A stretch of 64,000 bases of DNA from an uncultured Desulfobacterales bacterium (lineage in GTDB: Bacteria; Desulfobacterota; Desulfobacteria; Desulfobacterales; JAHEIW01), in NCBI GenBank assembly GCA_947259495.1, contig CAMYLV010000001.1, forward strand, positions 62,001 through 126,000, in the 5' to 3' direction. The translations under genes and the position numbers were made by a program. Positions 1 through 64,000 of this stretch are shown one piece after another (within the stretch, counting starts at the first letter, position 1; every line of letters begins with the position of its first letter). The notes under the pieces were generated by a model, which was given only the letters and a program-made list of their open reading frames with translations, did no database searches and was not told the DNA's origin.

Positions 1-309
1 GGGATCGGTTGCCTGGCAGGCGCTTATCTGGTTCACCTGTATATGTGGGCCGGTCTGTCAACCCTGGCACTGGATTTTTCCATTCTGCCCATAGCAGCCA
101 CCGTCATCGGCGGCTCCGGGACGCTGGTGGGACCGGTATTGGGCGCCTTCATTCTGGTGCCCATTTCAGAATTACTGCGGGCGTTCGGGACACTGCGTAT
201 CGTATTTTATGCCCTGATTCTGCTGGGGTTCATTATCTTTCGCAGTGAAGGTATTATGGTCTACGGCCAACGCAAATACCATCAATTCGAAAAGTGGATC
301 AAAGTATGA
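1..309 (+). CDS. livM: Branched-chain amino acid-type ABC transporter permease (LivM family), 3' part
   Basis: Partial: the reading frame is open from base 1, so only the last ~102 residues are seen. The segment is hydrophobic and carries the IGGSGTLVGPVLGA motif typical of the inner-membrane LivM permease just before the final transmembrane segments. The following ATPase gene starts inside the stop codon (ATGA overlap at 306), and a second ATPase follows, giving the usual LivM-LivG-LivF order. Families of this type import branched-chain amino acids but also aromatic or short carboxylates; the acyl-CoA ligase at the end of the cluster makes a carboxylate substrate plausible (inference). The 5' end and the LivH and binding-protein genes lie outside the window. 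Confidence 0.85.
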   Translation, partial: GIGCLAGAYLVHLYMWAGLSTLALDFSILPIAATVIGGSGTLVGPVLGAFILVPISELLRAFGTLRIVFYALILLGFIIFRSEGIMVYGQRKYHQFEKWIKV

Positions 310-1100
310 GCACATCAACAACACCGCTGCTGCAGATCAATCAGGTGACCAAAACCTTTGGGGGCATTTTCGCGTTAAATGAGGTCAGTTTCGATCTGCA
401 CGAAGGTGAAATCTTAGGCATTATCGGCCCGAATGGGTCCGGCAAGACAACAATGGTGAACTGCATTACCGGCTTTATCGAGCTGAGTGCCGGTGAGGTT
501 CGGTATCGGGGTAAACAAATCTCCGGCAAGCCGCCGCATAAGATCGCCGATATGGGAATCACGCGCACGTTTCAGATCATGCGTCCGTATTATAGCCTGC
601 CGGCTTATAAAAATCTGGTGATCCCCCTTTTTTCTCCCAGGGCCAAACGTACCGGAGGCTGGCGGGGCGGCGGCAAACTGGGGGATCGCAATACGGTCAG
701 TATCGATATTTTAGAAGAATTGGGTTTTGAACGAGAATCGTTTGTGCCTTACAAAAAGGCTTCCAATTTGCCCACCGGTTATCTGAAGCGCCTGGAGCTT
801 GCCCGCTGTCTGGCGTTGAATCCGAAAATCATCATCTGTGATGAAGTCTTTTCGGGATTGAGCATGAGTGAAATCGCCAGCATGGTGCCGCTGGTGGAAC
901 GTCTGCAGATGGAGGGCATCACCCTGATTATGATCGAACATCGCCTCAGGGAGTTGTTTCAGGTGGCCAATCGGATAATGGTCTTAAATTTTGGTGAAAA
1001 GCTCATCGAGGGCACCGCCGAAGAAGTCATGGCGGACGAAAGAGTAAAAGAGGCCTATTTCGGATCCGAGGAGGTTGAGGAGGTGATGGCGCATGCTTGA
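306..1100 (+). CDS. livG: Liv-type ABC transporter ATP-binding protein LivG
   Basis: Cytoplasmic ATPase of the Liv importer. Walker A GPNGSGKT lies near the N-terminus, Walker B reads IIICDE, and the switch histidine is in IEHRLREL. The ATG at 306 gives a 4-base overlap with livM (ATGA), which favours it over the ATG at 294. The ABC signature is odd: where LivG proteins normally have LSYGQQRRLEIAR, this one has LPTGYLKRLELAR, and the usual DEPAAGLN after Walker B is DEVFSGLS. The Walker lysine, aspartate and glutamate are kept, so activity is likely, but this is a divergent LivG. The 3' end overlaps livF by 8 bases. Confidence 0.88.
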   Translation: MSTSTTPLLQINQVTKTFGGIFALNEVSFDLHEGEILGIIGPNGSGKTTMVNCITGFIELSAGEVRYRGKQISGKPPHKIADMGITRTFQIMRPYYSLPAYKNLVIPLFSPRAKRTGGWRGGGKLGDRNTVSIDILEELGFERESFVPYKKASNLPTGYLKRLELARCLALNPKIIICDEVFSGLSMSEIASMVPLVERLQMEGITLIMIEHRLRELFQVANRIMVLNFGEKLIEGTAEEVMADERVKEAYFGSEEVEEVMAHA

Positions 1101-1842
1101 GGCAAGGCAGCTGATGGTATTTTATGAAAACATGCTGGCCCTCAATAACGTCAGCATCAGGTGTGAAGAAAATCAAATTGTCGGCGTCTTCGGCGCCAAC
1201 AGCGCCGGCAAGTCCACCCTGATGTATACCCTGTCGGGTATCATGGAAGATATTCGCAAAAAAGAAGAAATGGCCGGTGGTGAACGCATCAGTGTTCTGG
1301 GAGATATTACCTATTTGGGTGAAGGAATCATGGGCATGAAGCCCAGCAAAAGAGCGAAAAAGGGGATTGTGCTCTGCCCGGAAAGGCGCAGAATCTTTAA
1401 AGAGTGTAGCGTCCTGGAAAATCTGCGGATCGGGGGCTATCTGGCGACACCTGCCCAGGCCAAAGACACGCTGGAATATGTTTTTAATGTCTTTCCGGCT
1501 TTGCAAAAGCTTCAGAAAAGGATCGGCGGGTTTTTAAGCGGTGGAGAACAGCAGATGCTGGCCATTGGGCGTGCGCTCATGGCGCAACCGAAACTGTTGT
1601 TGCTCGATGAGCCCCTTTTAGGGCTGAGTCCTTTGATTCAGGCTGTTTTAGTGCGGGCAACCAGAGAAATTCGTGATGAAATGGGCATTTCGATTATTGT
1701 GACCGAGCAATACGCGCGCCCCGTTTTACCGATTGTGGACTATGCCTTTATTTTGGAAAACGGGACTGCGGTTTTAGAAGGAACCCGTGATGAGTTGATG
1801 GATAACCCGGATATCCGGTCGGCTTATTTCGGGATAAAGTGA
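1093..1842 (+). CDS. livF: Liv-type ABC transporter ATP-binding protein LivF
   Basis: Second ATPase of the importer, 249 residues. Walker A is GANSAGKS, with Ser where the family normally has Gly. The signature LSGGEQQMLAIGRAL and Walker B LLLLDEPLLGLSP are canonical, in contrast to the drifted LivG partner. An insertion of roughly 20 residues around IRKKEEMAGGERISV sits between Walker A and the Q-loop region. It is translationally coupled to livG by an 8-base overlap and is followed after 33 bases by an acyl-CoA ligase, suggesting co-transcription. Substrate cannot be read from the ATPase. Confidence 0.9.
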   Translation: MLEARQLMVFYENMLALNNVSIRCEENQIVGVFGANSAGKSTLMYTLSGIMEDIRKKEEMAGGERISVLGDITYLGEGIMGMKPSKRAKKGIVLCPERRRIFKECSVLENLRIGGYLATPAQAKDTLEYVFNVFPALQKLQKRIGGFLSGGEQQMLAIGRALMAQPKLLLLDEPLLGLSPLIQAVLVRATREIRDEMGISIIVTEQYARPVLPIVDYAFILENGTAVLEGTRDELMDNPDIRSAYFGIK

Positions 1843-1875
1843 ACCATCCGACAGAGGGTTTTCGAGGAAAAGGGA

Positions 1876-3540
1876 ATGAGTGAAATTACGGCAACTTTGG
1901 AAAATGAGTTAACGTTTACGCGTTTCGATCAGATGAGTGAACGCTATCCGGATAACAACGCCGTTAATTATCTGGGACAGCACTTTTCATTTTCGCAAAT
2001 AAGGGACTTAAGCGAACGCTTTGCCGGCGCTCTGGTAGATTTAGATGTTAAAAAAGGCGACCGGGTAATGGTCTACATTCCCAACTGCATTCAATGGGTC
2101 GTTGCCTTTTTAGGGATCCAGAAAATGGGTGCTGTGATTGTGCCGGTTTCACCCATTTATACATCCCATGAACTCGATTATATGATCAAGGACTCCGGGG
2201 CCGAAACCATCATCTGCCAGGACACCAATTTTTGTTATGCCAGCGATGTGTCTGCCGATTCCGGACTTAAACGTATCATTGTCACCAACCTTGTTGATCT
2301 TTTGCCATTTTGGAAGCGTTCTCTCGGCGTCCTTTTTGATAAAATTCCCAACGGTAAAATCGAGCGGGCCGAGGGTGTATTTGCCTTTAAAAAACTGCTC
2401 AATCATTCTCCGTTGCAAACCCAGGTTGATATAGATCCGTGGAAAGACCTGGCATACATTTTATATACCGGCGGCACGACCGGCTTTCCAAAAGGCGTTC
2501 CCGGCAACCACATTGGCATGGTATCCTATGTCAATGATGTAACCGATGATGTGGCTGCAGGTCACCTCATGGAAGGCGAGGATGTTTATATTGCGATTAA
2601 CCCGCTTTTTCACATTATGGCATTGGGTTTATTTATAGCAGTCGGGCTTAACAAAGGAAATACCACTGTCCTGATGCCGGTGCCCCAGGTCGATGCCATC
2701 CTTGAAACCATTCAACGCGAGCGGGTCCGCTGGTTTCTGGGTGTCCCAGCCCTGTACCGCATGATTCTGGAAAACGATCGTCTGGATAAATATGACCTCA
2801 GTTCTTTACGCTATTGTTACTGCGGCGGCGATGTTTTGCCGATTGAAGTCTTTAACCGCTGGCACGAGCGTCTCGGTATACCCATTTATCAGGTTTATGG
2901 ATCCACCGAAGCCGGTCACGTGACTTACAGCCGAATTAATGAAAACCCTAAACCCACAACCCTGGGGCTTCCATTAAGGAGCAGGGAATGTATCGTTGTT
3001 GATCCTAAAACGTTAGAGCCGGCTGCAACCGGTGAAATCGGTGAACTTCTGGTGACGTCACCCTATACACTGAAGGAATACTGGAACAAACCGGACGAAA
3101 CCCGGAAGTCTTACATCGACATCCATGGCAAAATTTATTACCGCATGGGTGACTATGTGCGCCAGGATGAGGACGGCGAAATCATATATGTGGAGCGTTC
3201 TGCCGACATCATCAAACACAAGGCCTTTCGGATTTCTGCTTCGGAGGTCGAGGCAGTGCTGCAGGACCATCCAACCGTCATTGGCGCCTGTGTGGTCGGT
3301 GTCCCCGATGATAAAGTCGGTGAACGGGTCAAAGCCATCGTGGTGTTGAAGGAAGATGCCCGCGGGGTTGGGGGCGCAGAGCTGCTGCAATGGTGCCGTG
3401 ACCGCCTGGCGCCGTATAAGGTCCCTGGATACATCGAGTTTCGCGATATGCTGCCCAAGTCCAAGGTGGGTAAGCTCCTGCGGCGCGAAATCCGGGACGA
3501 AGAGCGCCGGCGGATTTCCAAGGAAGATGGCGGTTCTTAA
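1876..3540 (+). CDS. AMP-forming acyl-CoA synthetase/ligase (ANL superfamily)
   Basis: 554 residues, full length for the family. It activates a carboxylic acid with ATP to an acyl adenylate and then forms the CoA thioester. The P-loop-like motif YTGGTTGFPKG is near residue 195, the adenylate-binding YQVYGSTEAG near 340, the hinge region GDYVRQDEDGEI near 430, and the catalytic lysine lies in KSKVGKLLRREI near the C-terminus. It closes the Liv transporter cluster, so import followed by CoA activation of the same acid is the simplest reading (inference). The substrate may be a medium or long-chain fatty acid or an aromatic acid; it cannot be decided from sequence alone. Confidence 0.88.
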   Translation: MSEITATLENELTFTRFDQMSERYPDNNAVNYLGQHFSFSQIRDLSERFAGALVDLDVKKGDRVMVYIPNCIQWVVAFLGIQKMGAVIVPVSPIYTSHELDYMIKDSGAETIICQDTNFCYASDVSADSGLKRIIVTNLVDLLPFWKRSLGVLFDKIPNGKIERAEGVFAFKKLLNHSPLQTQVDIDPWKDLAYILYTGGTTGFPKGVPGNHIGMVSYVNDVTDDVAAGHLMEGEDVYIAINPLFHIMALGLFIAVGLNKGNTTVLMPVPQVDAILETIQRERVRWFLGVPALYRMILENDRLDKYDLSSLRYCYCGGDVLPIEVFNRWHERLGIPIYQVYGSTEAGHVTYSRINENPKPTTLGLPLRSRECIVVDPKTLEPAATGEIGELLVTSPYTLKEYWNKPDETRKSYIDIHGKIYYRMGDYVRQDEDGEIIYVERSADIIKHKAFRISASEVEAVLQDHPTVIGACVVGVPDDKVGERVKAIVVLKEDARGVGGAELLQWCRDRLAPYKVPGYIEFRDMLPKSKVGKLLRREIRDEERRRISKEDGGS

Positions 3541-3599
3541 GGCGCCATCTAATATTCCAGCCTGACTGCGCTCAAATCCCGCTGCACACCAAATTGACC

Positions 3600-4178
3600 T
3601 TATACGGGCGCGGCGAAGCCTTCGCAATGAATCCTGGGCTCCGGCCGGGGTGGTGCCTTTACGTCACCTTTGGGTTTTCCGAGCGGAATTATCGCTGCAA
3701 TTTCGAGATTTTCCGGAATATTTAATGCAGCCTGCATTTTCTCAGGATCAAACCAGGTAAACCACAGTGTGCCCAATCCATATTCTGCGGCGGCCAGCAT
3801 CATGTTTTCAACGCAGGCAGATGCAGCCTGCAAGGCGCCGTGTTTCTGGTTAAAAAAATCTCCCAGCCCTTTTTTAGTCGGATCAAACACCACGGCGATG
3901 ATCACGGGGGCTTGCTCTAAAAAAGTCATATCGTATTTAGCCGCAAACCCCGGTCCGCCGCCGTCGAGAACAGCCTGTTTGGCCGCTTCGGAAACTTCTC
4001 TGATTTGTGCTTTTACTTTAGCGTCGGTGATGATGATATATTCCCAGGGCAGAGCATTCATGGGGCTTGGCGCCCACTGGCCGGCTTCCATGATAGCTGC
4101 CAGTTGATCCTGCGGGACGGGGTCGGGTTCAAATGCACGGCAACTTCTTCTGGATTTGACAACTTCCTTAAATTCCAT
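3600..4178 (-). CDS. Nitroreductase-family FMN oxidoreductase
   Basis: 192 residues, the usual length for a dimeric FMN-dependent nitroreductase-like enzyme using NAD(P)H. FMN-binding features are the N-terminal SRRSCRAFEP and APSPMNALPW, and the C-terminal AAEYGLGTLWFTWFDP plus IIPLGKPKG. The start is preceded by GGAGGAAT at good spacing. It is separated from the GalT-like gene upstream by only 15 bases, so the two are probably co-transcribed. The physiological substrate is unknown; the family acts on quinones, nitro compounds and other electron acceptors. Confidence 0.87.
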   Translation of the reverse strand: MEFKEVVKSRRSCRAFEPDPVPQDQLAAIMEAGQWAPSPMNALPWEYIIITDAKVKAQIREVSEAAKQAVLDGGGPGFAAKYDMTFLEQAPVIIAVVFDPTKKGLGDFFNQKHGALQAASACVENMMLAAAEYGLGTLWFTWFDPEKMQAALNIPENLEIAAIIPLGKPKGDVKAPPRPEPRIHCEGFAAPV

Positions 4179-4193
4179 AATGGTATTCCTCCT

Positions 4194-5216
4194 CTAAAAT
4201 TCGGGTTTCAGCTTCTCATTGATTTCCTCCGGAAAAGCCATACAGATGCCTTCATTGTAAAGATTCCGCAAAGCACCGATATCCGGGGTGCCCAGCGCCT
4301 GATTAAAAAACGTGCGCGGCGAAAACACCAGATGAAATCGCGCATGGTCATCACCCCGGGCGCCGGGGAAAAAGTTCATATTAAAATTGTAAACGCCCAT
4401 TTTATCATAGGCGCTCATCAGCCTGGTCAGCCCTTGCGCAAGGTCCTCAACATCATCGTCGGTCATCTCCAGCGTGCAGTTTACCGCATCGACAACTGCG
4501 GCAACGTCTCCGGCGACTCCCAATGGCGCGTATACGGTCAGCCAGCTGGAGCGGCCGATTTTGCCCAGAAAGCGTTTGCCGTCGGCTTTTTCCGTTTGCA
4601 CTAGGTCGTCCCAGTAATTGGTTCCCTTTTGTTGGAAATACGTTTTCGCACAGTTGAGTTCCTCCTGCAACAGATTGGGTGCGTAAGCAGAGGCAAACAC
4701 CTGTAAATGCGGATGAATGAGCGAACTGCCGGAAGCGGGCATATAATTCCAGTTAATCAGGTGGTATACGGATTCGGGATGATTGATCTCATCAATCCTG
4801 CGAAAAAACCGGATCGCCAGACGAAATGCATCTACGATGTGGCCGGGGGTAATTTCAGTCATGGGAATGAAATGCTGACTGCTGAAGGTGGCACACGCGC
4901 CCAGGCTGTCATAAGGGGCGATATTCGGAAACAAAACTTTATCGTCCAAAACCATACGACCTTCGGGAACAATTTCTTCCGGGAAACAGGGAGTGACCTT
5001 CATAACCTTATCGGGGCAAAACGGACAGTATTCCTGAGTTCCGGCCACCAGTTGGTCGAAATCCGGCTTTTCCCATTTTAAGGGCATGAAATGACAGATG
5101 CGCGAGGTCCTTCCGGTAAGGGGGTCTTTGCGGATTTCGCTGGGGATCGTTTTGCGCTCCATGTTGTTATTGGGGTCAAGAATAACGGTCTCCCGTTCAA
5201 TAGCTTCAAACTTCAT
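4194..5216 (-). CDS. Galactose-1-phosphate uridylyltransferase-like HIT-superfamily nucleotidyltransferase
   Basis: 340 residues, about GalT length. The active-site motif is seen as LIHPHLQVF, with the second histidine of HPH the expected nucleotidylated residue, and CPFCPDK resembles the zinc-binding Cys pair. In the family a hexose-1-phosphate is exchanged with a nucleotide sugar through a uridylyl-His (or adenylyl-His) intermediate. There is no galK or galE nearby; the neighbour is a nitroreductase, so a Leloir role is not supported by context. An ADP-sugar phosphorylase-like activity is an alternative. RBS GGAGG lies just upstream of the ATG at 5216. Confidence 0.75.
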   Translation of the reverse strand: MKFEAIERETVILDPNNNMERKTIPSEIRKDPLTGRTSRICHFMPLKWEKPDFDQLVAGTQEYCPFCPDKVMKVTPCFPEEIVPEGRMVLDDKVLFPNIAPYDSLGACATFSSQHFIPMTEITPGHIVDAFRLAIRFFRRIDEINHPESVYHLINWNYMPASGSSLIHPHLQVFASAYAPNLLQEELNCAKTYFQQKGTNYWDDLVQTEKADGKRFLGKIGRSSWLTVYAPLGVAGDVAAVVDAVNCTLEMTDDDVEDLAQGLTRLMSAYDKMGVYNFNMNFFPGARGDDHARFHLVFSPRTFFNQALGTPDIGALRNLYNEGICMAFPEEINEKLKPEF

Positions 5217-5538
5217 ACCGCCTCCTTTTGTTGAGTTAATCGTAGAAGTAAGTTAGCCAGAATAAACCCAGAGATCAATACTTACTTTTTCAGGCTTCAT
5301 TCTCCTGGTTCAAAGGTTCAACGTTCAAAGGTTCAAAGGTTAGAATACAGAAGACAGAGTTAAAAGGACAGATGACAGTTGCAGACTGGAAAATAGGGCA
5401 GTCCTCTATGGCTGTCAGGAGCCGGCGGCCTGAAGCCGGTTTTAGATTAATTTTAATATCTGGCGGCAAACCCGGTACACAGGTAACTTAAACCCTGAAC
5501 CCTGAACCTTTGAACCCTGAACCCCTGAACCTTTATGC
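5217..5538. repeat. Intergenic region with 7-bp-period degenerate repeats
   Basis: 322 bases without a gene. Two repeat types are visible. The first has period GTTCAAAG or GTTCAGG and occurs at about 5306-5343, then again in the opposite sense at about 5491-5533 (runs of GAACCCT and GAACCTTT). The second is an AGACAGA or GACAGAT type at about 5344-5390. Both repeat with a 7-base step. The same two types recur in other gaps of this window (7608-7711, 24778-24925, 26353-26470, 34866-34998, 40741-40812). Confidence 0.7.
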
Positions 5539-6198
5539 TCAATAGAACATTTCAGTGTACACCAGAGAATCGGAAAAGCTTTCGTCGATGAGCAAGGTGA
5601 CATCCCGAATCATCTCGCGCCGGCCGCTAAGGTAAAAATCGTAGACTGCGGGTGGTAAATGCTTTTCAAGATATTCGGTGACCTTTCCTCTAAAAGCATT
5701 TGCAGGCAACTTATTTGACTCTGTCAGACAGGGAACATATGTCCGGGCGCTTTGCTGAAATTGGGTAGCGTAATATAGATCCTCCGGCAAACGGACGCCG
5801 TGCAAAAGCGTAAAATCGGTTAAACCCGATCGGGCCATCGAACAGAACGGCGCGATGCCGGTGCCGGTGGCCACAAACACCGCCGGTCGGGGGGAGGGTT
5901 TGTAGGTAAAATAACCGTGAGGACCATGAATGGAAAGGGATGTGCCAATTTCAGCGGTACTCAGAAAGCCAGAAACTTTGCCGCCGGTCACGTTGCGGAT
6001 ACAAAGGTTAAGGTCAGATTCCTTTGGCGCTGAGACAATGGAGTAATCTCTTTCGTGTCCACCGCAGCTTAAGCGGATCCGTTGCCCCGGCTCAAATTCA
6101 AAACCCGAAGGGGTGCTTATAATGATCCCAAAGGATTTATTCGAAAGCCATTGGCGTTTCAGCAGAACGGCCGCATACGTTGATACGTGGGTTTTCAA
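5539..6198 (-). CDS. Ferredoxin-NAD(P)H-reductase-like FAD oxidoreductase
   Basis: 219 residues with an FAD-binding beta-barrel followed by an NAD(P)-binding domain. The FAD motif is ERDYSIVSAP (RxYS type) near residue 50, a second FAD/phosphate motif is SIHGPHGYF near 95, and the nucleotide-binding motif VATGTGIAPF is near 110. The protein ends with YTEMFY, the aromatic-ended C-terminus common in the FNR fold. No 2Fe-2S cysteine cluster is present, so it is a stand-alone flavin reductase module. It is 13 bases downstream of the cobalamin adenosyltransferase gene; a role as flavin-dependent cob(II)alamin reductant for that enzyme is attractive but inferred from position only. Confidence 0.82.
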   Translation of the reverse strand: MKTHVSTYAAVLLKRQWLSNKSFGIIISTPSGFEFEPGQRIRLSCGGHERDYSIVSAPKESDLNLCIRNVTGGKVSGFLSTAEIGTSLSIHGPHGYFTYKPSPRPAVFVATGTGIAPFCSMARSGLTDFTLLHGVRLPEDLYYATQFQQSARTYVPCLTESNKLPANAFRGKVTEYLEKHLPPAVYDFYLSGRREMIRDVTLLIDESFSDSLVYTEMFY

Positions 6199-6211
6199 CT
6201 TCGAAATGACC

Positions 6212-6778
6212 TCAGGATCTCCAGGGTTTATCTAAAACGCCATGAATACGATTGCATTGACGGGCAAACACAAAGAGATAATCCGACAGTCGATTTAAGA
6301 AGACTAACAGACGCTGATACGGCACGGTGACTTTCGCTTTCATAGATTGGTCGATCAGCGGCACAACCTTGCGTTCACACCGGCGACAAACTGTTCGCGC
6401 CACATGGGCCCAGGCAGCCGTGATGTGGCCGCCTGGCAATATAAAAGCGTTCAGCCCTGGCAACTCATTTTCGTATCGGTCAATGGCTTTTTCTAAAATG
6501 GCAATCTGTTCCGCAGATATTTCCTGGAGGGAATCTATTGCGGCAGAGTCCGGGCGGGTGGCAAGCCAGGCACCCGCTTGAAAAAGGTCGGATTGAATCT
6601 GCTGCAGCTCGGCAACCAGTTCTTCTTTTGCAGAAAGATGGACCGCTAGGACGCCCAGAATTGAGTTGAGCTCGTCTAAATCACCATAGGCATCGATTCT
6701 GGCGTCCGCTTTTGATACGCGTTCTCCGCTAAATAAACTGGTTTTGCCTTTATCTCCGGTACCGGTGTAGATTGTCAT
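6212..6778 (-). CDS. Cob(I)alamin adenosyltransferase, PduO type
   Basis: 188 residues. Transfers the adenosyl group of ATP to cob(I)alamin, giving adenosylcobalamin. The N-terminal ATP-binding signature MTIYTGTGDKGKTSLF is clear, followed by the YGDLDELNS motif and the C-terminal arginine-rich ARTVCRRCERK and LNRLSDYLFV motifs of this trimeric family. Its upstream side abuts the 79-bp inverted-repeat element (6787-6865), and the flavin oxidoreductase follows 13 bases downstream, so these two genes form a likely operon. Adenosylcobalamin would serve mutases such as methylmalonyl-CoA mutase elsewhere in the genome. Confidence 0.92.
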   Translation of the reverse strand: MTIYTGTGDKGKTSLFSGERVSKADARIDAYGDLDELNSILGVLAVHLSAKEELVAELQQIQSDLFQAGAWLATRPDSAAIDSLQEISAEQIAILEKAIDRYENELPGLNAFILPGGHITAAWAHVARTVCRRCERKVVPLIDQSMKAKVTVPYQRLLVFLNRLSDYLFVFARQCNRIHGVLDKPWRS

Positions 6779-6786
6779 TGTTTTCT

Positions 6787-6865
6787 ACCTGAATCTTGCA
6801 TGAAAATTAATGTTATGAAAGCCTCCGACTTGTCCGCCGCTGGAGGGCTCGTGCAAAATTCAGGT
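6787..6865 (+). repeat. 79-bp element with terminal inverted repeats, copy R1
   Basis: The left end ACCTGAATCTTGCA and right end TGCAAAATTCAGGT are inverted repeats matching at 13 of 14 positions. The interior holds a GC-rich hairpin (CCTCCGACTTGTCC, GGAGGGCTCG) and an AT-rich module (GAAAATTAATG). Copies of the same size and orientation lie at 30721-30799 and, internally shortened, at 15876-15935. It fills the gap between the selenoprotein stop codon (6867) and the adenosyltransferase start. Confidence 0.85.
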
Positions 6866-6866
6866 T

Positions 6867-7514
6867 CTAAATTATGGATTTTAATGCTTCGAGCGTATGT
6901 TCCGGTTCGGGTCTTAGCGTATAATCCGCATCAGTTTCTGCGTATCGTATAATGGCCTGCCGGTCAATAATGAATCTGGCTGCCAGTGGCAGTGTCCACG
7001 AATCGTCTGCGTTGTAGCGGGGTAAGTCGATGCCGAACTGCAAATAAATTTTTCTCAAATCTTCCGGCAGCGTATGAACAAGCCCGAACTGGCTCGCAAG
7101 TTGATTGCCCGGATCGCCGAGAATGTGAAATGTAAGGTTTTTGGATTTTATCAGAGCGCGGCTGTATTTTACGATCTGGGGAGAAATGGCGACCAGGTCT
7201 GCCCCCAGGGCGTTGAACTCAGCGATATTACTTTGCAGAGCCTCCAGCTCAAAATTGCAATATGGTCACCAGCGGCCGCGGTAAAAGGTGAGGATCATGA
7301 ACCGTTGCGACAGGATATCTTCTGAGCGCACCATCTTGTTTTCGGCGTTTTCCAACGCGAAATACGGCGCTTTGTCGCCTGTTTTTAAGGCTCGCTCCAG
7401 GATCCCCGAGTTTCGCAGGTTGTCGGTGGCCCGGTGCATCCGCTCTAATACATCACCTGGAGCCTTTTTCTCGAAAATGGCCTTATATTCGTTAAGCTTT
7501 GTTTGTAAGCTCAT
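6867..7514 (-). CDS. Peroxiredoxin-like thiol/selenol oxidoreductase, selenoprotein (UGA = Sec at residue 83)
   Basis: Read through the in-frame TGA at 7266-7268, one 215-residue frame runs from ATG 7514 to TAG 6867 with no other stop. The site reads FYRGRW-U-PYCN, exactly where AhpC/TSA-type Prx-like proteins have the catalytic Cys of FYRG-W-CPYC; the second cysteine (residue 86) is kept. Sequence after the UGA continues the family: VAISPQ near residue 110 and GLVHTLPEDL near 147. RBS AAGGAGAA supports the start. A SECIS-like hairpin follows the UGA (7233-7260), and selA is present at 61113-62567. It would reduce peroxides or act as a thiol oxidoreductase in the cytoplasm. A standard gene caller would split this into two false ORFs or call a pseudogene. 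Confidence 0.9.
7233..7260 (-). promoter_or_regulatory. Candidate bacterial SECIS element downstream of the UGA Sec codon
   Basis: Reading the minus strand, UGA (7268-7266) is followed by an outer stem UUGCA/UGCAA, a 5-nt 5' bulge AUUUU, an inner stem GAGC/GCUC and a 5-nt apical loop UGGAG. The loop begins 19 nt after the UGA and has G at its second position. Bacterial SECIS hairpins recognised by SelB lie immediately 3' of the UGA with a guanine near the start of the apical loop, so position and shape agree. Pairing was done by eye. Confidence 0.7.
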
Positions 7515-8003
7515 CTACGTTCTCCTTTTTCTCAGAGAGTATCCATAATTGCTGCAGAACAAATATTGAAAAAGGTATGCACGACGATCATTAAGTCAAT
7601 AGACTCCGGGTTACAGGTTATAGGTTGCGCGGTGCGGGTTACGAGTTGCGGGTGTAGGGTGTCAGAGGACAGACAACAGAAGACAGGGGACAGAGAACAG
7701 AAGGCAGAGATTTAATGCCCTGACCTAATAATTCGTTTACAGAATTTGTACTTCTGAGAGTCTCAATTTTTTCAGATATATCGCAGATATTAAAGGTCCG
7801 ACCAAAATTTGCATAGGTTGGAGAAATTTGTACTTTTAAGAGAGTCCTAAATGGGTCGCTTTACCGTTTGTTTAAATCAAATGTATTTAGGTAAAGCATA
7901 ATGACTATGAAAAATATGTTTCGGGCGTGTCAAAGATAGTTATTTAAAAACTCAATATCTCTATTATATGATTTTCTATAAACTGCTACACACAAATTGT
8001 AAT
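7515..8003. other. Intergenic region with 7-bp-period repeats and AT-rich sequence
   Basis: 489 bases with no credible gene. About 7608-7711 carries 7-base-step repeats (GGTTACAGGTTATAGGTTG type, then CAGAGGACAGACAACAG type). The remainder is AT-rich and leads into the low-GC accessory block. No terminator with a clear T-run was recognised. Confidence 0.5.
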
Positions 8004-8339
8004 TTACTTAATAAGACGTAACCCTACTGGTTTACTAACCATGGGAGTTGGCCATTGAGCTTCATTTGAATAGCCACTTTCGCCAAACTCATTATAAGCG
8101 CTTACCACAAAATAGTAACTCACATCTGTTTGTAACCCAGAAACTATATATTCAGTAACATTTCCTACATCTATGGTTTGGGTATAGCTACCAGGTGATG
8201 TGCCATAATGTATGCGGTAACCATCTGGAATGCTTGGACTAGAGTCCCAAGCTAAAGTTACTTCGGCGGCAAATACATTGGAAAAACAGATAACCATTAG
8301 AAATAAAATAAAAAATACGATATACATTTTTTTTCCCAT
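8004..8339 (-). CDS. Secreted small fibronectin type III domain protein
   Basis: About 111 residues from the ATG at 8339, which has AAGGAG upstream; the frame is open further upstream but lacks a signal. Residues 1-24 form a signal peptide (MGKKMYIVFFILFLMVICFS, then NVFA-AEV as cleavage site). The rest is a single FN3 beta-sandwich with the typical VTLAWDSSP start, GYRIHYGTSPGSY strand and GLQTDVSYYFVVSAYNEFGES ending. Single-domain exported FN3 proteins like this occur in Desulfobacterota and probably mediate surface or envelope interactions (inference). AT-rich compared with the flanks. Confidence 0.75.
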   Translation of the reverse strand: MGKKMYIVFFILFLMVICFSNVFAAEVTLAWDSSPSIPDGYRIHYGTSPGSYTQTIDVGNVTEYIVSGLQTDVSYYFVVSAYNEFGESGYSNEAQWPTPMVSKPVGLRLIK

Positions 8340-8641
8340 AGATACACACTTCTCCTTAGAATTATTTTTTTCTTCAGCAATAAGAAATTTAGCCAGTCTA
8401 ATGCTAAGCATGCAAAAACTATGCAAAAAATTTAAGATTCTTTTAAAAAAAAAGAATAGAATTACAGTGACTTATGAAAAGCAAGTCTGAATCAGTAAAT
8501 ATATTTTATGAAATTTTTTGCTAAAAATTGAGTAATTAAATTCATAAAATGGAATCTTTTACCTTTCAGAAATATTGATCAAAGATTTCGTGGATCGCTA
8601 TCATTATAACAGAGTAAAGCAGGTAACATATTTTTCAGGTT
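8340..8641. other. AT-rich intergenic spacer
   Basis: About 300 bases of AT-rich sequence between the FN3 protein and the outer-membrane-like protein gene. Apart from the FN3 gene's RBS (around 8350) nothing is recognised. Confidence 0.4.
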
Positions 8642-9217
8642 CTATGGAATCGTAAAGCCAAGCCCAAACGTTATTGCATGGTAATCCCAATTTCCTGTCT
8701 CACCATAGCTAAAGGTAGCGAACGGGCTAAGTGCAATAGCTTCATAAACCAAGAAGTCATAGCCTCCCCCAACAGTTAAGCCCCAGCCTTCTTTTCTTCT
8801 CGGCTCGTCCGATCTATTGCTCCAATTACTCACATATCCTCCACCTGCCTTCACGAAAAGACCTGATCCTTTGCTGGGATACAACCGTGTGATAAGAAAA
8901 ACTTGACTGATACCTTTTCCCTTGTTTGGATCTTCTAGATCACTTGCCTCAAGAAGCCAACCGCTTAATTCTAGTCCAATCAAGAAATGAGGATTGATAG
9001 TGTATCCTCCTTGGAATCCTAAAAAGAAATAAATGTCGTCATCGTCTTCCTCATTAAATGACTGCTGAAGAAATCCAGCGCCAGTATCAATTCCTCCCCA
9101 AAATCCATTGCGGATATAGTGTTCCTCCGCTGACGCAGCTGGGGCCAAAAAGAATATTGCTAGGAGAATGGTATATACCAATTTTACTGGATGTATAATC
9201 TTTTTCGCTTCGATCAT
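8642..9217 (-). CDS. Outer-membrane beta-barrel protein (OmpA/W-like porin fold), putative
   Basis: About 191 residues from the internal ATG at 9217. A signal peptide follows (LVYTILLAIFFLAPAASA-EEH). The mature part alternates hydrophobic and polar residues with many Gly/Tyr/Trp: FWGGIDTGAGF, FFLGFQGGYTI, FVKAGGGYVSNW, WGLTVGGGYDF, and it ends in AITFGLGFTIP, a barrel-like terminal strand. This is the pattern of a small 8-stranded barrel. No specific family is recognised. The frame stays open upstream to 9322, but those residues look non-signal-like. No strong RBS is visible at either start. Confidence 0.65.
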   Translation of the reverse strand: MIEAKKIIHPVKLVYTILLAIFFLAPAASAEEHYIRNGFWGGIDTGAGFLQQSFNEEDDDDIYFFLGFQGGYTINPHFLIGLELSGWLLEASDLEDPNKGKGISQVFLITRLYPSKGSGLFVKAGGGYVSNWSNRSDEPRRKEGWGLTVGGGYDFLVYEAIALSPFATFSYGETGNWDYHAITFGLGFTIP

Positions 9218-9362
9218 GGGCGACTCTGAGGTTCTGTTTGATATTATATTTAATTCACCCTCTATCTTTTGTGACCGAACTCTCTGATAATATAATTTAT
9301 CCAAAAATAAATCTCCAATCACTATTTACTAAAGATTTATCGAAATAATTATCAAGAAGAAT

Positions 9363-10178
9363 CTAAACTCTTCCCCCACTTAGCCCTAACAAAATTAAAT
9401 CTAACAGAACTGCTGGTGGTATTAACAGGTAATAGAGCTTGGTACTTTCATCTTCAGATTCGTACCCACCAGCAATCCCCAGTGGCTGAACAGTATCTTG
9501 ATCACTTTCAGACGGCCAGTAGATTAACAAAACATCTGAGTAATTTGTGACTTCGTTTTCATTCATTTCAGCGCTGCTATCTGCTTCGTTCTTTAAAAAC
9601 TTAACTTCGTACAATTTTTCTTTAGCTGATCCTTGCGCTTTAAGCTTGTTGAGCAGAGTGTAAAGTCGGTCTGAATCTTTTTCAGGAAGCGTAAGTTTTA
9701 CAATTGGGAGTGTGGAATCGGCAAGAAGCTTTTTGGGTTCTAATTCTTGACAACCTTTTTTCGCTTTTTCTAGGGAGTATAAGTAATCAGTGATATAGGT
9801 ATCCGGTGCATATCTGTCGGGGAGTCCGCCTATGTCTTTCCCCCTGAAACCAAGCGTTTCCACATCTATCGTTTCTTTTAACAGAGAGGGGTTCGGCAGT
9901 GTGATTGCGTAACACTCAGATTTATTCGTTTTAGGAGGTTCATATAACTCAACACAAACTGATATATCACCATTTTCTTGTTCAACCGCAGATCTTACCT
10001 TACTGATATTCAAATTCGTGTGACTAATCGAAGGAGATGATTTTCTATCTGCAAGGTCTAACGTATAAGTGGTTGCGCAACCGCTCATCATAAATATAAA
10101 AATAAGAACTAATGAAGTGCACATAGGCTTAAAATATTTTGGATTTTTGGTTTCTATTTTATATTCTCTCTTTTTCAT
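9363..10178 (-). CDS. Putative lipoprotein of unknown function
   Basis: 271 residues. After a basic N-terminus a hydrophobic stretch ends in the lipobox MSGC near residue 34, predicting lipid attachment to the cell envelope. The body is charged and without recognised domains; the last ~22 residues (LLIPPAVLLDLILLGLSGGRV region) are strongly hydrophobic and could form a C-terminal membrane anchor. The long polar N-terminal extension before the signal (MKKREYKIETKNPKYFKP) is unusual, and a later start is possible. The gene lies in the AT-rich accessory block. Function unknown. Confidence 0.6.
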   Translation of the reverse strand: MKKREYKIETKNPKYFKPMCTSLVLIFIFMMSGCATTYTLDLADRKSSPSISHTNLNISKVRSAVEQENGDISVCVELYEPPKTNKSECYAITLPNPSLLKETIDVETLGFRGKDIGGLPDRYAPDTYITDYLYSLEKAKKGCQELEPKKLLADSTLPIVKLTLPEKDSDRLYTLLNKLKAQGSAKEKLYEVKFLKNEADSSAEMNENEVTNYSDVLLIYWPSESDQDTVQPLGIAGGYESEDESTKLYYLLIPPAVLLDLILLGLSGGRV

Positions 10179-10660
10179 GTCTGCCTTCCTTATTTACCCA
10201 ATAGATAGCAACCGGCGTTCCAAAATCGGTTTTTGGATGCGTATCCGTCAGAAAATCTCATCTCAAGAATCAAAAGAATAGAGAATATCAAAAAATAATT
10301 GTATAAATTTCATATTGTTATGGGTTTCAACAAAAAGCAGGGAATAAGGGAAAAAATTTGAATTTTTGTTTTTTGTGATAGTAACTATGGGGAAGGCCTC
10401 GGATAAGGGGTGCAACAAAGGTTGACGTGGCATTTATAATTTTGATTTCACTTAACAATATCGAACGGTTAAATGATAATAATACAGGTTTACAATGCAA
10501 AAAAAGTTGCACTGTTCTGGGGAGGTAGTAATTGCTTAGATTTTTATGATAGTACGGGGAAACATACAAGGTATTAAAGGTGTAACGGCTAATCGATTCT
10601 CCATATGGTCTAACTATTAAATGAATGGAAATAATTATCGCATATTAGATATTAAAATAT
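10179..10660. other. AT-rich intergenic region, no gene seen
   Basis: 482 bases, very AT-rich. Only short, low-quality frames are present, and none has a RBS or recognisable product. A degenerate direct similarity is seen between about 10373-10393 and 10545-10562 (TTTTTGTGATAGTAACTATGG versus TTTTTATGATAGTACGG). Nothing else is recognised. Confidence 0.45.
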
Positions 10661-11338
10661 TCAGAATATCATGGGAATGAACATATAAGCGGTCTTTTGG
10701 TAATATTCGAGATAGATGGGGTCTTCTAACAGTAATTTTTCTTCATACTTAGCTCGAAGATAGCACACTATGCAAAAACTACAAAAAATGATTAAGTTTA
10801 AGAGAGAGAATTGAATCAATAAAAAACAGATGTCAAAAAGTATGTAGAATGAATAAATGGGGTGACGGACAAATCTATACATTCCGCCAGTTTGAATTTT
10901 TCGAGTAGAAGGTAATATTGCAAACGAACGACCAAGTGAAAATATGCTCAATATTGAAGAAAAAATAATAATAACCATTAGAAGATAAATGATAAATACA
11001 AATTTGGCAGGCACTAACACAACTGCGCCCTCGGATGCGTAAAGATAGCCGATAAACGTACCGTAAATTGCTATAATCAACTCTTTAACTCTAAAGGAGC
11101 TTTTTATAGGCGAGTGACGTATAAGATAGAAGATAGTCAGGGAGCTGTTTCTGATGAACAAAAAGATGTGTATGAGCAATATTAACTGTGACGCAATGTA
11201 CCAATTGGCATATAAGAAAAGTACATTTAAATAAGAATAATACGCCCAAAGGGATGCCACAATGACGTTAACAACCCAATGCCTGGTCTTTTTGGATAAA
11301 AATATCTTTAAAGTATACTCCAAAGTTTTGTAAATCAA
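10661..11338 (-). CDS. Isoprenylcysteine/phospholipid methyltransferase-family membrane protein
   Basis: 225 residues with several transmembrane helices. The C-terminal half carries the ICMT/PEMT signature: GMYRFVRHPIYSFYI (RHPxY), then two helices, then YEEKLLLEDPIYLEYYQ, the Glu-Glu and tyrosine motif that closes the SAM pocket. Such enzymes methylate carboxyl or amino groups of lipids or small hydrophobic acceptors at the membrane. The substrate is unknown in bacteria of this type. The N-terminal half is hydrophobic and not recognisable. AT-rich codon use matches the neighbouring accessory genes, suggesting a shared origin by transfer (inference). Confidence 0.7.
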   Translation of the reverse strand: MIYKTLEYTLKIFLSKKTRHWVVNVIVASLWAYYSYLNVLFLYANWYIASQLILLIHIFLFIRNSSLTIFYLIRHSPIKSSFRVKELIIAIYGTFIGYLYASEGAVVLVPAKFVFIIYLLMVIIIFSSILSIFSLGRSFAILPSTRKIQTGGMYRFVRHPIYSFYILFDICFLLIQFSLLNLIIFCSFCIVCYLRAKYEEKLLLEDPIYLEYYQKTAYMFIPMIF

Positions 11339-11631
11339 ATTTTTGAGATTAAGGTGAACAGCTTAAAAGTATTAAGCGCCTCACAGAGTTCAATGTGATA
11401 TGTTATGACAATAGATATATTTTGCCATGATCTATAGGCGATAGCAAGTTGAGACTTAATTGAGAGTATCCAAACTTTGCCTAAAATGCAGATATCATTA
11501 ATGTCCGCTGTCGGGTGGAGCTAATCTCAAATTAATTATTGTGAAAGCATCTATGTCCACCGACAACTTAGACGAGGTCAGCCGAAACGTTGGGTGCAGG
11601 CCTCCCAATCTTGAACGCTGAACGTTTGAAC
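11339..11631. other. Intergenic spacer at the edge of the AT-rich block
   Basis: 293 bases. The last ~25 bases (about 11611-11635) carry one short run of the GAACGCTGAACGTTTGAACC 7-base-step repeat. The rest is AT-rich with no recognised feature. Confidence 0.4.
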
Positions 11632-12600
11632 CTATGAATCCAGGATCATTTTCATGGTGGGGCCGTCAATGTTGCCGCCGCTGATGATGACGCCCACACG
11701 GCCCTGCGGTGTCACACTGCCGCTTAACAGCGCTGCGATACCCAAAGCGCCCGAAGGCTCAACCACCAGCTTCATACGGTAAAATAAAAATTGAACGGCT
11801 TCAATAATCGCCGCTTCAGAGACCGTTTTCATATCATTCACATATTTTAGCACTAACGGGAAGGTGACCTGTTCTCCCAGGGAAGGCGTACGGGTCCCAT
11901 CGGCGATGGTGGGCGGATTTTTAACGGTGTGAAGTTTGCCGCTGTGAAAGGAGCGGGTGGCGTCGTCGGCCAATTCCGGTTCGATACCGATGATCCGGCA
12001 TGCGGGATCTATTACTTTCGTGGCGATGGCTGAACCACTTAGTAAACCGCCGCCGCCGCATGGCACCAGCAGCATATCCAGCGATTCGATTTGTGCCAAA
12101 AACTCAAGCGCTGCGGTTCCCTGCCCGGCAACGATATCGATGTGATCATAGGGCGGTATCAGTTTATAGCCGTGCTTTTGTTTAAGATCCTGGGAAATTT
12201 CTTCCCGGGTGGTTTCGGTGGGATCATGTTCAACAATTGTGGCCCCGTATGCTTCAGTGGCAGCCCGTTTGGTGGCCGGAGCGTCGTGGGGCATGACAAT
12301 CGTTGTTTGCACACCCAAAATTCGGCCGACCAGGGCGATGGCCTGGGCGTGATTTCCGGAAGAATGTGTAATAACGCCGCGCCTGCAATCGTCTTCTGAA
12401 AGCTGGGTCATGGCGTTGTAGGCACCTCTGAATTTAAAGGCCCCTACGCGCTGATAATTCTCACATTTAAGATAGATCGTTGCGCCCACTTTCTGGTCCA
12501 GGGTGCGCGAGGTCACGACCGGGGTGACATGGGCCTGCCCGGTGAGCCGCTTTTTTGCAGCCTGAATACGGTTAAACAGGTTTTCGGTCGGTTTCGACAT
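11632..12600 (-). CDS. PLP-dependent serine/threonine dehydratase
   Basis: About 322 residues from the ATG at 12600 (the frame is open to 12645, but no RBS favours that start). Fold-type II PLP enzyme: the Schiff-base lysine is in RVGAFKFRGAYNA, the substrate loop is SSGNHAQAIAL, and the phosphate-binding glycine loop is PCGGGGLLSG. Catalyses deamination of threonine and/or serine to 2-oxobutyrate or pyruvate. The catalytic domain has no C-terminal ACT regulatory domain, so this resembles the catabolic, short form (or a serine racemase-like member), not biosynthetic IlvA. It stands alone between the AT-rich block and a lipoprotein gene. Confidence 0.85.
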   Translation of the reverse strand: MSKPTENLFNRIQAAKKRLTGQAHVTPVVTSRTLDQKVGATIYLKCENYQRVGAFKFRGAYNAMTQLSEDDCRRGVITHSSGNHAQAIALVGRILGVQTTIVMPHDAPATKRAATEAYGATIVEHDPTETTREEISQDLKQKHGYKLIPPYDHIDIVAGQGTAALEFLAQIESLDMLLVPCGGGGLLSGSAIATKVIDPACRIIGIEPELADDATRSFHSGKLHTVKNPPTIADGTRTPSLGEQVTFPLVLKYVNDMKTVSEAAIIEAVQFLFYRMKLVVEPSGALGIAALLSGSVTPQGRVGVIISGGNIDGPTMKMILDS

Positions 12601-12688
12601 GCATGTGCGCCAGGTAATTAGCCCCACAATATGATGAGAGGTCATTCACGGATCAGAAAAACAATAAGTCAAAAAAAGCGGACTGGTT

Positions 12689-13270
12689 TCACCATTGGGA
12701 AGGGGGCAATATCTTCCACGGATAGCTATCTTTCGTGACACGGGCCCAGTAAAGGTTTCCAGAATCCCGCCAGGGGTCCAGCACGATTCCCTCAAAAAAA
12801 CGCTGTCCCGTGGCTGTTACTACGACGCAGTTGTGCTCGCGCAGCTCACTGCCGCGATATGCCACCGCCCAGTGGAATTGAAAGCTTTTTAACTCCAGTG
12901 CCTGAAGGCGCTGCATAAGGTCTTCCGTCCACTGATAGCACAATCCGCGGTCTTTAATACCCATTACAACCAGCAGATTATGGGCTACGGCTGGACGAAC
13001 GAGCTGATATTCTTCGGCCAGAACTGCCGATTCATGGGTGGCGGTTTCGGCCACCCGTCTTGCTTCTGGGGGGTCGACCGTCTGGCTTAGTGCATTTAGC
13101 TCCTGTTCAAGCCGTTTTACTTTATCCCAATATGCATGCTCATTTGATTGCTGGGCCGATGATGTAAGATCAGTTGACGATTGGTTCGGATAATAAACCT
13201 TTACTGTCGCACAACCAAGCAGACCGGTAAGTAAAAAAAGTGCTGTGATATATGTTATAGTAGATTTCAT
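12689..13270 (-). CDS. Lipoprotein with a possible transglutaminase-like Cys-His-Asp fold
   Basis: 193 residues. A signal peptide ends in the lipobox LLGC (Cys near residue 20). The C-terminal part has a pattern reminiscent of transglutaminase-like cysteine peptidases: GLCYQWTEDL (candidate Cys), FHWAVA / REHNCVVV (candidate His), and GIVLDPWR (candidate Asp). This assignment is by eye and tentative; it could be a non-enzymatic lipoprotein. A coiled, charged linker (YWDKVKRLEQELNALS) follows the signal. It stands alone, 43 bases upstream of the dehydratase frame. Confidence 0.6.
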   Translation of the reverse strand: MKSTITYITALFLLTGLLGCATVKVYYPNQSSTDLTSSAQQSNEHAYWDKVKRLEQELNALSQTVDPPEARRVAETATHESAVLAEEYQLVRPAVAHNLLVVMGIKDRGLCYQWTEDLMQRLQALELKSFQFHWAVAYRGSELREHNCVVVTATGQRFFEGIVLDPWRDSGNLYWARVTKDSYPWKILPPSQW

Positions 13271-13410
13271 ATGTTACATTAGGAAACCGGAGTAATGGAG
13301 TGTTCGAGTATTGGTTTTTTCCATTACTTCAGTACACCACCACCTTATGGTTGCTCTTATTATGCACAGCGTTGCTTTAATAAACCCAAAAAGTTGCATA
13401 TCTTAACCTA

Positions 13411-14145
13411 TTATTTTGAACCGATGTTTATTCCCAAAGCTGCAAGCTGTTTCACTATCAAAGGTTCCCATCCACGATTAGCTTGCGGATTTGCAGGACT
13501 CGGATGGGCAATCATACCGATTTCTACCTTATGGTTATCTAAGGCAATTCGTGCGCGTTTTTCTGCAAATTTGCCGACGCCTATGACATAACGCGGTTTA
13601 AAGTAATCAATGGTGCGGCGAAGGGCATGGTCGCAGATTTCCAGCAATGGTCTGCGCTCAGCTGCGCGAATTTGGTCCGGTGTCCGGTTGCGCCCGCTTT
13701 TTTCAATAAAAAGCAGGGGGCAGTAATTTGCCACGAAAAAACGCTTAAAAAATCGTCCGGGCGTTTGAAATGTTTTTTGAGCCCACCCCCAAAGCCGTGT
13801 GCCGCTGACTTCTCTTTTGGTACAACCAAAACCCATCACCGGTCGTTTTGGGTGCATCTGTGCAGGGAGGCCGACCGGGGTTTGAATTTTCATCCAGTCT
13901 CTAACCGCATTTATTTCACCGAAAGGAACGCCGGTTTGAGCCATGCCCCATGGCCCTGGATTCATCCCCAAAAACACTATCTCCTTGGGTGCGGATGCAT
14001 ATTTTGTGTGATATTGTCTTAAGGCGTCCAGTGCGTATTCAAGTGGGTTATAAACATGCGTGACCGGTGTTCCAAATCGCAAGGGACGCAGCTCATCAAC
14101 CATATCGGCAACAATCGATTCAAGGCAATCTAAATCTGGATTCAT
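13411..14145 (-). CDS. Uracil-DNA glycosylase superfamily, SMUG1-like
   Basis: About 244 residues from the ATG at 14145; the frame is open to 14229, and neither start has a clear RBS. Family motif 1 reads GMNPGPWGMAQTGVPFGE, and motif 2, which probes the DNA strand, reads HPSPANPQANRGW. Both match single-strand-selective monofunctional uracil-DNA glycosylase (SMUG1). It removes uracil or oxidised pyrimidines from DNA to start base-excision repair. Asn in the NPGPWG motif is the residue SMUG1 uses in place of the Asp of family-1 enzymes. Bacterial SMUG1 homologues are patchily distributed, so this gene may be of horizontal origin (inference). Confidence 0.87.
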   Translation of the reverse strand: MNPDLDCLESIVADMVDELRPLRFGTPVTHVYNPLEYALDALRQYHTKYASAPKEIVFLGMNPGPWGMAQTGVPFGEINAVRDWMKIQTPVGLPAQMHPKRPVMGFGCTKREVSGTRLWGWAQKTFQTPGRFFKRFFVANYCPLLFIEKSGRNRTPDQIRAAERRPLLEICDHALRRTIDYFKPRYVIGVGKFAEKRARIALDNHKVEIGMIAHPSPANPQANRGWEPLIVKQLAALGINIGSK

Positions 14146-14302
14146 AAGACTTACGTTTCTGCGTTTCTTAGCGCACCGAGAAGATTCAATCATAAGATAG
14201 GTCGATATAAATAATTCGTCAAATCGCATTAAGGTTTTAATATGATGTACTGAAATGATCGCCCGGCTGGGTCCGGCTGAAAGTTCGTGAGGCCATGCTT
14301 GG

Positions 14303-14506
14303 TTAGATGTTATTTTTATGTTTTTCGCGGCAGCCTTTGTCGGTCAAACAATAGGATGGCTGGTTGTCTGGTCCGCAAACAAAGGACCCTTCCATAGGCT
14401 CCAATAAACCTTCGGTAACCAGGCTATCCAGATCCTTAGTTTTTCCAAGATGATTTCCCGGATAATACACCCCCCGTTGCATTTTTACCAAAATCTCCTG
14501 CTTCAT
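14303..14506 (-). CDS. Small hypothetical protein
   Basis: 67 residues from the ATG at 14506, chosen because AGAGGAG lies 6 bases upstream; the frame open to 14575 has no such signal. Sequence includes KMQRGVYYPGNHLGKTKDLDSLVTEGLLEP and YCLTDKGCREK, a helix-turn and beta-wing-like pattern (LTDKG) reminiscent of winged-helix C-termini. No family recognised. It is just downstream of the ArsN2-like acetyltransferase (gap ~70 bases). Confidence 0.55.
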   Translation of the reverse strand: MKQEILVKMQRGVYYPGNHLGKTKDLDSLVTEGLLEPMEGSFVCGPDNQPSYCLTDKGCREKHKNNI

Positions 14507-14576
14507 ATGTCTCCTCTTAGGCTTTCCTGCGCAACAATGCGGAGTGCAGCCATCTATTGTCGATGCTCCTATCAAA

Positions 14577-15014
14577 TCAGAGCTGCTTTTTCATGCACAC
14601 CGCAGTTTCCGGGCAAAGGTTTTTAAATTCATTCGTGTCTTGCAGAGCAGAAGGCGCCGACCCACGATCGGTTGTGTGATACCCCCTGTTGGTGAAAAAA
14701 TCTTCAGCTGTTAATGTCAACAGATAAAGGGCGGTCACTTTTTGCGACCGGGCGTATTTTTCTATTTTGTTGATCAATTGGGTCGCCAATCCCTGCCGAC
14801 GAAAAGCCTTAGCAACTGCCAGGGATCGCAGCAGTCCAAAGTTGCCGCTAAGCTCAAGACCCACCACGCCGCTTAATGTTAAAGCGGTTTCATCTTTCAC
14901 TATCAAAAAGTGCTGTAGTTGCGATGGGCGAATATCCCGGTGATCAAGGCCGCTGGTCGCCAGGATCTGTTTAATCTGTTCTTCGTCTTCGGCGGATGCA
15001 AAGGAAAATTCCAT
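14577..15014 (-). CDS. GNAT N-acetyltransferase, ArsN2-like
   Basis: About 145 residues from the ATG at 15014 (TTG at 15023 is the alternative). The GNAT acetyl-CoA motif A reads LRSLAVAKAFRRQGLATQL. The C-terminal part LYLLTLTAEDFFTNRGYH followed by FKNLCPETAVCMKKQL, with its two Cys, is the pattern of the ArsN2 group annotated as arsenic-resistance acetyltransferases. Whether the real substrate is an arsenical is unknown. No ars genes are seen next to it, so the resistance role is only by family. One of two 74-bp direct repeats lies directly upstream (15033-15106). Confidence 0.75.
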   Translation of the reverse strand: MEFSFASAEDEEQIKQILATSGLDHRDIRPSQLQHFLIVKDETALTLSGVVGLELSGNFGLLRSLAVAKAFRRQGLATQLINKIEKYARSQKVTALYLLTLTAEDFFTNRGYHTTDRGSAPSALQDTNEFKNLCPETAVCMKKQL

Positions 15015-15032
15015 AGAGCCCAAAGTCGAATT

Positions 15033-15106
15033 AAAATTGAGAATGACGGAGTTCCTTAAAAATAATAATTTTTCTCATTTTTAAAATTTGATGCGCTCAT
15101 TTTAGG
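15033..15106. repeat. 74-bp direct repeat, first copy
   Basis: Starts AAAATTGAGAATGACGGAG and ends TTTGATGCGCTCATTTTAGG. A nearly identical copy sits at 15240-15313 in the same orientation, with a few substitutions. Each copy contains the palindromic run AAAAATAATAATTTTT. The 133-bp spacer holds two hairpins (15153-15185 and 15184-15203). The spacer starts CCTAAATTGAGCG, which recurs at 43818-43830. Confidence 0.85.
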
Positions 15107-15239
15107 GCCTAAATTGAGCGATTGTCGAGGTTGCCGCAGCTACAAGGAAGGTGTCGTTCCGCTATAGTTGACTATGCGGGACGGCATCTGAAGCAGTAGA
15201 TGCGGTAAGTTCGGCAATCCCCGTGGGCATCAAATTTGA

Positions 15240-15313
15240 AAAATTGAAAATGATGGAATTCCTTAAAAATAATAATTTTCCTCATTTTTAAAATTTGATG
15301 CGCTCATTTTAGG
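15240..15313. repeat. 74-bp direct repeat, second copy
   Basis: Second copy of the 15033-15106 repeat. Its last ~10 bases overlap the 3' end of the methyltransferase gene (stop at 15304), so the insertion or duplication set the present C-terminus of that protein. Confidence 0.85.
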
Positions 15314-15855
15314 TGATAAATGTATATCGGATCATTATGCAAGCTGCGCTCCAATCTTAAAACCTTGCTGGGAACAAATCCTGGCAGCGAAAAATTGCTT
15401 GATACAACGACAGCGCCCGGCTTCAGACCGGCAACGAGCTTGCTGGCTAATTTTTTCATCACATCCGGATAAAGATAACAAAAAACAACATCTGCTTCCG
15501 ACAAGTCTGCTTCCCAAAAATTTTGACACCTGATTTGAATTCTATTGGGCCCGAAAGAGAATAATCGGGCCTTCAGGTAGGCCAACGGATTGATTTCATA
15601 TCCGACTGTGCGAACCCCATACCGCTTTTGAACTTCCCGAAGCACGCGTCCGTCACCGCAGCCCAGATCGACCAGCATCTGGTCAGCTTTCATGGGAACC
15701 GCATTGATAAAGGCGGCAATTTTTGCTCGAGAGGTTGAAACGTAAAGCGCGCCCTGGGTGATGGGCAGAACCAGGGCAATGCTAAGGACATATATGATTT
15801 TCAGGGCAAACAGGCCCCCGGCCAAAATGATAAATATCCAGATCCAAGCGGCCAT
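15304..15855 (-). CDS. Membrane-anchored class I SAM-dependent methyltransferase
   Basis: About 183 residues from the ATG at 15855, which is preceded by GAGAGGGG. The longer frame up to 15966 runs into repeat element R3 and is rejected. An N-terminal transmembrane segment (WIWIFIILAGGLFALKIIYVLSIAL) is followed by motif I DQMLVDLGCGDGRVL, the acidic GYEINPLA loop and the YLYPDVMKKLA region. This is the Rossmann-type methyltransferase fold tethered to the membrane. Proteins of this type are found in many Proteobacteria with unknown, probably lipid-like or quinone substrates (inference). Confidence 0.75.
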   Translation of the reverse strand: MAAWIWIFIILAGGLFALKIIYVLSIALVLPITQGALYVSTSRAKIAAFINAVPMKADQMLVDLGCGDGRVLREVQKRYGVRTVGYEINPLAYLKARLFSFGPNRIQIRCQNFWEADLSEADVVFCYLYPDVMKKLASKLVAGLKPGAVVVSSNFSLPGFVPSKVLRLERSLHNDPIYIYHLK

Positions 15856-15875
15856 GCCCCTCTCTTGTGGGATTT

Positions 15876-15935
15876 GCCTGAATCTTGCCTGAAAATTAAT
15901 GTTATGAAAGTCTCCGACTCGTGCAAAATCCAGGA
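15876..15935 (+). repeat. Internally shortened copy R3 of the 79-bp inverted-repeat element
   Basis: Begins GCCTGAATCTTGCCTGAAAATT and ends CGTGCAAAATCCAGG. Compared with 6787-6865 it lacks about 20 bases of the GC-rich hairpin arm but keeps both ends. It lies directly upstream of the methyltransferase RBS. Confidence 0.8.
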
Positions 15936-16146
15936 TTAAAAAAAATGGACGACAGCCGTATCTCAATCATATTGCCCTGGAAGTGTCAAGTCATAATCTA
16001 GTCATTTTTTTGTGCCTTGCCCTTCAAAATCAACGCTTCACAGGGATCGTCATTTCTAAATTGGTTGTATTTTCAAAGATTTCTCAACATGCCTGTCGTG
16101 CCGGGCAAACCGATTTAAGCTTCAAAATCCGGATGGCGTTTTTCAT

Positions 16147-16509
16147 CTATCCGGCCCTTACACCATCAGGGACCGGTCTCTCCGGGACGGCCAGAACCGG
16201 TGTAATATTATCGGCATAACCAAGATCAAATAACATGCCTTCGGACACTTCGCCCATCATTTGACGGTGTTCAAGATTTACCACAAATAATGCTTGCAGA
16301 CCGATAATCGCCCCCGGATCCACGCGTTCTGTTTTGATACCGGCCAGTATATTGCGTTGGTGATCACCAAAGTTGACGCGTAATTTAACCAATTTGTCCG
16401 CCTGTTCAATCTTATCAACGCGTTCGATGGTTCCAACGCGGATGTCAATTTTCTGAAATTCTTTAACGGAAATGGTCGGCTTGACCGGTGCCACCTCAAT
16501 CTTTTCCAT
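16147..16509 (-). CDS. tRNA-binding domain protein (CsaA / MetRS C-terminal-like OB fold)
   Basis: 120 residues consisting of one OB-fold tRNA-binding domain: FQKIDIRVGTIERVDKIEQADKL (IRVG motif) and the NILAGIK and EGMLFDLGYA motifs. Free-standing proteins of this type bind tRNA, and CsaA-like members have been described as chaperones. AAAGGAATG precedes the ATG. It lies 27 bases downstream of the LysE gene, so it probably belongs to the nitrilase-LysE transcription unit. A link to the amino acid exporter is not obvious. Confidence 0.85.
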   Translation of the reverse strand: MEKIEVAPVKPTISVKEFQKIDIRVGTIERVDKIEQADKLVKLRVNFGDHQRNILAGIKTERVDPGAIIGLQALFVVNLEHRQMMGEVSEGMLFDLGYADNITPVLAVPERPVPDGVRAG

Positions 16510-16536
16510 GATACATTCCTTTCTTCTATTGAAAAT

Positions 16537-17154
16537 TTAAACGACAGCGCTGATGAGGGCGCCGATCCCGAAAACCAGGATGACGATGCCGGAAATTTTG
16601 TTCACCAGCGCCAGTTTTCCCTCGCTTATTTTGTGGCGAAAAATATCCGTCGCACCGCTTAAAAAAAACCACCAGGCAGCGGAGCCGCTAAAGACGCCGA
16701 TGACCATCAGGCCGGCTGCCGCATAATGGATGGATTCACTGACGATCCCCAGGCCTGCAAATATGCCGGCAAAAAACAGGACTGTCATCGGGTTGGTAAG
16801 GGTTAGCAAAAAGGAAGTGCCATACGCAGAGAGAGCCGTGTCGTTTGCCATCGCAACACTCTGCACCTGCGGTTTGCTTGAGAATGCCTTTATCCCCAGA
16901 TAGCAAAGAAAAAGACCCCCGATCAGCCGGAACCAGATGGATTGATCGACCAAAAAATCGGAAATAAAGGTTAAACCAAAAGCAGCCATGAAGCCGTAAA
17001 GGGCATCGGCGGTAGCCGCCCCCAGCCCCGTCGCCAACCCCTGAAGATTGCCGCTCAATAATGTCCGCTGAATGCACAGGATTCCGATGGGCCCTACGGG
17101 TGCTGCAATCGAAAAACCGATGATAAAGCCCTTAATAAACAAGCCCCATTCCAT
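16537..17154 (-). CDS. LysE/RhtB-family amino acid exporter
   Basis: 205 residues with six predicted membrane segments. Family features are GFIIGFSIAAPVGPIGILC at the N-terminus, GLGAATADALYGF, and LTLTNPMTVLFFAGIFA near the middle. Exports amino acids or their derivatives from the cytoplasm. It overlaps the nitrilase stop codon by one base (TAATG), so the two are translationally coupled. This suggests that a nitrilase product, an amino acid or carboxylate, is the exported compound (inference). Confidence 0.87.
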   Translation of the reverse strand: MEWGLFIKGFIIGFSIAAPVGPIGILCIQRTLLSGNLQGLATGLGAATADALYGFMAAFGLTFISDFLVDQSIWFRLIGGLFLCYLGIKAFSSKPQVQSVAMANDTALSAYGTSFLLTLTNPMTVLFFAGIFAGLGIVSESIHYAAAGLMVIGVFSGSAAWWFFLSGATDIFRHKISEGKLALVNKISGIVILVFGIGALISAVV

Positions 17155-18116
17155 TATTTGTTATCACCGGCAACCACTGAAGAACTCGGTTTTTCGTTAA
17201 CAATCAACTGAAAGACATCCGGACGGGCGTAGTGCCCCACAACATCAAAATCAAATTTACTGCGGGCGATTGCGCCTAAATCCAGTTCGGCAAATAAGAT
17301 GCCCTCCTGGTCGTACAACGGGCCCGCTAAAACTTTTCCCAGCGGCGAAATGATCGCACTGCCGCCGCGGCACATGATTTCAGGCTGTTCGTCCAAATCC
17401 TTTAAGTTTTTTAAATCATCCGGATACATTTCTTTGGTCATATATTGGTTACATCCCAGCACGAAGCAGCGCCCTTCACAGGCAATGTGGCGCAGTGTCG
17501 CCTGCCAGGTGTCTCTGGCATCGGCTGTCGGCGCCAGGTATACTTCGACAGCTTTGTGGTACATGGCCATGCGGGCCAGCGGCATATAATTTTCCCAGCA
17601 GATCAACCCGCCGATGTTGCCGAATTCGGTCTGTATAACGGTTAGCGTGCTGCCGTCGCCTTCACCCCAAATCAGTCGCTCCCCTGCGGTCGGTTTAAGT
17701 TTTTGATGTTTGCCCAGAAGCCGACCATCGGGCCCGTAGTATAAAAGCGTGCAATACAGCGTGCCGGTGCTGCGCTCCATATCACGCTCGATTATACCCA
17801 TTGCCAGATAGACGTTGGTTTTTTTGGCAACTTCTCCCAATTTTTTAGTCGTGGGGCCCGGGACTTCCACGGCGTTTTCCCAGTAGTTTTGCCAGACCCT
17901 TCGGCCCACCGGGCTGCGGCTTCCCACTACGGTACCGAACGCCAGACCCCGCGGGTAGGCCGGAATATATGCTTCGGGAAACAAAATAAACTGAGCGCCT
18001 TGCGCAGCCGCCTGTTCGATCAAACCACAGGCTTTTTCCACAGTGGCCTCACGATCAAATAGTACCGGCGCGGCCTGTACAACAGCCACTTTTAGGTGTT
18101 TGTTTTTTGGGGTCAT
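17154..18116 (-). CDS. Nitrilase (carbon-nitrogen hydrolase family)
   Basis: 320 residues, typical nitrilase length. The Glu-Lys-Cys catalytic triad is visible as FPEAYIPAYPRG (Glu), KHQKLKPTAGE (Lys) and GGLICWENYMPLAR (Cys). The CWENYMPL context is characteristic of true nitrilases, which convert nitriles to carboxylic acids and ammonia; amidases of the superfamily differ here. The residues THE-like KPTAGER and AEGRCFVLGCNQY-type region fit the aliphatic/aryl nitrilase branch. The coupled LysE exporter downstream is the main context. The leader region upstream (18117-18290) includes a structured inverted repeat. Confidence 0.9.
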   Translation of the reverse strand: MTPKNKHLKVAVVQAAPVLFDREATVEKACGLIEQAAAQGAQFILFPEAYIPAYPRGLAFGTVVGSRSPVGRRVWQNYWENAVEVPGPTTKKLGEVAKKTNVYLAMGIIERDMERSTGTLYCTLLYYGPDGRLLGKHQKLKPTAGERLIWGEGDGSTLTVIQTEFGNIGGLICWENYMPLARMAMYHKAVEVYLAPTADARDTWQATLRHIACEGRCFVLGCNQYMTKEMYPDDLKNLKDLDEQPEIMCRGGSAIISPLGKVLAGPLYDQEGILFAELDLGAIARSKFDFDVVGHYARPDVFQLIVNEKPSSSVVAGDNK

Positions 18117-18202
18117 TTTGCCTCACTTTTTTGCCAAGCGATTTGGTGCTGGGGAAAAGGCCCAAGCATGAGCCTTTCGTGAAATGGCGGCTCAAATAAT
18201 CC

Positions 18203-18288
18203 CTAAAGGCACCGGCAATTTTTGCGGTATGCATACCATATGAAGCAAGGGCTTTATAGCCTTACATACCGGGGGTAGGTGCCTTTGG
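18203..18288. repeat. Long imperfect hairpin between lipoprotein and nitrilase genes
   Basis: The outer arms AAAGGCACC (18205-18213) and GGTGCCTTT (18278-18286) are complementary. Inside, GGTATG (18226-18231) can pair with CATACC (18265-18270) or with the adjacent CATACC (18232-18237), and AAGGGCT pairs with AGCCTT around 18247-18263. No T-run follows on the minus strand, so it is either a transcript-stabilising stem-loop after the lipoprotein gene or part of the nitrilase leader. Not a recognised riboswitch class. Confidence 0.55.
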
Positions 18289-18293
18289 CATTT

Positions 18294-18692
18294 TCAGCGC
18301 AGAAAAATATCAATCACATGGCCCGTGGAGGTTTCACACAAACCGTAACCGCCGCTTTTGAACCCGATCACGGTATCAGAAAGTCTGAATTTACATCTCA
18401 TCTCCGTTCCACGGTCGCCGTGCAAAATAGCCTCCGCGTTTCCGGGGAATTCATAAAGCGCCGGGTATTCTTTACCCGATTGCGGCGCCATAGGCTCTGC
18501 AAGGAGCTTGCCCGTAAAATGCTCTCCACCCGGCATTGTTATCTGTATTTGAGCGGATCCGAATTTTTCATCTTCATATGCAAAGTAAACGCGCTTGCCC
18601 GTGTAGCGATCGACACCCTTCAGCGTCCCCGAACAGGACACTGCGACTAAAACCAATAGGGGTATGAAGATCAGCAGGAAATGCCTTCTCAT
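18294..18692 (-). CDS. Small putative lipoprotein
   Basis: 132 residues from the ATG at 18692, which has AAAGGAT upstream; the frame open to 18761 lacks a signal. A signal peptide ends in the lipobox VSCSG (Cys near residue 20). The mature region is small and beta-rich, with GKRVYFAYEDEKFGSAQI, GEHFTGKLLAEP, GDRGTEMRCKF and a conserved-looking SGGYGLCETSTGHVIDIFL ending, similar in layout to short envelope lipoproteins. No specific family recognised. It may be secreted to the inner or outer membrane. Confidence 0.68.
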   Translation of the reverse strand: MRRHFLLIFIPLLVLVAVSCSGTLKGVDRYTGKRVYFAYEDEKFGSAQIQITMPGGEHFTGKLLAEPMAPQSGKEYPALYEFPGNAEAILHGDRGTEMRCKFRLSDTVIGFKSGGYGLCETSTGHVIDIFLR

Positions 18693-18800
18693 TTTTCGAT
18701 CCTTTCCGTTACGGGTGGGAAGTGTTTTGTGGGCTTTGGTTAGTCCCCCAAAGGTCAGCAATGGATTCGAAATTACGCCTAAGGTGTCAATGCGCCAGAC

Positions 18801-19550
18801 TCAACCGGTGGCTTTTTTATATTGATATTGCTTATAAAGGATATACCCGCCCCACACAAGTGCGAATATCATTACAGCACAACCCAGCGTGTGAGCCAGA
18901 TGGGCCAGCGAATGGTCGTAATTAATCCAACCCATTTCTTTGAGAATAAATTCCCAATCGTGAAATCCATAAGGTGATGTGCGGCCGGTATTGCCGCCTA
19001 ATAGCGGCAGAGTAAGCGATCGAGCATCATTGATGTAGGGGGCAAGATCCAAAAAGTTTTCGCCAAACCACCACAGGGCAAATGCGGCAGCGAAGGTATC
19101 GCGGGTTTTGATTAAAAATACGACAAGGCACACCAGCGGCATAAGCAACTGACCGAGGCTGCCGCCCAGGGAGGTCATAAATCCGCCGAAGGGTCGAAAA
19201 ATAAGATGACCGGCTTCATGAAACGGTAGGTTGACAAAGTGCCAGAAAGAGTCCATCGCATAATGGCTCTGCATGGGCATGAGGATAAACTTGAAACTCC
19301 ATATCAAAATTAGAACAAATAAAAGGCTGCGGCCAGCCAAAATCAGCGGATTGGTCTCTGGCTTGATATGGAAAAACAGGTTTTTTGTAAATTCCAAGTG
19401 GTCATTGATTTTTGTTGTCGCAGGGGTCTTATAAACAGTTAATTTAAACTTATTTTCTCTAATTTCCAAGTATTTAGAAAAAATAATGCCACATTTTTGG
19501 CATTCTGCACCTTCAAGCGCCTGTCCAAAACCGCATTTTGGGCAATTCAT
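18801..19550 (-). CDS. Zinc-ribbon membrane protein with HEAGH metalloprotease-like motif
   Basis: 249 residues. The N-terminus is a CxxC...CxxC zinc ribbon (Cys 3, 6, 17, 20). Four to five hydrophobic segments follow. At residues 111-115 the motif FHEAGHLIFRP is a HExxH metal site placed at the start of a membrane helix, as in M50 intramembrane proteases, and the second conserved acidic region could be the FGENFLDLAPYINDARS stretch. It may be a membrane-embedded metallopeptidase with a cytoplasmic zinc ribbon. The substrate is unknown. It is 110 bases upstream of the lipoprotein gene on the same strand. Confidence 0.7.
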   Translation of the reverse strand: MNCPKCGFGQALEGAECQKCGIIFSKYLEIRENKFKLTVYKTPATTKINDHLEFTKNLFFHIKPETNPLILAGRSLLFVLILIWSFKFILMPMQSHYAMDSFWHFVNLPFHEAGHLIFRPFGGFMTSLGGSLGQLLMPLVCLVVFLIKTRDTFAAAFALWWFGENFLDLAPYINDARSLTLPLLGGNTGRTSPYGFHDWEFILKEMGWINYDHSLAHLAHTLGCAVMIFALVWGGYILYKQYQYKKATG

Positions 19551-19608
19551 GATACTAAATCCATTTTATCGGTTATTCATAACAAATTTCGGATGCAGTC
19601 GGTTCAAC

Positions 19609-19643
19609 AAAAAAAGCAGCGCCCGAATCAGGGTGCTGCTTTT
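19609..19643 (-). terminator. Intrinsic terminator hairpin
   Basis: The stem GCAGCACCC/GGGCGCTGC (minus-strand reading) with loop TGATTC is followed on the minus strand by a run of seven T. It ends the small membrane protein gene at 19687-19860. The flanking AAAA/TTTT extends the stem, so it may also work on the plus strand. Confidence 0.8.
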
Positions 19644-19686
19644 GTATGGTTCGTGGTGATGAATTCTAGCTTAATTGGGCCTGCGA

Positions 19687-19860
19687 TCAATCGAGGTAAA
19701 GTGTTTGTGTTTTTGGTAATGCACTATTTCGGACGGACCGTTTATTTTTCTTTTCCTTTTCTTTTCTTTTTTTCCGCTCTCTAACAAGGATAATTAACAT
19801 CACGACAACAACGCCGATTTCTGAAACCAGTAATAAGCTCTGAGAAATAAGGTCCTTCAT
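19687..19860 (-). CDS. Small single-pass membrane protein
   Basis: 57 residues from the ATG at 19860, which has AGGAG at about 6 bases. One transmembrane helix (LLLVSEIGVVVVMLIILV) is followed by a strongly basic cytoplasmic tail (RERKKRKEKEKKNKR). It is followed by a good terminator, which supports a genuine short transcript. No homologue recognised. Confidence 0.55.
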   Translation of the reverse strand: MKDLISQSLLLVSEIGVVVVMLIILVRERKKRKEKEKKNKRSVRNSALPKTQTLYLD

Positions 19861-20051
19861 ATAATCTCCTGTCAATTACAAACATAATATCGGAAATATT
19901 TGGCTAAACTTTAGAATAAATACAGTTTTCACGCATTCGATCTGTTTCGCTGCCAACTAAAAATTATAAATAAGTCAAGCTGTTGCCCTGACTACTGATA
20001 TTAACCGGTATTTTAATTGATTAAGGGGCAATTCAGCGCTGGATCTGATGG

Positions 20052-20870
20052 CTATGTAAACTTTACGCCAATTCCATAGTTGTGCATGGCGTTTTTATCG
20101 GTAACTTCCTTGCACCACCTGACGACAGAGTTGTAGGCTTTTGGAGCGGATTTAAAGGGTTGCGTGTCAAATTTGATTTTTATTTTTGTTCCGGGCTTGA
20201 ATGCAACTGCTGATTCCAATAGCAAACCATCATTGCTGAAATCTTTTGTTTGCGCATAACTCAACGACCCGGAATTTATATCTTCTATGATGACAGTCGC
20301 TCGATGTAAAAAGCGCTTATTTTTTCTAAATCCGGTTGCGGCGCTTGTTTCAGAAAATGAGAGCCTGCGCGCACCGTATTTATGAGCCGCGAAATTTTTT
20401 AAGGGGTGCCGCGCTGATGGGGTCTTTTTAGATAGTTTTTTTTGCCTTACGCTTTTATGGCACTGCGGGCACCCCCGGCCTTTAATCCTCGCTTTGACCG
20501 TTTGCGCCCATTCGTGACCTTCTTCACAAATCCACCACACTTTTTTATTAAAGTCTGGTGGCAAATTTCTCAGATTCAATCCGCTATTTTTAGTTAGGTG
20601 CCACTGCTTGATGAGATCGGTGCTGACGATCAACTCGTCATTATCGTCAGTCGCTGGGGCTCTATTACAAACCGGACAGCTGCTGCCGCGGTTTCTGCTG
20701 TATACCGGTGCCTGCCATTCATGCCCGCTGCTGCATATCCACCATATTTGCCGACCAGACCCTGGTGTCACTTTCCGGGGGTTTAAATCCCCATTTCGAG
20801 TCGGGTGCCATTCCTTGGTAAGGCCCGGATTGATAACGGCTAAATTATACTGGTCGGTGGCTTTTGGCAT
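20052..20870 (-). CDS. Double treble-clef zinc-finger protein fused to a PilZ-like domain
   Basis: 272 residues. Two tandem zinc domains with the pattern WWICSSGHEW...CPVC (Cys 46, His 50, Cys 65, Cys 68) and WWICEEGHEW...CPQC (Cys 115, His 119, Cys 134, Cys 137) correspond to the DUF4379-type probable zinc-ribbon, often seen in DNA-binding or nuclease-like proteins. A basic linker (RQKKLSKKTPSARHPLK) leads to a C-terminal region from about residue 180 with RKNKRFLHRATVIIED, KDFSNDGLLLES (DxSxxG) and NYGIGVKF, the layout of a PilZ domain that binds c-di-GMP. The first PilZ arginine motif is only loosely matched. Function unknown; possibly a nucleic-acid-binding c-di-GMP effector. Confidence 0.75.
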   Translation of the reverse strand: MPKATDQYNLAVINPGLTKEWHPTRNGDLNPRKVTPGSGRQIWWICSSGHEWQAPVYSRNRGSSCPVCNRAPATDDNDELIVSTDLIKQWHLTKNSGLNLRNLPPDFNKKVWWICEEGHEWAQTVKARIKGRGCPQCHKSVRQKKLSKKTPSARHPLKNFAAHKYGARRLSFSETSAATGFRKNKRFLHRATVIIEDINSGSLSYAQTKDFSNDGLLLESAVAFKPGTKIKIKFDTQPFKSAPKAYNSVVRWCKEVTDKNAMHNYGIGVKFT

Positions 20871-21093
20871 GCCGATACCTTAATATTTATATTAATTTTA
20901 ATTTTTTAGGCTTCTTTTATTTTATAATGCCGATACTTTAGCCCTCAAGATGCTATTCTGATTTATAGAGGATGGTCAACCAAATATCAACATCTTTATT
21001 CGAACAAATGGTAAAAATGAAATGGATTTTCAGATGAATAAGGGTCTTATATTAGAAGCTTTCAGCGGATACCAGCGTAATGCCGCCAACCGC
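20871..21093. other. Spacer upstream of the zinc-finger/PilZ gene
   Basis: 223 bases of AT-rich sequence between the zinc-finger/PilZ gene and repeat copy A; it presumably holds the minus-strand promoter, but no convincing -35/-10 pair was seen. Confidence 0.35.
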
Positions 21094-21325
21094 GATTATA
21101 CCGTTTTTCATAATAATGTTCCGAGTCACCGACCACCCGCACAGCGGGTGGCTTGGATTTTTGCGCCATCAGTGGAAAAACCAAAGGCACGGCAGTGCCT
21201 TAATCGGTGCGGGTGTAACCGGGTGCAAAGCACCCGGTTAAAAACACCCCATTACGGAATTGGGGTATAAGTGGATGTAGAAAAAAACGTTGGCATATCG
21301 GGACGCTTTTTTGACAACCACTATA
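21094..21325 (+). repeat. Multi-hairpin repeat element, full copy A (232 bp)
   Basis: Left end GATTATACCGTTTTTCATAA, then four successive hairpins: CCACCCGC/GCGGGTGG, AAGGCACG/GTGCCTT, AACCGGGTGC/GCACCCGGTT and CCCCATT/AATTGGGG. Right end is a long palindrome, TATAAGTGGATGTAG with ACAACCACTATA, holding the poly-A/poly-T arms around ACGTT. It is near-identical to 43907-44138, same length. It abuts the stop codon of the phosphodiester glycosidase gene (21328) and may act as its transcription terminator in reverse. Confidence 0.9.
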
Positions 21326-21327
21326 AG

Positions 21328-22170
21328 CTATCGCTTTGAGATTCCGATAACATTGGGCAGGGGCCATGATAGCGATCCCTTATTGGCATCACTTGAGCCG
21401 ACTTCATAACTTCCAACGAACTCAAATTCTTTGTCAGGAACTTTGATGTATAACTGGGCCTGGGGTCCTCCCTCGGTATACATGGCCCGTGAGACATGAA
21501 TGGGGAGTTTTTTGAGGATATTGATCAAGTCATGGGTGCTATACAAAGACCGCACATGAATGAATAAGACATTATTTTGTTCATCCAGGCCGATAGCTGA
21601 TGTGCTCCAGCGTCGGGATTGCTGTTTCCAGACGTTTTTTCCGGTGCACGATATCATCCGGATACTCTGAATCAGTGTTGCATATTTTTCCTTCCAGAAT
21701 ACGAAATCATCACACTGGCGGTCGATAATTTTAATTTCCGAAACGTTGTTATCCAGCCGGTCAAACGCAAGGATGGTCATATCCTTTGATAGTCTCGGGT
21801 TATTGATATGCCCTTTTTTGCGCATTAAGGACACGCTGGTCTTGTAATCGGTCTGATACATGCTGGCATTGATAACAGCCGTCAGCCCGTTTCGTCGGCA
21901 CCACTGTTTGGGCGTAATCGGTTTACCATTTTGGACGGCCGATGCGTTGAGCAACCGCAACCGGTAATACTTCGGATCAACGCGCAGCACCTTTACCAGC
22001 GAATCACCCACTTCAGCCGGTTGCGGGGAAAGAAATGTGCCTAATTCAATTCCTTTACCAAGCCGCTGCCAGCCAAGGTTTTTGCCGGACTCACCGGCCT
22101 GCGCTTTGACCGCTGACCCAGCAATGAGAATCAAAATGGATAATAGAATCGTTTCTTTTTTGAACTTCAT
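21328..22170 (-). CDS. Secreted phosphodiester glycosidase-domain protein (NAGPA/DUF2233)
   Basis: About 280 residues from the ATG at 22170, chosen because it starts a signal peptide (ETILLSILILIAGSAVKAQA); the frame is open to 22242. The mature part has the NAGPA fold layout: NGLTAVINASMYQTDY, SLMRKKGHINN, SAIGLDEQNNVLFIHV and MYTEGGPQAQLYI, corresponding to the glycine and acidic motifs around the active site. The family cleaves GlcNAc-1-phosphodiesters or acts on exopolysaccharide/peptidoglycan-linked sugars in the periplasm. Specific substrate unknown. Monocistronic by position. Confidence 0.83.
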   Translation of the reverse strand: MKFKKETILLSILILIAGSAVKAQAGESGKNLGWQRLGKGIELGTFLSPQPAEVGDSLVKVLRVDPKYYRLRLLNASAVQNGKPITPKQWCRRNGLTAVINASMYQTDYKTSVSLMRKKGHINNPRLSKDMTILAFDRLDNNVSEIKIIDRQCDDFVFWKEKYATLIQSIRMISCTGKNVWKQQSRRWSTSAIGLDEQNNVLFIHVRSLYSTHDLINILKKLPIHVSRAMYTEGGPQAQLYIKVPDKEFEFVGSYEVGSSDANKGSLSWPLPNVIGISKR

Positions 22171-22242
22171 ATGCAGTTTTAAACTGAGGCGTTCAAAGCC
22201 GATGCCTGTACCTTTTTGAGTGTAAAATGCTTTACAATCCAT

Positions 22243-22574
22243 TCATTAATTTTCTGGCTAGATTCAGGTATTAAGCCGTATCTTGATACGGCAGACTGTT
22301 TGGGTTATAGAAATTTTACACAGAAGCGGCGCTAAAGGCAAATTAAAATTTGCGACCCAAATACCTATTTTCATTGGAATCTGAACATTCGCTAATCAGC
22401 AGTGATGACTGTTCTGCTGGTTCTGGAACCCGGCCGGTTTTGAATCGAAATAAAAATCGGGTATGGCCAGTTACCTAAAAATCTTTCTAACCATCCCCGA
22501 TTTTCTTGAACCAGGTAATTTTTGCTATAATAAGGCTTAAAATGCAGCCATACACCCGTGATTTCTGAATACGC
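22243..22574. other. Intergenic region containing the mscL terminator
   Basis: 332 bases without a gene; the only clear structure is the inverted repeat at 22453-22504. Confidence 0.4.
22453..22504 (-). terminator. Putative terminator downstream of mscL
   Basis: The arms AAAATCGGGTATGG and CCATCCCCGATTTT are complementary at 13 of 14 positions, with a 24-nt loop. On the minus strand the hairpin is followed by CCCGATTTTTATTTC, a T-rich tail, fitting transcription ending after mscL. Confidence 0.65.
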
Positions 22575-23033
22575 CTATGCTGCTGAGGTTAATTCTGAAG
22601 TGCAAAAGCCACAGCGTGTCGCCTTGATTGAAATTTCTGAAAAACAGTGCGGACATTCCCTGGTCGTTGGTTCCTCGGGCGGTACTTCTTCTTCTCGTTT
22701 CAGTTTGTTGAGGCCTCTGATGAGCAGAAAAACAGCAAAGGCGACGATCAAAAAGCTGATAACCGTATTAAAGAAAATGCCGTAATTGATGGTAACCGCG
22801 CCTGTTTTTTGTGCTTCGGCCACCGTGGCAAACGGACCGGCAACGGCCCCCTGTTGAATAACGGCAAACAGGTTGGAAAAATCAACATTGCCGAGCAACA
22901 CGCCGATTGGCGGCATCAGGATATCGTCAACCAAGGATTTGACGATGGTGCCGAAGGCAGCACCGATGATAATACCGACGGCCATGTCAACCACATTGCC
23001 CCGCATCGCAAATTCTTTGAATTCTTTAAACAT
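22575..23033 (-). CDS. mscL: Large-conductance mechanosensitive channel MscL with zinc-ribbon tail
   Basis: 152 residues. The pentameric pressure-release channel: N-terminal amphipathic [21 protein letters not shown]1 with [25 protein letters not shown], periplasmic loop, TM2 from [20 protein letters not shown]. In place of the usual charged helical bundle the C-terminus has [18 protein letters not shown] (Cys 127, 130, 141, 144), a zinc-ribbon or rubredoxin-like knuckle. This tail may tie gating to metal or redox state (inference). Start has a very strong RBS (AAAGGAGGAGGAGG). Confidence 0.95.
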
Positions 23034-23161
23034 CCTCCTCCTCCTTTCATTTTGACCTGCGTGTCCGTTTGATCATACCTCGAAGAACTCGTGACGCCGG
23101 ATATTTCGGCTCCGGACAACCACCGGCCAGATATTTACTGCATCCGCCTGTATTTTATGTA

Positions 23162-23189
23162 ATAATAACTTTTCTTTGTCTTTCGTCAA
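23162..23189 (-). promoter_or_regulatory. Candidate sigma-70 promoter of mscL
   Basis: Minus-strand reading: TTGACG (23189-23184), 16-bp spacer, TATTAT (23167-23162; five of six bases match TATAAT). It lies about 130 bases upstream of mscL, just inside the end of the preceding convergent-spaced gene's 3' flank. Confidence 0.5.
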
Positions 23190-23200
23190 GTGAGGGATAG

Positions 23201-23581
23201 CTAACAACCGCAGCCGCAATCACAATCTCCAGGATGTGATGCCATTTCCGCCAGGGCTTTGACCACTTCTTTGCTGCTGGGCTGGTCAATCTTAAGAATT
23301 TTTACCTTCAGAAAGAACGATTCGTTTTCTTCAAACAGATCCATAAGGGGAAGGTGGAGATGCCCTAAAAAATGATGTATCTCTTCTTGGTTGAGGTGCA
23401 GCAGGACGAGTTTGTCCTCATTTTTGTTGATCAATTCATATTCAAAAGGGCACATACCGGCAGGGCCGATACCAAAGATGAATTTAAATGCTAAACCGGC
23501 CGGGGTAAGATCCATGTGGTCTGCCGTTGTACCGGCTTCCAGTCGGAGAGTCACTTTTGTTAGGTTTTCTACTTTTTTCAT
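23201..23581 (-). CDS. Hypothetical protein with Cys-rich C-terminus
   Basis: 126 residues with a beta-rich N-terminal part (KVTLRLEAGTTADHMDLT, FIFGIGPAGMCPFEYELINKNED), a histidine-containing stretch EEIHHFLGHLHLPLMDLF, and a tail ending HPGDCDCGCGC. Cysteine- and histidine-rich ends of this kind bind metals; the layout resembles small metal-handling chaperones such as SlyD only superficially. The family is not recognised. Translation may start after a poor RBS. A stem-loop (23625-23653) sits upstream. Confidence 0.6.
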   Translation of the reverse strand: MKKVENLTKVTLRLEAGTTADHMDLTPAGLAFKFIFGIGPAGMCPFEYELINKNEDKLVLLHLNQEEIHHFLGHLHLPLMDLFEENESFFLKVKILKIDQPSSKEVVKALAEMASHPGDCDCGCGC

Positions 23582-23624
23582 TTTTTTTTAGACAGGATCA
23601 ACAGGATTTATGGGATTATTTTTC

Positions 23625-23653
23625 TTCGTCACTTTCCCGATGAAAGTGACGAA
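23625..23653. repeat. Perfect 12-bp stem-loop
   Basis: TTCGTCACTTTC and GAAAGTGACGAA with loop CCGAT. It follows ACAGGATCAACAGGATTTATGG, a short degenerate direct repeat. There is no adjacent T-run, so it is more likely an mRNA end-stabilising hairpin or repeat remnant than a strong terminator of the HAD gene at 23729. Confidence 0.6.
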
Positions 23654-23728
23654 ACCTAATCCGTCAAAGGCGGAAGATTTTTAATTTTTGCCTTAAACCA
23701 TGTGGGCAGCGCTTTTTTAGCCATTAAG

Positions 23729-24694
23729 TCATGCTAAATGTTTAGGCGGTTTTCCGATCTTATCCCCCAGTGCGCGTTCACGGTTTTTAACGATCTGAGA
23801 AGCAATTTCAGTAATTGCATTTATTATCCACATGGCGGTCTGGGAGCCCTTAGTATAATTGGCTTCACCGAATGATTGGACCCGGTTTTGCTTTTGCAGG
23901 CTATTAACCTGGGCAAATTCTTTGCTGGATTCGGGTTGATAGACAGCAAAAGTTCTTCCGCCAAAGCGGTTGATCAATGAGAAAACCGGAATATCGCTGG
24001 GTCCATCGGCAATATAAATCATGTTCTGAAACGGCACGCGGCGATCCGCGTCGGGTATCATGGCGTTTACATCAATATCCGGGATTTTGTTGCTGCCCTT
24101 GTTGATTTCAAAAACTGCTCTGGTCTTGGTTGTATTATCCAGCGCATACGCTATTTGAGAGATGATTTTTGCACCTTTTGAAGCTGTTTTTTCACCGTTC
24201 TCCAGATAACCGGGTGGGGGAGCATTCTCCACAAATTCGCACCCCCAAACGCCATCGACATACGGTGCAATTTTACTGCCTAAGATCATCTGCCTTAAAC
24301 CCGTCGAGACGATGTAATGTTCCACCTGAATATCATGTTGTCGATATTCTGTATTTGTTGCCACAAATTGTTTAATTTCTTCAAAAAATTGCGGCAGTCC
24401 CCGGTAGAGCTCAATTTTACTGCCGAGCTTTCTTAATCCAGCATTATTGAGCCCCTTAAACTTGCCTTTGCGGGTATAGGTTAATATATGATTTAAATAC
24501 AGGGTATCCGTTGAAATAAGATCAAGTCCGTTTTTTTGGTAATAGTTGGGCAGTTGCTCAACTTCTTTCCAAAATTTTTTGGGATCGACTTGATACAATT
24601 CAAATATCGGTGCCTGCATGTAGCCAGGACTCAACGTTTTATCAAAGTCCCAGATGCAGGCGATGATATTCTGGAGAAAAAGTTGTTGGGTCAT
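23729..24694 (-). CDS. HAD-superfamily phosphatase-like hydrolase
   Basis: About 321 residues from the ATG at 24694 (AAGGAAAT upstream; frame open to 24715). HAD motif I is seen as CIWDFDKTLSPG with both aspartates, motif II is near YIVSTGLR, and motif IV as IYIADGPSDIPVF. These give a Mg-dependent phosphohydrolase fold with a large cap domain. Substrate cannot be predicted; small-molecule phosphates or phosphoproteins are possible. The protein carries a MAMWIINAITEIA-type hydrophobic C-terminal helix. Transcribed alone. Confidence 0.82.
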   Translation of the reverse strand: MTQQLFLQNIIACIWDFDKTLSPGYMQAPIFELYQVDPKKFWKEVEQLPNYYQKNGLDLISTDTLYLNHILTYTRKGKFKGLNNAGLRKLGSKIELYRGLPQFFEEIKQFVATNTEYRQHDIQVEHYIVSTGLRQMILGSKIAPYVDGVWGCEFVENAPPPGYLENGEKTASKGAKIISQIAYALDNTTKTRAVFEINKGSNKIPDIDVNAMIPDADRRVPFQNMIYIADGPSDIPVFSLINRFGGRTFAVYQPESSKEFAQVNSLQKQNRVQSFGEANYTKGSQTAMWIINAITEIASQIVKNRERALGDKIGKPPKHLA

Positions 24695-24715
24695 ACCGGA
24701 TTTCCTTGCTGGCAA

Positions 24716-25011
24716 TTCGGCCGTCTGATTATCTAATATAAAATTGGTTTCGAATCAAATTATAAATTTAATCGATAGGGTTGCAGGGTCCAAGGTTCAG
24801 CGTGAAGGGGTTGGATAAATCTGAAAGAGATCAGATTTGATCGCGAAAGCCAGGGGCGGGCACTATGAGACCAGAACCATTGAACGATATAACCCAGAAC
24901 CCGGAACCTCTGAACCCTGCAGATGTGAAAGATATTTGCAGGCGGTACATTTTTTGGTATATACTAATCTAAAATTTCAACTAAACCATTTCTTAATTGA
25001 AAGGCGGAGCG
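24716..25011. repeat. Intergenic region with 7-bp-period repeats
   Basis: 296 bases between divergent genes. About 24778-24812 has GGGTTGCAGGGTCCAAGGTTC type repeats and about 24876-24925 has AACCCAGAACCCGGAACC type repeats in the opposite sense. The plus-strand promoter of the next gene should lie in the AT-rich end near 24940-24990, where TTGGTATATACTAATCT (24955-24971) is a near-palindromic -10-like segment. Confidence 0.5.
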
Positions 25012-26325
25012 ATGATCGAAAAAGTCATCATTATGGGGGCGGCCGGTCGAGATTTTCATAATTTCAACGTCTATTTCAAAGACAACGCACGTTACAATGT
25101 TGTCGCCTTTACCGCCGCCCAGATTCCGGATATCGCCGGCCGTCTGTATCCATCTGAGCTTGCCGGCAAGCTCTATCCCGAGGGTATTCCAATCTATCCC
25201 GAAGGCAGCCTTGCCGAGCTGATCCGGAAAAACCAGGTGGATCTGGTGGCCTTTTCCTACAGTGATGTTCCCCATGTGGAAGTCATGCACAAAGCCTCGC
25301 TGGCCATGGCTGAGGGGGCCGATTTCATTTTAATTGGCGCACCCTACACGATGCTTAAATCCCAAAAAACAGTTGTGGCGGTCTGTGCGGTCCGGACGGG
25401 ATGCGGTAAATCCCAGACCACGCGCAAGGTTTGTGAAATCATAAAAAAAATGGAAAAAAAAGTCGTTGTTGTGCGCCACCCGATGCCGTATGGCGACCTC
25501 AGAAAGCAGGTCGTCCAGCGATATTCGACCTATGATGATTTTGAAAAACAGCAGTGCACCATTGAAGAAAGAGAAGAATTCGAGCCGCTGGTTGAGCAGG
25601 GCATCGTGGTATATGCCGGTATCGACTACGGCAAAATTTTAGCCGAAGCTGAGAAAGAAGCCGATGTTATTATCTGGGACGGCGGTAACAACGACACCCC
25701 CTTTTATAAACCGGATTTGCATATCGTGCTTTTTGATCCGCACCGGGCCGGTCATGAGTTGCTGTATTTTCCCGGAGAAACCAATATGATTATGGCGGAT
25801 ATCGCCGTCATCAATAAAGTGGATTCAGCACCGGCACAAAAAGTATGGCAGGTCAGAAAAAATATTGAAGAATATGCCCCCGGTGCACAGATTGTTTTGG
25901 CCGAGTCCTCGTTGGTGGTTAAGCGGCCGGAAATGATCCAGGGCAAACGCGTCCTGGTGATAGAAGACGGTCCGACGCTGACACACGGCGAAATGCCTTT
26001 TGGTGCCGGAATTGTCGCTGCCGAAACATTTGGAGCAGCTGAGATCATTGATCCGCGCCCTTATGCCGTTGGTTCTCTAAATGAAACCTACACCGTTTAT
26101 CCGCATATCGGAAACGTGATACCGGCCATGGGGTACACGCCCGATCAGATCAGCGATCTGGAAAGCACCATCGATAAAGCGGATTGTGACCTGGTCTTAT
26201 TTGCCACCCCGATTCATCTGCCGCTGGTGTTGAATATTAAAAAGCCGACTTTGCGGGTAAGGTATGAGTATCAGGACCACGGCCAGCCGACACTCGAGCA
26301 GCTTATATCCGCATGTTTGAAATGA
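25012..26325 (+). CDS. Cyclic 2,3-diphosphoglycerate synthetase-like GTPase
   Basis: 437 residues from the ATG at 25012 with GGCGGAG just upstream (GTG-like upstream starts rejected). An N-terminal Rossmann-like region (IIMGAAGRDFHNFNVYF) is followed by a P-loop AVRTGCGKSQTTRKV near residue 130 and a GTPase-style NKVD motif (AVINKVDSAP). This is the layout of archaeal cyclic 2,3-diphosphoglycerate synthetase and its bacterial homologues, often found with carbamate kinase, as here (195 bases downstream). In bacteria the true product is not known; the GTPase fold may act on another phosphate ligand. Confidence 0.8.
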   Translation: MIEKVIIMGAAGRDFHNFNVYFKDNARYNVVAFTAAQIPDIAGRLYPSELAGKLYPEGIPIYPEGSLAELIRKNQVDLVAFSYSDVPHVEVMHKASLAMAEGADFILIGAPYTMLKSQKTVVAVCAVRTGCGKSQTTRKVCEIIKKMEKKVVVVRHPMPYGDLRKQVVQRYSTYDDFEKQQCTIEEREEFEPLVEQGIVVYAGIDYGKILAEAEKEADVIIWDGGNNDTPFYKPDLHIVLFDPHRAGHELLYFPGETNMIMADIAVINKVDSAPAQKVWQVRKNIEEYAPGAQIVLAESSLVVKRPEMIQGKRVLVIEDGPTLTHGEMPFGAGIVAAETFGAAEIIDPRPYAVGSLNETYTVYPHIGNVIPAMGYTPDQISDLESTIDKADCDLVLFATPIHLPLVLNIKKPTLRVRYEYQDHGQPTLEQLISACLK

Positions 26326-26519
26326 TTTGATCAAATGGCAGGTGCAGGCAATTCACGTTTCAGAAGACAGAGATCAGCCGGCAGAAGACAGATGACGAAA
26401 GCTGGATGAGAAACACCTTATCTGGCTTCTGTTTTTTGTCCTGCGTCATCTGTTTACTGACATCTGACACCATCTTTAATATGTAAGACGCATATTTCTG
26501 CAAAAGGCAGGAAAAAAAA
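26326..26519. repeat. 7-bp-period repeats with an inverted pair
   Basis: About 26353-26397 holds CAGAAGACAGAGATCAG and GCAGAAGACAGATGACG type repeats, and 26426-26470 carries the same type on the opposite strand (GTCATCTGTTTACTGACATCTG). The two halves can pair. RBS for the next gene (GGCAGGAAAA) ends this gap. Confidence 0.6.
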
Positions 26520-27452
26520 GTGAGAAAAAGCCTAAAGCCGATACTTCTGGTAGCCCTGGGCGGCAATGCACTTATTCGCAAGGGGGAAAAAGGCACTGTG
26601 AACCAGCAATTTAAAAACCTGGTGTTGCCCATTCGACAAATCGCCCGGCTTTCCCAGGATTACAGAATCATTATCACCCACGGTAACGGCCCGCAGGTCG
26701 GCAACCTTTTGCTGCAGCAGGAAAGTTGTGCCGAAGTCCCTAAACTGCCTCTTGAAATTCTGGTCGCCCAAACCCAGGGCCAAATCGGGTACATGATTGA
26801 GTCCACTCTGGACAGTCAACTCATGGATCTGGGGGTTAACGTCAAACCGCTGATCAGCCTGATCACTTACGTGGTAGTCGCTGAAAATGATCCGGCCTTT
26901 TCTGATCCAACCAAACCAATCGGTCCGGTCTACAAATCTAAAAAAGATGCCCCGTCCGGTTATCCGCTCGCAAAAACCGTCAACGGTTACCGGCGTGTGG
27001 TGGTGTCCCCGAAGCCGGTAACGATCATTGAAAAACGCGAAATTAAAAAACTGATCACTGCAGATTTTATCGTCATTTGTTGCGGTGGCGGTGGCATCCC
27101 GGTGGTGCGGGAGGGCAGGGCTTTTCAGGGCGTTGATGCCGTAATCGACAAGGATCTGGCAAGTGCCAGGCTGGCCGAAGAGGTCGGCGTTGATATCTTC
27201 CTGGTGGCGACAGATGTAGCCGGTGTCGCCCTGAATTATGGAACTGTTGATGAATCATTTTTGCGCCACATAAACATCCAATCGGCAACGCAATTGATCG
27301 CCGAAGGCCATTTTGCGGCCGGATCGATGCGTCCCAAAGTTGAAGCTGCGGTTCAGTTTGTTCGTAATGGTGGTAAACGCGCAGTTATCACTTCGATTGA
27401 GGCGATTGAATCGGCCGTCAAAGGGGAGGCGGGCACCGAAATTAAATTATAA
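26520..27452 (+). CDS. arcC: Carbamate kinase
   Basis: 310 residues, GTG start with GGCAGG upstream. Transfers phosphate between carbamoyl phosphate and ADP, making ATP. Motifs are VALGGNALIRKGEKG at the N-terminus, IITHGNGPQVGNLLL (substrate site), IGYMIESTLDSQL, and the C-terminal AGSMRPKVEAAVQFV. No arginine deiminase (arcA) or ornithine carbamoyltransferase gene is adjacent, so the carbamoyl phosphate may come from another degradation route. It ends in TAATG, where the next gene begins. Confidence 0.93.
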   Translation: MRKSLKPILLVALGGNALIRKGEKGTVNQQFKNLVLPIRQIARLSQDYRIIITHGNGPQVGNLLLQQESCAEVPKLPLEILVAQTQGQIGYMIESTLDSQLMDLGVNVKPLISLITYVVVAENDPAFSDPTKPIGPVYKSKKDAPSGYPLAKTVNGYRRVVVSPKPVTIIEKREIKKLITADFIVICCGGGGIPVVREGRAFQGVDAVIDKDLASARLAEEVGVDIFLVATDVAGVALNYGTVDESFLRHINIQSATQLIAEGHFAAGSMRPKVEAAVQFVRNGGKRAVITSIEAIESAVKGEAGTEIKL

Positions 27453-28384
27453 TGGAATTAAAAACAAAATTCAAAATCATGCGGTTTGTTGCCTTCGGCG
27501 CCAGTACGATAGTTGCGCTTCAAATCCTGATTCGCCTAATCACCGGCTCCAGTGTTTGTCTAAACGCCGGGTGCAAAGTTGTTGAAAGTTTGACCGCTAT
27601 ATCGCCTTTATACCTAAATATTTTAGGTTTTATATTTTTTCAGGTGGTCTTCTGGCAGTTGTTCAATCTGAAGTCAAAATCTTTATATGATATTGATCTT
27701 ATTGGACTGGTACTTGTCTCGGGCCTGGTTTTTGATACGGCCCTGATTGCATATCAAATATTTGTTGCGCATATTTTTTGCGGCTACTGCCTGATTATTT
27801 TTGTTTTTGTCATTGTTTTGAATATGCTCTACGGTATGCGTCAGATGGCAATCGGGGTCGCCATTTTATCAGCGATTAGCCTTTCATTTGCTATTTTGAC
27901 CTTCTTTCCAATTGGTGCAAAATCAAAAACCTATTCTTTAAAAAATGCGTCCTACGGGGTAAAATCTTGTTCATCACCGACCAAAGAAATTTACCTGATA
28001 TTTTCTTCTGATTGCAGCCATTGTCAAAAAGTTATTGAGACACTAAACAACTGCAACAGTTGTGATTTATATTTAAACCCGATTGATACCATAAAATCAT
28101 TGAACATTTCCGGGGTTGAACTGAATCAGCAGTTCGCACCCGAGATTAACCGATTGATCCTGAAAGTACTGGCAATCGATAGTGTTCCGGTTTTAGTGGT
28201 GAAGGACGCTGAAAGCTACAGATTCATTAGAGGCGAAAACACCATTATAAACTTTATTCGCCGGGCGTGCTTTACGCATGACGAAGTTTTATACTTTAAC
28301 GAAGCGCCTGTCTCAACCGACCAAGACATTACAGTGATCACTGACAAAGACGAAGAATGTTCGCTGGCGATAGATTGTGATTAA
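27452..28384 (+). CDS. VKOR-family membrane oxidoreductase fused to a thioredoxin-like domain
   Basis: 310 residues. The first ~155 residues form a four-helix membrane domain with VKOR cysteine pairs: Cys36/Cys41 (SVCLNAGC) and the quinone-site CxxC Cys110/Cys113 (IFCGYC). A thioredoxin-like domain follows with FSSDCSHCQKVIE (Cys188/Cys191). In VKOR-Trx fusions electrons pass from substrate thiols through the Trx CxxC and VKOR cysteines to a quinone, forming disulfides in exported proteins. Coupled to arcC by a one-base overlap (TAATG), an unexpected pairing. The C-terminal tail carries CSLAIDCD. Confidence 0.85.
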   Translation: MELKTKFKIMRFVAFGASTIVALQILIRLITGSSVCLNAGCKVVESLTAISPLYLNILGFIFFQVVFWQLFNLKSKSLYDIDLIGLVLVSGLVFDTALIAYQIFVAHIFCGYCLIIFVFVIVLNMLYGMRQMAIGVAILSAISLSFAILTFFPIGAKSKTYSLKNASYGVKSCSSPTKEIYLIFSSDCSHCQKVIETLNNCNSCDLYLNPIDTIKSLNISGVELNQQFAPEINRLILKVLAIDSVPVLVVKDAESYRFIRGENTIINFIRRACFTHDEVLYFNEAPVSTDQDITVITDKDEECSLAIDCD

Positions 28385-28623
28385 GGTCATATTCCTCTTG
28401 ATCGTAAAATGCGGCGATGAAATCAAAATGATCCATAACAAATACTTCAATCCAGGCCGCACATACTTTTAATTATGATAATATTTTGCAAACTGCAATA
28501 TGGGATTGATTTTTAGGGTCGGCTATATTAAAATTTTTACAGGTCCAGCAGTGGTATACCCACAGCGTCTGTCTGAGGTCGATTAGCGCTAAATGCCTGG
28601 AAGCGGCAGCAAGGGTAAGAAGC

Positions 28624-29142
28624 ATGGAGCACTCTATGACACATTGCATTTTGCTTAATGCAGATTATACGTTTCTGAATGTTGTTCATTGGAAACGTGC
28701 AATCTGTTTGCAGGCCAAAGGTAAGGTTGAGGTATTAAAAAATTCCGCCAAAACTGTGAGAAGTTCCAGCGGCGCTATTTTCGAAGTTCCGGCCGTTATG
28801 CGCTTGATCAAGCTTATCCGCACCATTTACCGAACAGGAGTTGCCTTTTGCAAAAAGAACGTTTTTATCAGAGATGGATTTAAATGTGCTTATTGCGGTG
28901 CCAAGAAGCTCCGTCTTACCATTGATCATATTATTCCAAAATCCAGAGGCGGCAAGTCCACTTTTGAAAATTGTGTGGCGGCCTGCAAGCCGTGCAATAT
29001 TAAAAAGGGTCATCAGACACCCAGAGAAGCAAGTATGTTTCTCAATGTGAGGCCCGTCCAGCCGACCATTTCCGAATTTTTAAGATTAAAACTCCAAAAA
29101 CTCGGCATTAATGATCTTTTAAGAGATTTGGGTGTTTATTAG
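28624..29142 (+). CDS. HNH endonuclease-family protein
   Basis: 172 residues. The C-terminal half contains a complete HNH domain: RDGFKCAYCGAKK, LTIDHIIPKSRGGKS, ENCVAACKPCNIKKG, with four zinc cysteines and the DHI histidine. The N-terminal part resembles free-standing HNH proteins common in bacteria (NADYTFLNVVHWKRAICL), not a phage or intron-homing enzyme. Cellular role is not known; many are thought to nick or cleave DNA. An ATG four codons later (28636) is also possible. Flanked by unrelated genes, with no intein or intron visible. Confidence 0.85.
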   Translation: MEHSMTHCILLNADYTFLNVVHWKRAICLQAKGKVEVLKNSAKTVRSSSGAIFEVPAVMRLIKLIRTIYRTGVAFCKKNVFIRDGFKCAYCGAKKLRLTIDHIIPKSRGGKSTFENCVAACKPCNIKKGHQTPREASMFLNVRPVQPTISEFLRLKLQKLGINDLLRDLGVY

Positions 29143-29218
29143 GAGCAAAGCTTACAGCGAATTCGGCCAACACTCATATTTAACCTCCCCCCAAATAAAG
29201 ATCTGGTTTGTATATGTG

Positions 29219-29239
29219 ACCCGTCTGATTCAGACAGGT
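29219..29239. promoter_or_regulatory. 21-bp palindrome upstream of the UDP-glucose dehydrogenase gene
   Basis: ACCCGTCTGATTCAGACAGGT is nearly a perfect inverted repeat (ACC-GTCTGA-T-TCAGAC-GGT). It ends 27 bases before the ATG and is followed by TTTTAAT. It could be a regulator operator or a short terminator for the HNH gene; the one-base centre and few Ts favour an operator. Confidence 0.5.
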
Positions 29240-29266
29240 TTTAATGAAATGAGATAAGAGGTGAAA

Positions 29267-30646
29267 ATGAAACTTATTGTCGCGGGAACCGGTTATGTCG
29301 GACTTGTACAGGCAGCCGTCTGTTCGGAATACGGTCATGAAGTATACGCGTATGATGTTGATAAAGCCAAAATTGACGCATTTTCCACAGGGCGGCCTGA
29401 TGAAATCGAAAAATTTGTCATGGAGCCTGGTTTATCCAATATTATACGTGAAACGCACGGCAAATCACTGTTTTTTTCCAATGATTTGAAGGCCATTATA
29501 GAAGGTACGGACGCCATTTTTTTATGCCTGCCGACACCTTCCAATTTGGATGGCTCTACGAATCTTACCTATTTTGATGCCGCGGCCGAGCAAATAGCTG
29601 AGATTCTGGCGGGAAGAGAAGATAGGCGTCGCATCGTACTGGTCAGCAAAAGTACGGTGCCGATTGAAACCGCCCGGCGCCTGGAAGGCATTATGAAAAG
29701 CCACAGTGTGGAAAATTTTGGCGTGGCCTCCAATCCTGAATTTTTGGCGGAAGGAACCGCTGTGACTCAGGCCCGCAGGCCGGATCGCGTGGTGGTGGGC
29801 TGTGACCATGAAGAAGACTTTAAAATACTTCGCCGCGTCTACTCACAATTTGTACATCACGTTCGCATCAAATATATTGAAACGACACCCGAAACTGCCG
29901 AAGCGATCAAATATGTCGCCAACACGATGCTGCTGACCTATATTTCTTTCTGGAACGGAGTCGGCGCAAAGCTCGGCGAAAAAATCGCAAATGTAAATAT
30001 TGACGACCTTCGACTGGGTGTCACAGCTGACGACAGAATCAGCACCTGGGGATCTTTTGTGAGCAATGGAGCCGGGGGAAGCTGTTTCGGCAAAGATATT
30101 GCCTCTTTAATTTATCAGCTGCGGAGAATGAATGTCAGCACCAAGATGCTCGAGGCTTCTTTTGAGGTCAACGAGTATCAGAAAGTGTATCTGGTTGATC
30201 GCGCCATCAATGAGGCCGATTTTAAATTTAATAATAAAAAAGTCGCCGTGTTGGGCCTGGCGTTCAAAAAACACACCAATGACATGCGCGATGCTTCATC
30301 CATTAAAGTCGTTGAGGCTTTGCTCAGCAAAGGCGTATCCCGAATCAATGCATATGATCCATTGGCCAATGAATCTGCCCGGGCAGAGTTTGACCCTTCT
30401 CAAAATGTTTTATTTGAAAAAATAAAATATTTTGAATCGGCCAAAGACGCTATTGAGGGGACCCAAGCCCTTTTTATTTCTTCAGACTGCGAGGAATTCC
30501 GCGGGTTTTCACGGACTGTTGAAGATACGGTCAAACCACCCTATCTGATCATGGACGGGCGTCGGATGATTCCGGATTACGATGAACTTGTATCAAAGAA
30601 TTACACCTATCTGGCTGTCGGCTCCGTTGTGATGCAGCCGGCCTGA
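29267..30646 (+). CDS. ugd: UDP-glucose/GDP-mannose dehydrogenase family protein (UDP-glucose 6-dehydrogenase)
   Basis: 459 residues from the ATG at 29267 (AAGAGGTG upstream, better than GTG 29261). The NAD fold begins IVAGTGYVGLVQAAVCSEYG; the catalytic cysteine is in GAGGSCFGKDIASL; the central helix has ETAEAIKYVANTMLLTYISFWN; the C-terminal UDP-binding domain contains LGLAFKKHTNDMRDASS. It oxidises UDP-glucose to UDP-glucuronate for exopolysaccharide or LPS. RmlA follows 175 bases downstream, separated by a repeat, so this looks like a surface-polysaccharide locus. Confidence 0.92.
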   Translation: MKLIVAGTGYVGLVQAAVCSEYGHEVYAYDVDKAKIDAFSTGRPDEIEKFVMEPGLSNIIRETHGKSLFFSNDLKAIIEGTDAIFLCLPTPSNLDGSTNLTYFDAAAEQIAEILAGREDRRRIVLVSKSTVPIETARRLEGIMKSHSVENFGVASNPEFLAEGTAVTQARRPDRVVVGCDHEEDFKILRRVYSQFVHHVRIKYIETTPETAEAIKYVANTMLLTYISFWNGVGAKLGEKIANVNIDDLRLGVTADDRISTWGSFVSNGAGGSCFGKDIASLIYQLRRMNVSTKMLEASFEVNEYQKVYLVDRAINEADFKFNNKKVAVLGLAFKKHTNDMRDASSIKVVEALLSKGVSRINAYDPLANESARAEFDPSQNVLFEKIKYFESAKDAIEGTQALFISSDCEEFRGFSRTVEDTVKPPYLIMDGRRMIPDYDELVSKNYTYLAVGSVVMQPA

Positions 30647-30720
30647 AGTATTTGCGGATATCTTGAAAAATGCGAGGCACCATGATGCGAAAGCCACGTC
30701 TATTGGTGTTATGATGTAGT

Positions 30721-30799
30721 ACCTTAATCTTGCATGAAAATTAATGATATGAAAGCCTCCGACTTGTCCGCCCCTGGAGGGCTCGTGCAAGATTCAGGT
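30721..30799 (+). repeat. 79-bp inverted-repeat element, copy R2
   Basis: Same length, orientation and order as 6787-6865, with only a few substitutions. Left end ACCTTAATCTTGCA, right end TGCAAGATTCAGGT. It lies between ugd and rmlA and falsely extends the rmlA reading frame upstream. Confidence 0.9.
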
Positions 30800-30820
30800 A
30801 GTAACAGACAGGAATTTGGC

Positions 30821-31705
30821 ATGATGAAAGGCATAATTTTAGCAGGTGGTTCCGGATCCAGACTGTTTCCCATCACCCGGGGGGTCAGCAAACAGCTGTT
30901 GCCGGTTTATGACAAGCCCATGATATATTATCCCCTGTCCGTGCTGATGCAGGCAGGCATAAAAGAGATTCTGGTGATTTCGACCCCGCAAGATTTGCCC
31001 ATTTTTAAAAGAATTTTAAATGATGGTTCCCAGCTCGGTCTGTCCTTTACTTTCAAAGAGCAACTGCGCCCGGAAGGACTTGCTCAGGCTTTCATCATCG
31101 GTGAGGAATTTATTGGAGGTGACGACGTGGCCCTCATTCTCGGCGACAATATTTTTTACGGGCCCAATTTGTCGACAATTTTGCACAAAGCGGTCCGGCT
31201 TAAAGACGGCGGATTGATTTTCGGATATCTGGTTAAGGACCCCCAACGCTATGGCGTTGTGGATTTTGATGCGAGCGGCAAAGTCATCGGAATCGAGGAA
31301 AAGCCCACAAGGCCAAAATCCAATTATGCCGTGCCCGGGCTGTATTTTTATGACAATCATGTTATTGACATTGCCAAAAGCCTCAAACCTTCCAAGCGCG
31401 GCGAGCTTGAGATTACCGATATTAACATGGCGTATCTGCATCAGGGGAGTCTCAGAGTTGAGCTTCTGGGGCGCGGATATGCCTGGCTGGACACCGGAAC
31501 CCATGAAGCGCTGCAACAGGCGGCAAGTTACGTTCAGGCCATCCAGGAACGACAGGGGCTTAAAATCGCCTGCGTCGAGGAGCTAGCCTATCGCCTGGGT
31601 TATATTGGCAAAGATCAGCTTAAAAATCTGGCAGACGATATGACGCAAAATGACTATGGGCGCTATTTACTGGATATCGCAAATGATGCTGAGAACCGGA
31701 TGTAG
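30821..31705 (+). CDS. rmlA: Glucose-1-phosphate thymidylyltransferase RmlA
   Basis: 294 residues from the tandem ATG at 30821/30824 after ACAGGAAT; the longer frame from 30734 lies inside the R2 repeat. Joins dTTP and glucose-1-phosphate to dTDP-glucose, the first step to dTDP-rhamnose. Signature [17 protein letters not shown] at the N-terminus, [27 protein letters not shown], and [17 protein letters not shown]. The rest of the rml genes are not adjacent in this window. Confidence 0.95.
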
Positions 31706-31795
31706 TCCGCTAATTGGTCAGCTCCGGTTGTACTGCTTCAACATGCCGCAGCCGATTTCAGCGACAATCCCCACCTAAGATTTTGATCCTCACCC

Positions 31796-31972
31796 AAACC
31801 GCAATTCCTCTATTGGGTGTTTTTAATCCGGGTGCTTTGCACCCGTTTACACCCGCACCAATTAAGGCACTGCCGTGCCTTTGTTTTTTCCCGCCGCCGG
31901 CGGAAAAATTCAAGCCACTCGCTCTGCGGGTGGTCGGTGACTCGAAACATTATTATGAAAAGCGGTATAATC
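31796..31972 (-). repeat. Multi-hairpin repeat element, truncated copy C
   Basis: Reverse orientation relative to copies A and B. Reading the minus strand: GATTATACCGCTTTTCATAATAATG left end, then the same hairpins (GGGTG, AAGGCAC, CCCGG) up to GGAATTGCGG; the terminal TATAGTGGTTGT palindrome is missing. It fills the gap between rmlA and ileS. Confidence 0.85.
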
Positions 31973-32002
31973 CAATTGGATATCACTGCAAATGGTATTT
32001 TC

Positions 32003-32031
32003 TTGACAGGATTTTGTAATCCAAGTAAAAA
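32003..32031 (+). promoter_or_regulatory. Candidate promoter of ileS operon
   Basis: TTGACA at 32003-32008, a 17-base spacer, then TAAAAA (four of six matches). The RBS GGAGG and ileS ATG are at 32059-32070. Confidence 0.45.
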
Positions 32032-32069
32032 CTCTAGTTTAATCTTAAAATTCGAGTCTGGAGGAATGA

Positions 32070-34868
32070 ATGGATTACAAAAAGACGCTTAACCTTCCGA
32101 AGTCGCAGTTTCCCATGAAAGCCAATCTTTCGAAGCGAGAGCCGCAACAGCTTAAAGAGTGGGATGAGCTGAATCTGCACCATCAAGTCAGAAATTCATC
32201 CAAGGGTCGGGAACAGTTTATATTACATGACGGCCCTCCCTATGCCAATGGCAATATCCATATCGGCACCGCCCTGAATAAAATCCTAAAAGATATTATC
32301 GTACGTTCAAAGCAGATGGCGGGCTATGATGCTGTTTATGTCCCGGGCTGGGACTGTCACGGGCTGCCGATCGAGCATAATGTCGATATTGAGATCGGAG
32401 AGAAGAAGAAAGCGCTTTCTCTAGCCGATGTCCGACGGCTCTGCCGGGCGTATGCCGAAAAATTTATTGGCATACAACGCAATGAGTTCAAAAGGCTGGG
32501 CGTAATGGGTGATTGGGAGAATCCCTACCTGACCATGAATTATCAATACGAAGCCATCATCGCCCGGGAATGTGGTAAATTTGCCCGCAACGGAAGTCTG
32601 TTTCGCAGCAAAAAGCCGATCTATTGGTGCTTTACCTGTCAAACAGCACTCGCTGAAGCAGAAATAGAATACCAGGACGAATCCGCCCCGTCGATTTTCG
32701 TGAAATTTTCCCTTAAAGACGATCTCAGCAGTGACTATCCAAAATTGGCCGGCAAATCCGTCTATGTCGTCATTTGGACCACAACACCCTGGACGCTGCC
32801 GGCCAACCTGGCCATCGCGTTGCACCCGGAGTTTGAATATGTCGCCGTTGATGTCGGTCACGATGCGGTTTTTATTCTGGCACGTGAGTTGATGGAATAT
32901 TGTATGCAAACCTTCGGTATTTCAGACTATGCTGTCATCGCCGAGATCGATCCTCAAGCGCTTGAACGCAAACGTTGTCGTCATCCGATGGTCGAGCGGG
33001 ATTCGATCATCATCCTGGGCGAGCATGTCACCCTGGAAGCCGGCACCGGATGCGTTCATACGGCCCCCGGGCACGGCCGCGAGGATTATGAAGTCAGCCT
33101 TAAATACGGCCTGGATGTCTATTCTCCGGTCGATGATAACGGGTGTTTTACCGATGACGTGGCGTTTTTCAAGGGACAATTTGTTTTCGATGCGAACAAA
33201 AATATCAATAAAAAGCTTGATGAAATCGGAGCGATGGTGGCCGAGGGCCGTATCGAGCACAACTATCCGCATTGCTGGCGCTGCAAGGAGCCGGTGATTT
33301 TCAGAGCAACGCCGCAATGGTTTATATCGATGGACAAGGCCGAACTGCGGCAAAATTCACTGGCCGCTATCGATACTGTAACCTGGATTCCGCACTGGGG
33401 CCGCGAGCGAATCTACGGCATGATCGAAAACCGGCCGGATTGGTGTGTTTCACGGCAACGGGCCTGGGGGGTCCCCATTACGGTTTTTTACTGTAAAGAC
33501 TGTGAAGCGATTCTGCTGGATGAAAAGGTAATGGGGGAAGTTTATTCCCAATTTGAACAGCACGGTGCAGACATCTGGTTTGAAAAAGATATTTCTGATT
33601 TTCTTATGGATGACGTCACGTGTGCAGCTTGTGGCGGTAAAACTTTTGTCAAAGAAAACGACATTCTTGATGTCTGGTTTGACTCGGGTGTAAGCCATGC
33701 GGCGGTGCTCGAGCCCAGAGCGGATTTGCAGTGGCCGGCGGATTTGTACCTGGAGGGCAGCGACCAGCACCGGGGCTGGTTTCACAGTTCACTGCTGACA
33801 GCTGTGGGTACCCGCAAGCAGGCTCCTTACAAAGCGGTGTTAACCCACGGCTTTGTGGTGGATGCAGGGGGTAGAAAAATGTCTAAATCGCTGGGAAATG
33901 TGGTGGCGCCCAGTGAGGTAATCGACAAATACGGAGCTGAAATCCTGCGGTTGTGGGTATCGGCAACCGACTACAGAGAAGATATCCGTATCTCTGAAAA
34001 CATCTTAAAACAGTTAAGCGACGCCTATCGGCGCATCCGTAACACCAGTCGGTTCATGCTGGGCAATTTGTTTGACTTCGATCCGGCCGCAGATAAGGTT
34101 TCCTATGACGCCATGCCCGAGTTGGACCGCTTTGCCCTGCACAAATTGCAGGCTATTATTGAAAAAACGCTTAAAGCCTATGATCGGTATGAATATCATA
34201 TTATCTATCATGCACTTCATAATTATTGCACGCTTGACCTTTCTGCGTTTTATCTGGATATCCTCAAAGACCGGCTATATACTTCGCCGCCGAAATCCAA
34301 GGCCCGTAAAAGCGCGCAGACGGTTATGTATTTTCTGCTGGATTCTCTCGCGCGGTTGATGGCACCGCTTCTACCGTTTACGGCTGAAGAAGTCTGGGCG
34401 CACATGCCGCAGCACAGCGATAAACTCTCAAGTGTTCACCTGGCCCTTTTACCCGATGCAAAGCCCCGCTGGAAAGATGAGCAACTGGCTCAAAAATGGG
34501 AGACACTTTTGAAAGTGCGTGCCGAGGTGACAAAGGCACTGGAAGAGGCCCGGACAAAGAAGCAAATCGGGCACCCCCTGGATGCAACCGTAATACTTTC
34601 CGTAAAAGAAGACTTATATGGCATCCTTGAATCGTGTGCGGAAGAGTTAAGATTCATTTTCATCGTTTCGAAGGTCTCACTGCTCAAAGATGAAAAACTG
34701 GACGACAGTTTTGTGAGTGAAAATGTTGAGGGCCTGACCATTAAGATTGAAACCGCACCCGGCAAAAAATGTGAACGCTGCTGGGTCCATGAGACCTCCG
34801 TTGGTTCTGATAGCACGCAACCGTCCATTTGCGAGCGTTGCCAGAAAGCGTTATCCGAAATTTCATAA
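32070..34868 (+). CDS. ileS: Isoleucyl-tRNA synthetase
   Basis: 932 residues, normal length. Charges tRNA-Ile with isoleucine. Class I motifs: HIGH-type [15 protein letters not shown] near residue 55, KMSKS loop [11 protein letters not shown] near 605; the editing domain lies between; the C-terminus has a zinc site with CERCWVHE and [17 protein letters not shown] upstream. lspA follows 143 bases downstream, after a repeat-rich gap. Confidence 0.97.
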
Positions 34869-35011
34869 AAGGTTCAGGGTTCAGAGTTCCAAAGGTTCGG
34901 GGGTTAGATAGCAGCAGATAAGGTCAGCTGAAAGAGGACAGCAACTTGCCGCCGCAACCCCAAAACCCTGAACGCAGAACCCAGAACCCGCTAACCCAAT
35001 AAAACGAAGAC
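34869..35011. repeat. 7-bp-period repeats between ileS and lspA
   Basis: AAGGTTCAGGGTTCAGAGTTCC on the left and AACCCTGAACGCAGAACCCAGAACCC on the right, flanking an AGAGGACAG patch. The two ends are inverted and may fold into a hairpin in the ileS-lspA transcript. Confidence 0.6.
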
Positions 35012-35497
35012 ATGCTGAAAAACAAATATATCAAGCTGGCAGTAATCGCCGGAGGGATAATTTTACTAGATCAGTTCACCAAAGCCCTCATCCTGCGCTA
35101 CCTGCCCTTAAACACAACGATTCCGGTTATTGGCGGGTTTTTTAACCTCACCCACATTTACAATCCAGGCGGCGCCTTTGGGCTTTTGGCGAACCTGAGC
35201 CCGACGCTGCGAAGCATTATTTTTCTTTTTGTATCGTCCCTGGCAGTCGGTTTGATTTTTTATTTCTACAAAAAGACACCGACTCAATATGCCTGGCTGG
35301 CGGCAGCGTTCGCCCTGATCTTTGGTGGTGCCGTCGGCAATCTGATCGATCGAATCCGGTTTGGAATGGTGATCGATTTTCTGGACTTTTATCTGGGCAA
35401 CCTGCACTGGCCCGCATTTAATGTTGCCGACAGTGCAATTTCCATCGGTATCGGCATATTTCTATACCACCTCGTGTTCAAAAAAATGCCGGAATAG
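35012..35497 (+). CDS. lspA: Lipoprotein signal peptidase (signal peptidase II)
   Basis: 161 residues with four membrane helices. Cleaves prolipoproteins before the lipid-modified Cys. Catalytic aspartates are in NLIDRIRFGMVIDFLDF and FNVADSAI, and the conserved motif FNLTHIYNPGGAFGLL is present. It processes the several lipoproteins seen in this window. Adjacent to ileS as in many proteobacteria, and followed 38 bases later by holA. Confidence 0.96.
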   Translation: MLKNKYIKLAVIAGGIILLDQFTKALILRYLPLNTTIPVIGGFFNLTHIYNPGGAFGLLANLSPTLRSIIFLFVSSLAVGLIFYFYKKTPTQYAWLAAAFALIFGGAVGNLIDRIRFGMVIDFLDFYLGNLHWPAFNVADSAISIGIGIFLYHLVFKKMPE

Positions 35498-35535
35498 GCC
35501 CGGGTATCCGGCAACAAACAACAGACAACCTTCGC

Positions 35536-37251
35536 GTGATGCCTGAAATAAGCCATCAATTGCTGCACAAGTATTTAAAGGATTTGGCAGGCGACCCCGA
35601 AAAGCAATTTGCACCTGTGTATCTTCTTTTTGGTGAGGAACTACTGGTCAAAACTGCTTATGCCGAGCTTCTGGATGCGCTGCTTCCGGAAGTGAACCGC
35701 AGTGCAAATTATGATCCGATGGAAGGGGCAGGTGAGAATATCTATGATGTGATTGAACGGGTCAACACGTTTTCCCTTATGCCCGGTACCAAGGTGGTCG
35801 CGTTGCTGGAATCGAGAATATTTTATACCACGCAGGATAAAACCCGCTTGATAGAAAATTCGAAAAAAGCATATGATGATGACAATAAAAGTAAGGCGGC
35901 CAAATACTTATTAAGTCTGATGGGCAATTTAAGCCTGTCGTTTGAGGATGTTGATCGATCGAATCGCAAAAAAACGTTAACGTTTGCGTCTGACCTGATT
36001 CAAAGCGATGACTGGTTGGACGACCTTGTCGAATATTGCCGGCAAAATCAGCTGGACATACCGGGACCGGCAGACCATCCCGGGGCACTGCAAAAAGCGG
36101 TCAAAAAAGGCTTTCCGCGAAACAATCATTTGGTTATTACCACCGATGTGGTCAACAAGCGTCTGGGCCTGTATAAGGTGTTGAAGAACCAAGGGGTGGT
36201 CGTTGACTGCCGGGTTCCCAAAGGAGATCGCCGGGCAGACCGGATGGCGCAGGAAGATGTTCTACGCCAAAAGATGGCAGAAGTCCTCAAGCCGGTTAAT
36301 AAAAAAGTGGACGAAAGTGCTTATGCGGCGCTGCTGGATATGACCGGCTTTGATCTGAGAACATTTTGCGGCAACCTCGAGAAATTAGTCGACTACGTCG
36401 GTCAACGAAATACCATAACGGTAAAAGATGTCACCTCGGTTTTGAAACGCACCAAACAGGACCCGATCTATGATTTGACCAATGCCATTGCAGACCGGCA
36501 GGTTTCAAAAACTCTTTTTTTTGTGAATACCCTTCTGGCCGGTGGATTTCATCCCTTGCAGGTTTTGGCCGCCATCGTCAATCAGATCAGAAAATTGCTT
36601 CTGGCCAAGGATTATACCACAAGCCCTGAAGCAAAAGGCTGGCATGCCGGCATTTCATACAATGTTTTTCAGCAAAATATGATGCCGTCAATCCTGGCCT
36701 ATGATCAATCATTACGCCAGACGCTTGAAAAATGGGAACATGCCGAATTCAGTGCCGAAGATGTCGATAACGTGGCCGTCCGGGGTAAAGGAAAGGAAAA
36801 AAAGAAGATTAAAACCGATTTAATGCTTGCCAGGAATCCTAAAAATGTATATCCGGTTTACCAGCTGTTAAAAAAATCAGCGCACTTTTCGAAAACAGAA
36901 CTAATGGCCGCCGTTGGCTACTTGAACGAAACCGATGTTCAGCTCAAAACAAGCAGCCAGGATCCCAAACTTATTTTGGAAAGGCTAGTTCTCAGGATTT
37001 GTAATCCTCAAAATATATTTTTGGCTGATCAGGAGCAGGGGCGAATGGGCTTTTTTAGACAGCAGGAAGAGCGTCTGGCCGTGCGGTTTATTGCCTGGCG
37101 GTACGAGAAGTTGGGCAAACCGATTCCCGATATGGTCGAGCTCAAAATCCAGGCATCCAAAATAGTAGCGGAAGCCCATCGGATTGCCCGCGAACGTGGA
37201 CGAAATGTTGTTGCCATTATAAAAGATTTGGTGAATGATATAAAAAAATAA
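35536..37251 (+). CDS. holA: DNA polymerase III delta subunit, enlarged
   Basis: 571 residues, well above the ~340 typical for HolA. Delta opens the sliding clamp for loading. The family N-terminus is seen as APVYLLFGEELLVKTAYAEL; the middle region has AQEDVLRQKMAEVLKPVNKKV; DLTNAIADRQVSKTLFFVNTLLAGG and HPLQVLAAIVNQIRKLLL match the delta C-terminal collar. Extra sequence includes an acidic/lysine stretch (KKAYDDDNKSKAAKYLL), a KEKKKIKTDLMLARN insertion, and about 85 residues at the C-terminus beyond the usual end. Whether the extensions contact other partners is unknown. Confidence 0.85.
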   Translation: MMPEISHQLLHKYLKDLAGDPEKQFAPVYLLFGEELLVKTAYAELLDALLPEVNRSANYDPMEGAGENIYDVIERVNTFSLMPGTKVVALLESRIFYTTQDKTRLIENSKKAYDDDNKSKAAKYLLSLMGNLSLSFEDVDRSNRKKTLTFASDLIQSDDWLDDLVEYCRQNQLDIPGPADHPGALQKAVKKGFPRNNHLVITTDVVNKRLGLYKVLKNQGVVVDCRVPKGDRRADRMAQEDVLRQKMAEVLKPVNKKVDESAYAALLDMTGFDLRTFCGNLEKLVDYVGQRNTITVKDVTSVLKRTKQDPIYDLTNAIADRQVSKTLFFVNTLLAGGFHPLQVLAAIVNQIRKLLLAKDYTTSPEAKGWHAGISYNVFQQNMMPSILAYDQSLRQTLEKWEHAEFSAEDVDNVAVRGKGKEKKKIKTDLMLARNPKNVYPVYQLLKKSAHFSKTELMAAVGYLNETDVQLKTSSQDPKLILERLVLRICNPQNIFLADQEQGRMGFFRQQEERLAVRFIAWRYEKLGKPIPDMVELKIQASKIVAEAHRIARERGRNVVAIIKDLVNDIKK

Positions 37252-37333
37252 TTGGGTTGATCTTTTTTTAATTTCAAACACTCATTTTAGATTCAGTTTC
37301 ATTTTTAAGCAAAATCAACTTCAGGAGGACATC

Positions 37334-37600
37334 ATGATGGCGGATGAGTGGGTAGAACAGCTAACCTGCGCCATACAATGCAATCGATGCGATCAGAAAA
37401 TGGGAGCCGATGAGCAGCGGATTTTATCGGTTTATGATCATCGGGCCATTTGTATGGACTGTAAAAGACAAGAGGAGCAGCGACCGGACTATGAAGAGGT
37501 ATCCAAACAGATGATCGGGCAATGTTTGATAGATACGGAGATGAAATGGGGGGACCCGCAGGGATACTGTTATCATCACTTCTACCCCTTTAAATGCTAA
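37334..37600 (+). CDS. Small Cys-rich (zinc-binding) protein
   Basis: 88 residues, start ATGATG preceded by CAGGAGGACATC. Two CxxC pairs, CNRCDQKMG and CMDCKRQEE, are spaced as in a zinc knuckle, and the C-terminus HHFYPFKC adds His/Cys. Four bases overlap the 3' end of the aldo/keto reductase on the opposite strand. No family recognised; probably a small metal-binding or protein-protein interaction module. Confidence 0.7.
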   Translation: MMADEWVEQLTCAIQCNRCDQKMGADEQRILSVYDHRAICMDCKRQEEQRPDYEEVSKQMIGQCLIDTEMKWGDPQGYCYHHFYPFKC

Positions 37601-38556
37601 AAATTCCACATGACCGGATTTTCATCCAGATAATCGGTAACGCCGCGCCCGATTTCATCTATATCGGCCAGATCTTGCTCCGATAACGAAATTACGCCTG
37701 CCGCTGCGTTCCCGGCGGCCTGATCGGCATTGCGGGCGCCTGCAATTGCACAGGTACCCGCATGTGAAATGACCCAGCCTAAGGCCAACTGGCCCAGTGT
37801 AACACCCTTTTGCTTTGCAATCGGGAGCAACCTGGAGAGCGCTTCCTGTATGCGGGCATACATTTCCGGCTGAAACAGCTTGTTCTTTGCGCGGACATCG
37901 CCCTTCTCAAAAATGTGATCCGGCCCGAATTTTCCCGTCAAAAATCCCTGCGCCATGGGCGAGTAAGCCAGGATTGTGATTTTATTTTCGGCACAAAATG
38001 GCATGATATCTTTTTCCACGTGCCGCCAGAACAGGGAATACGGGGGTTGCAGACTGTCAATTCGGCCGTATTGAAGCGCCTCCTGCAGCTGGGTGCGTGA
38101 AAAGTTTGATACGCCAATGGAGCGGATTTTTCCCTGCTCCTTTAGTGCATTCAGAGCGTTCATCGTATCTGCGATGGGCACTTCATCGAAACCGAATGAA
38201 CCCGAGGGCCAGTGGATTTGATAAAGGTCGATATAATCCGTCCGCAGGTTTTTGAGCGAGCGGCCGCAGGATTCCAGGACCTGGTCGTATTTTAGATGGT
38301 TCGCAAAAACCTTGGTGGCATAAATTACCTTGTCGCGGATATCTGATATCGCCGATGCCAGTATTTGCTCAGAATGTCCTTTGCCGTAAGCTTCGGCCGT
38401 GTCGAAAGTGGTGATGCCGGCTTCATATGCAGCTCGAATCGCGCTGGTTGTTTTTTTATCATCGATTCCCACCCACATCTCCTTGCCGGCCTGCCAGAGA
38501 CCCATGATGATCGACGAGATTTGGATGCCCGATTCCCCCAACAGGCGCTGTTTCAT
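37597..38556 (-). CDS. Aldo/keto reductase
   Basis: 319 residues from the ATG at 38556 with GGAGGAAAAT upstream. NADPH-dependent (beta/alpha)8 oxidoreductase. Catalytic tetrad visible as TTFDTAEAYGKG (Asp and Tyr), VIYATKVF (Lys) and LYQIHWPSGS (His). The Cofactor-binding loop near the C-terminus is AIAGARNADQAAGN. Physiological substrate unknown. It faces away from the following acyl-CoA dehydrogenase gene. Confidence 0.9.
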   Translation of the reverse strand: MKQRLLGESGIQISSIIMGLWQAGKEMWVGIDDKKTTSAIRAAYEAGITTFDTAEAYGKGHSEQILASAISDIRDKVIYATKVFANHLKYDQVLESCGRSLKNLRTDYIDLYQIHWPSGSFGFDEVPIADTMNALNALKEQGKIRSIGVSNFSRTQLQEALQYGRIDSLQPPYSLFWRHVEKDIMPFCAENKITILAYSPMAQGFLTGKFGPDHIFEKGDVRAKNKLFQPEMYARIQEALSRLLPIAKQKGVTLGQLALGWVISHAGTCAIAGARNADQAAGNAAAGVISLSEQDLADIDEIGRGVTDYLDENPVMWNF

Positions 38557-38568
38557 ATTTTCCTCCAT

Positions 38569-38933
38569 TTCTAAGGTGTCAAAAAGACTTCATCAAGCGC
38601 ACCTATAGCCGTTTAAATCATTTTAACCACTTAAGGATGAAAAACAAGAAATGCCATCCTTGATCGCTGAGATGGGTTGCTCTTTTTCTATTCGGTACTT
38701 ATCATAAAGCAGATATTTTATTGGGTAATCTTATCGCGCAAGTTTTGCGCTCCGCATGGGACGGCTGGAAATTATAATATCTAGTCCAGCAAAAAGCACG
38801 GTCCTTGGGAAATCTTCACGCCGCTTTATCGCCATTGCTTAAGGCCGAAATAGCGGCGTGCAAAATTTGGACTATCGCCTTTGGCCGTTACAGGCAAGCG
38901 ATGGGCAACCTAAACCAAAGCGGGAGCAACGGT
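38569..38933. other. Intergenic region upstream of the acyl-CoA dehydrogenase
   Basis: 365 bases between divergent genes. A small hairpin GCGCAAGTTTTGCGC is at about 38734-38748. Promoters of both genes should lie here, but none stands out. The open frame into this region from the acyl-CoA dehydrogenase is not supported by a RBS at its far end. Confidence 0.4.
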
Positions 38934-40100
38934 ATGGCGCCAGACGAAAATGTTGATTTTTACGAGATCGACGCGCTACTCAGCAAACGAGAGAAAACCG
39001 TCAGGGATACGGTTCGAGAATTTGTAAATCGAGAATGCATGCCCGTCATCGCTGAGCACTTTGATAAGGGAACCTTTCCCGTGCAGCTGATACCCCGGAT
39101 TGCCGAGCTGGGTCTGTTTGGGGTTCATGTGGATGGTTACGGCTGTAACCAGAGTAGCCATACCGTTTACGGTCTTATCTGTCAGGAATTGAGCCGTTGT
39201 GATAGCGGTTTAAGGGCGATGTTTTCGGTTCAAAATTCCCTGGTGATGTTTCCGATTTACAAATTCGGCTCTGACAAACAGCGCGAAAAATGGCTGCCTG
39301 AAATGGTTCAGGGGAGCGTTATCGGTTGTTTTGGTCTGTCTGAGCCGGGCTTTGGCTCAAACCCTGGCGGAATGGAAACGCGAGCCCAAGAGAATAAAAG
39401 GGGCTTTGTTCTGAATGGCAAAAAAATGTGGATTACCAATGGTACGATTGCAAAGGTGGCCATTATCTGGGCAAAATTAGATGGAGAAATCAGGGGTTTT
39501 CTGGTGGAAACCGACAGACCCGGGTTTCGCGCTACACCGATCCAGCGTAAATTTTCCTATCGTACATCCCCCACAGCCCTAATCGATTTAAAAGACTGCA
39601 CGATTGACGCGAATAACATTTTGCCGGGTGCCAAAGGCCTTAAACCCATTTTTGAATGCCTCAATTTTGCCAGATATGGAGTTGCCTGCGGTGCGGTTGG
39701 ATCGGCTATTTCCTGCTATCAGGCTGCCAGAACATTTGCCCTTAGCCGGGAAGTATTCGATCGAGCGATTGCCGGATATCAGCTGGTTCAAGATCGCCTG
39801 GTCCGCATGCTGGTCGAAATCACCAAGGCGCAGTTAATTAATTATCATCTGGGACGGCTGCTGGATGCTCACCAGGCCCGTGCGGCCCAAATATCGCTGG
39901 CGAAAATGAATAATGTGCATGAAGCCATTAAAATAGCCCACATTGCGCGTGATATCCTCGGAGCGCGCGGTATCCTGGCCGACCACCAGGTCATCCGTCA
40001 TTTATGCGACCTGGAGGCGATCAGTGCCCTGGAGGGAACGGCCAGTATGCATACACTTGTGCTCGGTCAGGACATTACGGGTATCTCGGCATTCACCTAA
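38934..40100 (+). CDS. Glutaryl-CoA dehydrogenase-family acyl-CoA dehydrogenase
   Basis: About 388 residues from the ATG at 38934 (GGGAGCAACGGT upstream; frame open to 38805). FAD acyl-CoA dehydrogenase; overall similarity is to glutaryl-CoA dehydrogenase: AMFSVQNSLVM, GCFGLSEPGFGSNPGGMETR, LNFARYGVACGAVGSA, DQDITGISAFT. The catalytic Glu is kept in ALEGTASMHTLVLGQ. The usual Tyr just before it (human TYEGTHD) is Leu, and the position of human Glu87 (ELERVDSGYR) is Ser (ELSRCDSGLR), while Arg and Ser of the substrate pocket are kept. This may be the non-decarboxylating, glutaconyl-CoA-forming type. The flavin reductase follows 68 bases downstream. Confidence 0.85.
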   Translation: MAPDENVDFYEIDALLSKREKTVRDTVREFVNRECMPVIAEHFDKGTFPVQLIPRIAELGLFGVHVDGYGCNQSSHTVYGLICQELSRCDSGLRAMFSVQNSLVMFPIYKFGSDKQREKWLPEMVQGSVIGCFGLSEPGFGSNPGGMETRAQENKRGFVLNGKKMWITNGTIAKVAIIWAKLDGEIRGFLVETDRPGFRATPIQRKFSYRTSPTALIDLKDCTIDANNILPGAKGLKPIFECLNFARYGVACGAVGSAISCYQAARTFALSREVFDRAIAGYQLVQDRLVRMLVEITKAQLINYHLGRLLDAHQARAAQISLAKMNNVHEAIKIAHIARDILGARGILADHQVIRHLCDLEAISALEGTASMHTLVLGQDITGISAFT

Positions 40101-40168
40101 AATTATTAATTATTTCCCAATTACACTGCTGAAAAACACGTTTTGAAATTAATGACAGGAGTATTTTT

Positions 40169-40732
40169 ATGAAAAAGGTCAAACTAGGGCCCCAGACGTT
40201 ACTTTATCCGATGCCGGCGGTTTTGGTCGGTGCGCAGGTGAAGGGAAAGCCGAACTTTATGACGGCTGCCTGGTGCGGTATTGTTGCATCAACGCCACCG
40301 GCGATTTCGGTGGCCTTGCGGCCGGCAAGATACACGCTTGATGGCATTTCGGCAAACAACACCTTCTCTGTCAACGTACCGTCTGCAGACCTGGTTGAAA
40401 AAGTTGACTATTGCGGTATCTATTCAGGTCATAAAGTCGACAAATCTCAAATTTTTAAGGTTGATTACGGTAAGCTCCATACCGCACCATTGATTCAAGA
40501 ATGTCCGGTGAATTTAGAGTGTCAGGTGATCCACGCACTGGAGCTGGGCAGCCACATTCTATTCATCGGTGAAATTATCGAAACCTATGTCAACGAAAAT
40601 TGTTGGACTGATGACAAAGCAGACCCCGCAAAGATTGATCCGTTAATATACTCAACTGTTGCCCGGCAATACCAGCGACTGGGAGAGGTTGTTGGTCGGG
40701 CCTGGGAAGTGGGCAAGAAAGTTAAAAGTTAG
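40169..40732 (+). CDS. Flavin reductase / FMN-binding split-barrel protein
   Basis: 187 residues of the flavin reductase-like split-barrel family: LYPMPAVLVGAQVKGKPNFMTAAWCGIV near the N-terminus and ISVALRPARYTLDGISANNTFSVNVPSA, both typical FMN-binding regions. The family includes flavoredoxin-like proteins of anaerobes that carry electrons in the cytoplasm. RBS GACAGGAG upstream. It is likely co-transcribed with the acyl-CoA dehydrogenase 68 bases before, so electron transfer from or to that enzyme is possible (inference). No C-terminal extra domain. Confidence 0.87.
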   Translation: MKKVKLGPQTLLYPMPAVLVGAQVKGKPNFMTAAWCGIVASTPPAISVALRPARYTLDGISANNTFSVNVPSADLVEKVDYCGIYSGHKVDKSQIFKVDYGKLHTAPLIQECPVNLECQVIHALELGSHILFIGEIIETYVNENCWTDDKADPAKIDPLIYSTVARQYQRLGEVVGRAWEVGKKVKS

Positions 40733-40740
40733 GGACGAAT

Positions 40741-40812
40741 CATCAAATTTCAGTTCTCAGAGGCCAGATGACAGAAAACAGAAAACAGAAGGCAGAAAAC
40801 AGAAGCAAGAAG
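40741..40812. repeat. 7-bp-period AGAAAAC repeats
   Basis: Runs of CAGAAAACAGAAAACAGAAG type with a 7-base step from about 40755, next to the X-Y repeat at 40813. Confidence 0.65.
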
Positions 40813-40905
40813 CCTCCGGCCTGTCCGCCTCTGGCGGGCTCGCCCATCGGGTGAAAATTAATGAGATAAAATGATTTTCATCCATTATACCTGATCGGTA
40901 TTTTG
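40813..40905. repeat. Rearranged-module repeat element, copy R4
   Basis: Module X (CCTCCGGCCTGTCCGCCTC, GGCGGGCTCG) is followed by module Y (GTGAAAATTAATGAGATAAA). The 79-bp element carries related modules in the opposite order (Y then X). Copy R5 at 45392-45480 has the same order. It ends with TGATCGGTATTTTGT in both copies. Confidence 0.7.
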
Positions 40906-40939
40906 TTTTACGTCAATAATTTGCTTAACTTGTTGTCAT

Positions 40940-41039
40940 TATAGTGGTTGTAAAAAAACGTTCCGGTATCCAAACGTTTTTTTCTACAACCACTTATACC
41001 GCAATTCCGTCATTTGAACATTATTATGGAAAGCGGTGA
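40940..41039 (-). repeat. Multi-hairpin repeat element, internally deleted copy D
   Basis: Minus-strand orientation. It keeps the right-end palindrome (TATAGTGGTTGT ... ACAACCACTTATACCGC with ACGTT poly-A/poly-T arms) and the left end (GAACATTATTATGGAAAGCGG) but lacks the internal hairpins. About 100 bases long. It shows that the element can shrink around its ends. Confidence 0.85.
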
Positions 41040-41102
41040 AAACATAATCTAAACTTCTCATTAATTCAAGATTCAGGTACTTACAAGAGGGGGAAAAGAG
41101 GC

Positions 41103-42113
41103 GTGTATTTAGCCCGGAAAAACATCGGCGGTGTGCCCCATTATTATATCCGGGAATCCTACTGGGACGGTCATCATTATTTAAGTCGCGATCTATTTGA
41201 TCTGGGAGCCGACCCGGGTGAGCATATTGTCTATCCGGGAGGGAACGCTTTTTATGTCGACCCGGCGATTGAGGATCTCTTGGACGCACGTGGTGTATCC
41301 TTGCAGGAGGATGACCTTGAGGATATTTTCTGGCCATTTTTAGATCCCCGTATTCAGCACGCATTGGAGTATTTTCGCAATAGAGGCAAACGGTCGTCGC
41401 AGGCGCAGAAGCCCCATCGCGCGTCAGCCAAAACCGAGCTGCCGGTCCATATTTTCGACAAACGCCGACTGCATTATTTAAAATTTGGTCGCATGGAGCA
41501 GGGGTATCTGTGGCTTATCCCGCAAAAGATGTTCAATATTGTGCGAAATAAATCCAGGGACGAAATTGAACAGCAATTTGTGGACATGGAACGGCAATTA
41601 AATCCCCGGGAATATAAAGCCTATACCTATGTCATTTTTGATATCAATCGGTTCTTTTCTGAATCTTTTGCTGCAAAAAAGCCTCAGTTTTTAAAGCAAG
41701 GTGATATCGATGAATATTTTATTGCGGAAATCTGCAAATTGAATGGCGATCCCGCCTATTGGGCCGGCATGACAGCCGACGGTTGGTTGCATGAATACTT
41801 AATCCGGTATGTATTCATGTTTTTTGATTACGATTTTGCCCCGCGGTCCTGGGTAGAAGATTACATCCGCAATTTCATCAACAGCCGGCGCTATTATCAA
41901 CCGCAGTCCCAACACGATATGGTTACCATAAAAGAAGCCAGTTCCATTTTCGGTGAAACCGAAGGCACACTCAAAAAAATGAGCAGACAGGAGCTGAGTC
42001 GATTTTTCCGGCGCAGAGCCCGGAAATTTCACCCGGACAAGGGCGGTGATCAAGAAAAGTTTGTTGAATTAACCCGTGCATATGATGCGCTTTTGAGAAC
42101 CAAAAAAGATTAG
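41103..42113 (+). CDS. J-domain (DnaJ-like) protein
   Basis: 336 residues, GTG start after AAAAGAGGC. The last ~60 residues form a J domain: FFRRRARKFHPDKGGDQEKFVELTRAYDALL with the essential HPD. It would stimulate an Hsp70 partner. The N-terminal ~270 residues are not recognised: they begin with HYYIRESYWDGHHYLSRDLFDLG and include a Tyr/Phe/Trp-rich region. A C-terminal J domain after an unknown folding or binding domain suggests a specific-client co-chaperone. No dnaK nearby. Confidence 0.78.
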   Translation: MYLARKNIGGVPHYYIRESYWDGHHYLSRDLFDLGADPGEHIVYPGGNAFYVDPAIEDLLDARGVSLQEDDLEDIFWPFLDPRIQHALEYFRNRGKRSSQAQKPHRASAKTELPVHIFDKRRLHYLKFGRMEQGYLWLIPQKMFNIVRNKSRDEIEQQFVDMERQLNPREYKAYTYVIFDINRFFSESFAAKKPQFLKQGDIDEYFIAEICKLNGDPAYWAGMTADGWLHEYLIRYVFMFFDYDFAPRSWVEDYIRNFINSRRYYQPQSQHDMVTIKEASSIFGETEGTLKKMSRQELSRFFRRRARKFHPDKGGDQEKFVELTRAYDALLRTKKD

Positions 42114-42319
42114 GCCCGAACGCTAATCGCCGGAATAAGCACATAGGTTGCAAGGCAAATAGTGCCCGGAACGACTCGGAAATGAATCCGATATACGAGA
42201 ATAAAACCTGAGGTTTCAGGATCTTAATATTATCGCAATGCAGGGGCCAATCAGCCATCTTTTTTTAAAGGCGTTTTTTCAGCCGGCCCGCTTATTTTAC
42301 ACAGACTATTAGGTATTCG

Positions 42320-43816
42320 ATGCGACTTAAATTTTACACCATCCTTTTGATGCTCATTCTGATAATCGTTGCGCAGGGATGTGCGAGCCGGGTTGCATAC
42401 CGGTTTAAAAAAGACGCGCAAAGACCGCCGGAATACGCGCACTTTTTTTCTGAGCTGGATACCGCCGTTTACCGGTCCGGCAGTCGCAATGGCGCTTATT
42501 TTCAGGTTTCCGGTTTTCCCTATCTGCGGGCAAACCGGTTCCTCGTTTCGCTGAAAGAGCGGCTCGAAAATGATGCTCGGAAAAACCAGTGGGTGCGCTT
42601 GATGCAGCAATTGGATATTGCCGCCCGAAAGGCAGAGATCCAGAATTTGCCTGCAGCAGAAGTGCAACGACTGGCCGCCGCATTCGGCTTTGAGCCGGAT
42701 CGCGAAATACTGTTTGCAAAAGTTATTTATAGCTCCGATAAATTGTTGGTGCATGATCAACACCAGCCCGATTTTTATGAGGTTTTGGAACTTACGGTGC
42801 AAAAATCAAGCGAGTATTCCACCCTGATGCGGGTTTTCGGTTTATACCCGCTGGCAGCCGTTCCGGTTGCGATTGTCACACTCAGAGTCAATGACGAGAT
42901 CGCTGCCTGGCATCAATTACCCGAAGACGACCTACCGACTCTGGGAACGTTAACCGCTTATGGTCCAGCTGACGGGTTGGATTTCGCCGACCGGGAAATT
43001 CGCGAATTAATGGAACGGTCCAAACAAAACCCGTTGGGAATACCGCTGCCTTCGGCCGGCGATCAAAAAAAATTACTGGCGGTTTTCGCACCGCTGATTG
43101 TTCAGGATTTAGCCGCAGATTATGACAAGCCCGGCGCGGTCGTGTGGACGGACAAACAGCTTGGCGTCAATTCCGACACGCCACAAGCCTACTATTATTT
43201 TTCACATGCTTATTTAAAAAACGCGCCTGTTTTACAGATTAACTATGTGTTCTGGTATTCAGCACGCAGCGGGCCGAATTCGCCGCGAATTGAACGCGGC
43301 AATATGGACGGATTAACGGTCCGGGTGAGCCTGGATGAACATGGCAGCCCGTTTATGGTGGATATCATGAACAACTGCGGCTGTTATCATTTTTATAGCC
43401 CCCGCAAAGAAATGGTTCAGCGAATTCTGCCTTCCCCCATGGCAATCGATGCCTTCGTGCCCACCTGGTTGCCGGATGAATTTCCCCGGCAAAGAATTGT
43501 GATTCGCGTCATTTCCGGCTGGCACCAGGTCGGACATATCGGTACCCGGAGCATGCCCCCCGATTTCAGGCCTTACCGCCTGGTGCCATATGATCAGCTC
43601 GAGGCGTTACCTAAAAATGGCACCCGGCATGAAAGCATATTCACTTCAAGGGGCATTGGAAAATATTCCGAACGGGTAGAATCGGATATTTTTATCCCGA
43701 TGGGTGTTCCCCAGGTCGGCAGAATGCGCCAACGCGGCCACCATGCCGTCAAATTCGTCGGGCGGGCTCATTTTGACGACCCCCACCTTTTTGATGAGCA
43801 TTTCGAGTTCCATTAA
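42320..43816 (+). CDS. Large putative lipoprotein
   Basis: 498 residues. The signal peptide ends in the lipobox VAQGCAS (Cys near 21), so it is lipid-anchored. The body is soluble, with a helical segment (RLENDARKNQWVRLMQQLDIAARKAEIQNLP) and beta-rich parts such as YYYFSHAYLKNAPVLQINYVFW and VDIMNNCGCYHFYSPR. No known domain recognised. The Tyr/His-rich final third (ISGWHQVGHIGTRSMPPDF) could hold an enzyme site. It lies between the J-domain gene and repeat copy B. Confidence 0.7.
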   Translation: MRLKFYTILLMLILIIVAQGCASRVAYRFKKDAQRPPEYAHFFSELDTAVYRSGSRNGAYFQVSGFPYLRANRFLVSLKERLENDARKNQWVRLMQQLDIAARKAEIQNLPAAEVQRLAAAFGFEPDREILFAKVIYSSDKLLVHDQHQPDFYEVLELTVQKSSEYSTLMRVFGLYPLAAVPVAIVTLRVNDEIAAWHQLPEDDLPTLGTLTAYGPADGLDFADREIRELMERSKQNPLGIPLPSAGDQKKLLAVFAPLIVQDLAADYDKPGAVVWTDKQLGVNSDTPQAYYYFSHAYLKNAPVLQINYVFWYSARSGPNSPRIERGNMDGLTVRVSLDEHGSPFMVDIMNNCGCYHFYSPRKEMVQRILPSPMAIDAFVPTWLPDEFPRQRIVIRVISGWHQVGHIGTRSMPPDFRPYRLVPYDQLEALPKNGTRHESIFTSRGIGKYSERVESDIFIPMGVPQVGRMRQRGHHAVKFVGRAHFDDPHLFDEHFEFH

Positions 43817-43906
43817 ACCTAAATTGAGCGTTTCAAATTGCGATGGATGATTGCCGTTGACTTAAGGAGGCAGATTCAGCTATTTGGTTTTTATGGTCTT
43901 GCAGCT

Positions 43907-44138
43907 GATTATACCGCTTTCCATATAAATATTCCGAGTCACCGACCACCCGCAAAGCGGGTGGCTTGGATTTTTGCGCCATCAGCGGAAAATCCCAAGG
44001 CACGGTCGTGCCTTAATCGGTGCGGGTGTAACCGGGTGCAAAGCACCCGGTTAAAAACACCCAATTACGGAATTGGGGTATAAGTGGTTGTAGAAAAAAA
44101 ACGTTGGCATAACGCAACGTTTTTTTGACAACCCCTAT
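43907..44138 (+). repeat. Multi-hairpin repeat element, full copy B (232 bp)
   Basis: Near-identical in length and hairpin order to copy A at 21094-21325. Right-end palindrome TATAAGTGGTTGTAG / ACAACCCCTATA. It runs up to the start region of the C-S lyase gene, so the upstream start of that frame is repeat-derived. Confidence 0.9.
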
Positions 44139-44205
44139 AGGTAGAAAACCCTACGAAGTTAATTCACGGGCAGCATCCATTGCTCAAGTTGAGGACACGT
44201 TAACT

Positions 44206-45360
44206 GTGAAAAAAGACGCATGCTTTGATTTCAACACACCGGTGGAGCGGCGGGATACCGCCAGCATGAAGTGGGACAAGTATAAAGACCGGGATGTTAT
44301 TCCGCTGTGGGTGGCTGACATGGATTTTTGTTCACCACCGGCCGTCATCGAGACCCTCCAGCAGCGGATTGCCCACGGCGTGTTCGGTTATACGCTTGCA
44401 CCTGAAAGTCTAAAAACCATTGTGGTTGAAAAGCTTGAAGCCGATTTTGGCTGGTCGATTCAACCCGAGTGGCTGGTCTGGTTGCCCGGTCTGGTAACCG
44501 GCTTTAATGTGGCCTGCCGGGCAGTCGGTCAAGACAATGATGACGTCATGACCGCGGTGCCGGTTTATCCGCACTTTCTGACCGCACCCGGGTACTCCCG
44601 GCGCAATCTGATTAAAGTGCCCCTGCAGGAAAAAGACAACCGCTGGAAGTTTGATTTCGATCGTCTGGAAAAAGAGATAACACCCAACACACGTCTGTTT
44701 TTGCTCTGCAACCCGCATAATCCGGTGGGGCGCGTCTTTAGTCGTGATGAACTAAACACCCTGGCTGGCATCTGTGAAAAACACGATATCATTATCTGCT
44801 CCGATGAGATTCATTGCGAATTAATTCTGGACGACGATAAGATTCACATCCCTACGGCAACCCTCGATGCGGCGATCGCCCGGCGAACCATCACCCTGAT
44901 GTCGCCCAGCAAAACCTTTAATTTACCCGGTCTGGGGTGCGCTTTCGCCGTCATCTCGGACGAAAAACTGCGCCGGCACTTTATGAAGGCCATGGCAGGC
45001 ATAGTCCCGCATGTAAACGCTCTGGGCTATGCGGCAGCGGAAGCCGCCTATCGGGACTGCGCCGACTGGCAGGCAGAGCTACTAAAATACCTGTGTGGGA
45101 ATCGAGATACGGTCATGCATGCCATCGCAGATATGCCGCTGCTTTCAATGGCTGCGCTTGAAGCAACTTACCTGGCCTGGATCGACGTGCGCGCCGCTGC
45201 TTTGCCGAACCCCGTCCGGTTTTTTGAAGACGCCGGAGTGGGGCTGCAGGATGGGATCGAATTTGGCGGTCCCGGATTCGTACGTCTCAACTTCGGCTGT
45301 CGGCAGTCTTTGCTCTATACGGCGCTGGGTCGAATGAAAACAGCCATGGATAACATTTAG
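44206..45360 (+). CDS. PLP-dependent C-S lyase (MalY/PatB family aminotransferase fold)
   Basis: 384 residues from a GTG at 44206 with GAGGA 9 bases before it; the frame open to 44125 (TTG) lies in repeat B. Fold-type I PLP enzyme; the family lyases cystathionine or other cysteine S-conjugates to thiols, pyruvate and ammonia. PLP lysine in LMSPSKTFNLPGLGCAF, aspartate and tyrosine ligands in IICSDEIHCELIL and FGYTLAPESL, phosphate-binding HNPVGRVFSRDE. Substrate cannot be decided; it could also act as an aminotransferase. No met operon nearby. Confidence 0.88.
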   Translation: MKKDACFDFNTPVERRDTASMKWDKYKDRDVIPLWVADMDFCSPPAVIETLQQRIAHGVFGYTLAPESLKTIVVEKLEADFGWSIQPEWLVWLPGLVTGFNVACRAVGQDNDDVMTAVPVYPHFLTAPGYSRRNLIKVPLQEKDNRWKFDFDRLEKEITPNTRLFLLCNPHNPVGRVFSRDELNTLAGICEKHDIIICSDEIHCELILDDDKIHIPTATLDAAIARRTITLMSPSKTFNLPGLGCAFAVISDEKLRRHFMKAMAGIVPHVNALGYAAAEAAYRDCADWQAELLKYLCGNRDTVMHAIADMPLLSMAALEATYLAWIDVRAAALPNPVRFFEDAGVGLQDGIEFGGPGFVRLNFGCRQSLLYTALGRMKTAMDNI

Positions 45361-45391
45361 CTTCAATCTAAAATGACTTCACTGTGATCCC

Positions 45392-45480
45392 TTGCCCGCC
45401 AGCGCGGCCGGCTCGCCCGCAGGGTAAAAATTAATGAGATAAAATGGTTCTCATCCTTTATAAATGATCGGTAATTTGTA
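45392..45480. repeat. Rearranged-module repeat element, copy R5
   Basis: Shares with R4 (40813-40905) the order GGCTCGCCC, GGGT, AAAATTAATGAGATAAAATGG, TCATCC, TTATA, ATGATCGGTA. Module X here is more GC-rich (CCCGCCAGCGCGGCCGG). Confidence 0.65.
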
Positions 45481-45562
45481 TCTTGATGCCAGTTCGCATA
45501 ATTTACTACCATCAAATTTATTTTTAATTTCTTATTAATTTTTATGCAAAATAGGAGGATTG

Positions 45563-46351
45563 ATGACACAGGACATATTTCAGGTTGATGCATTTACCGA
45601 CAAACTTTTTGCAGGCAATCCGGCAGCAGTTTGCGTATTGGCGGAAGCTGCCGATGAACGCTGGATGCAGCATCTCGCCAATGAAATGAATCTTTCGGAA
45701 ACCGCATTTCTGGTTAAAGAGGAAGACGGTTATCAGCTGCGCTGGTTTACGCCCGCGGTTGAGGTGGAGTTATGCGGTCATGCCACTCTGGCCAGTGCAC
45801 ATATTTTGTGGGAGCAGGGGTTTTTAGCGACGGATAGGCCGGCGCGATTTTTCACCAAAAGCGGCCTTCTGAGCGCGGTGCGTAAAAATTCCTGGATTGA
45901 GCTTAACTTTCCGGCGGAGCCTGAAAAGCAAGCAGGCTTTCCGGAAGATGTATTCAAGGCCTTTGGGGCCAACGCCCGGTATGTGGGTAAAAATCGCTTT
46001 GATTTCCTTTTAGAATTTGAATCCGCTGAAACAGTTCGTAAAATGGCTCCGAACTTTTCCCTGTTAAGCGAGCTTTCCGGACGGGGATTTATTGTCACCA
46101 GCCGCTATGATACGGATCAGTATGATTTCATTTCCCGTTTTTTTGCGCCGGCAGCCGGTGTTAATGAGGATCCTGTAACCGGGTCGGCACATTGCTGTTT
46201 GGGGCCGTATTGGGCGAATAAGCTCGGTAAAAATGAGCTCACCGGATATCAGGCATCTGCCCGAGGGGGTGTGGTCAAGGTGCGGGTCGGCGATGACCGC
46301 GTTTATCTGGGGGGACAGGCGGTAACGGTCATGCGGGCAACCCTTCTCTGA
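45563..46351 (+). CDS. PhzF-family isomerase/epimerase
   Basis: 262 residues, ATG at 45563 with AGGAGG upstream. Two-fold symmetrical diaminopimelate-epimerase-like fold. Features: FAGNPAAVCVL, the acidic active-site motif NEMNLSETAFLV, LRWFTPAVEVELCGHATLASAH and the C-terminal GSAHCCLGPYWA with EDPVTGSAHC. Family members isomerise small acids by proton shift; phenazine synthesis is only one case, and no other phz genes are here. It is 200 bases after the C-S lyase. Confidence 0.9.
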   Translation: MTQDIFQVDAFTDKLFAGNPAAVCVLAEAADERWMQHLANEMNLSETAFLVKEEDGYQLRWFTPAVEVELCGHATLASAHILWEQGFLATDRPARFFTKSGLLSAVRKNSWIELNFPAEPEKQAGFPEDVFKAFGANARYVGKNRFDFLLEFESAETVRKMAPNFSLLSELSGRGFIVTSRYDTDQYDFISRFFAPAAGVNEDPVTGSAHCCLGPYWANKLGKNELTGYQASARGGVVKVRVGDDRVYLGGQAVTVMRATLL

Positions 46352-46808
46352 TACATTCAATGCTCAAAATTTCCATTTTGTAGGTGCCAAACTCAACCTT
46401 TGTTCTTCGTATTTTGGGGCATAAATTTGTATTGGGTTATTGGATCATATACCCCAAAATTTGCTATTAAGAATGCATAGACGAAATCTACAATATCGCC
46501 AATTTTCATAATTCGTCAGCTAATCTCAAAAACCGGCTTCGAATGAAAATCACCAAATCAAATTTAATATTGAAACCGTTGATGTGTTATAGAAATCTAC
46601 GCACAATACTACAGATGTCGCCTCTTCAATATCATGTGAAGTATTAAAACAACTAAAATCCAAAAAATTAAAATCAATTTTCACTTTATAGTTCAGTTGC
46701 CTGATGCAAAAATGACTTATTTTTGACGCATGCTATCAGCACACTGATTAAAGAAAAAATTTGGAATCAAACTAGAGTCCCACCTACGGCTAAATGATAC
46801 AATGAATT
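46352..46808. other. AT-rich intergenic region, no gene seen
   Basis: 457 bases with no credible frame or strong repeat. It separates convergent genes (PhzF on +, MTHFR-like on -). Confidence 0.45.
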
Positions 46809-47594
46809 TTATATTGTAAGCCTCGGTAAAATTTTTTTCCAATTCTGTTTGAAACTGAGCATTGACAGATATACACAGCACTGCGGATAAAATTCGTGAA
46901 GTGCTTTTAGATTTTCAATGGGATCATATTTTCCAGCATTTTCATCTTTCTTTTTTCCGACACTTCTATAAAGAAGATCGATGTTATTTGACATCCATGC
47001 CTCAACGACGATCGTAATGTTAAGATCTTTTAACATGTCAACGCTTTTGTCATTTCCAATAACCGGTTGGGTAACCGCATACCTTGCGCCAGCCTCTATC
47101 TTTTGTTTCATTCGATTTAATTCAAAAGGCAGTGGATTATAAGGATTGAAGGCCGCACCGGTTATGAATTGGTTGGAATATTCTGTGTTAATGTATCGGA
47201 TCAAATCAATAGAGGTGGCCACGCTTCGGTTGCCGCCGATGCTTTCAGACTCGAGCTTGGGCAACAAGGGTCCGCCGTCTCCTCTGACAACAAGAATGTA
47301 TTTCAAGTTTACTTTAGCGGCTTTCTGCAGTAATCCGTCAAGCTCGCTTTTAGTATGGAAAGTGTTCAAATTCATAACGACCCTATCGGAATCGACTGAG
47401 AGGTCTTTGAGATCAAAGCTCTCCAGTGCGCCTAACCGTGGCTGTCCCATTGGGTTATCGGGTATGGATACGCCGCACCCCGCATCAATAATCTTCCGAT
47501 AACGCTCAGCGAATCTATCCAGGAGGGCCTCAGATTGATCGCCAGTCGATCTTTTCGGTGACAGCAATTCGACTAGATATGGATAATTAAACAT
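46809..47594 (-). CDS. Methylenetetrahydrofolate reductase-like protein
   Basis: 261 residues from the ATG at 47594 (GAGGA upstream; frame open to 47615). Weak but broad resemblance to the FAD-linked MTHFR (MetF) TIM barrel: YPYLVELLSPKRS near the start (the usual FEFFPP region), VVMNLNTFHTKSELDGLL, KYILVVRGDGGP, FITGAAFNPYNPLPFELNRMK and AGARYAVTQPVIGND (the QPxF-type motif). The catalytic Glu of FEFFPPK is likely Glu in YLVELLSPKR. It may act on another C1 or folate-like substrate. Monocistronic. Confidence 0.68.
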   Translation of the reverse strand: MFNYPYLVELLSPKRSTGDQSEALLDRFAERYRKIIDAGCGVSIPDNPMGQPRLGALESFDLKDLSVDSDRVVMNLNTFHTKSELDGLLQKAAKVNLKYILVVRGDGGPLLPKLESESIGGNRSVATSIDLIRYINTEYSNQFITGAAFNPYNPLPFELNRMKQKIEAGARYAVTQPVIGNDKSVDMLKDLNITIVVEAWMSNNIDLLYRSVGKKKDENAGKYDPIENLKALHEFYPQCCVYLSMLSFKQNWKKILPRLTI

Positions 47595-47615
47595 GGCAAG
47601 TCCTCTTTTTCGCAT

Positions 47616-47962
47616 TTTTCATAAACAAGACTATCCCACGGACAAAACTGATATTGAGATAGGGTCGTTTTAGAATAATGGTTTGTGATATCAGCTGGAT
47701 CAGAGTCAAATTAAGTTCAATTTCATTCCGGGGCTTAAGAGACGATCGACCCTGACAAATTAACAGATCTTATTCTTAAATCGCAAGGGTTTTTAAAGGA
47801 TCGTGGATCATACGCGCTACTAGTATTTTGACTAAATTCTATCAATCGCCAATCAGGTGCTTATATGCCATCAGTAAAATAGAGGGTCAGAGCTTCATAG
47901 CAGGAAAAATTCCACAATTTGAGTGATATGTTTCGGATTTGCAAAGTCTTTAAACGCGGATA
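47616..47962. other. AT-rich intergenic region, no gene seen
   Basis: About 350 bases between two minus-strand genes. No convincing gene, repeat or terminator was recognised. Confidence 0.4.
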
Positions 47963-49033
47963 TCAACTGTCGCCAGCCAGCGGTTTTAGGGGCTTATGGT
48001 CGTCTGGCATATATTCCACGACCCGGTCTCTGCCGGATGATTTGGCCTGGTATAATGCTTTATCAGCTTTCTGAATAAGATACTGGTAATCCTCCTGCAC
48101 ATTTCGTCCCAAAATACCCTCGGCAACGCCAATGCTTATCGTCAAGGGAATACCTTCGGGGGGATTCGCTCTTAACTTTTTTAAAAGATTCTCTGCAACG
48201 ATGGCCGTTGCACCATGACTGATCTGCGGAAGCATGACAATAAATTCCTCACCTCCGTAGCGACCAACAATATCGGAAGTTCGGAGCGCCTCGCTGAAAA
48301 GGTCAGCGACTCTCCGCAGCAACAGATCGCCTGCTCTGTGACCAAAACGGTCGTTAATGGATTTGAAATGGTCTAAATCAACCATCATTACACCGATCAT
48401 AAAGCCGTTTCGCTGCGCGAGATACGCTAACTGCATGGAAACAGCAAAGAAACCTCGACGGTTATAAACCTCGGTTAGGTCATCACGGGTAGCTTGCAAT
48501 GCAAGATTTTTGTTTTCTTTCCAAAGGCGTTGAAGGGTCTCACCAAGTAGCTCAAGTTCTGGTGTCACGCCGCCATGTTTGAATAGTGTATCAATGAACT
48601 TGGCAATGTGTGATTCATACTCGTCCTCAGGACTCTCACCGCCTGCCATAGGGCGAAGGAGGAGGAACAGCATTTTAAATGCGGGATGAAGAAGATAGAA
48701 TTCCATACGGTAAGCAAGAACAAATGCTTTCGAAAGATTGAATCCTTCTTCACAAGTACGAAGAAGATCCTGTGAGCTTGCTAATGCCTTTCTAAGCTCC
48801 AAAATAACTTCATCTGGTTGATCAAAAATATCAGGTATGCCTGAGAATTCCTTTATCTGCTCAGCTTGCTTCCAAAAAGAAACATGCATGGCCTCTTCCT
48901 TCGCCATATCCCGCCAGAACGTCGAAAGCTCTGGGTCGTTGCAAAGATCGGCCAGCTTCGTATAAACATAGCAGGCAATCTCGTCAATCTTACGGCAAAG
49001 ATCGATGATTTGTATTATCGGAGTTTCTTGCAT
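47963..49033 (-). CDS. Ferritin-like domain fused to GGDEF diguanylate cyclase
   Basis: 356 residues. The N-terminal ~165 residues are helical and ferritin/rubrerythrin-like, with candidate metal ligands Glu18, EEAMH (Glu47, His50), Glu111 and His142. A helical linker leads to a GGDEF domain: DDLTEVYNRRGFF, VDLDHFKSINDRFGH, YGGEEFIVMLPQ (GGEEF at 260-264), SIGVAEGI and ADKALYQAK. All catalytic and GTP-binding residues look intact, so it should make c-di-GMP. The diiron-like sensor suggests control by oxygen, peroxide or redox. No RxxD inhibitory site was confirmed. Monocistronic. Confidence 0.85.
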   Translation of the reverse strand: MQETPIIQIIDLCRKIDEIACYVYTKLADLCNDPELSTFWRDMAKEEAMHVSFWKQAEQIKEFSGIPDIFDQPDEVILELRKALASSQDLLRTCEEGFNLSKAFVLAYRMEFYLLHPAFKMLFLLLRPMAGGESPEDEYESHIAKFIDTLFKHGGVTPELELLGETLQRLWKENKNLALQATRDDLTEVYNRRGFFAVSMQLAYLAQRNGFMIGVMMVDLDHFKSINDRFGHRAGDLLLRRVADLFSEALRTSDIVGRYGGEEFIVMLPQISHGATAIVAENLLKKLRANPPEGIPLTISIGVAEGILGRNVQEDYQYLIQKADKALYQAKSSGRDRVVEYMPDDHKPLKPLAGDS

Positions 49034-49590
49034 GGATATATCCCTCTGATTTTTGCCATAAACTCCAAAACATGAAATAAAGGAATTCTTGTTAACATCA
49101 GGTATCGCATAAAAATCCGCTCCACGCTGATAATTCCAATTTTATGTAATTCCTTCTTTGTTGTCAATTGAGATAAAAATAACTATTCGTAATAATGTAA
49201 TAAATTTATATTTTTGCATGCTCCTGCGCACTTGCTTAAAATTACTATTAATCATCAAAAGGCGTCATTTTGCTCCATATAGCCAATCGGACAAAAAATT
49301 TTGTTGATAATGGAATTGGGATCCGAACTACCTTAAAATATGCAATTAAATCTGAATTCCGGAACATTATTATGGAAAACGGTATATGCCATGTGTCAGA
49401 TAGTTCCAGTACCTTAATTTTGAAATGCCCGGTATAATCCAGGTCTTTAAAATTAACGTTAATTTTTGATGATTGAGAATCGGGATCGATTGGGATGGAT
49501 ATTGAGGAGCAGCCAAAGGAGAATAAAAGACCATACGCCTGGTGCAGAAGTGATGTTTGTTGAAACGGCAGGGTGTTAAGTTTTTTTGCG
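49034..49590. other. Intergenic region with repeat fragment G
   Basis: 557 bases, AT-rich near the GGDEF gene. A fragment of the multi-hairpin element (left end, minus orientation) lies at 49361-49385. No gene was recognised; frames antisense to the PilZ gene are shadows. Confidence 0.45.
49361..49385 (-). repeat. Multi-hairpin element, left-end fragment G
   Basis: GGAACATTATTATGGAAAAC followed by GGTAT matches the left end of copies A-D (ATACCGTTTTTCATAATAATGTTCC) in reverse. No other part of the element is present. Confidence 0.65.
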
Positions 49591-49899
49591 TTAGGGCTCG
49601 ATGGGATAATGATACTTGACGCCGACGCCGAATGTGTAGCGGGAATTCTGGGCGGCCAGTTCCCGCCGCCATCGAACCTGAACCCGATAGATATCCGGGC
49701 TGGCATCATAGGGTGAGCGTTCGATTCCGATATAGATTTCAGTACCGGGCAGCGGTGCATAATCAGATTCGAAATACATACCGCCACGGCTGTAATTGTA
49801 CATCTTGGCTTTGTGATGAGTTCCAGCAGGTAAATTTTCGAGCAAGATGTTGGCTTTGTGTTTCACACGCGTTGCGCCGCGTTGCTCAGAATTTCTCAT
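49591..49899 (-). CDS. PilZ-domain protein
   Basis: 102 residues, essentially one PilZ domain. The c-di-GMP contacts RGATRVKHK (RxxxR) near the N-terminus and NYSRGGMYFESD ((D/N)xSxxG) near residue 35 are both visible, and the barrel ends with FGVGVKYHY. It would bind c-di-GMP and act as a receptor. Stand-alone PilZ proteins control motility or polysaccharide export. It lies near the ferritin-GGDEF gene, which could supply its ligand (inference). No output domain. Confidence 0.88.
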   Translation of the reverse strand: MRNSEQRGATRVKHKANILLENLPAGTHHKAKMYNYSRGGMYFESDYAPLPGTEIYIGIERSPYDASPDIYRVQVRWRRELAAQNSRYTFGVGVKYHYPIEP

Positions 49900-50098
49900 T
49901 CATTCCCCCTATTACCTGGATACCACATTCCAGACGGTTTACAACCGCTTGAGAAAAATGGTGTAGGCCGACACCATTTCACGGATGTTATCAGGCCGAT
50001 TAATAAACCCAAAAAATACCGATGTCAAAGAAAAAATCAATCGCTGATTAAAAAATAGATTGAATAGTTTCAGTATCTTAAACGAAACGTCAGCTGTA

Positions 50099-50581
50099 TT
50101 ATTGTTTATAACCGATTTTTCTCAGGAATTCTTTGCGAACCTTTATCTGCGCTTGATCTTCAATGCCTTTAGATTTAAATCCGTCAATGACTCCCAAAAT
50201 TCCCCGACCCAGCTCAGTTTCAGCCAAAATGATTTCCACCGGATTGGCCGTGGCACAAAAGATCCGGCAGACTTCAGGCACATTTTTAATCGCGTTGAGC
50301 ACATTGATGGGGAATAGATCTTTCATAAAGATAATAAAACTATGCCCTGCGGAAAGGTTGAGGGCGTTTTGTTGTGCCAGTTCCAACAGCACATCATCTG
50401 TTGCGGCATGCCGGATCAGGCATTTATCGGAAGCTTCGCAGAACGCCACAGCAAATTTTGCCATGGGAACCGTGGTCACCATGATCTCGTAGATGTCTTC
50501 AACGGTTTTGATGAAATGCGATTGGCCCAGGATAAAATTGAGTCCTTCCGGGTTTTCGATTTTTACGGTGGTGATTTCCAT
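50099..50581 (-). CDS. Adenosine-specific kinase-like protein
   Basis: 160 residues. Matches the small Ado-specific kinase family (formerly DUF355): GLNFILGQSHFIKTVEDIYE, KFAVAFCEASDKCLIRHAATDD, GHSFIIFMKDLFPINVLNAIKNVPEVCRIFCATANPVE and GRGILGVIDGFKSKGIE. The family binds nucleosides and was described in archaea. The bacterial role is not settled. RBS GGAGGGTC-type upstream. It is 250 bases from the moaA 3' end on the same strand. Confidence 0.85.
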   Translation of the reverse strand: MEITTVKIENPEGLNFILGQSHFIKTVEDIYEIMVTTVPMAKFAVAFCEASDKCLIRHAATDDVLLELAQQNALNLSAGHSFIIFMKDLFPINVLNAIKNVPEVCRIFCATANPVEIILAETELGRGILGVIDGFKSKGIEDQAQIKVRKEFLRKIGYKQ

Positions 50582-50653
50582 GAGACCCTCCGTTGCGGAA
50601 TTTTTAACCCCTTTTCACCGAGTAGAAAAAATGCGTCGGTACTAAAAAAAATC

Positions 50654-50682
50654 TTGACCTTTGTGAACGGGTCTGATACATG
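50654..50682 (+). promoter_or_regulatory. Candidate promoter of a small RNA
   Basis: TTGACC (50654-50659) with an A-rich tract just upstream, 17-base spacer, then TACATG (50677-50682; a weak -10; GATACA two bases earlier is the alternative). It points toward the hairpin region 50694-50830. Confidence 0.4.
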
Positions 50683-50689
50683 CTCATTT

Positions 50690-50832
50690 TCATAAGCCTG
50701 TGATACGTTGTGGCACTATTCCTGATTGCCACAAACCTTTTCAGGCTTTTACAATTTAAGCCCGGATTGCATCCTATACCATGTGCGCGAGTAAATGTAG
50801 CCTCCCACTGCTGTGATCCGGGCTTTTTTTAT
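50690..50832 (+). ncRNA. Candidate terminator-ended small RNA (antisense to the moaA 3' end)
   Basis: On the plus strand, hairpin 1 pairs AAGCCTG (50694) with CAGGCTT (50742) and TTGTGGCA (50708) with TGCCACAA (50727); hairpin 2 pairs AAGCCCGGAT (50758-50767) with ATCCGGGCTT (50816-50825) and is followed by seven Ts. A promoter-like sequence lies at 50654. Together they outline a ~140-nt transcript. No protein frame fits. It ends exactly at the moaA stop (50832), so it could base-pair with moaA mRNA. Not recognised as 6S, tmRNA, SRP or a known riboswitch. The hairpins might instead only terminate moaA or the antisense unit. Confidence 0.45.
50758..50830 (+). terminator. Intrinsic terminator facing moaA
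   Basis: Perfect 10-bp arms AAGCCCGGAT and ATCCGGGCTT, 48-nt loop, then TTTTTTT on the plus strand. On the minus strand (moaA direction) no T-run follows, so it is mainly a plus-strand terminator. Confidence 0.6.
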
Positions 50833-51851
50833 TATCCCCCGATGGCGCGCATTTGCCCACAGATGTGTGCCGGCTTTTGGGGGACCAGGTTGTGGTCTGA
50901 AGGTTTGTGATTCACGGCTGTGATAAAGATTTCCGCCAATTCCTGATCCGAACCTTTCTCCCTGAGCGCTTTTTTTAAATTTTCCTGATGGTCGCTTAAC
51001 AGACAGGGTCTGAGTTGGCCGCTGGCGGTTAGCCTGAGCCGATTGCATGTATTGCAGAAGTGCTGGCTGAGTGCCGGAATAAAACCGACTTCGCCTTTTG
51101 CATCCGGGTATCGATAGCGCTGGGCCGGACCGTCGTGGGCGGCTTCCTGGACTGGCACCAGATTTCCCAGGACGCTAATCCGGTCTTTAATTTCCGGGAC
51201 CAGCAAATGAGACTCCGGATTAAAATCGGCTTGGCCGATGGGCATGTATTCGATAAAGCGGACATGAAACGGATATCGAAATGAGAGGCGCGCCATCTCA
51301 ACAAACTCCTCATCGTTGATGCCCCGCAGCGCCACAATATTCAACTTGATCGGGTAAAACCCCATCCGATAGGCTTTTTCGATTCCCCGCCATACCCTTT
51401 CAAATTCATCAAAGCCGGTGATATCGTGATATTTTGATCGATTAAGGGTGTCCAGGCTAATATTGATTCTGGATATGCCGGCCGCTTGAATTTTTTCGAG
51501 GTTATCGTTTAATAAAACCCCGTTGGTGGTCAGGGACACGTCTTTGAGGCCCTCGCTTGCCACCAGTTCGCGTAAAAATTCATAGACGCCTTTTCGGACC
51601 AGCGGTTCGCCGCCGGTAACGCGCACCTTTGAAACGCCCAGCCGGGTGGCCACCCGCACGACCCTTAAAATTTCCTCGTAGGTCAATATATCAGTGTGCG
51701 ACAGTTTGGGAATTAATTCTTGCGGCCCACAATAACGGCATTGCAAGTTGCAACGGTCGGTAATGGATATGCGCAGGTAGTTCAGATGGCGGTTGCAGTT
51801 GTCGATGAGCTTTGAATCGTTGCCAATACTCATTTTCAATTTTTGTTGCAA
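50832..51851 (-). CDS. moaA: GTP 3',8-cyclase MoaA (molybdenum cofactor synthesis)
   Basis: 339 residues from a TTG at 51851 that directly follows the gpgS stop (TGATTG); AGGAGG lies 5 bases before it. Radical-SAM enzyme: the N-terminal cluster binds CNLQCRYC; the C-terminal second cluster is in HFCNTCNRLRLT with CLL downstream; the protein ends QMRAIGG, the usual GG end required for activation. Converts GTP to a cyclic intermediate of molybdopterin. It is coupled to gpgS, an unusual neighbour. An alternative ATG is at 51833. Confidence 0.94.
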   Translation of the reverse strand: MQQKLKMSIGNDSKLIDNCNRHLNYLRISITDRCNLQCRYCGPQELIPKLSHTDILTYEEILRVVRVATRLGVSKVRVTGGEPLVRKGVYEFLRELVASEGLKDVSLTTNGVLLNDNLEKIQAAGISRINISLDTLNRSKYHDITGFDEFERVWRGIEKAYRMGFYPIKLNIVALRGINDEEFVEMARLSFRYPFHVRFIEYMPIGQADFNPESHLLVPEIKDRISVLGNLVPVQEAAHDGPAQRYRYPDAKGEVGFIPALSQHFCNTCNRLRLTASGQLRPCLLSDHQENLKKALREKGSDQELAEIFITAVNHKPSDHNLVPQKPAHICGQMRAIGG

Positions 51852-52856
51852 TCAGGCCTCCTGGAATTTTTGCAGCTGTTGCCGGTCAGTCTTAAACTTT
51901 TCGCAGTATTCGGGGATCTCAATTATCGGGGGCCGCTCGTGACCTTCAATTTTAAAGATGTCGGGCTCATAATGGTCGCGAACAAGATTGTACTGAATCA
52001 TTTCTTCGTAAAGTTCATCTTTTAAATCGATTAATCCTAAGCGAATTTTGCGATTGATAAATGTCTTGAGTATCACAAAGGCCATCCGACCCAGCGCTTT
52101 TGTGTCCTGATTGCGATGGATCCGGCGGTCCAGATCGACCTGAGCCATAACATCCAGGCCCCACTTTTCATAAATATCCATATTCATGCTGGTTTCAACA
52201 CCGTAGCCAATCGGAAACGGTATGCGTTCAAATACATCGCGAAAGCCGGCGTATTCTCCGGAGAGCGGCTGAATTAACTGGGTCAAATCCGGGAAAAATA
52301 GCGAAAACAGGGGGCGGATGACAAGTTCTGTGACCCGGCCGCCGCCGGTCGGGCGCATCCTTTTTTTGCCGATCGAAATCGGCCGGTCGTAAAATGCTTT
52401 TACGAATTTAATGCCGTCGTAAAGCAGCAATGGGCCCAGCAGACCGTAGGCGAAGCGATGATGAATATTTTTTATGTCGGCATCCAGATAGACGATGATA
52501 TCCCCTTTGGTAATATAGAGCGCCTTCCAGAGATTTTCGCCTTTGCCTTTAAATTGTTCCAGATGGGGTAAAATATCGGTGGCTTGATAAACATCAGCAC
52601 CATACTCGCGGGCAATTTCGCGGGTCTTATCGCTTGAACCTGAATCGACCACCACGATTTCATCCAGCAGCGGATAGCGGGTCATCAATTCTGATTTCAT
52701 AATAATGATTTCTTTGGCAATTGTTTTTTCTTCATTGAGCGTCGGCAGACACAGGGATATTTTAAGATTCTTTTTGGCCTTTTCTTCAACCAGCCGGTTT
52801 AGATCCTTAAAATCCGAATAATGAAATGTATTTTTTTCAAGCCATTTATTGTTCAT
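51852..52856 (-). CDS. gpgS: Glucosyl-3-phosphoglycerate synthase (GT81 family)
   Basis: 334 residues from the ATG at 52856 (frame open to 52868). Family motifs: LCLPTLNEEKTIAKEI near residue 37, EIVVVDSGSSDKT, the GKGENLWKALYITKGDI stretch, the metal-binding VYLDADIKNIH (DxD), RMRPTGGGRVTELV, and LSGEYAGFRDVFE. Transfers glucose from a nucleotide sugar to 3-phosphoglycerate, the first step to glucosylglycerate, a compatible solute. It overlaps the upstream M20-like gene by 11 bases; the phosphatase (GpgP) is not in the window. Mannosyl-transfer is a possible alternative. Confidence 0.92.
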   Translation of the reverse strand: MNNKWLEKNTFHYSDFKDLNRLVEEKAKKNLKISLCLPTLNEEKTIAKEIIIMKSELMTRYPLLDEIVVVDSGSSDKTREIAREYGADVYQATDILPHLEQFKGKGENLWKALYITKGDIIVYLDADIKNIHHRFAYGLLGPLLLYDGIKFVKAFYDRPISIGKKRMRPTGGGRVTELVIRPLFSLFFPDLTQLIQPLSGEYAGFRDVFERIPFPIGYGVETSMNMDIYEKWGLDVMAQVDLDRRIHRNQDTKALGRMAFVILKTFINRKIRLGLIDLKDELYEEMIQYNLVRDHYEPDIFKIEGHERPPIIEIPEYCEKFKTDRQQLQKFQEA

Positions 52857-54006
52857 CACACACCCCACCGTCGATTGCTTTCAACACACCGATGACCTGC
52901 GCAATCCCCTGATACATGGGTTCAATCTCCATGGTGGCATTTTCCATATAGCGGTTCTCGCCATAGGTAATTCCCAGCGTAACTGCCGGAATCTTACGGG
53001 AAAGAAAAATCGACAGCGCAGATTCTGTCGGCTTGCTGACTGGTTTTATACCCAAAGTGTTCAAGACCTCAGCAGCCTGTTTAACCAGCGGGTGGTTATG
53101 TTTGAGACGCGAAGCCTTCAAGTTACTGATGGTTTTTAAATTAATGTTAGCTTCATGTCTGTGACCGATACCTTCAACAATGTCTCGAATTTCACTGAAA
53201 AGGTTTTTGACGACCTTGTATGAGTCACTGCGTATCTCGAACCCCAGATTCGCTTCGGGGGCCAATTTGCCATGATTGGCACCACCGTTAATGCGGCCGA
53301 TAACGATTCGCGACCGGGGTCGCTGGGAAATCTTCAAATTCATTATTTCGTTGATGACTTCATTTAAAATGATAATCGCATTGGGTGTGTATTCTCTCAG
53401 CCGATTGCCTTCCTCAGAAATACTGCACCCGATTTCACCCCGGATCATCCCATCCGAGTAATAATTGAGCCGGCCGAGCTCGACACCCTCAATACAAATT
53501 GCGCCTCTGATAGGGGTGGGCCATGTTTTTAAAAGATGTCTGACACCCCGCAGATTTCCTTTGCCGATGGACTGAATGGTTCCGGCCAGCACGATATCGG
53601 ATTCAAAAACAATATCCAATTCCTTAAATATCGCCGGCAGGGACGTCATGACGCCGACACCCAACGAATTGTCCAGGATTCCGGCGCCCGTGATGGCGTT
53701 TTCTTTGATCGTGTAATTCGGTCGACGATCTTTTTCATAAAATGTATCCATGTGGGCCAGAACAAAAATCGGCGGCTTGCTGGAATCCGTTCCGCGAATA
53801 ATACCAATCGGGTTGCGATAGCCATCGGTGGTGATTTCATCCACCTGGAATTCGGCCAGGCGCTCCATGAACAATTTGCTGCGCTTTTTTTCCCTGAATG
53901 TCGGCGCAGGTGTCTGGCCGATCAATACGATATTGGTAATGATGATTTCCCGCAGCGATTTTATCTGATCGACAAGGCTTGGTAATTGTTCGAGAATGTT
54001 CTTCAT
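52846..54006 (-). CDS. M20-family peptidase-like protein with altered catalytic Glu pair
   Basis: 386 residues in the M20/M42 fold. Metal ligand motifs are AHMDTFY (His85, Asp87), GAGILDNSLG (Asp112) and CIEGVELG (Glu173); the C-terminal His ligand may lie in RLKHNHPLV or PTESALS. The bimetal catalytic pair normally reads GTVGEEGLGDLRG; here the aligned residues 142-154 read GTIQSIGKGNLRG, so both Glu are gone. The enzyme may be inactive or have another chemistry. Overlap of 11 bases with gpgS suggests a shared function, possibly a regulator or a glucosylglycerate-related deacylase-like binding protein (inference). Confidence 0.8.
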   Translation of the reverse strand: MKNILEQLPSLVDQIKSLREIIITNIVLIGQTPAPTFREKKRSKLFMERLAEFQVDEITTDGYRNPIGIIRGTDSSKPPIFVLAHMDTFYEKDRRPNYTIKENAITGAGILDNSLGVGVMTSLPAIFKELDIVFESDIVLAGTIQSIGKGNLRGVRHLLKTWPTPIRGAICIEGVELGRLNYYSDGMIRGEIGCSISEEGNRLREYTPNAIIILNEVINEIMNLKISQRPRSRIVIGRINGGANHGKLAPEANLGFEIRSDSYKVVKNLFSEIRDIVEGIGHRHEANINLKTISNLKASRLKHNHPLVKQAAEVLNTLGIKPVSKPTESALSIFLSRKIPAVTLGITYGENRYMENATMEIEPMYQGIAQVIGVLKAIDGGVCDEQ

Positions 54007-54025
54007 GCCGCACTTCCGTATTTTA

Positions 54026-54049
54026 GAACATTATAATGAAAAGCGGTGA
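54026..54049 (-). repeat. Multi-hairpin element, left-end fragment F
   Basis: GAACATTATAATGAAAAGCGG matches the left end of the 232-bp element in reverse, just upstream of the M20-like gene start (54006). Confidence 0.6.
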
Positions 54050-54226
54050 ACCGTCCATTCACTTGATCGGTGGATTTCGCAAGATACAGATATTGGATTT
54101 TCCCCCAACAGCGCTAAATTATCCTAAGTTACACCAATTTCAAAGACCAGGTCAATATCTCATAATAATTAGGCCCACTTGGCCCTGACCCAGAAGGATG
54201 ATATGTATTTATAATTGTTTGAATTT

Positions 54227-55294
54227 TTATCCGGCATTTGGTTTTTGAAATAATTGAATCATTAATTCCAGGTCACCACTGACCGTGTATTTTTGCTCCA
54301 TGAACATTTGCTGCCCGTCCGCCTTGCGCGTCATGATATCCATCCATAATTCGAAAGGTGCCTCAATGGTGATGTCGGGGTTTTCCTTGTGACCTTGTTC
54401 TGCGGACACCTTATCTTTTTCAATGCTGAAGGTGCACGAATCCGCTACTTCACCTGAAAAATTAAATTGTAAAATTGTCTTTCCCTCACCGACTGGCTTT
54501 GTATTAAGACCGTCAGGAAAGAGCGCCATAAAGCTTTCAATGGAATCCGGCCGCGGAACCATGTTTTTCTCGCGAAATTCTTTTGGTGTCACGCCTTCGG
54601 CGATACAGGTTTTCCAGAATATATTGCCGGTCAGGGCAAAGGTCTGAAAATCAATGATGGGTTGCTGGATCTGATTCAATGTTTCGGCAGAAACTTGGCG
54701 GGAATTAACCAATTCACGCCCCGCCTGAATCGTTGCTGCGAGCACCGTCTCTTTTTTATTCTCATCCCTGGATAATGTTTCTGCGGCGGGTCGATATATT
54801 TCAGCCAGCAGTCCATTATGACGGCCAAACAAAAATTGGACATAATTTGAAAGTTGATCAAAAACGGGCATCTCGATAAAACCCGCCACCGAAAGCACGA
54901 CCGCATCGGGAGGTGTGTGACGCACGGGGTGCACGCTACGGTTATCCCGTTGTTCAAAAAAAGGTTCCAAAAATGGGAGGGTGCGCTCCATAAAGGCCTT
55001 CATCTCGGCGTTGAGCGTATAATTATACAGCGGTGTGGCATAGACCGCCAAATCCGAATTGAGCCACTTGGGGAACAATTCTTTTGTCATGTCGTCCTTA
55101 TGAAGGCACTTGCCGGGGGTTTTGGTCCAGCAAGTATAGCAGCCGATACATTTCTCAATTTTTTTTTCGCGCAGGTTCACGACTTCGACTTCGGCGCCTG
55201 CTTCTTGCATGCCCGCAACTAAATGATTGAGCATAAGTTCGGTTTTGCTCTGCCCGCCGGTGCGGGGGCTGGAGTTAAGGGCCAGGATTTTCAC
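54227..55294 (-). CDS. NAD(P)H-dependent FMN oxidoreductase fused to an SCP2-like domain
   Basis: 355 residues. N-terminal flavodoxin-like FMN domain: LALNSSPRTGGQSKTELML, with IGCYTCWTKTPGKCLHKDD (Cys rich loop as in iron-sulfur flavoproteins, possibly with a 4Fe-4S-type site) and YATPLYNYTLNAEMKAFMERTLPF. The C-terminal ~110 residues resemble the SCP2 sterol-carrier fold (ILQFNFSGEVADSCTFSIEKDK, ENPDITIEAPFELWMDIMTRKADGQQMFMEQKYTVSGDL). The fusion may bind a hydrophobic substrate or cofactor for reduction. RBS AGGAGG at the start. Monocistronic. Confidence 0.82.
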   Translation of the reverse strand: MKILALNSSPRTGGQSKTELMLNHLVAGMQEAGAEVEVVNLREKKIEKCIGCYTCWTKTPGKCLHKDDMTKELFPKWLNSDLAVYATPLYNYTLNAEMKAFMERTLPFLEPFFEQRDNRSVHPVRHTPPDAVVLSVAGFIEMPVFDQLSNYVQFLFGRHNGLLAEIYRPAAETLSRDENKKETVLAATIQAGRELVNSRQVSAETLNQIQQPIIDFQTFALTGNIFWKTCIAEGVTPKEFREKNMVPRPDSIESFMALFPDGLNTKPVGEGKTILQFNFSGEVADSCTFSIEKDKVSAEQGHKENPDITIEAPFELWMDIMTRKADGQQMFMEQKYTVSGDLELMIQLFQKPNAG

Positions 55295-55325
55295 GGTGTC
55301 CTCCTTTCCGATCTGAAGTCAGCTA

Positions 55326-55356
55326 TATAGGGGTTGTCTAAAAAACGTTGCGGTAT
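55326..55356 (+). repeat. Multi-hairpin element, right-end fragment E
   Basis: TATAGGGGTTGTCTAAAAAACGTTGCGGTAT corresponds to one half of the right-end palindrome of copies A, B and D. It lies between the FMN-SCP2 gene and the CobA-HemD stop codon (55357). Confidence 0.6.
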
Positions 55357-56868
55357 TCAATAGTATCGCAGGATAGCTTCTACCAGTCCGGGTATGGTGT
55401 AGGATTCTGCGGAGATGTGGACATCAAAGCCCAGCTCCTTGGCGGTATCGGATGTAATCGGGCCGATGCTGGCGATGGTGACGCCTTGAATGAGCGCTGA
55501 AAAGTCTTCTGCCGGCAGAAGCGCTTTAAAATTCTTTACCGTGGATGAGCTGGTGAAAGTGATCATATCAACCCGCTTGTCCTTGAGCTGCTGAACCAGA
55601 TCATCCGCGTTTTCGACGGCCTTTAAGGTTTCGTAGGCCGGAATTTCGGCGACCGCGGCACCCATTTTGGTCAGCTCTTGCGGTAAAATCGGACGGGCTT
55701 CTTTGGCGCGTGGCAGCAGTATTTTCTTGCCTTTCAATTTTTCTTTCTTAAATGCTGCCACCACCGATTCCGCCCGGTAGGTCTCCGGCACAATATCGCT
55801 GGACAATCCAAATTCCAGCAAGCGGGCGGCGGTGGCCGGACCGATGGCTGCCGTTTTTAGATGGCCCAGGGCACGGACGTCTTTACCGGCGGCAAAGAGC
55901 TGCTCAAAAAAATAGCTGACGCCGTTCACACTGGTAAAGACAATCCAATCATAGGCGGATAAGTTCGTTACCGCCTGATTGAGGGGTTTGCGGTCTTTGG
56001 GCGCTTTAATTTCAATGGTCGGATACTCGAGGCATTCTGCGCCCAGATCCGAAAGCAATCTAACCAGGTCACTGGCCTGCTGCCGTGCCCGGGTTACAAC
56101 GATGCGTTTGCCCAGCAAAGGTCGCTTCTCAAACCATTTCAGCGATTGACGCAAATTAACGACATCGCCCACCACAATAATGGCCGGTGCCTTCAGGCCG
56201 GCGGCCCGGGCCTTTGCGGCAATCATGTTCAGTGTTCCGGTTACCGTCTTCTGGCGGGAAGTCGTGCCCCATCGAATTACCGCAACCGGCGTATCCGGCG
56301 GTTTGCCGTGCTCGATCAGGCGTTTGGCTATATCGGGCAAATTTTTGACGCCCATGAAAAAAACCAGGGTTCCGATGCCGGTGGCCAGAGAAGACCAGTT
56401 TATGCTGGTATCTTCTTTTTTCGGATCCTCATGGCCGGTCACAAAGGCAAGGGTGGAGGTTAATTGGCGATGGGTGAGCGGGATACCGGCATAGGCTGCG
56501 GCTGCAATCGCGGAAGTGACGCCGGGTACGATTTCAAAGGAGATACCGGCTTTTAGAAGCACTTCGGCTTCTTCACCGCCGCGGCCGAATATAAACGGGT
56601 CGCCGCCTTTGAGGCGGGTGACAACACCGCCGGATCTGGCCTTTTCCACGATCAAGCTATTGATCTCGTCCTGGGAGAGGGTGTGGTCACCGCCTTTTTT
56701 ACCCACATAGATCAGTTCGGCGGATTTGTGGGCGTATTTTAACAGGGCAGGGGCGGCCAGGTAATCATAGATAATGACATCGGCCGTTTCAATACATTCC
56801 CTGCCTTTTAGCGTGATCAAGCCCGGATCACCGGGCCCGGCGCCGACCAGATATACTTTAGCTTTCAT
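55357..56868 (-). CDS. Fused uroporphyrinogen-III C-methyltransferase / uroporphyrinogen-III synthase (CobA-HemD)
   Basis: 503 residues. Residues ~1-245 are the SAM methyltransferase: YLVGAGPGDPGLITLKG, RLKGGDPFIFGRGGEEAE, FEIVPGVTSAIAAAAYAG and LVFFMGVKNL. From ~250 follows the HemD synthase: GKRIVVTRARQQASDL, SAYDWIVFTSVNGVSYFF, AIGPATAARL, RPILPQEL and ITFTSSSTVKNF. The enzyme cyclises preuroporphyrinogen and methylates uroporphyrinogen III to precorrin-2, branching to siroheme and cobalamin. It starts within the hemC 3' end (11-base overlap), so these are coupled. The siroheme output would support dissimilatory sulfite reductase (inference). Confidence 0.94.
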   Translation of the reverse strand: MKAKVYLVGAGPGDPGLITLKGRECIETADVIIYDYLAAPALLKYAHKSAELIYVGKKGGDHTLSQDEINSLIVEKARSGGVVTRLKGGDPFIFGRGGEEAEVLLKAGISFEIVPGVTSAIAAAAYAGIPLTHRQLTSTLAFVTGHEDPKKEDTSINWSSLATGIGTLVFFMGVKNLPDIAKRLIEHGKPPDTPVAVIRWGTTSRQKTVTGTLNMIAAKARAAGLKAPAIIVVGDVVNLRQSLKWFEKRPLLGKRIVVTRARQQASDLVRLLSDLGAECLEYPTIEIKAPKDRKPLNQAVTNLSAYDWIVFTSVNGVSYFFEQLFAAGKDVRALGHLKTAAIGPATAARLLEFGLSSDIVPETYRAESVVAAFKKEKLKGKKILLPRAKEARPILPQELTKMGAAVAEIPAYETLKAVENADDLVQQLKDKRVDMITFTSSSTVKNFKALLPAEDFSALIQGVTIASIGPITSDTAKELGFDVHISAESYTIPGLVEAILRYY

Positions 56869-57805
56869 AGCCCTCGGGTGCTTTTGTTTTGAGTTTTTCT
56901 AAAATTTGATCTGCTCCCCTGGCAAGCAGCTCTTCAGCCAGATCGATGCCGATGGCTTCAGATGATTCCACCGGTCCGCTTTTTTCCCCTTTGATGACCC
57001 GGGAGCCATCAAGATCGGCAACCAATCCGGTTAATCTAAATTTGTTTTTGCTGATGTTGCCGTGACCGGCAATGGGCACATGACAGCCGCCTTCGAGCCG
57101 CTTGAGAAAGGCGCGTTCTCCGGTAACCACCGCCCGCGTGGGCGCATGTTCCATGGCTGCCACCAGAGACCCCACAGTTGAGTCGTCTTTGCGAATTTCA
57201 ACACACAGGGCGCCCTGGCCGATAGCCGGCAGCATGGTTGCAGGGTCCAAGTATTCGGTAATTTTATGTTCAAGATTCAACCGCTTCACGCCCGCCGCCG
57301 CCAGTACCAGGGCATCAAAATTTTCGGATTCGAGTTTTTTGAGCCGTGTATCCAGATTCCCGCGGATGGGCTGAATCACAATATCCGGCCGTGCGTATTG
57401 CAGCTGAGCACCCCGTCGCAGGCTGCTGGTGCCGATAACACAGCCCGCAACCTGTTCTTTAAATTCGGCACCGTTGCGGGATATGAATACATCCGCCGGG
57501 TTTTCACGTTCCGGGATGGCACCGATACACAGACCCTCTGGAATGTCAGCCGGCATATCCTTCATACTGTGCACCGCGATATCAATGCGGCGGGTCAGCA
57601 ATGCCTGTTCGATTTCTTTCACAAAAAGGCCCTTGCCGCCTACTTTGGCAAGCGGCACATCCAGAATCTTATCCCCCTGGGTTTTAATAATGATAAGCTC
57701 AATCGGGGTTGACGGGAATTTTTTTTCGAGAAAGGATTTGATCCAGTTGGCCTGCCATAGTGCCAGTTTGCTGCCGCGGGTTCCGATTCTGATGGGGTTG
57801 TTCAT
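56858..57805 (-). CDS. hemC: Porphobilinogen deaminase (hydroxymethylbilane synthase)
   Basis: 315 residues from the ATG at 57805 (TTG 57832 rejected). Tetramerises porphobilinogen. Motifs: RIGTRGSKLALWQANWI, DIAVHSMKDMPADIPEGL, GTSSLRRGAQL, RGNLDTRLKKLE, and the dipyrromethane cofactor Cys in FLKRLEGGCHVPIAGH. Overlaps cobA-hemD by 11 bases and follows the FmdB-like gene by 5 bases, forming a tight heme/siroheme operon. Confidence 0.96.
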   Translation of the reverse strand: MNNPIRIGTRGSKLALWQANWIKSFLEKKFPSTPIELIIIKTQGDKILDVPLAKVGGKGLFVKEIEQALLTRRIDIAVHSMKDMPADIPEGLCIGAIPERENPADVFISRNGAEFKEQVAGCVIGTSSLRRGAQLQYARPDIVIQPIRGNLDTRLKKLESENFDALVLAAAGVKRLNLEHKITEYLDPATMLPAIGQGALCVEIRKDDSTVGSLVAAMEHAPTRAVVTGERAFLKRLEGGCHVPIAGHGNISKNKFRLTGLVADLDGSRVIKGEKSGPVESSEAIGIDLAEELLARGADQILEKLKTKAPEGYES

Positions 57806-57810
57806 CTTGG

Positions 57811-58041
57811 TTAGTGGCTGCAGCCGGCGCAACTGGATGCTGCGCAGCCGCTGCAGGAGGATGCGCCGGCGGAACTGGATACAGTCTCCCCACGGCCGCC
57901 TTTAGAGATAAATCCGCAGGGGGACATCAATTTGGATACTTTTTTGCTTTTACAGGAAGGGCAGCCCGGCTTCTCGCTTCCGAAAACCAGGTATTCAAAT
58001 TCCTGGTCGCAGTTTTTACAGTGATATTCATAGATCGGCAT
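57811..58041 (-). CDS. FmdB-family zinc-ribbon protein
   Basis: 76 residues from the ATG at 58041 (GGGAG upstream; frame open to 58083). The start MPIYEYHCKNCDQEFEYLV is the FmdB signature, with CPSCKSKK as the second Cys pair, forming a zinc ribbon. The C-terminal tail is Cys/Ser rich (SSCSGCAASSCAGCSH), adding possible metal ligands. FmdB-type proteins are linked to regulation of amide/formate genes only by name; true role unknown. It begins the hemC-cobA operon. Confidence 0.85.
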   Translation of the reverse strand: MPIYEYHCKNCDQEFEYLVFGSEKPGCPSCKSKKVSKLMSPCGFISKGGRGETVSSSAGASSCSGCAASSCAGCSH

Positions 58042-58172
58042 AAAATTCTCCCAGTGCCTATTTAAAATAGTGTCAAGCTTCACCTGATTTGATAATCATC
58101 AACGCTTTAAAAGCAAGCTCTTGCAGTGAAATCACCCAAAAGAAATTAATAAACATAAAATCCATCAGGCTG

Positions 58173-59123
58173 TCAATCTTCGAGCTGTTCAATCACTCCG
58201 GCTGCGATCAATGGCAGCATGATTTCATGATGGCCGACGAGATTTATGCCCCTGCCACCACTGGCTGTCGGACGGTTAATCACATTGGTCAAGGGCCTAT
58301 ACTGCTGGATGAAGTCCAAATTGAAGGTGGTGAAATCATTCAATTTGTGTTCCAGGTTTCGTGCCAGGGTGACGGCTTTTAAAAATATTTCCGGTAAAAT
58401 GACGGCGGATCCCACATTCAAATAGACGCCTTTTTGCAGGCGGGCCACCATTGTCGAAAATAGGCGAAAATCACGGTGAGTGGCCACACCGCAACGGGCG
58501 GGGTCAAACTGCGGATGCATGTGTATAATATCGGTACCGATGGCTACATGTACGGTGACCGGAATGCCTAAGCGAAAACCGGCCGCCAGAATACTTTGTT
58601 CGCTAAACGGCAACTTTTTTTCCACGACGGCACGCCCGACTGCTCGCCCCAGGCCGTCTGAATCCGGCTGCGATTCAGCCAAAGCGTCTCCCAGAAAGAC
58701 AGCGGTATCTTCGGCCATGCCAAAAGAACCGTTACTTATTGCAGCGTTAACATCTTCTGAAGTATGTCCGGCCATGGCCACTTCGACATCATGGATTATG
58801 CCGGCGCCGTTTAAGGCCACACAGCTGATAATGCCGCGTTCCATAAGATCGATGACCACCGGATTCAGGCCCACTTTGATCACATGTGCGCCCATCCCCA
58901 TGATAACCGTTTTTTTGGTGCGTGCAGCCGTTGCCAATGCGTTGATGACAAATTTTAGATCGCTGGCGGCCAGAATGTCCGGCAACGCGTTTAAAAAATC
59001 CTTAAAAGAGCTGCCTTTGCAGAAGGTTTTTGCAAAGTCGGCTGTGCTGACTTTGCTGATTCGCTGCGAAAGGGAATAGGTTTTGACCTGCCTGAGATCC
59101 AGCGGCTTTATCTTTTTTGGCAT
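58173..59123 (-). CDS. Conserved hypothetical protein, deoxyhypusine-synthase-like
   Basis: About 316 residues from the ATG at 59123 with GGGTGA upstream. The NAD-binding-like motifs KKTVIMGMGAHVIKVGLNPVVIDLMERG and ALNGAGIIHDVEVAMAGHTSEDV resemble deoxyhypusine synthase; bacteria lack eIF5A, so a different substrate is likely. C-terminal NRPTASGGRGINLVGHHEI is strongly patterned. It follows gmhA by 43 bases on the same strand, hinting at a sugar or envelope role (inference). I recognise the group from deltaproteobacterial genomes but not its activity. Confidence 0.6.
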   Translation of the reverse strand: MPKKIKPLDLRQVKTYSLSQRISKVSTADFAKTFCKGSSFKDFLNALPDILAASDLKFVINALATAARTKKTVIMGMGAHVIKVGLNPVVIDLMERGIISCVALNGAGIIHDVEVAMAGHTSEDVNAAISNGSFGMAEDTAVFLGDALAESQPDSDGLGRAVGRAVVEKKLPFSEQSILAAGFRLGIPVTVHVAIGTDIIHMHPQFDPARCGVATHRDFRLFSTMVARLQKGVYLNVGSAVILPEIFLKAVTLARNLEHKLNDFTTFNLDFIQQYRPLTNVINRPTASGGRGINLVGHHEIMLPLIAAGVIEQLED

Positions 59124-59166
59124 AACGTCACCCATTTTTTGAGCGTTTCATATATTAAAACGTCTC

Positions 59167-59739
59167 TCATTCCTGTGGAAAAAGCGTGCGTTCAACCAGG
59201 TCGCATAAGATGTGGCCCAGGGTGATATGGGCTTCCTGAATCCGGGCGGTATCATCGGATGGGGCCGTAAACACCAGTTTCGCACATTTAGCGAGGGCTC
59301 CGCCGCGGCCGGTCAATGCGATGGAAAAAATTTCTTTTTCATTGGCGACTTCAATGGCCTGAATGATGTTTCGAGAATTTCCGCTGGTGCTTATGCCCCA
59401 GGCAATATCATTTTTTTTGCCCAGTGCTTCGATCTGCTTTGAAAAAATGTCATCAAACCGATAATCGTTTCCAATGCTGGTCAAAATGGAGGTGTCGGTG
59501 GTTAAGGCAATGGCCGCCAGGGGAGGGCGTTCGATTTTAAAGCGGTTGACAAATTCAGCGGCCAGGTGCTGTGCATCCGCGGCACTGCCGCCGTTTCCGA
59601 AAATAAGAATTTTATTTCCGGCGCTGATACAGGCGGCTATTTTTTCAGCCGCAAAAATAATGCGATCAAGGTGCTTTTCGATAAATTGGCGCTTGATCTG
59701 AAGACTTTCTTCAAGCTGCTGCAAAATAATTTTTTTCAT
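59167..59739 (-). CDS. gmhA: Phosphoheptose isomerase GmhA
   Basis: 190 residues, SIS domain. Converts sedoheptulose 7-phosphate to glycero-manno-heptose 7-phosphate for LPS core. Motifs KILIFGNGGSAADAQHLAAEF, IALTTDTSILTSIGNDYRFDDIFSKQ, GISTSGNSRNIIQA and the final IQEAHITLGHILCDLVE are diagnostic. Stands 13 bases downstream of the TPR gene. Confidence 0.95.
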   Translation of the reverse strand: MKKIILQQLEESLQIKRQFIEKHLDRIIFAAEKIAACISAGNKILIFGNGGSAADAQHLAAEFVNRFKIERPPLAAIALTTDTSILTSIGNDYRFDDIFSKQIEALGKKNDIAWGISTSGNSRNIIQAIEVANEKEIFSIALTGRGGALAKCAKLVFTAPSDDTARIQEAHITLGHILCDLVERTLFPQE

Positions 59740-59752
59740 AGCGTTATTTCAC

Positions 59753-61111
59753 TCAACCCGTTGAGCGCGACGTTTTGGGTGGCAATTTACTTGCGATTTC
59801 CGTTATCACATCAGATGCGTCTTTACCAAGGCGCTCGGCTTGCTTAAATTCTCTTAAAGCATCATCCAGACGATTTTGTTTGAGATAAAGCTGGCCCAAT
59901 CGATACCGGAAAAGACCGTTATCAGGGGCAAGTTGAACACTTTCCTGGCAGAACATCTGGGCAATTTCCGGATTTTCTTCTTGCTCGGCAAACAAACACC
60001 CCATTGCCGATAAGGAAGCGGCATCGCCGGGATTATGTTTGATGGCCTTTTTATAGGCGGCAATAGCCGCGTCGACGTTGCCGATTTTCATATAGCATTC
60101 ACCCAGATACCGAAAAACCGCACCCGATGCCGGCTCCAATAAAGCGGCATGTTTAAGAAATTTCTTACCGCTTTCGGGCTGTTTCATTTCCATCAGCAGC
60201 CTGCCGGTTTGAAAAGTGATTTCGAACACATCTTGATTGATGGCATTGGCTTTCAGAAAAAGATCAAGCGCCTTTTTGCGGTCGCCGTTCAACATGTGGG
60301 TAAAACCCATGTTGTACCAGGCCATGACTTCAAGATGATCCAACTTTACCGCTGATTGAAATTCCAATTTCGCCTTTTCATATTCTCCTAACAGACCATA
60401 GCAAACGCCCAGACTGTTGTGAACATTGATGTTCGTCGGATCCATTTTCAGGGCCTGTTGAAACTCTTCAATTGAACCTTTGATATCGCCTTGATCGAAC
60501 AGTTGATCGCCACTGATGTTTAAGCTCACGGCATCAAAGATCATGGCGCTGTTAGGCCCCAAAAAAGCTGCATGATCCAATGCCTTGCGGGCGTTGTCCA
60601 GTACCTGCGCCGGTTGAAAACTGAGGGTCGGATATTCGGCGATGCCGGCGCTGACAGTTAAAGCGGCCTTATTTTTTGACGTCTGTTGAAATTGTTGTGC
60701 GAGTTTTAGACAGCTGGCGCTATTTTTTTGATCAAAAAAGGCGCCGAACAAACCCTGATTTAACAGGCCCCAGGTGCCATTGTGTTTCTTGCAAAAGGTA
60801 TTAAATAATTTGACAGCCCTTTTATGGGCTACCGCCGGGTCGGCTTGCGGTTTCTTAGAATCGGTGGCCACCTCATCATCGATCTGGAAAACAAGACCGG
60901 CAAACCGGGTAGCCGGGGTCAACTGCTCTAATGCATGATCCAAAAATGCTTGCCCTGTCAGCAGGCCGGGGTAAATGGATTGAATGGCCTTTTGGATCCT
61001 AACGGGGATTTGAATTCGCTTGTTTTGCAAATCATCTGCTTCGGCCTTGGCGTGCAGGAAATGCCGCGTAGATTCCCGGTGGTGATAGAGTTCAGATTGG
61101 TCTTTTCGCAT
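59753..61111 (-). CDS. TPR-repeat protein with a degenerate GGDEF-like N-terminal domain
   Basis: 452 residues. Residues ~60-195 have the feel of a nucleotidyl-cyclase fold that lost the GGDEF motif: FAGLVFQIDDEVATDS, KHNGTWGLLNQGLFGAFFDQ in the place of the signature, LTVSAGIAEYPT, and NARKALDHAAFLG. From ~200 at least five TPRs follow, such as GSIEEFQQALKMDPTNINVHNSLGVCYGLLGEYEKAKLEF and AIAAYKKAIKHNPGDAASLSAMG. It is probably a scaffold. It begins one base past the selA stop, a tight coupling that is unusual for selA. Confidence 0.75.
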   Translation of the reverse strand: MRKDQSELYHHRESTRHFLHAKAEADDLQNKRIQIPVRIQKAIQSIYPGLLTGQAFLDHALEQLTPATRFAGLVFQIDDEVATDSKKPQADPAVAHKRAVKLFNTFCKKHNGTWGLLNQGLFGAFFDQKNSASCLKLAQQFQQTSKNKAALTVSAGIAEYPTLSFQPAQVLDNARKALDHAAFLGPNSAMIFDAVSLNISGDQLFDQGDIKGSIEEFQQALKMDPTNINVHNSLGVCYGLLGEYEKAKLEFQSAVKLDHLEVMAWYNMGFTHMLNGDRKKALDLFLKANAINQDVFEITFQTGRLLMEMKQPESGKKFLKHAALLEPASGAVFRYLGECYMKIGNVDAAIAAYKKAIKHNPGDAASLSAMGCLFAEQEENPEIAQMFCQESVQLAPDNGLFRYRLGQLYLKQNRLDDALREFKQAERLGKDASDVITEIASKLPPKTSRSTG

Positions 61112-61112
61112 A

Positions 61113-62567
61113 TCAAGCCTTCATTATCCGATTTTCAAATGCAATTTCAATAGTTGCGTACTCATCTTCCTGGATCGTTCGGGGATCCATGACAAATAAA
61201 TCGTCTTCAATTCTACCAATAATTGGCGGGTTGTTGTTCCGCATCATTTTTTCCACAGTGTTTGGTGAGAGACCATCAATTTGGATGCCAACGCACAAAC
61301 TGGGGAGGTCGATGAGGGGTAATGCACCCCCACCGGTTTTGGAAGCGCTCTCCAGAAGCCGAATGTGCATGCGGGGGCCGCCGATTCGCTTTAAGCGATC
61401 AGCAAAGCCCTGGGCGCGGTCTTGAATCTCCGGCAGCGGAAGCATGATCATGCGCAATGTAGGTATAGTGCGCGCCGCTTTCTCTTCATCACGATATAAT
61501 CGCAAGGTGCCCTCCAGAGCGGCCAGGGTGAGTTTGTCAATCCGCAGCGCCCGCGTAATCGGATTTTTCTTGATCGCGTCAATGACCCTCTTTTTCCCGA
61601 CGATAATGCCGGCTTGAGGACCACCAAGGAGCTTGTCGCCGCTAAAGGCAACCACATCCGCTCCAGCGGTCACGGATTCCTGCACGGTGGGTTCTTTTAG
61701 CAGGCCAAACCTCGAAAAATCGATAAACGTTCCACTGCCCAGATCCTCCATGACCGGCAATTGATGCGCTGCGCCTAAATCTACGAGTTCACGTAGTGAT
61801 ACCTCCGCTGTGAAGCCGACGACGTTGTAGTTGCTGGTGTGGACTTTTAAAAGCAAGCCGGTGTTCGGGCCGATGGCGTTTTCATAATCCCTTAGATGCG
61901 TGCGGTTGGTGGTTCCGACCTCTTTCAGGATACCGCCGCTTTTAGCCATCACATCCGGCACGCGGAAGGAGCCGCCAATTTCAACGAGTTCACCGCGAGA
62001 GACAATCACCTCTCTGTCCCGCGCGAGGGTTTCCAGACTTAAAAGGACCGCACCGGCATTGTTGTTGACCACCAGGGCTGCTTCAGCCCCGCTGATTTCA
62101 CAGATCAACTCCTCGACGCTGCTATAGCGCGATCCCCTCCTGCCAGCGGCCAGATCATATTCCAGGTTGGAATAGCGGCCGGCAATCGTTACCAGATTGT
62201 CAATAACCTCAGGCGCCAGCAGCGAGCGGCCCAGATTCGTATGGACCACGATACCGGTTGCATTAATCGTGCGTTTTAGATTCGGTGTCATGGCCTGGTG
62301 AACCACGTTTTTAACGACCTCGATCATCCGTGCGTCCGACACGCTGTCTTCATTCATGGCGGGATCATTGTCGAGGATTTGCTGTCGCCTGTGGCCAACC
62401 ACCTTGCGGATTGAATTGACCACAACCGTGTGCGGGATGCTTTCAATGAAGGTTTCTTTGGCGACAAGGGCCATCAGGGAATCCACAGCCGGAAGCGCGC
62501 GCAGCAGGGCCTGCTGGTCCGGGCTGATGGGCACCAATTTTTTCTTTTGTAATTTTGCTTTGGTCAT
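61113..62567 (-). CDS. selA: L-seryl-tRNA(Sec) selenium transferase SelA
   Basis: 484 residues. PLP enzyme that converts Ser-tRNA(Sec) to selenocysteinyl-tRNA(Sec). PLP lysine in VVAFSGDKLLGGPQAGI; NATGIVVHTNLGRSLL, RRGSRYSSVEELICEISGAEAALVVNNNAGAVLL and KVHTSNYNVVGFTAEV are typical SelA motifs. Its presence, with the Sec-UGA peroxiredoxin at 6867-7514, shows an active selenocysteine system. selB and the tRNA(Sec) gene are not seen in the window; a TPR protein follows where selB often sits. Confidence 0.96.
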   Translation of the reverse strand: MTKAKLQKKKLVPISPDQQALLRALPAVDSLMALVAKETFIESIPHTVVVNSIRKVVGHRRQQILDNDPAMNEDSVSDARMIEVVKNVVHQAMTPNLKRTINATGIVVHTNLGRSLLAPEVIDNLVTIAGRYSNLEYDLAAGRRGSRYSSVEELICEISGAEAALVVNNNAGAVLLSLETLARDREVIVSRGELVEIGGSFRVPDVMAKSGGILKEVGTTNRTHLRDYENAIGPNTGLLLKVHTSNYNVVGFTAEVSLRELVDLGAAHQLPVMEDLGSGTFIDFSRFGLLKEPTVQESVTAGADVVAFSGDKLLGGPQAGIIVGKKRVIDAIKKNPITRALRIDKLTLAALEGTLRLYRDEEKAARTIPTLRMIMLPLPEIQDRAQGFADRLKRIGGPRMHIRLLESASKTGGGALPLIDLPSLCVGIQIDGLSPNTVEKMMRNNNPPIIGRIEDDLFVMDPRTIQEDEYATIEIAFENRIMKA

Positions 62568-62631
62568 GATGTTAATCTGCAGGCATAGCGCTTAACACTT
62601 CTGTCTGGCTCCTTTATCAGCAGCTTCGGGC

Positions 62632-63984
62632 TTACATCAGGGCCAGCTCAGGTGATGACTCCAGCACCTTTATAGGAATATGGTCGATAAGCTTTGGAAA
62701 GTCAGAAATCGTCAATCCGATGGCTTCCAGCCGGGAAGCGAGGGTGTCGGTATTTATTCGTTCCAGCTCCAGTCCGGCGTGAAATCTGCTCATCAGCAGA
62801 TCGGCCAGGTAAACAATATGCACTAGCGCATCGTGTTGGGCCGCGTTTTCAGGCTGGTGGTGATGCCGGATAGTTTCAATCAGGGATTCCGGCAATGACC
62901 AGTTTATCGCTAACTCAGCGCCCACTTCGGTATGATCGGTTCCGAGCACCTGTTTTTCCACTTCGGAGAAATTTTTTTCTTCCTGATTTAATTCTCGATA
63001 AAAGAGCGGAAATCCAGATTGGATGAATTGATCAAGTGCCACCTTGCCGATATCATGCAGCAGACCCGCCGTGTAGGCCAAAGCGGGATCCGCTCGGCCG
63101 GTTAAGACCGCCAATTTTTCGGCAATCACTGCCGTTCCGATTGCATGATGGTATATGCCGCCCTTACACAGAGAATAACCCGAACCAATCTGTTTAAAGA
63201 AGTTATCCAAAGACGCCGAAATAACAAACTTCAGAAAAAGATGTTGCCCCAGCATGACCAACGCATGGTCCAAAGACTCGATCTTGTTACGAAGGGCAAA
63301 CATGACCGAATTGCAAAGCCTCAGCGTCCTGGCGCTGAGGACCTGATCCTTTCGAATCTCCTCGGATACTTTTATTATTTCATAATGGTCTGTATTGATG
63401 ATTCGCAATAGTTTTAAGGCAATTTGCGGAATGGGCTGCAAATCTTTTATGGATTGACTGATATCCCGGGGTTTTGGGATTTTAACATCGGCATCGGCTG
63501 ACAGCTTGTCAAACCCAGCCGGCTCGATATGAAATCGACCCGTGTTCAGGTCCAACTCGAGCCGGCAGGTGAAAAATCCACCGGTTTCCAATTTCTCGAC
63601 CTGTATGTTTTCCGCGCGAATTAGCTGCATGACTTGCTCGGCGGTCCGCCCGCCGATATCCATTTCGAAATCGGTATCGTTTACCGGGCCCACCAGCGCC
63701 CCACCGGCGATGCAGGCTTTTACATTTTCAGCTGTAGCCCCTGCATCGTACAAAGCCTGAACAAAGGGTGGAAAACCGGTAGATGCGTATTTTTCGGGCT
63801 GAAACGTGTCGCCCGGGGTTGCCGGCTCAGGGAGCAGCAAATGGATCAAACCACCGACGCCGGCGACCGGATCATGAAGCGCCACGCCCACACACGTTCC
63901 CAGATAGGCCTCCAAGACTATTGGTTTTTGGGTATCAATACGATAGCTTCCGGCAGCTACGTGGTAGCGGTGTTTTTCCGGCAT
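62632..63984 (-). CDS. CheD-HDOD fusion protein
   Basis: 450 residues; ATG at 63984 with AGGACAA upstream. N-terminal ~155 residues are a CheD deamidase-like domain: YLGTCVGVALHDPVAGVGGLIHLLLP (catalytic Cys31, His48), CIAGGALVGPVND and FEMDIGGRTAEQV. From ~175 the HDOD domain begins (SIKDLQPIPQIALKLLRIIN) with HHAIGTAVIAEKLA, GLLHDIGKVALDQF (HD pair intact) and ETIRHHHQPE. CheD deamidates chemoreceptor glutamines; HDOD domains act in signalling. The fusion may link chemotaxis adaptation to a second pathway. Confidence 0.88.
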   Translation of the reverse strand: MPEKHRYHVAAGSYRIDTQKPIVLEAYLGTCVGVALHDPVAGVGGLIHLLLPEPATPGDTFQPEKYASTGFPPFVQALYDAGATAENVKACIAGGALVGPVNDTDFEMDIGGRTAEQVMQLIRAENIQVEKLETGGFFTCRLELDLNTGRFHIEPAGFDKLSADADVKIPKPRDISQSIKDLQPIPQIALKLLRIINTDHYEIIKVSEEIRKDQVLSARTLRLCNSVMFALRNKIESLDHALVMLGQHLFLKFVISASLDNFFKQIGSGYSLCKGGIYHHAIGTAVIAEKLAVLTGRADPALAYTAGLLHDIGKVALDQFIQSGFPLFYRELNQEEKNFSEVEKQVLGTDHTEVGAELAINWSLPESLIETIRHHHQPENAAQHDALVHIVYLADLLMSRFHAGLELERINTDTLASRLEAIGLTISDFPKLIDHIPIKVLESSPELALM

Positions 63985-64000
63985 CAGGATTGTCCTATCG

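Follow-up and report, generated by a model that had tools for sequence, protein, structure and literature searches.

A UGA codon that splits a peroxiredoxin-like gene of an uncultured Desulfobacterales bacterium is almost certainly a selenocysteine (Sec) codon, with a probability of roughly 0.95 as judged from the sequence, its homologues and the selenocysteine machinery of the genome. This reading is supported because the selABCD set is complete, 88 homologues carry either UGA or a cysteine codon at this one position, and the SECIS hairpin that follows is specific to the Sec genes. With UGA as a Sec codon, two apparently broken frames become one whole redox protein. The gene lies in a 64,000-nucleotide stretch of DNA, here called the window, and has the following elements:

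6867–7514, minus strand (7514→6867): putative Prx-like UxxC selenoprotein gene, 215 codons and the stop TAG, open when TGA is read as U
7266–7268, minus strand: UGA, almost certainly a selenocysteine codon (codon 83), within the motif U-P-Y-C
7522–7526, minus strand: Shine-Dalgarno motif AGGAG, 7 nt upstream of the ATG, recognized from the sequence

The frame, for which the earlier note stated no strand, runs on the minus strand from the ATG at 7514–7512 to the terminal TAG at 6869–6867. Two same-frame ORFs separated by a lone TGA had been described, giving 215 codons without another stop when bridged, and the sequence bears this out: UGA (7268–7266), in the context FYRGRW-U-PYCNFEL, is the sole stop inside the frame.

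Fold and active site

The bridged protein scores 90 bits against PF00578 (AhpC-TSA, cut-off 26) over residues 46–191, so the domain spans the TGA and the profile search proposed earlier gives a match above the cut-off; the score against PF08534 is 52 bits. The predicted model, with a mean pLDDT of 96.6, has the Prx fold according to Foldseek, the nearest solved folds being Bcp4 (E 9.7e-15), BcpB and AhpE; the best matches also include ResA-type oxidoreductases. The fold is alike to that of the Bcp/AhpE peroxiredoxins (3hjp, 5epf, 1xvw; E about 1e-14 to 4e-12, TM by target 0.86–0.89), but the Pro and Thr of their PxxxTxxC motif are replaced by Arg and Sec, and the 215-residue family has extra N-terminal helices. 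The ResA-type enzymes (1su9, 3c71) have a CxxC-type motif and the fold in common with the present protein, although the fold match is weaker (TM by query about 0.54) and the protein shows no apparent leader sequence or membrane anchor. As no leader is apparent, it is probably cytosolic.

In alignments to solved Prx structures, Sec83 takes the position of the TxxC Thr, and Cys86 that of the peroxidatic Cys. UPYC aligns with TxxC of 2ywn, which puts UxxC in place of TxxU/TxxC. R79 occupies the Pro column of PxxxTxxC, so that R79 and U83 are found where a peroxiredoxin proper has Pro and Thr. An alignment of 33 homologues has 16 invariant columns, which include Y78, R79, G80, W82, C/U83, C86, N87 and E89. 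The earlier statement that the TGA replaces the catalytic Cys holds by thioredoxin logic, in which the site is the N-terminal residue of CxxC, but fails by peroxiredoxin logic, in which it is the Thr position.

A true Sec-peroxiredoxin, that is, a peroxidase of the TxxU type like PrxU with Sec as its peroxidatic residue, would agree with the PF00578 and PF08534 matches and with Bcp4, BcpB and AhpE as the nearest folds. However, the motif is UxxC and not TxxU, with Sec and R79 on the Thr and Pro of PxxxTxxC, and the NCBIfam PrxU model (NF040737) gives 24.3 bits, far below its cut-off of 270. The motif alignment and this score disfavour such an enzyme, which is rather improbable. With Thr changed to Sec, Cys86 kept at the peroxidatic position and Pro changed to Arg, the best reading of sequence and model is a Prx-folded protein with a thioredoxin-like active site. 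The SelL-related redox proteins (NF040769), like PrxU, belong to the same superfamily and are Sec-related, and a score of 38.2 bits, far below the cut-off of 120, places the protein outside that family.

Prx-like thiol:disulfide oxidoreductase selenoproteins with PF00578 and a UxxC or UxxU motif have been described (PMC9312934, PMC13188914, PMC1794560), and UxxC members were reported in deltaproteobacteria, e.g. Syntrophus, Desulfotalea and Geobacter (PMC1794560). The Prx-like selenoproteins from the Sargasso Sea are only distantly homologous to Prx and carry a thioredoxin-like UXXC where TXXU would stand (PMC1088965), and GOS Prx-like 1 combines pfam00578 with UxxC (PMC2398784). The present protein shares Pfam domain and motif with the published UxxC members, e.g. 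Geobacter sulfurreducens WP_010940744.1, a likeness by domain and motif, and matches the Sargasso Sea and GOS proteins by description, having the same UXXC for TXXU. The earlier note was right that AhpC/TSA-type Prx-like selenoproteins are known; the class is already described, and the gene, which is well conserved, adds a member to this known class of bacterial selenoproteins and does not found another. The best reading of the protein is a Prx-like thiol:disulfide oxidoreductase that contains Sec (PF00578, UxxC), family and motif pointing to the redox role. By the UxxC/CxxC pattern of the family, Sec83, as a selenolate, would be the residue that attacks the substrate, a disulfide or a peroxide; Cys86, as the resolving thiol, would then form a Se-S bond with it, and this bond would be re-reduced by a donor of the thioredoxin type.

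Codon 83 among homologues

In 88 homologues, with identities to the window protein as low as 33%, codon 83 is TGA in 57 and TGC or TGT in 31, and no other codon occurs; the 57 include an identical pair (L020/L048) and two copies from the source genome. The alignment with Cys homologues that had been suggested therefore places their TGT/TGC exactly at the UGA. At the order level a match was found in 40 of 194 genomes, and the matches aligned near full length contain exactly one stop, TGA, in all except G190, which has none. At the phylum level 28 of 395 genomes gave a match, with one TGA-free form (L097) that has TGT at the site. The Cys homologues from the GTDB genome scan belong to Pseudomonadota, Nitrospirota and Bacteroidota. 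With Cys entered for Sec, an 87-row tree requires 3 changes of the Sec/Cys label, compared with 26 for shuffled labels.

A truncated homologue (L109, G045:C55:3374-3814) has the TGA and a SECIS-like hairpin, together with a TAA and a second TGA nearby, and may from its sequence be a decayed, decaying or frameshifted copy.

Between members of the genus, dN/dS downstream of the TGA is 0.11–0.18, with differences mostly at third positions, which indicates that translation continues beyond the UGA. Purifying selection acts on both sides of the UGA, and the two halves are similarly conserved. Any Sec UGA can terminate under scarce selenium, which would suit a regulated stop, where low selenium yields a functional 82-residue product and Sec read-through the full protein. 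In the predicted model, however, the first 82 residues end just short of the active site and are without most of the fold, and both halves are conserved alike, which makes a functional short product very unlikely. The Cys homologues, whose TGC/TGT is one base from TGA, also invite the explanation that an ordinary Cys gene has suffered a nonsense mutation, or a sequencing or assembly error, and is a pseudogene. This is refuted by conservation and has next to no probability: the same TGA stands at the same codon in the 57 homologues, in 4 of 4 genomes of the genus and in a second paralogue of the source genome (G000:C26:15016-15657), and purifying selection persists beyond it.

The SECIS hairpin and the selenocysteine machinery

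Selenocysteine at codon 83 would involve three further features of the window:

7238–7250, minus strand: bacterial SECIS apical hairpin GAGC-UGGAG-GCUC, conserved in Sec homologues and fitting the published bSECIS geometry
7225–7263, minus strand: possible outer SECIS helix AUAUUGC/GUAAUAU, prediction only (minimum-energy fold -10 kcal/mol, z -0.99)
61113–62567, minus strand: selA, L-seryl-tRNA(Sec) selenium transferase (TIGR00474, 615 bits)

The hairpin is made of GAGC (7250–7247), the loop UGGAG (7246–7242) and GCUC (7241–7238). It was said to start 19 nt after the UGA, which is correct for the loop but not for the stem, which starts after 15 nt; its location at the expected bacterial SECIS place agrees with the geometry of the published bSECIS model (PMC13188914). 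Measured against that model, the loop is UGGAG or GGA, the stem 4–5 bp and the distance 19–20 nt.

In the first set of homologues, a UGG loop closed by 4 or more base pairs is kept in 26 of 31 Sec genes, and in 0 of 30 Cys genes a UGG-loop hairpin is found. Shuffling, in which codons were exchanged for synonymous ones according to the usage of each gene, gave an expected mean of 0.70 and a maximum of 6 in 2000 rounds, compared with the 26 observed. Among 45 distinct main-class sequences the four apical pairs are formed in 91–100%, the lower pairs are variable, and the fraction of paired cells is 0.88, as opposed to 0.34–0.52 when the alignment is slid. One double change, C-G to U-A, occurs at the apical stem (L034). 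The outer helix receives no support from the comparison among homologues.

Variants of the hairpin are also seen. In L024 and L025 the stem has 8 bp and the loop, of 7 nt, still contains UGGAA, while in L047, L094-L096, L098, L100 and L111 the hairpin is displaced by about one codon and has a GG-containing loop region; GAGCUGC-GGUCAUU-GCAGCUC, from another clade, exemplifies the re-registered type (L047, L094, L095, L096, L100, L111). Most Sec genes outside the UGGAR-loop pattern form re-registered hairpins at the same UGA, and one (L045) has no hairpin under strict bSECIS geometry.

With constraints taken from PMC13188914, the bSECIS geometry is found in 56 of 57 Sec and 19 of 31 Cys homologues, and together with an MFE at the threshold of -7.5 or lower in 54 Sec and 14 Cys homologues. 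The geometric model alone is permissive, as many Cys homologues pass, and it is therefore the conservation test that carries weight. The MFE is -10 for 46 nt and -8.4 for 36 nt around the hairpin; the short apical hairpin alone gives -4.1 to -5.3 kcal/mol, and the threshold is reached only with the flanks. Folding of the single sequence was rejected as proof of a SECIS, z being about -1 relative to dinucleotide shuffles, and an Rfam scan of the window gave nothing at the gathering threshold.

The genome, which is 97% complete with 4.4 Mb in 69 contigs, encodes SelA in the same window, as had been noted, and in a whole-genome profile search its selA, selB and selD exceed the curated cut-offs. 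A single tRNA-Sec lies above the Rfam cut-off (75.2 bits) and is identified by ARAGORN as tRNA-SeC with the anticodon TCA (UCA). Thus selB and selC, which the earlier note advised looking for, are both present, and their absence is excluded as an objection to the Sec reading. From these parts, SelB would bind the UGGAG-loop hairpin after codon 83 and deliver Sec-tRNA(Sec) to the UGA. An altered code in which UGA means Trp or some other amino acid, or near-cognate read-through, would explain why the frame is open through the UGA, but is rejected on conservation and hardly conceivable, since homologues show Cys and never Trp at the site, Trp being invariant one position upstream, several relatives end their copies of the gene with UGA, the SECIS is conserved, and the genome has SelB and a tRNA-Sec with the anticodon UCA.

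The selD gene of the genome (L080, G000:C2:224486-225409) has its own in-frame TGA, because of which its product, selenophosphate synthetase, is probably a selenoprotein itself.

Gene neighbourhood and related genes

Downstream of the selenoprotein gene are found:

6212–6778, minus strand: PduO-type cob(I)alamin adenosyltransferase, the next gene downstream (PF01923, 198 bits)
5539–6198, minus strand: FAD/NAD(P)-binding oxidoreductase, following pduO (PF00970, PF00175)

The minus-strand region 3600–7514 comprises the selenoprotein gene, pduO, the flavin oxidoreductase, a galT-like and a nitroreductase/BluB-like gene, an arrangement that is partly conserved in close relatives. pduO is near the selenoprotein gene in L019, L020, L048, L023 and L024, and the oxidoreductase adjoins pduO in L019, L020, L048 and L024; in L019 the downstream neighbour genes start only some 10–20 nt away. 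This pduO/flavin oxidoreductase neighbourhood was not found when more distant Sec relatives were examined, so that as a functional clue it is only a hint. It is conceivable, though unlikely, that the 215-residue family with FYRGxWUPYCNxEL makes up a distinct Sec subfamily and has a physiological role of its own, e.g. in a cobalamin adenosyltransferase/flavin reductase pathway of anaerobes, in which the SECIS register has changed at least once while the UGA stayed fixed.

Other redoxin genes of the source genome also contain an in-frame TGA. A redoxin-domain gene on the minus strand (L118, G000:C26:26700-28300) has it in the UxxC motif FFQDWUPGCQ and is, from its sequence, probably another selenoprotein gene. 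An AhpC/TSA-like gene on the plus strand (L119, G000:C25:44500-47000) has it in the UPFC motif of FSMYUPFCQ and is followed by two more redoxin genes with TGA-free active sites. When the window was scanned for additional frames split by a single UGA, others turned up, but a redox-like UxxC is present in none of them; of two long ones compared with Pfam, 50832–52880 proved to be two adjacent ordinary genes, and 18294–19565 has no Pfam match.

Standard gene calling gives an 82-residue fragment for this 215-codon gene, and no NCBIfam model is above its cut-off for the bridged protein, so the gene is likely to be missed or misannotated in many genomes of the phylum. The 57 Sec and 31 Cys homologues provide a clean case of SECIS constraint embedded in a coding sequence, including hairpins shifted in register.
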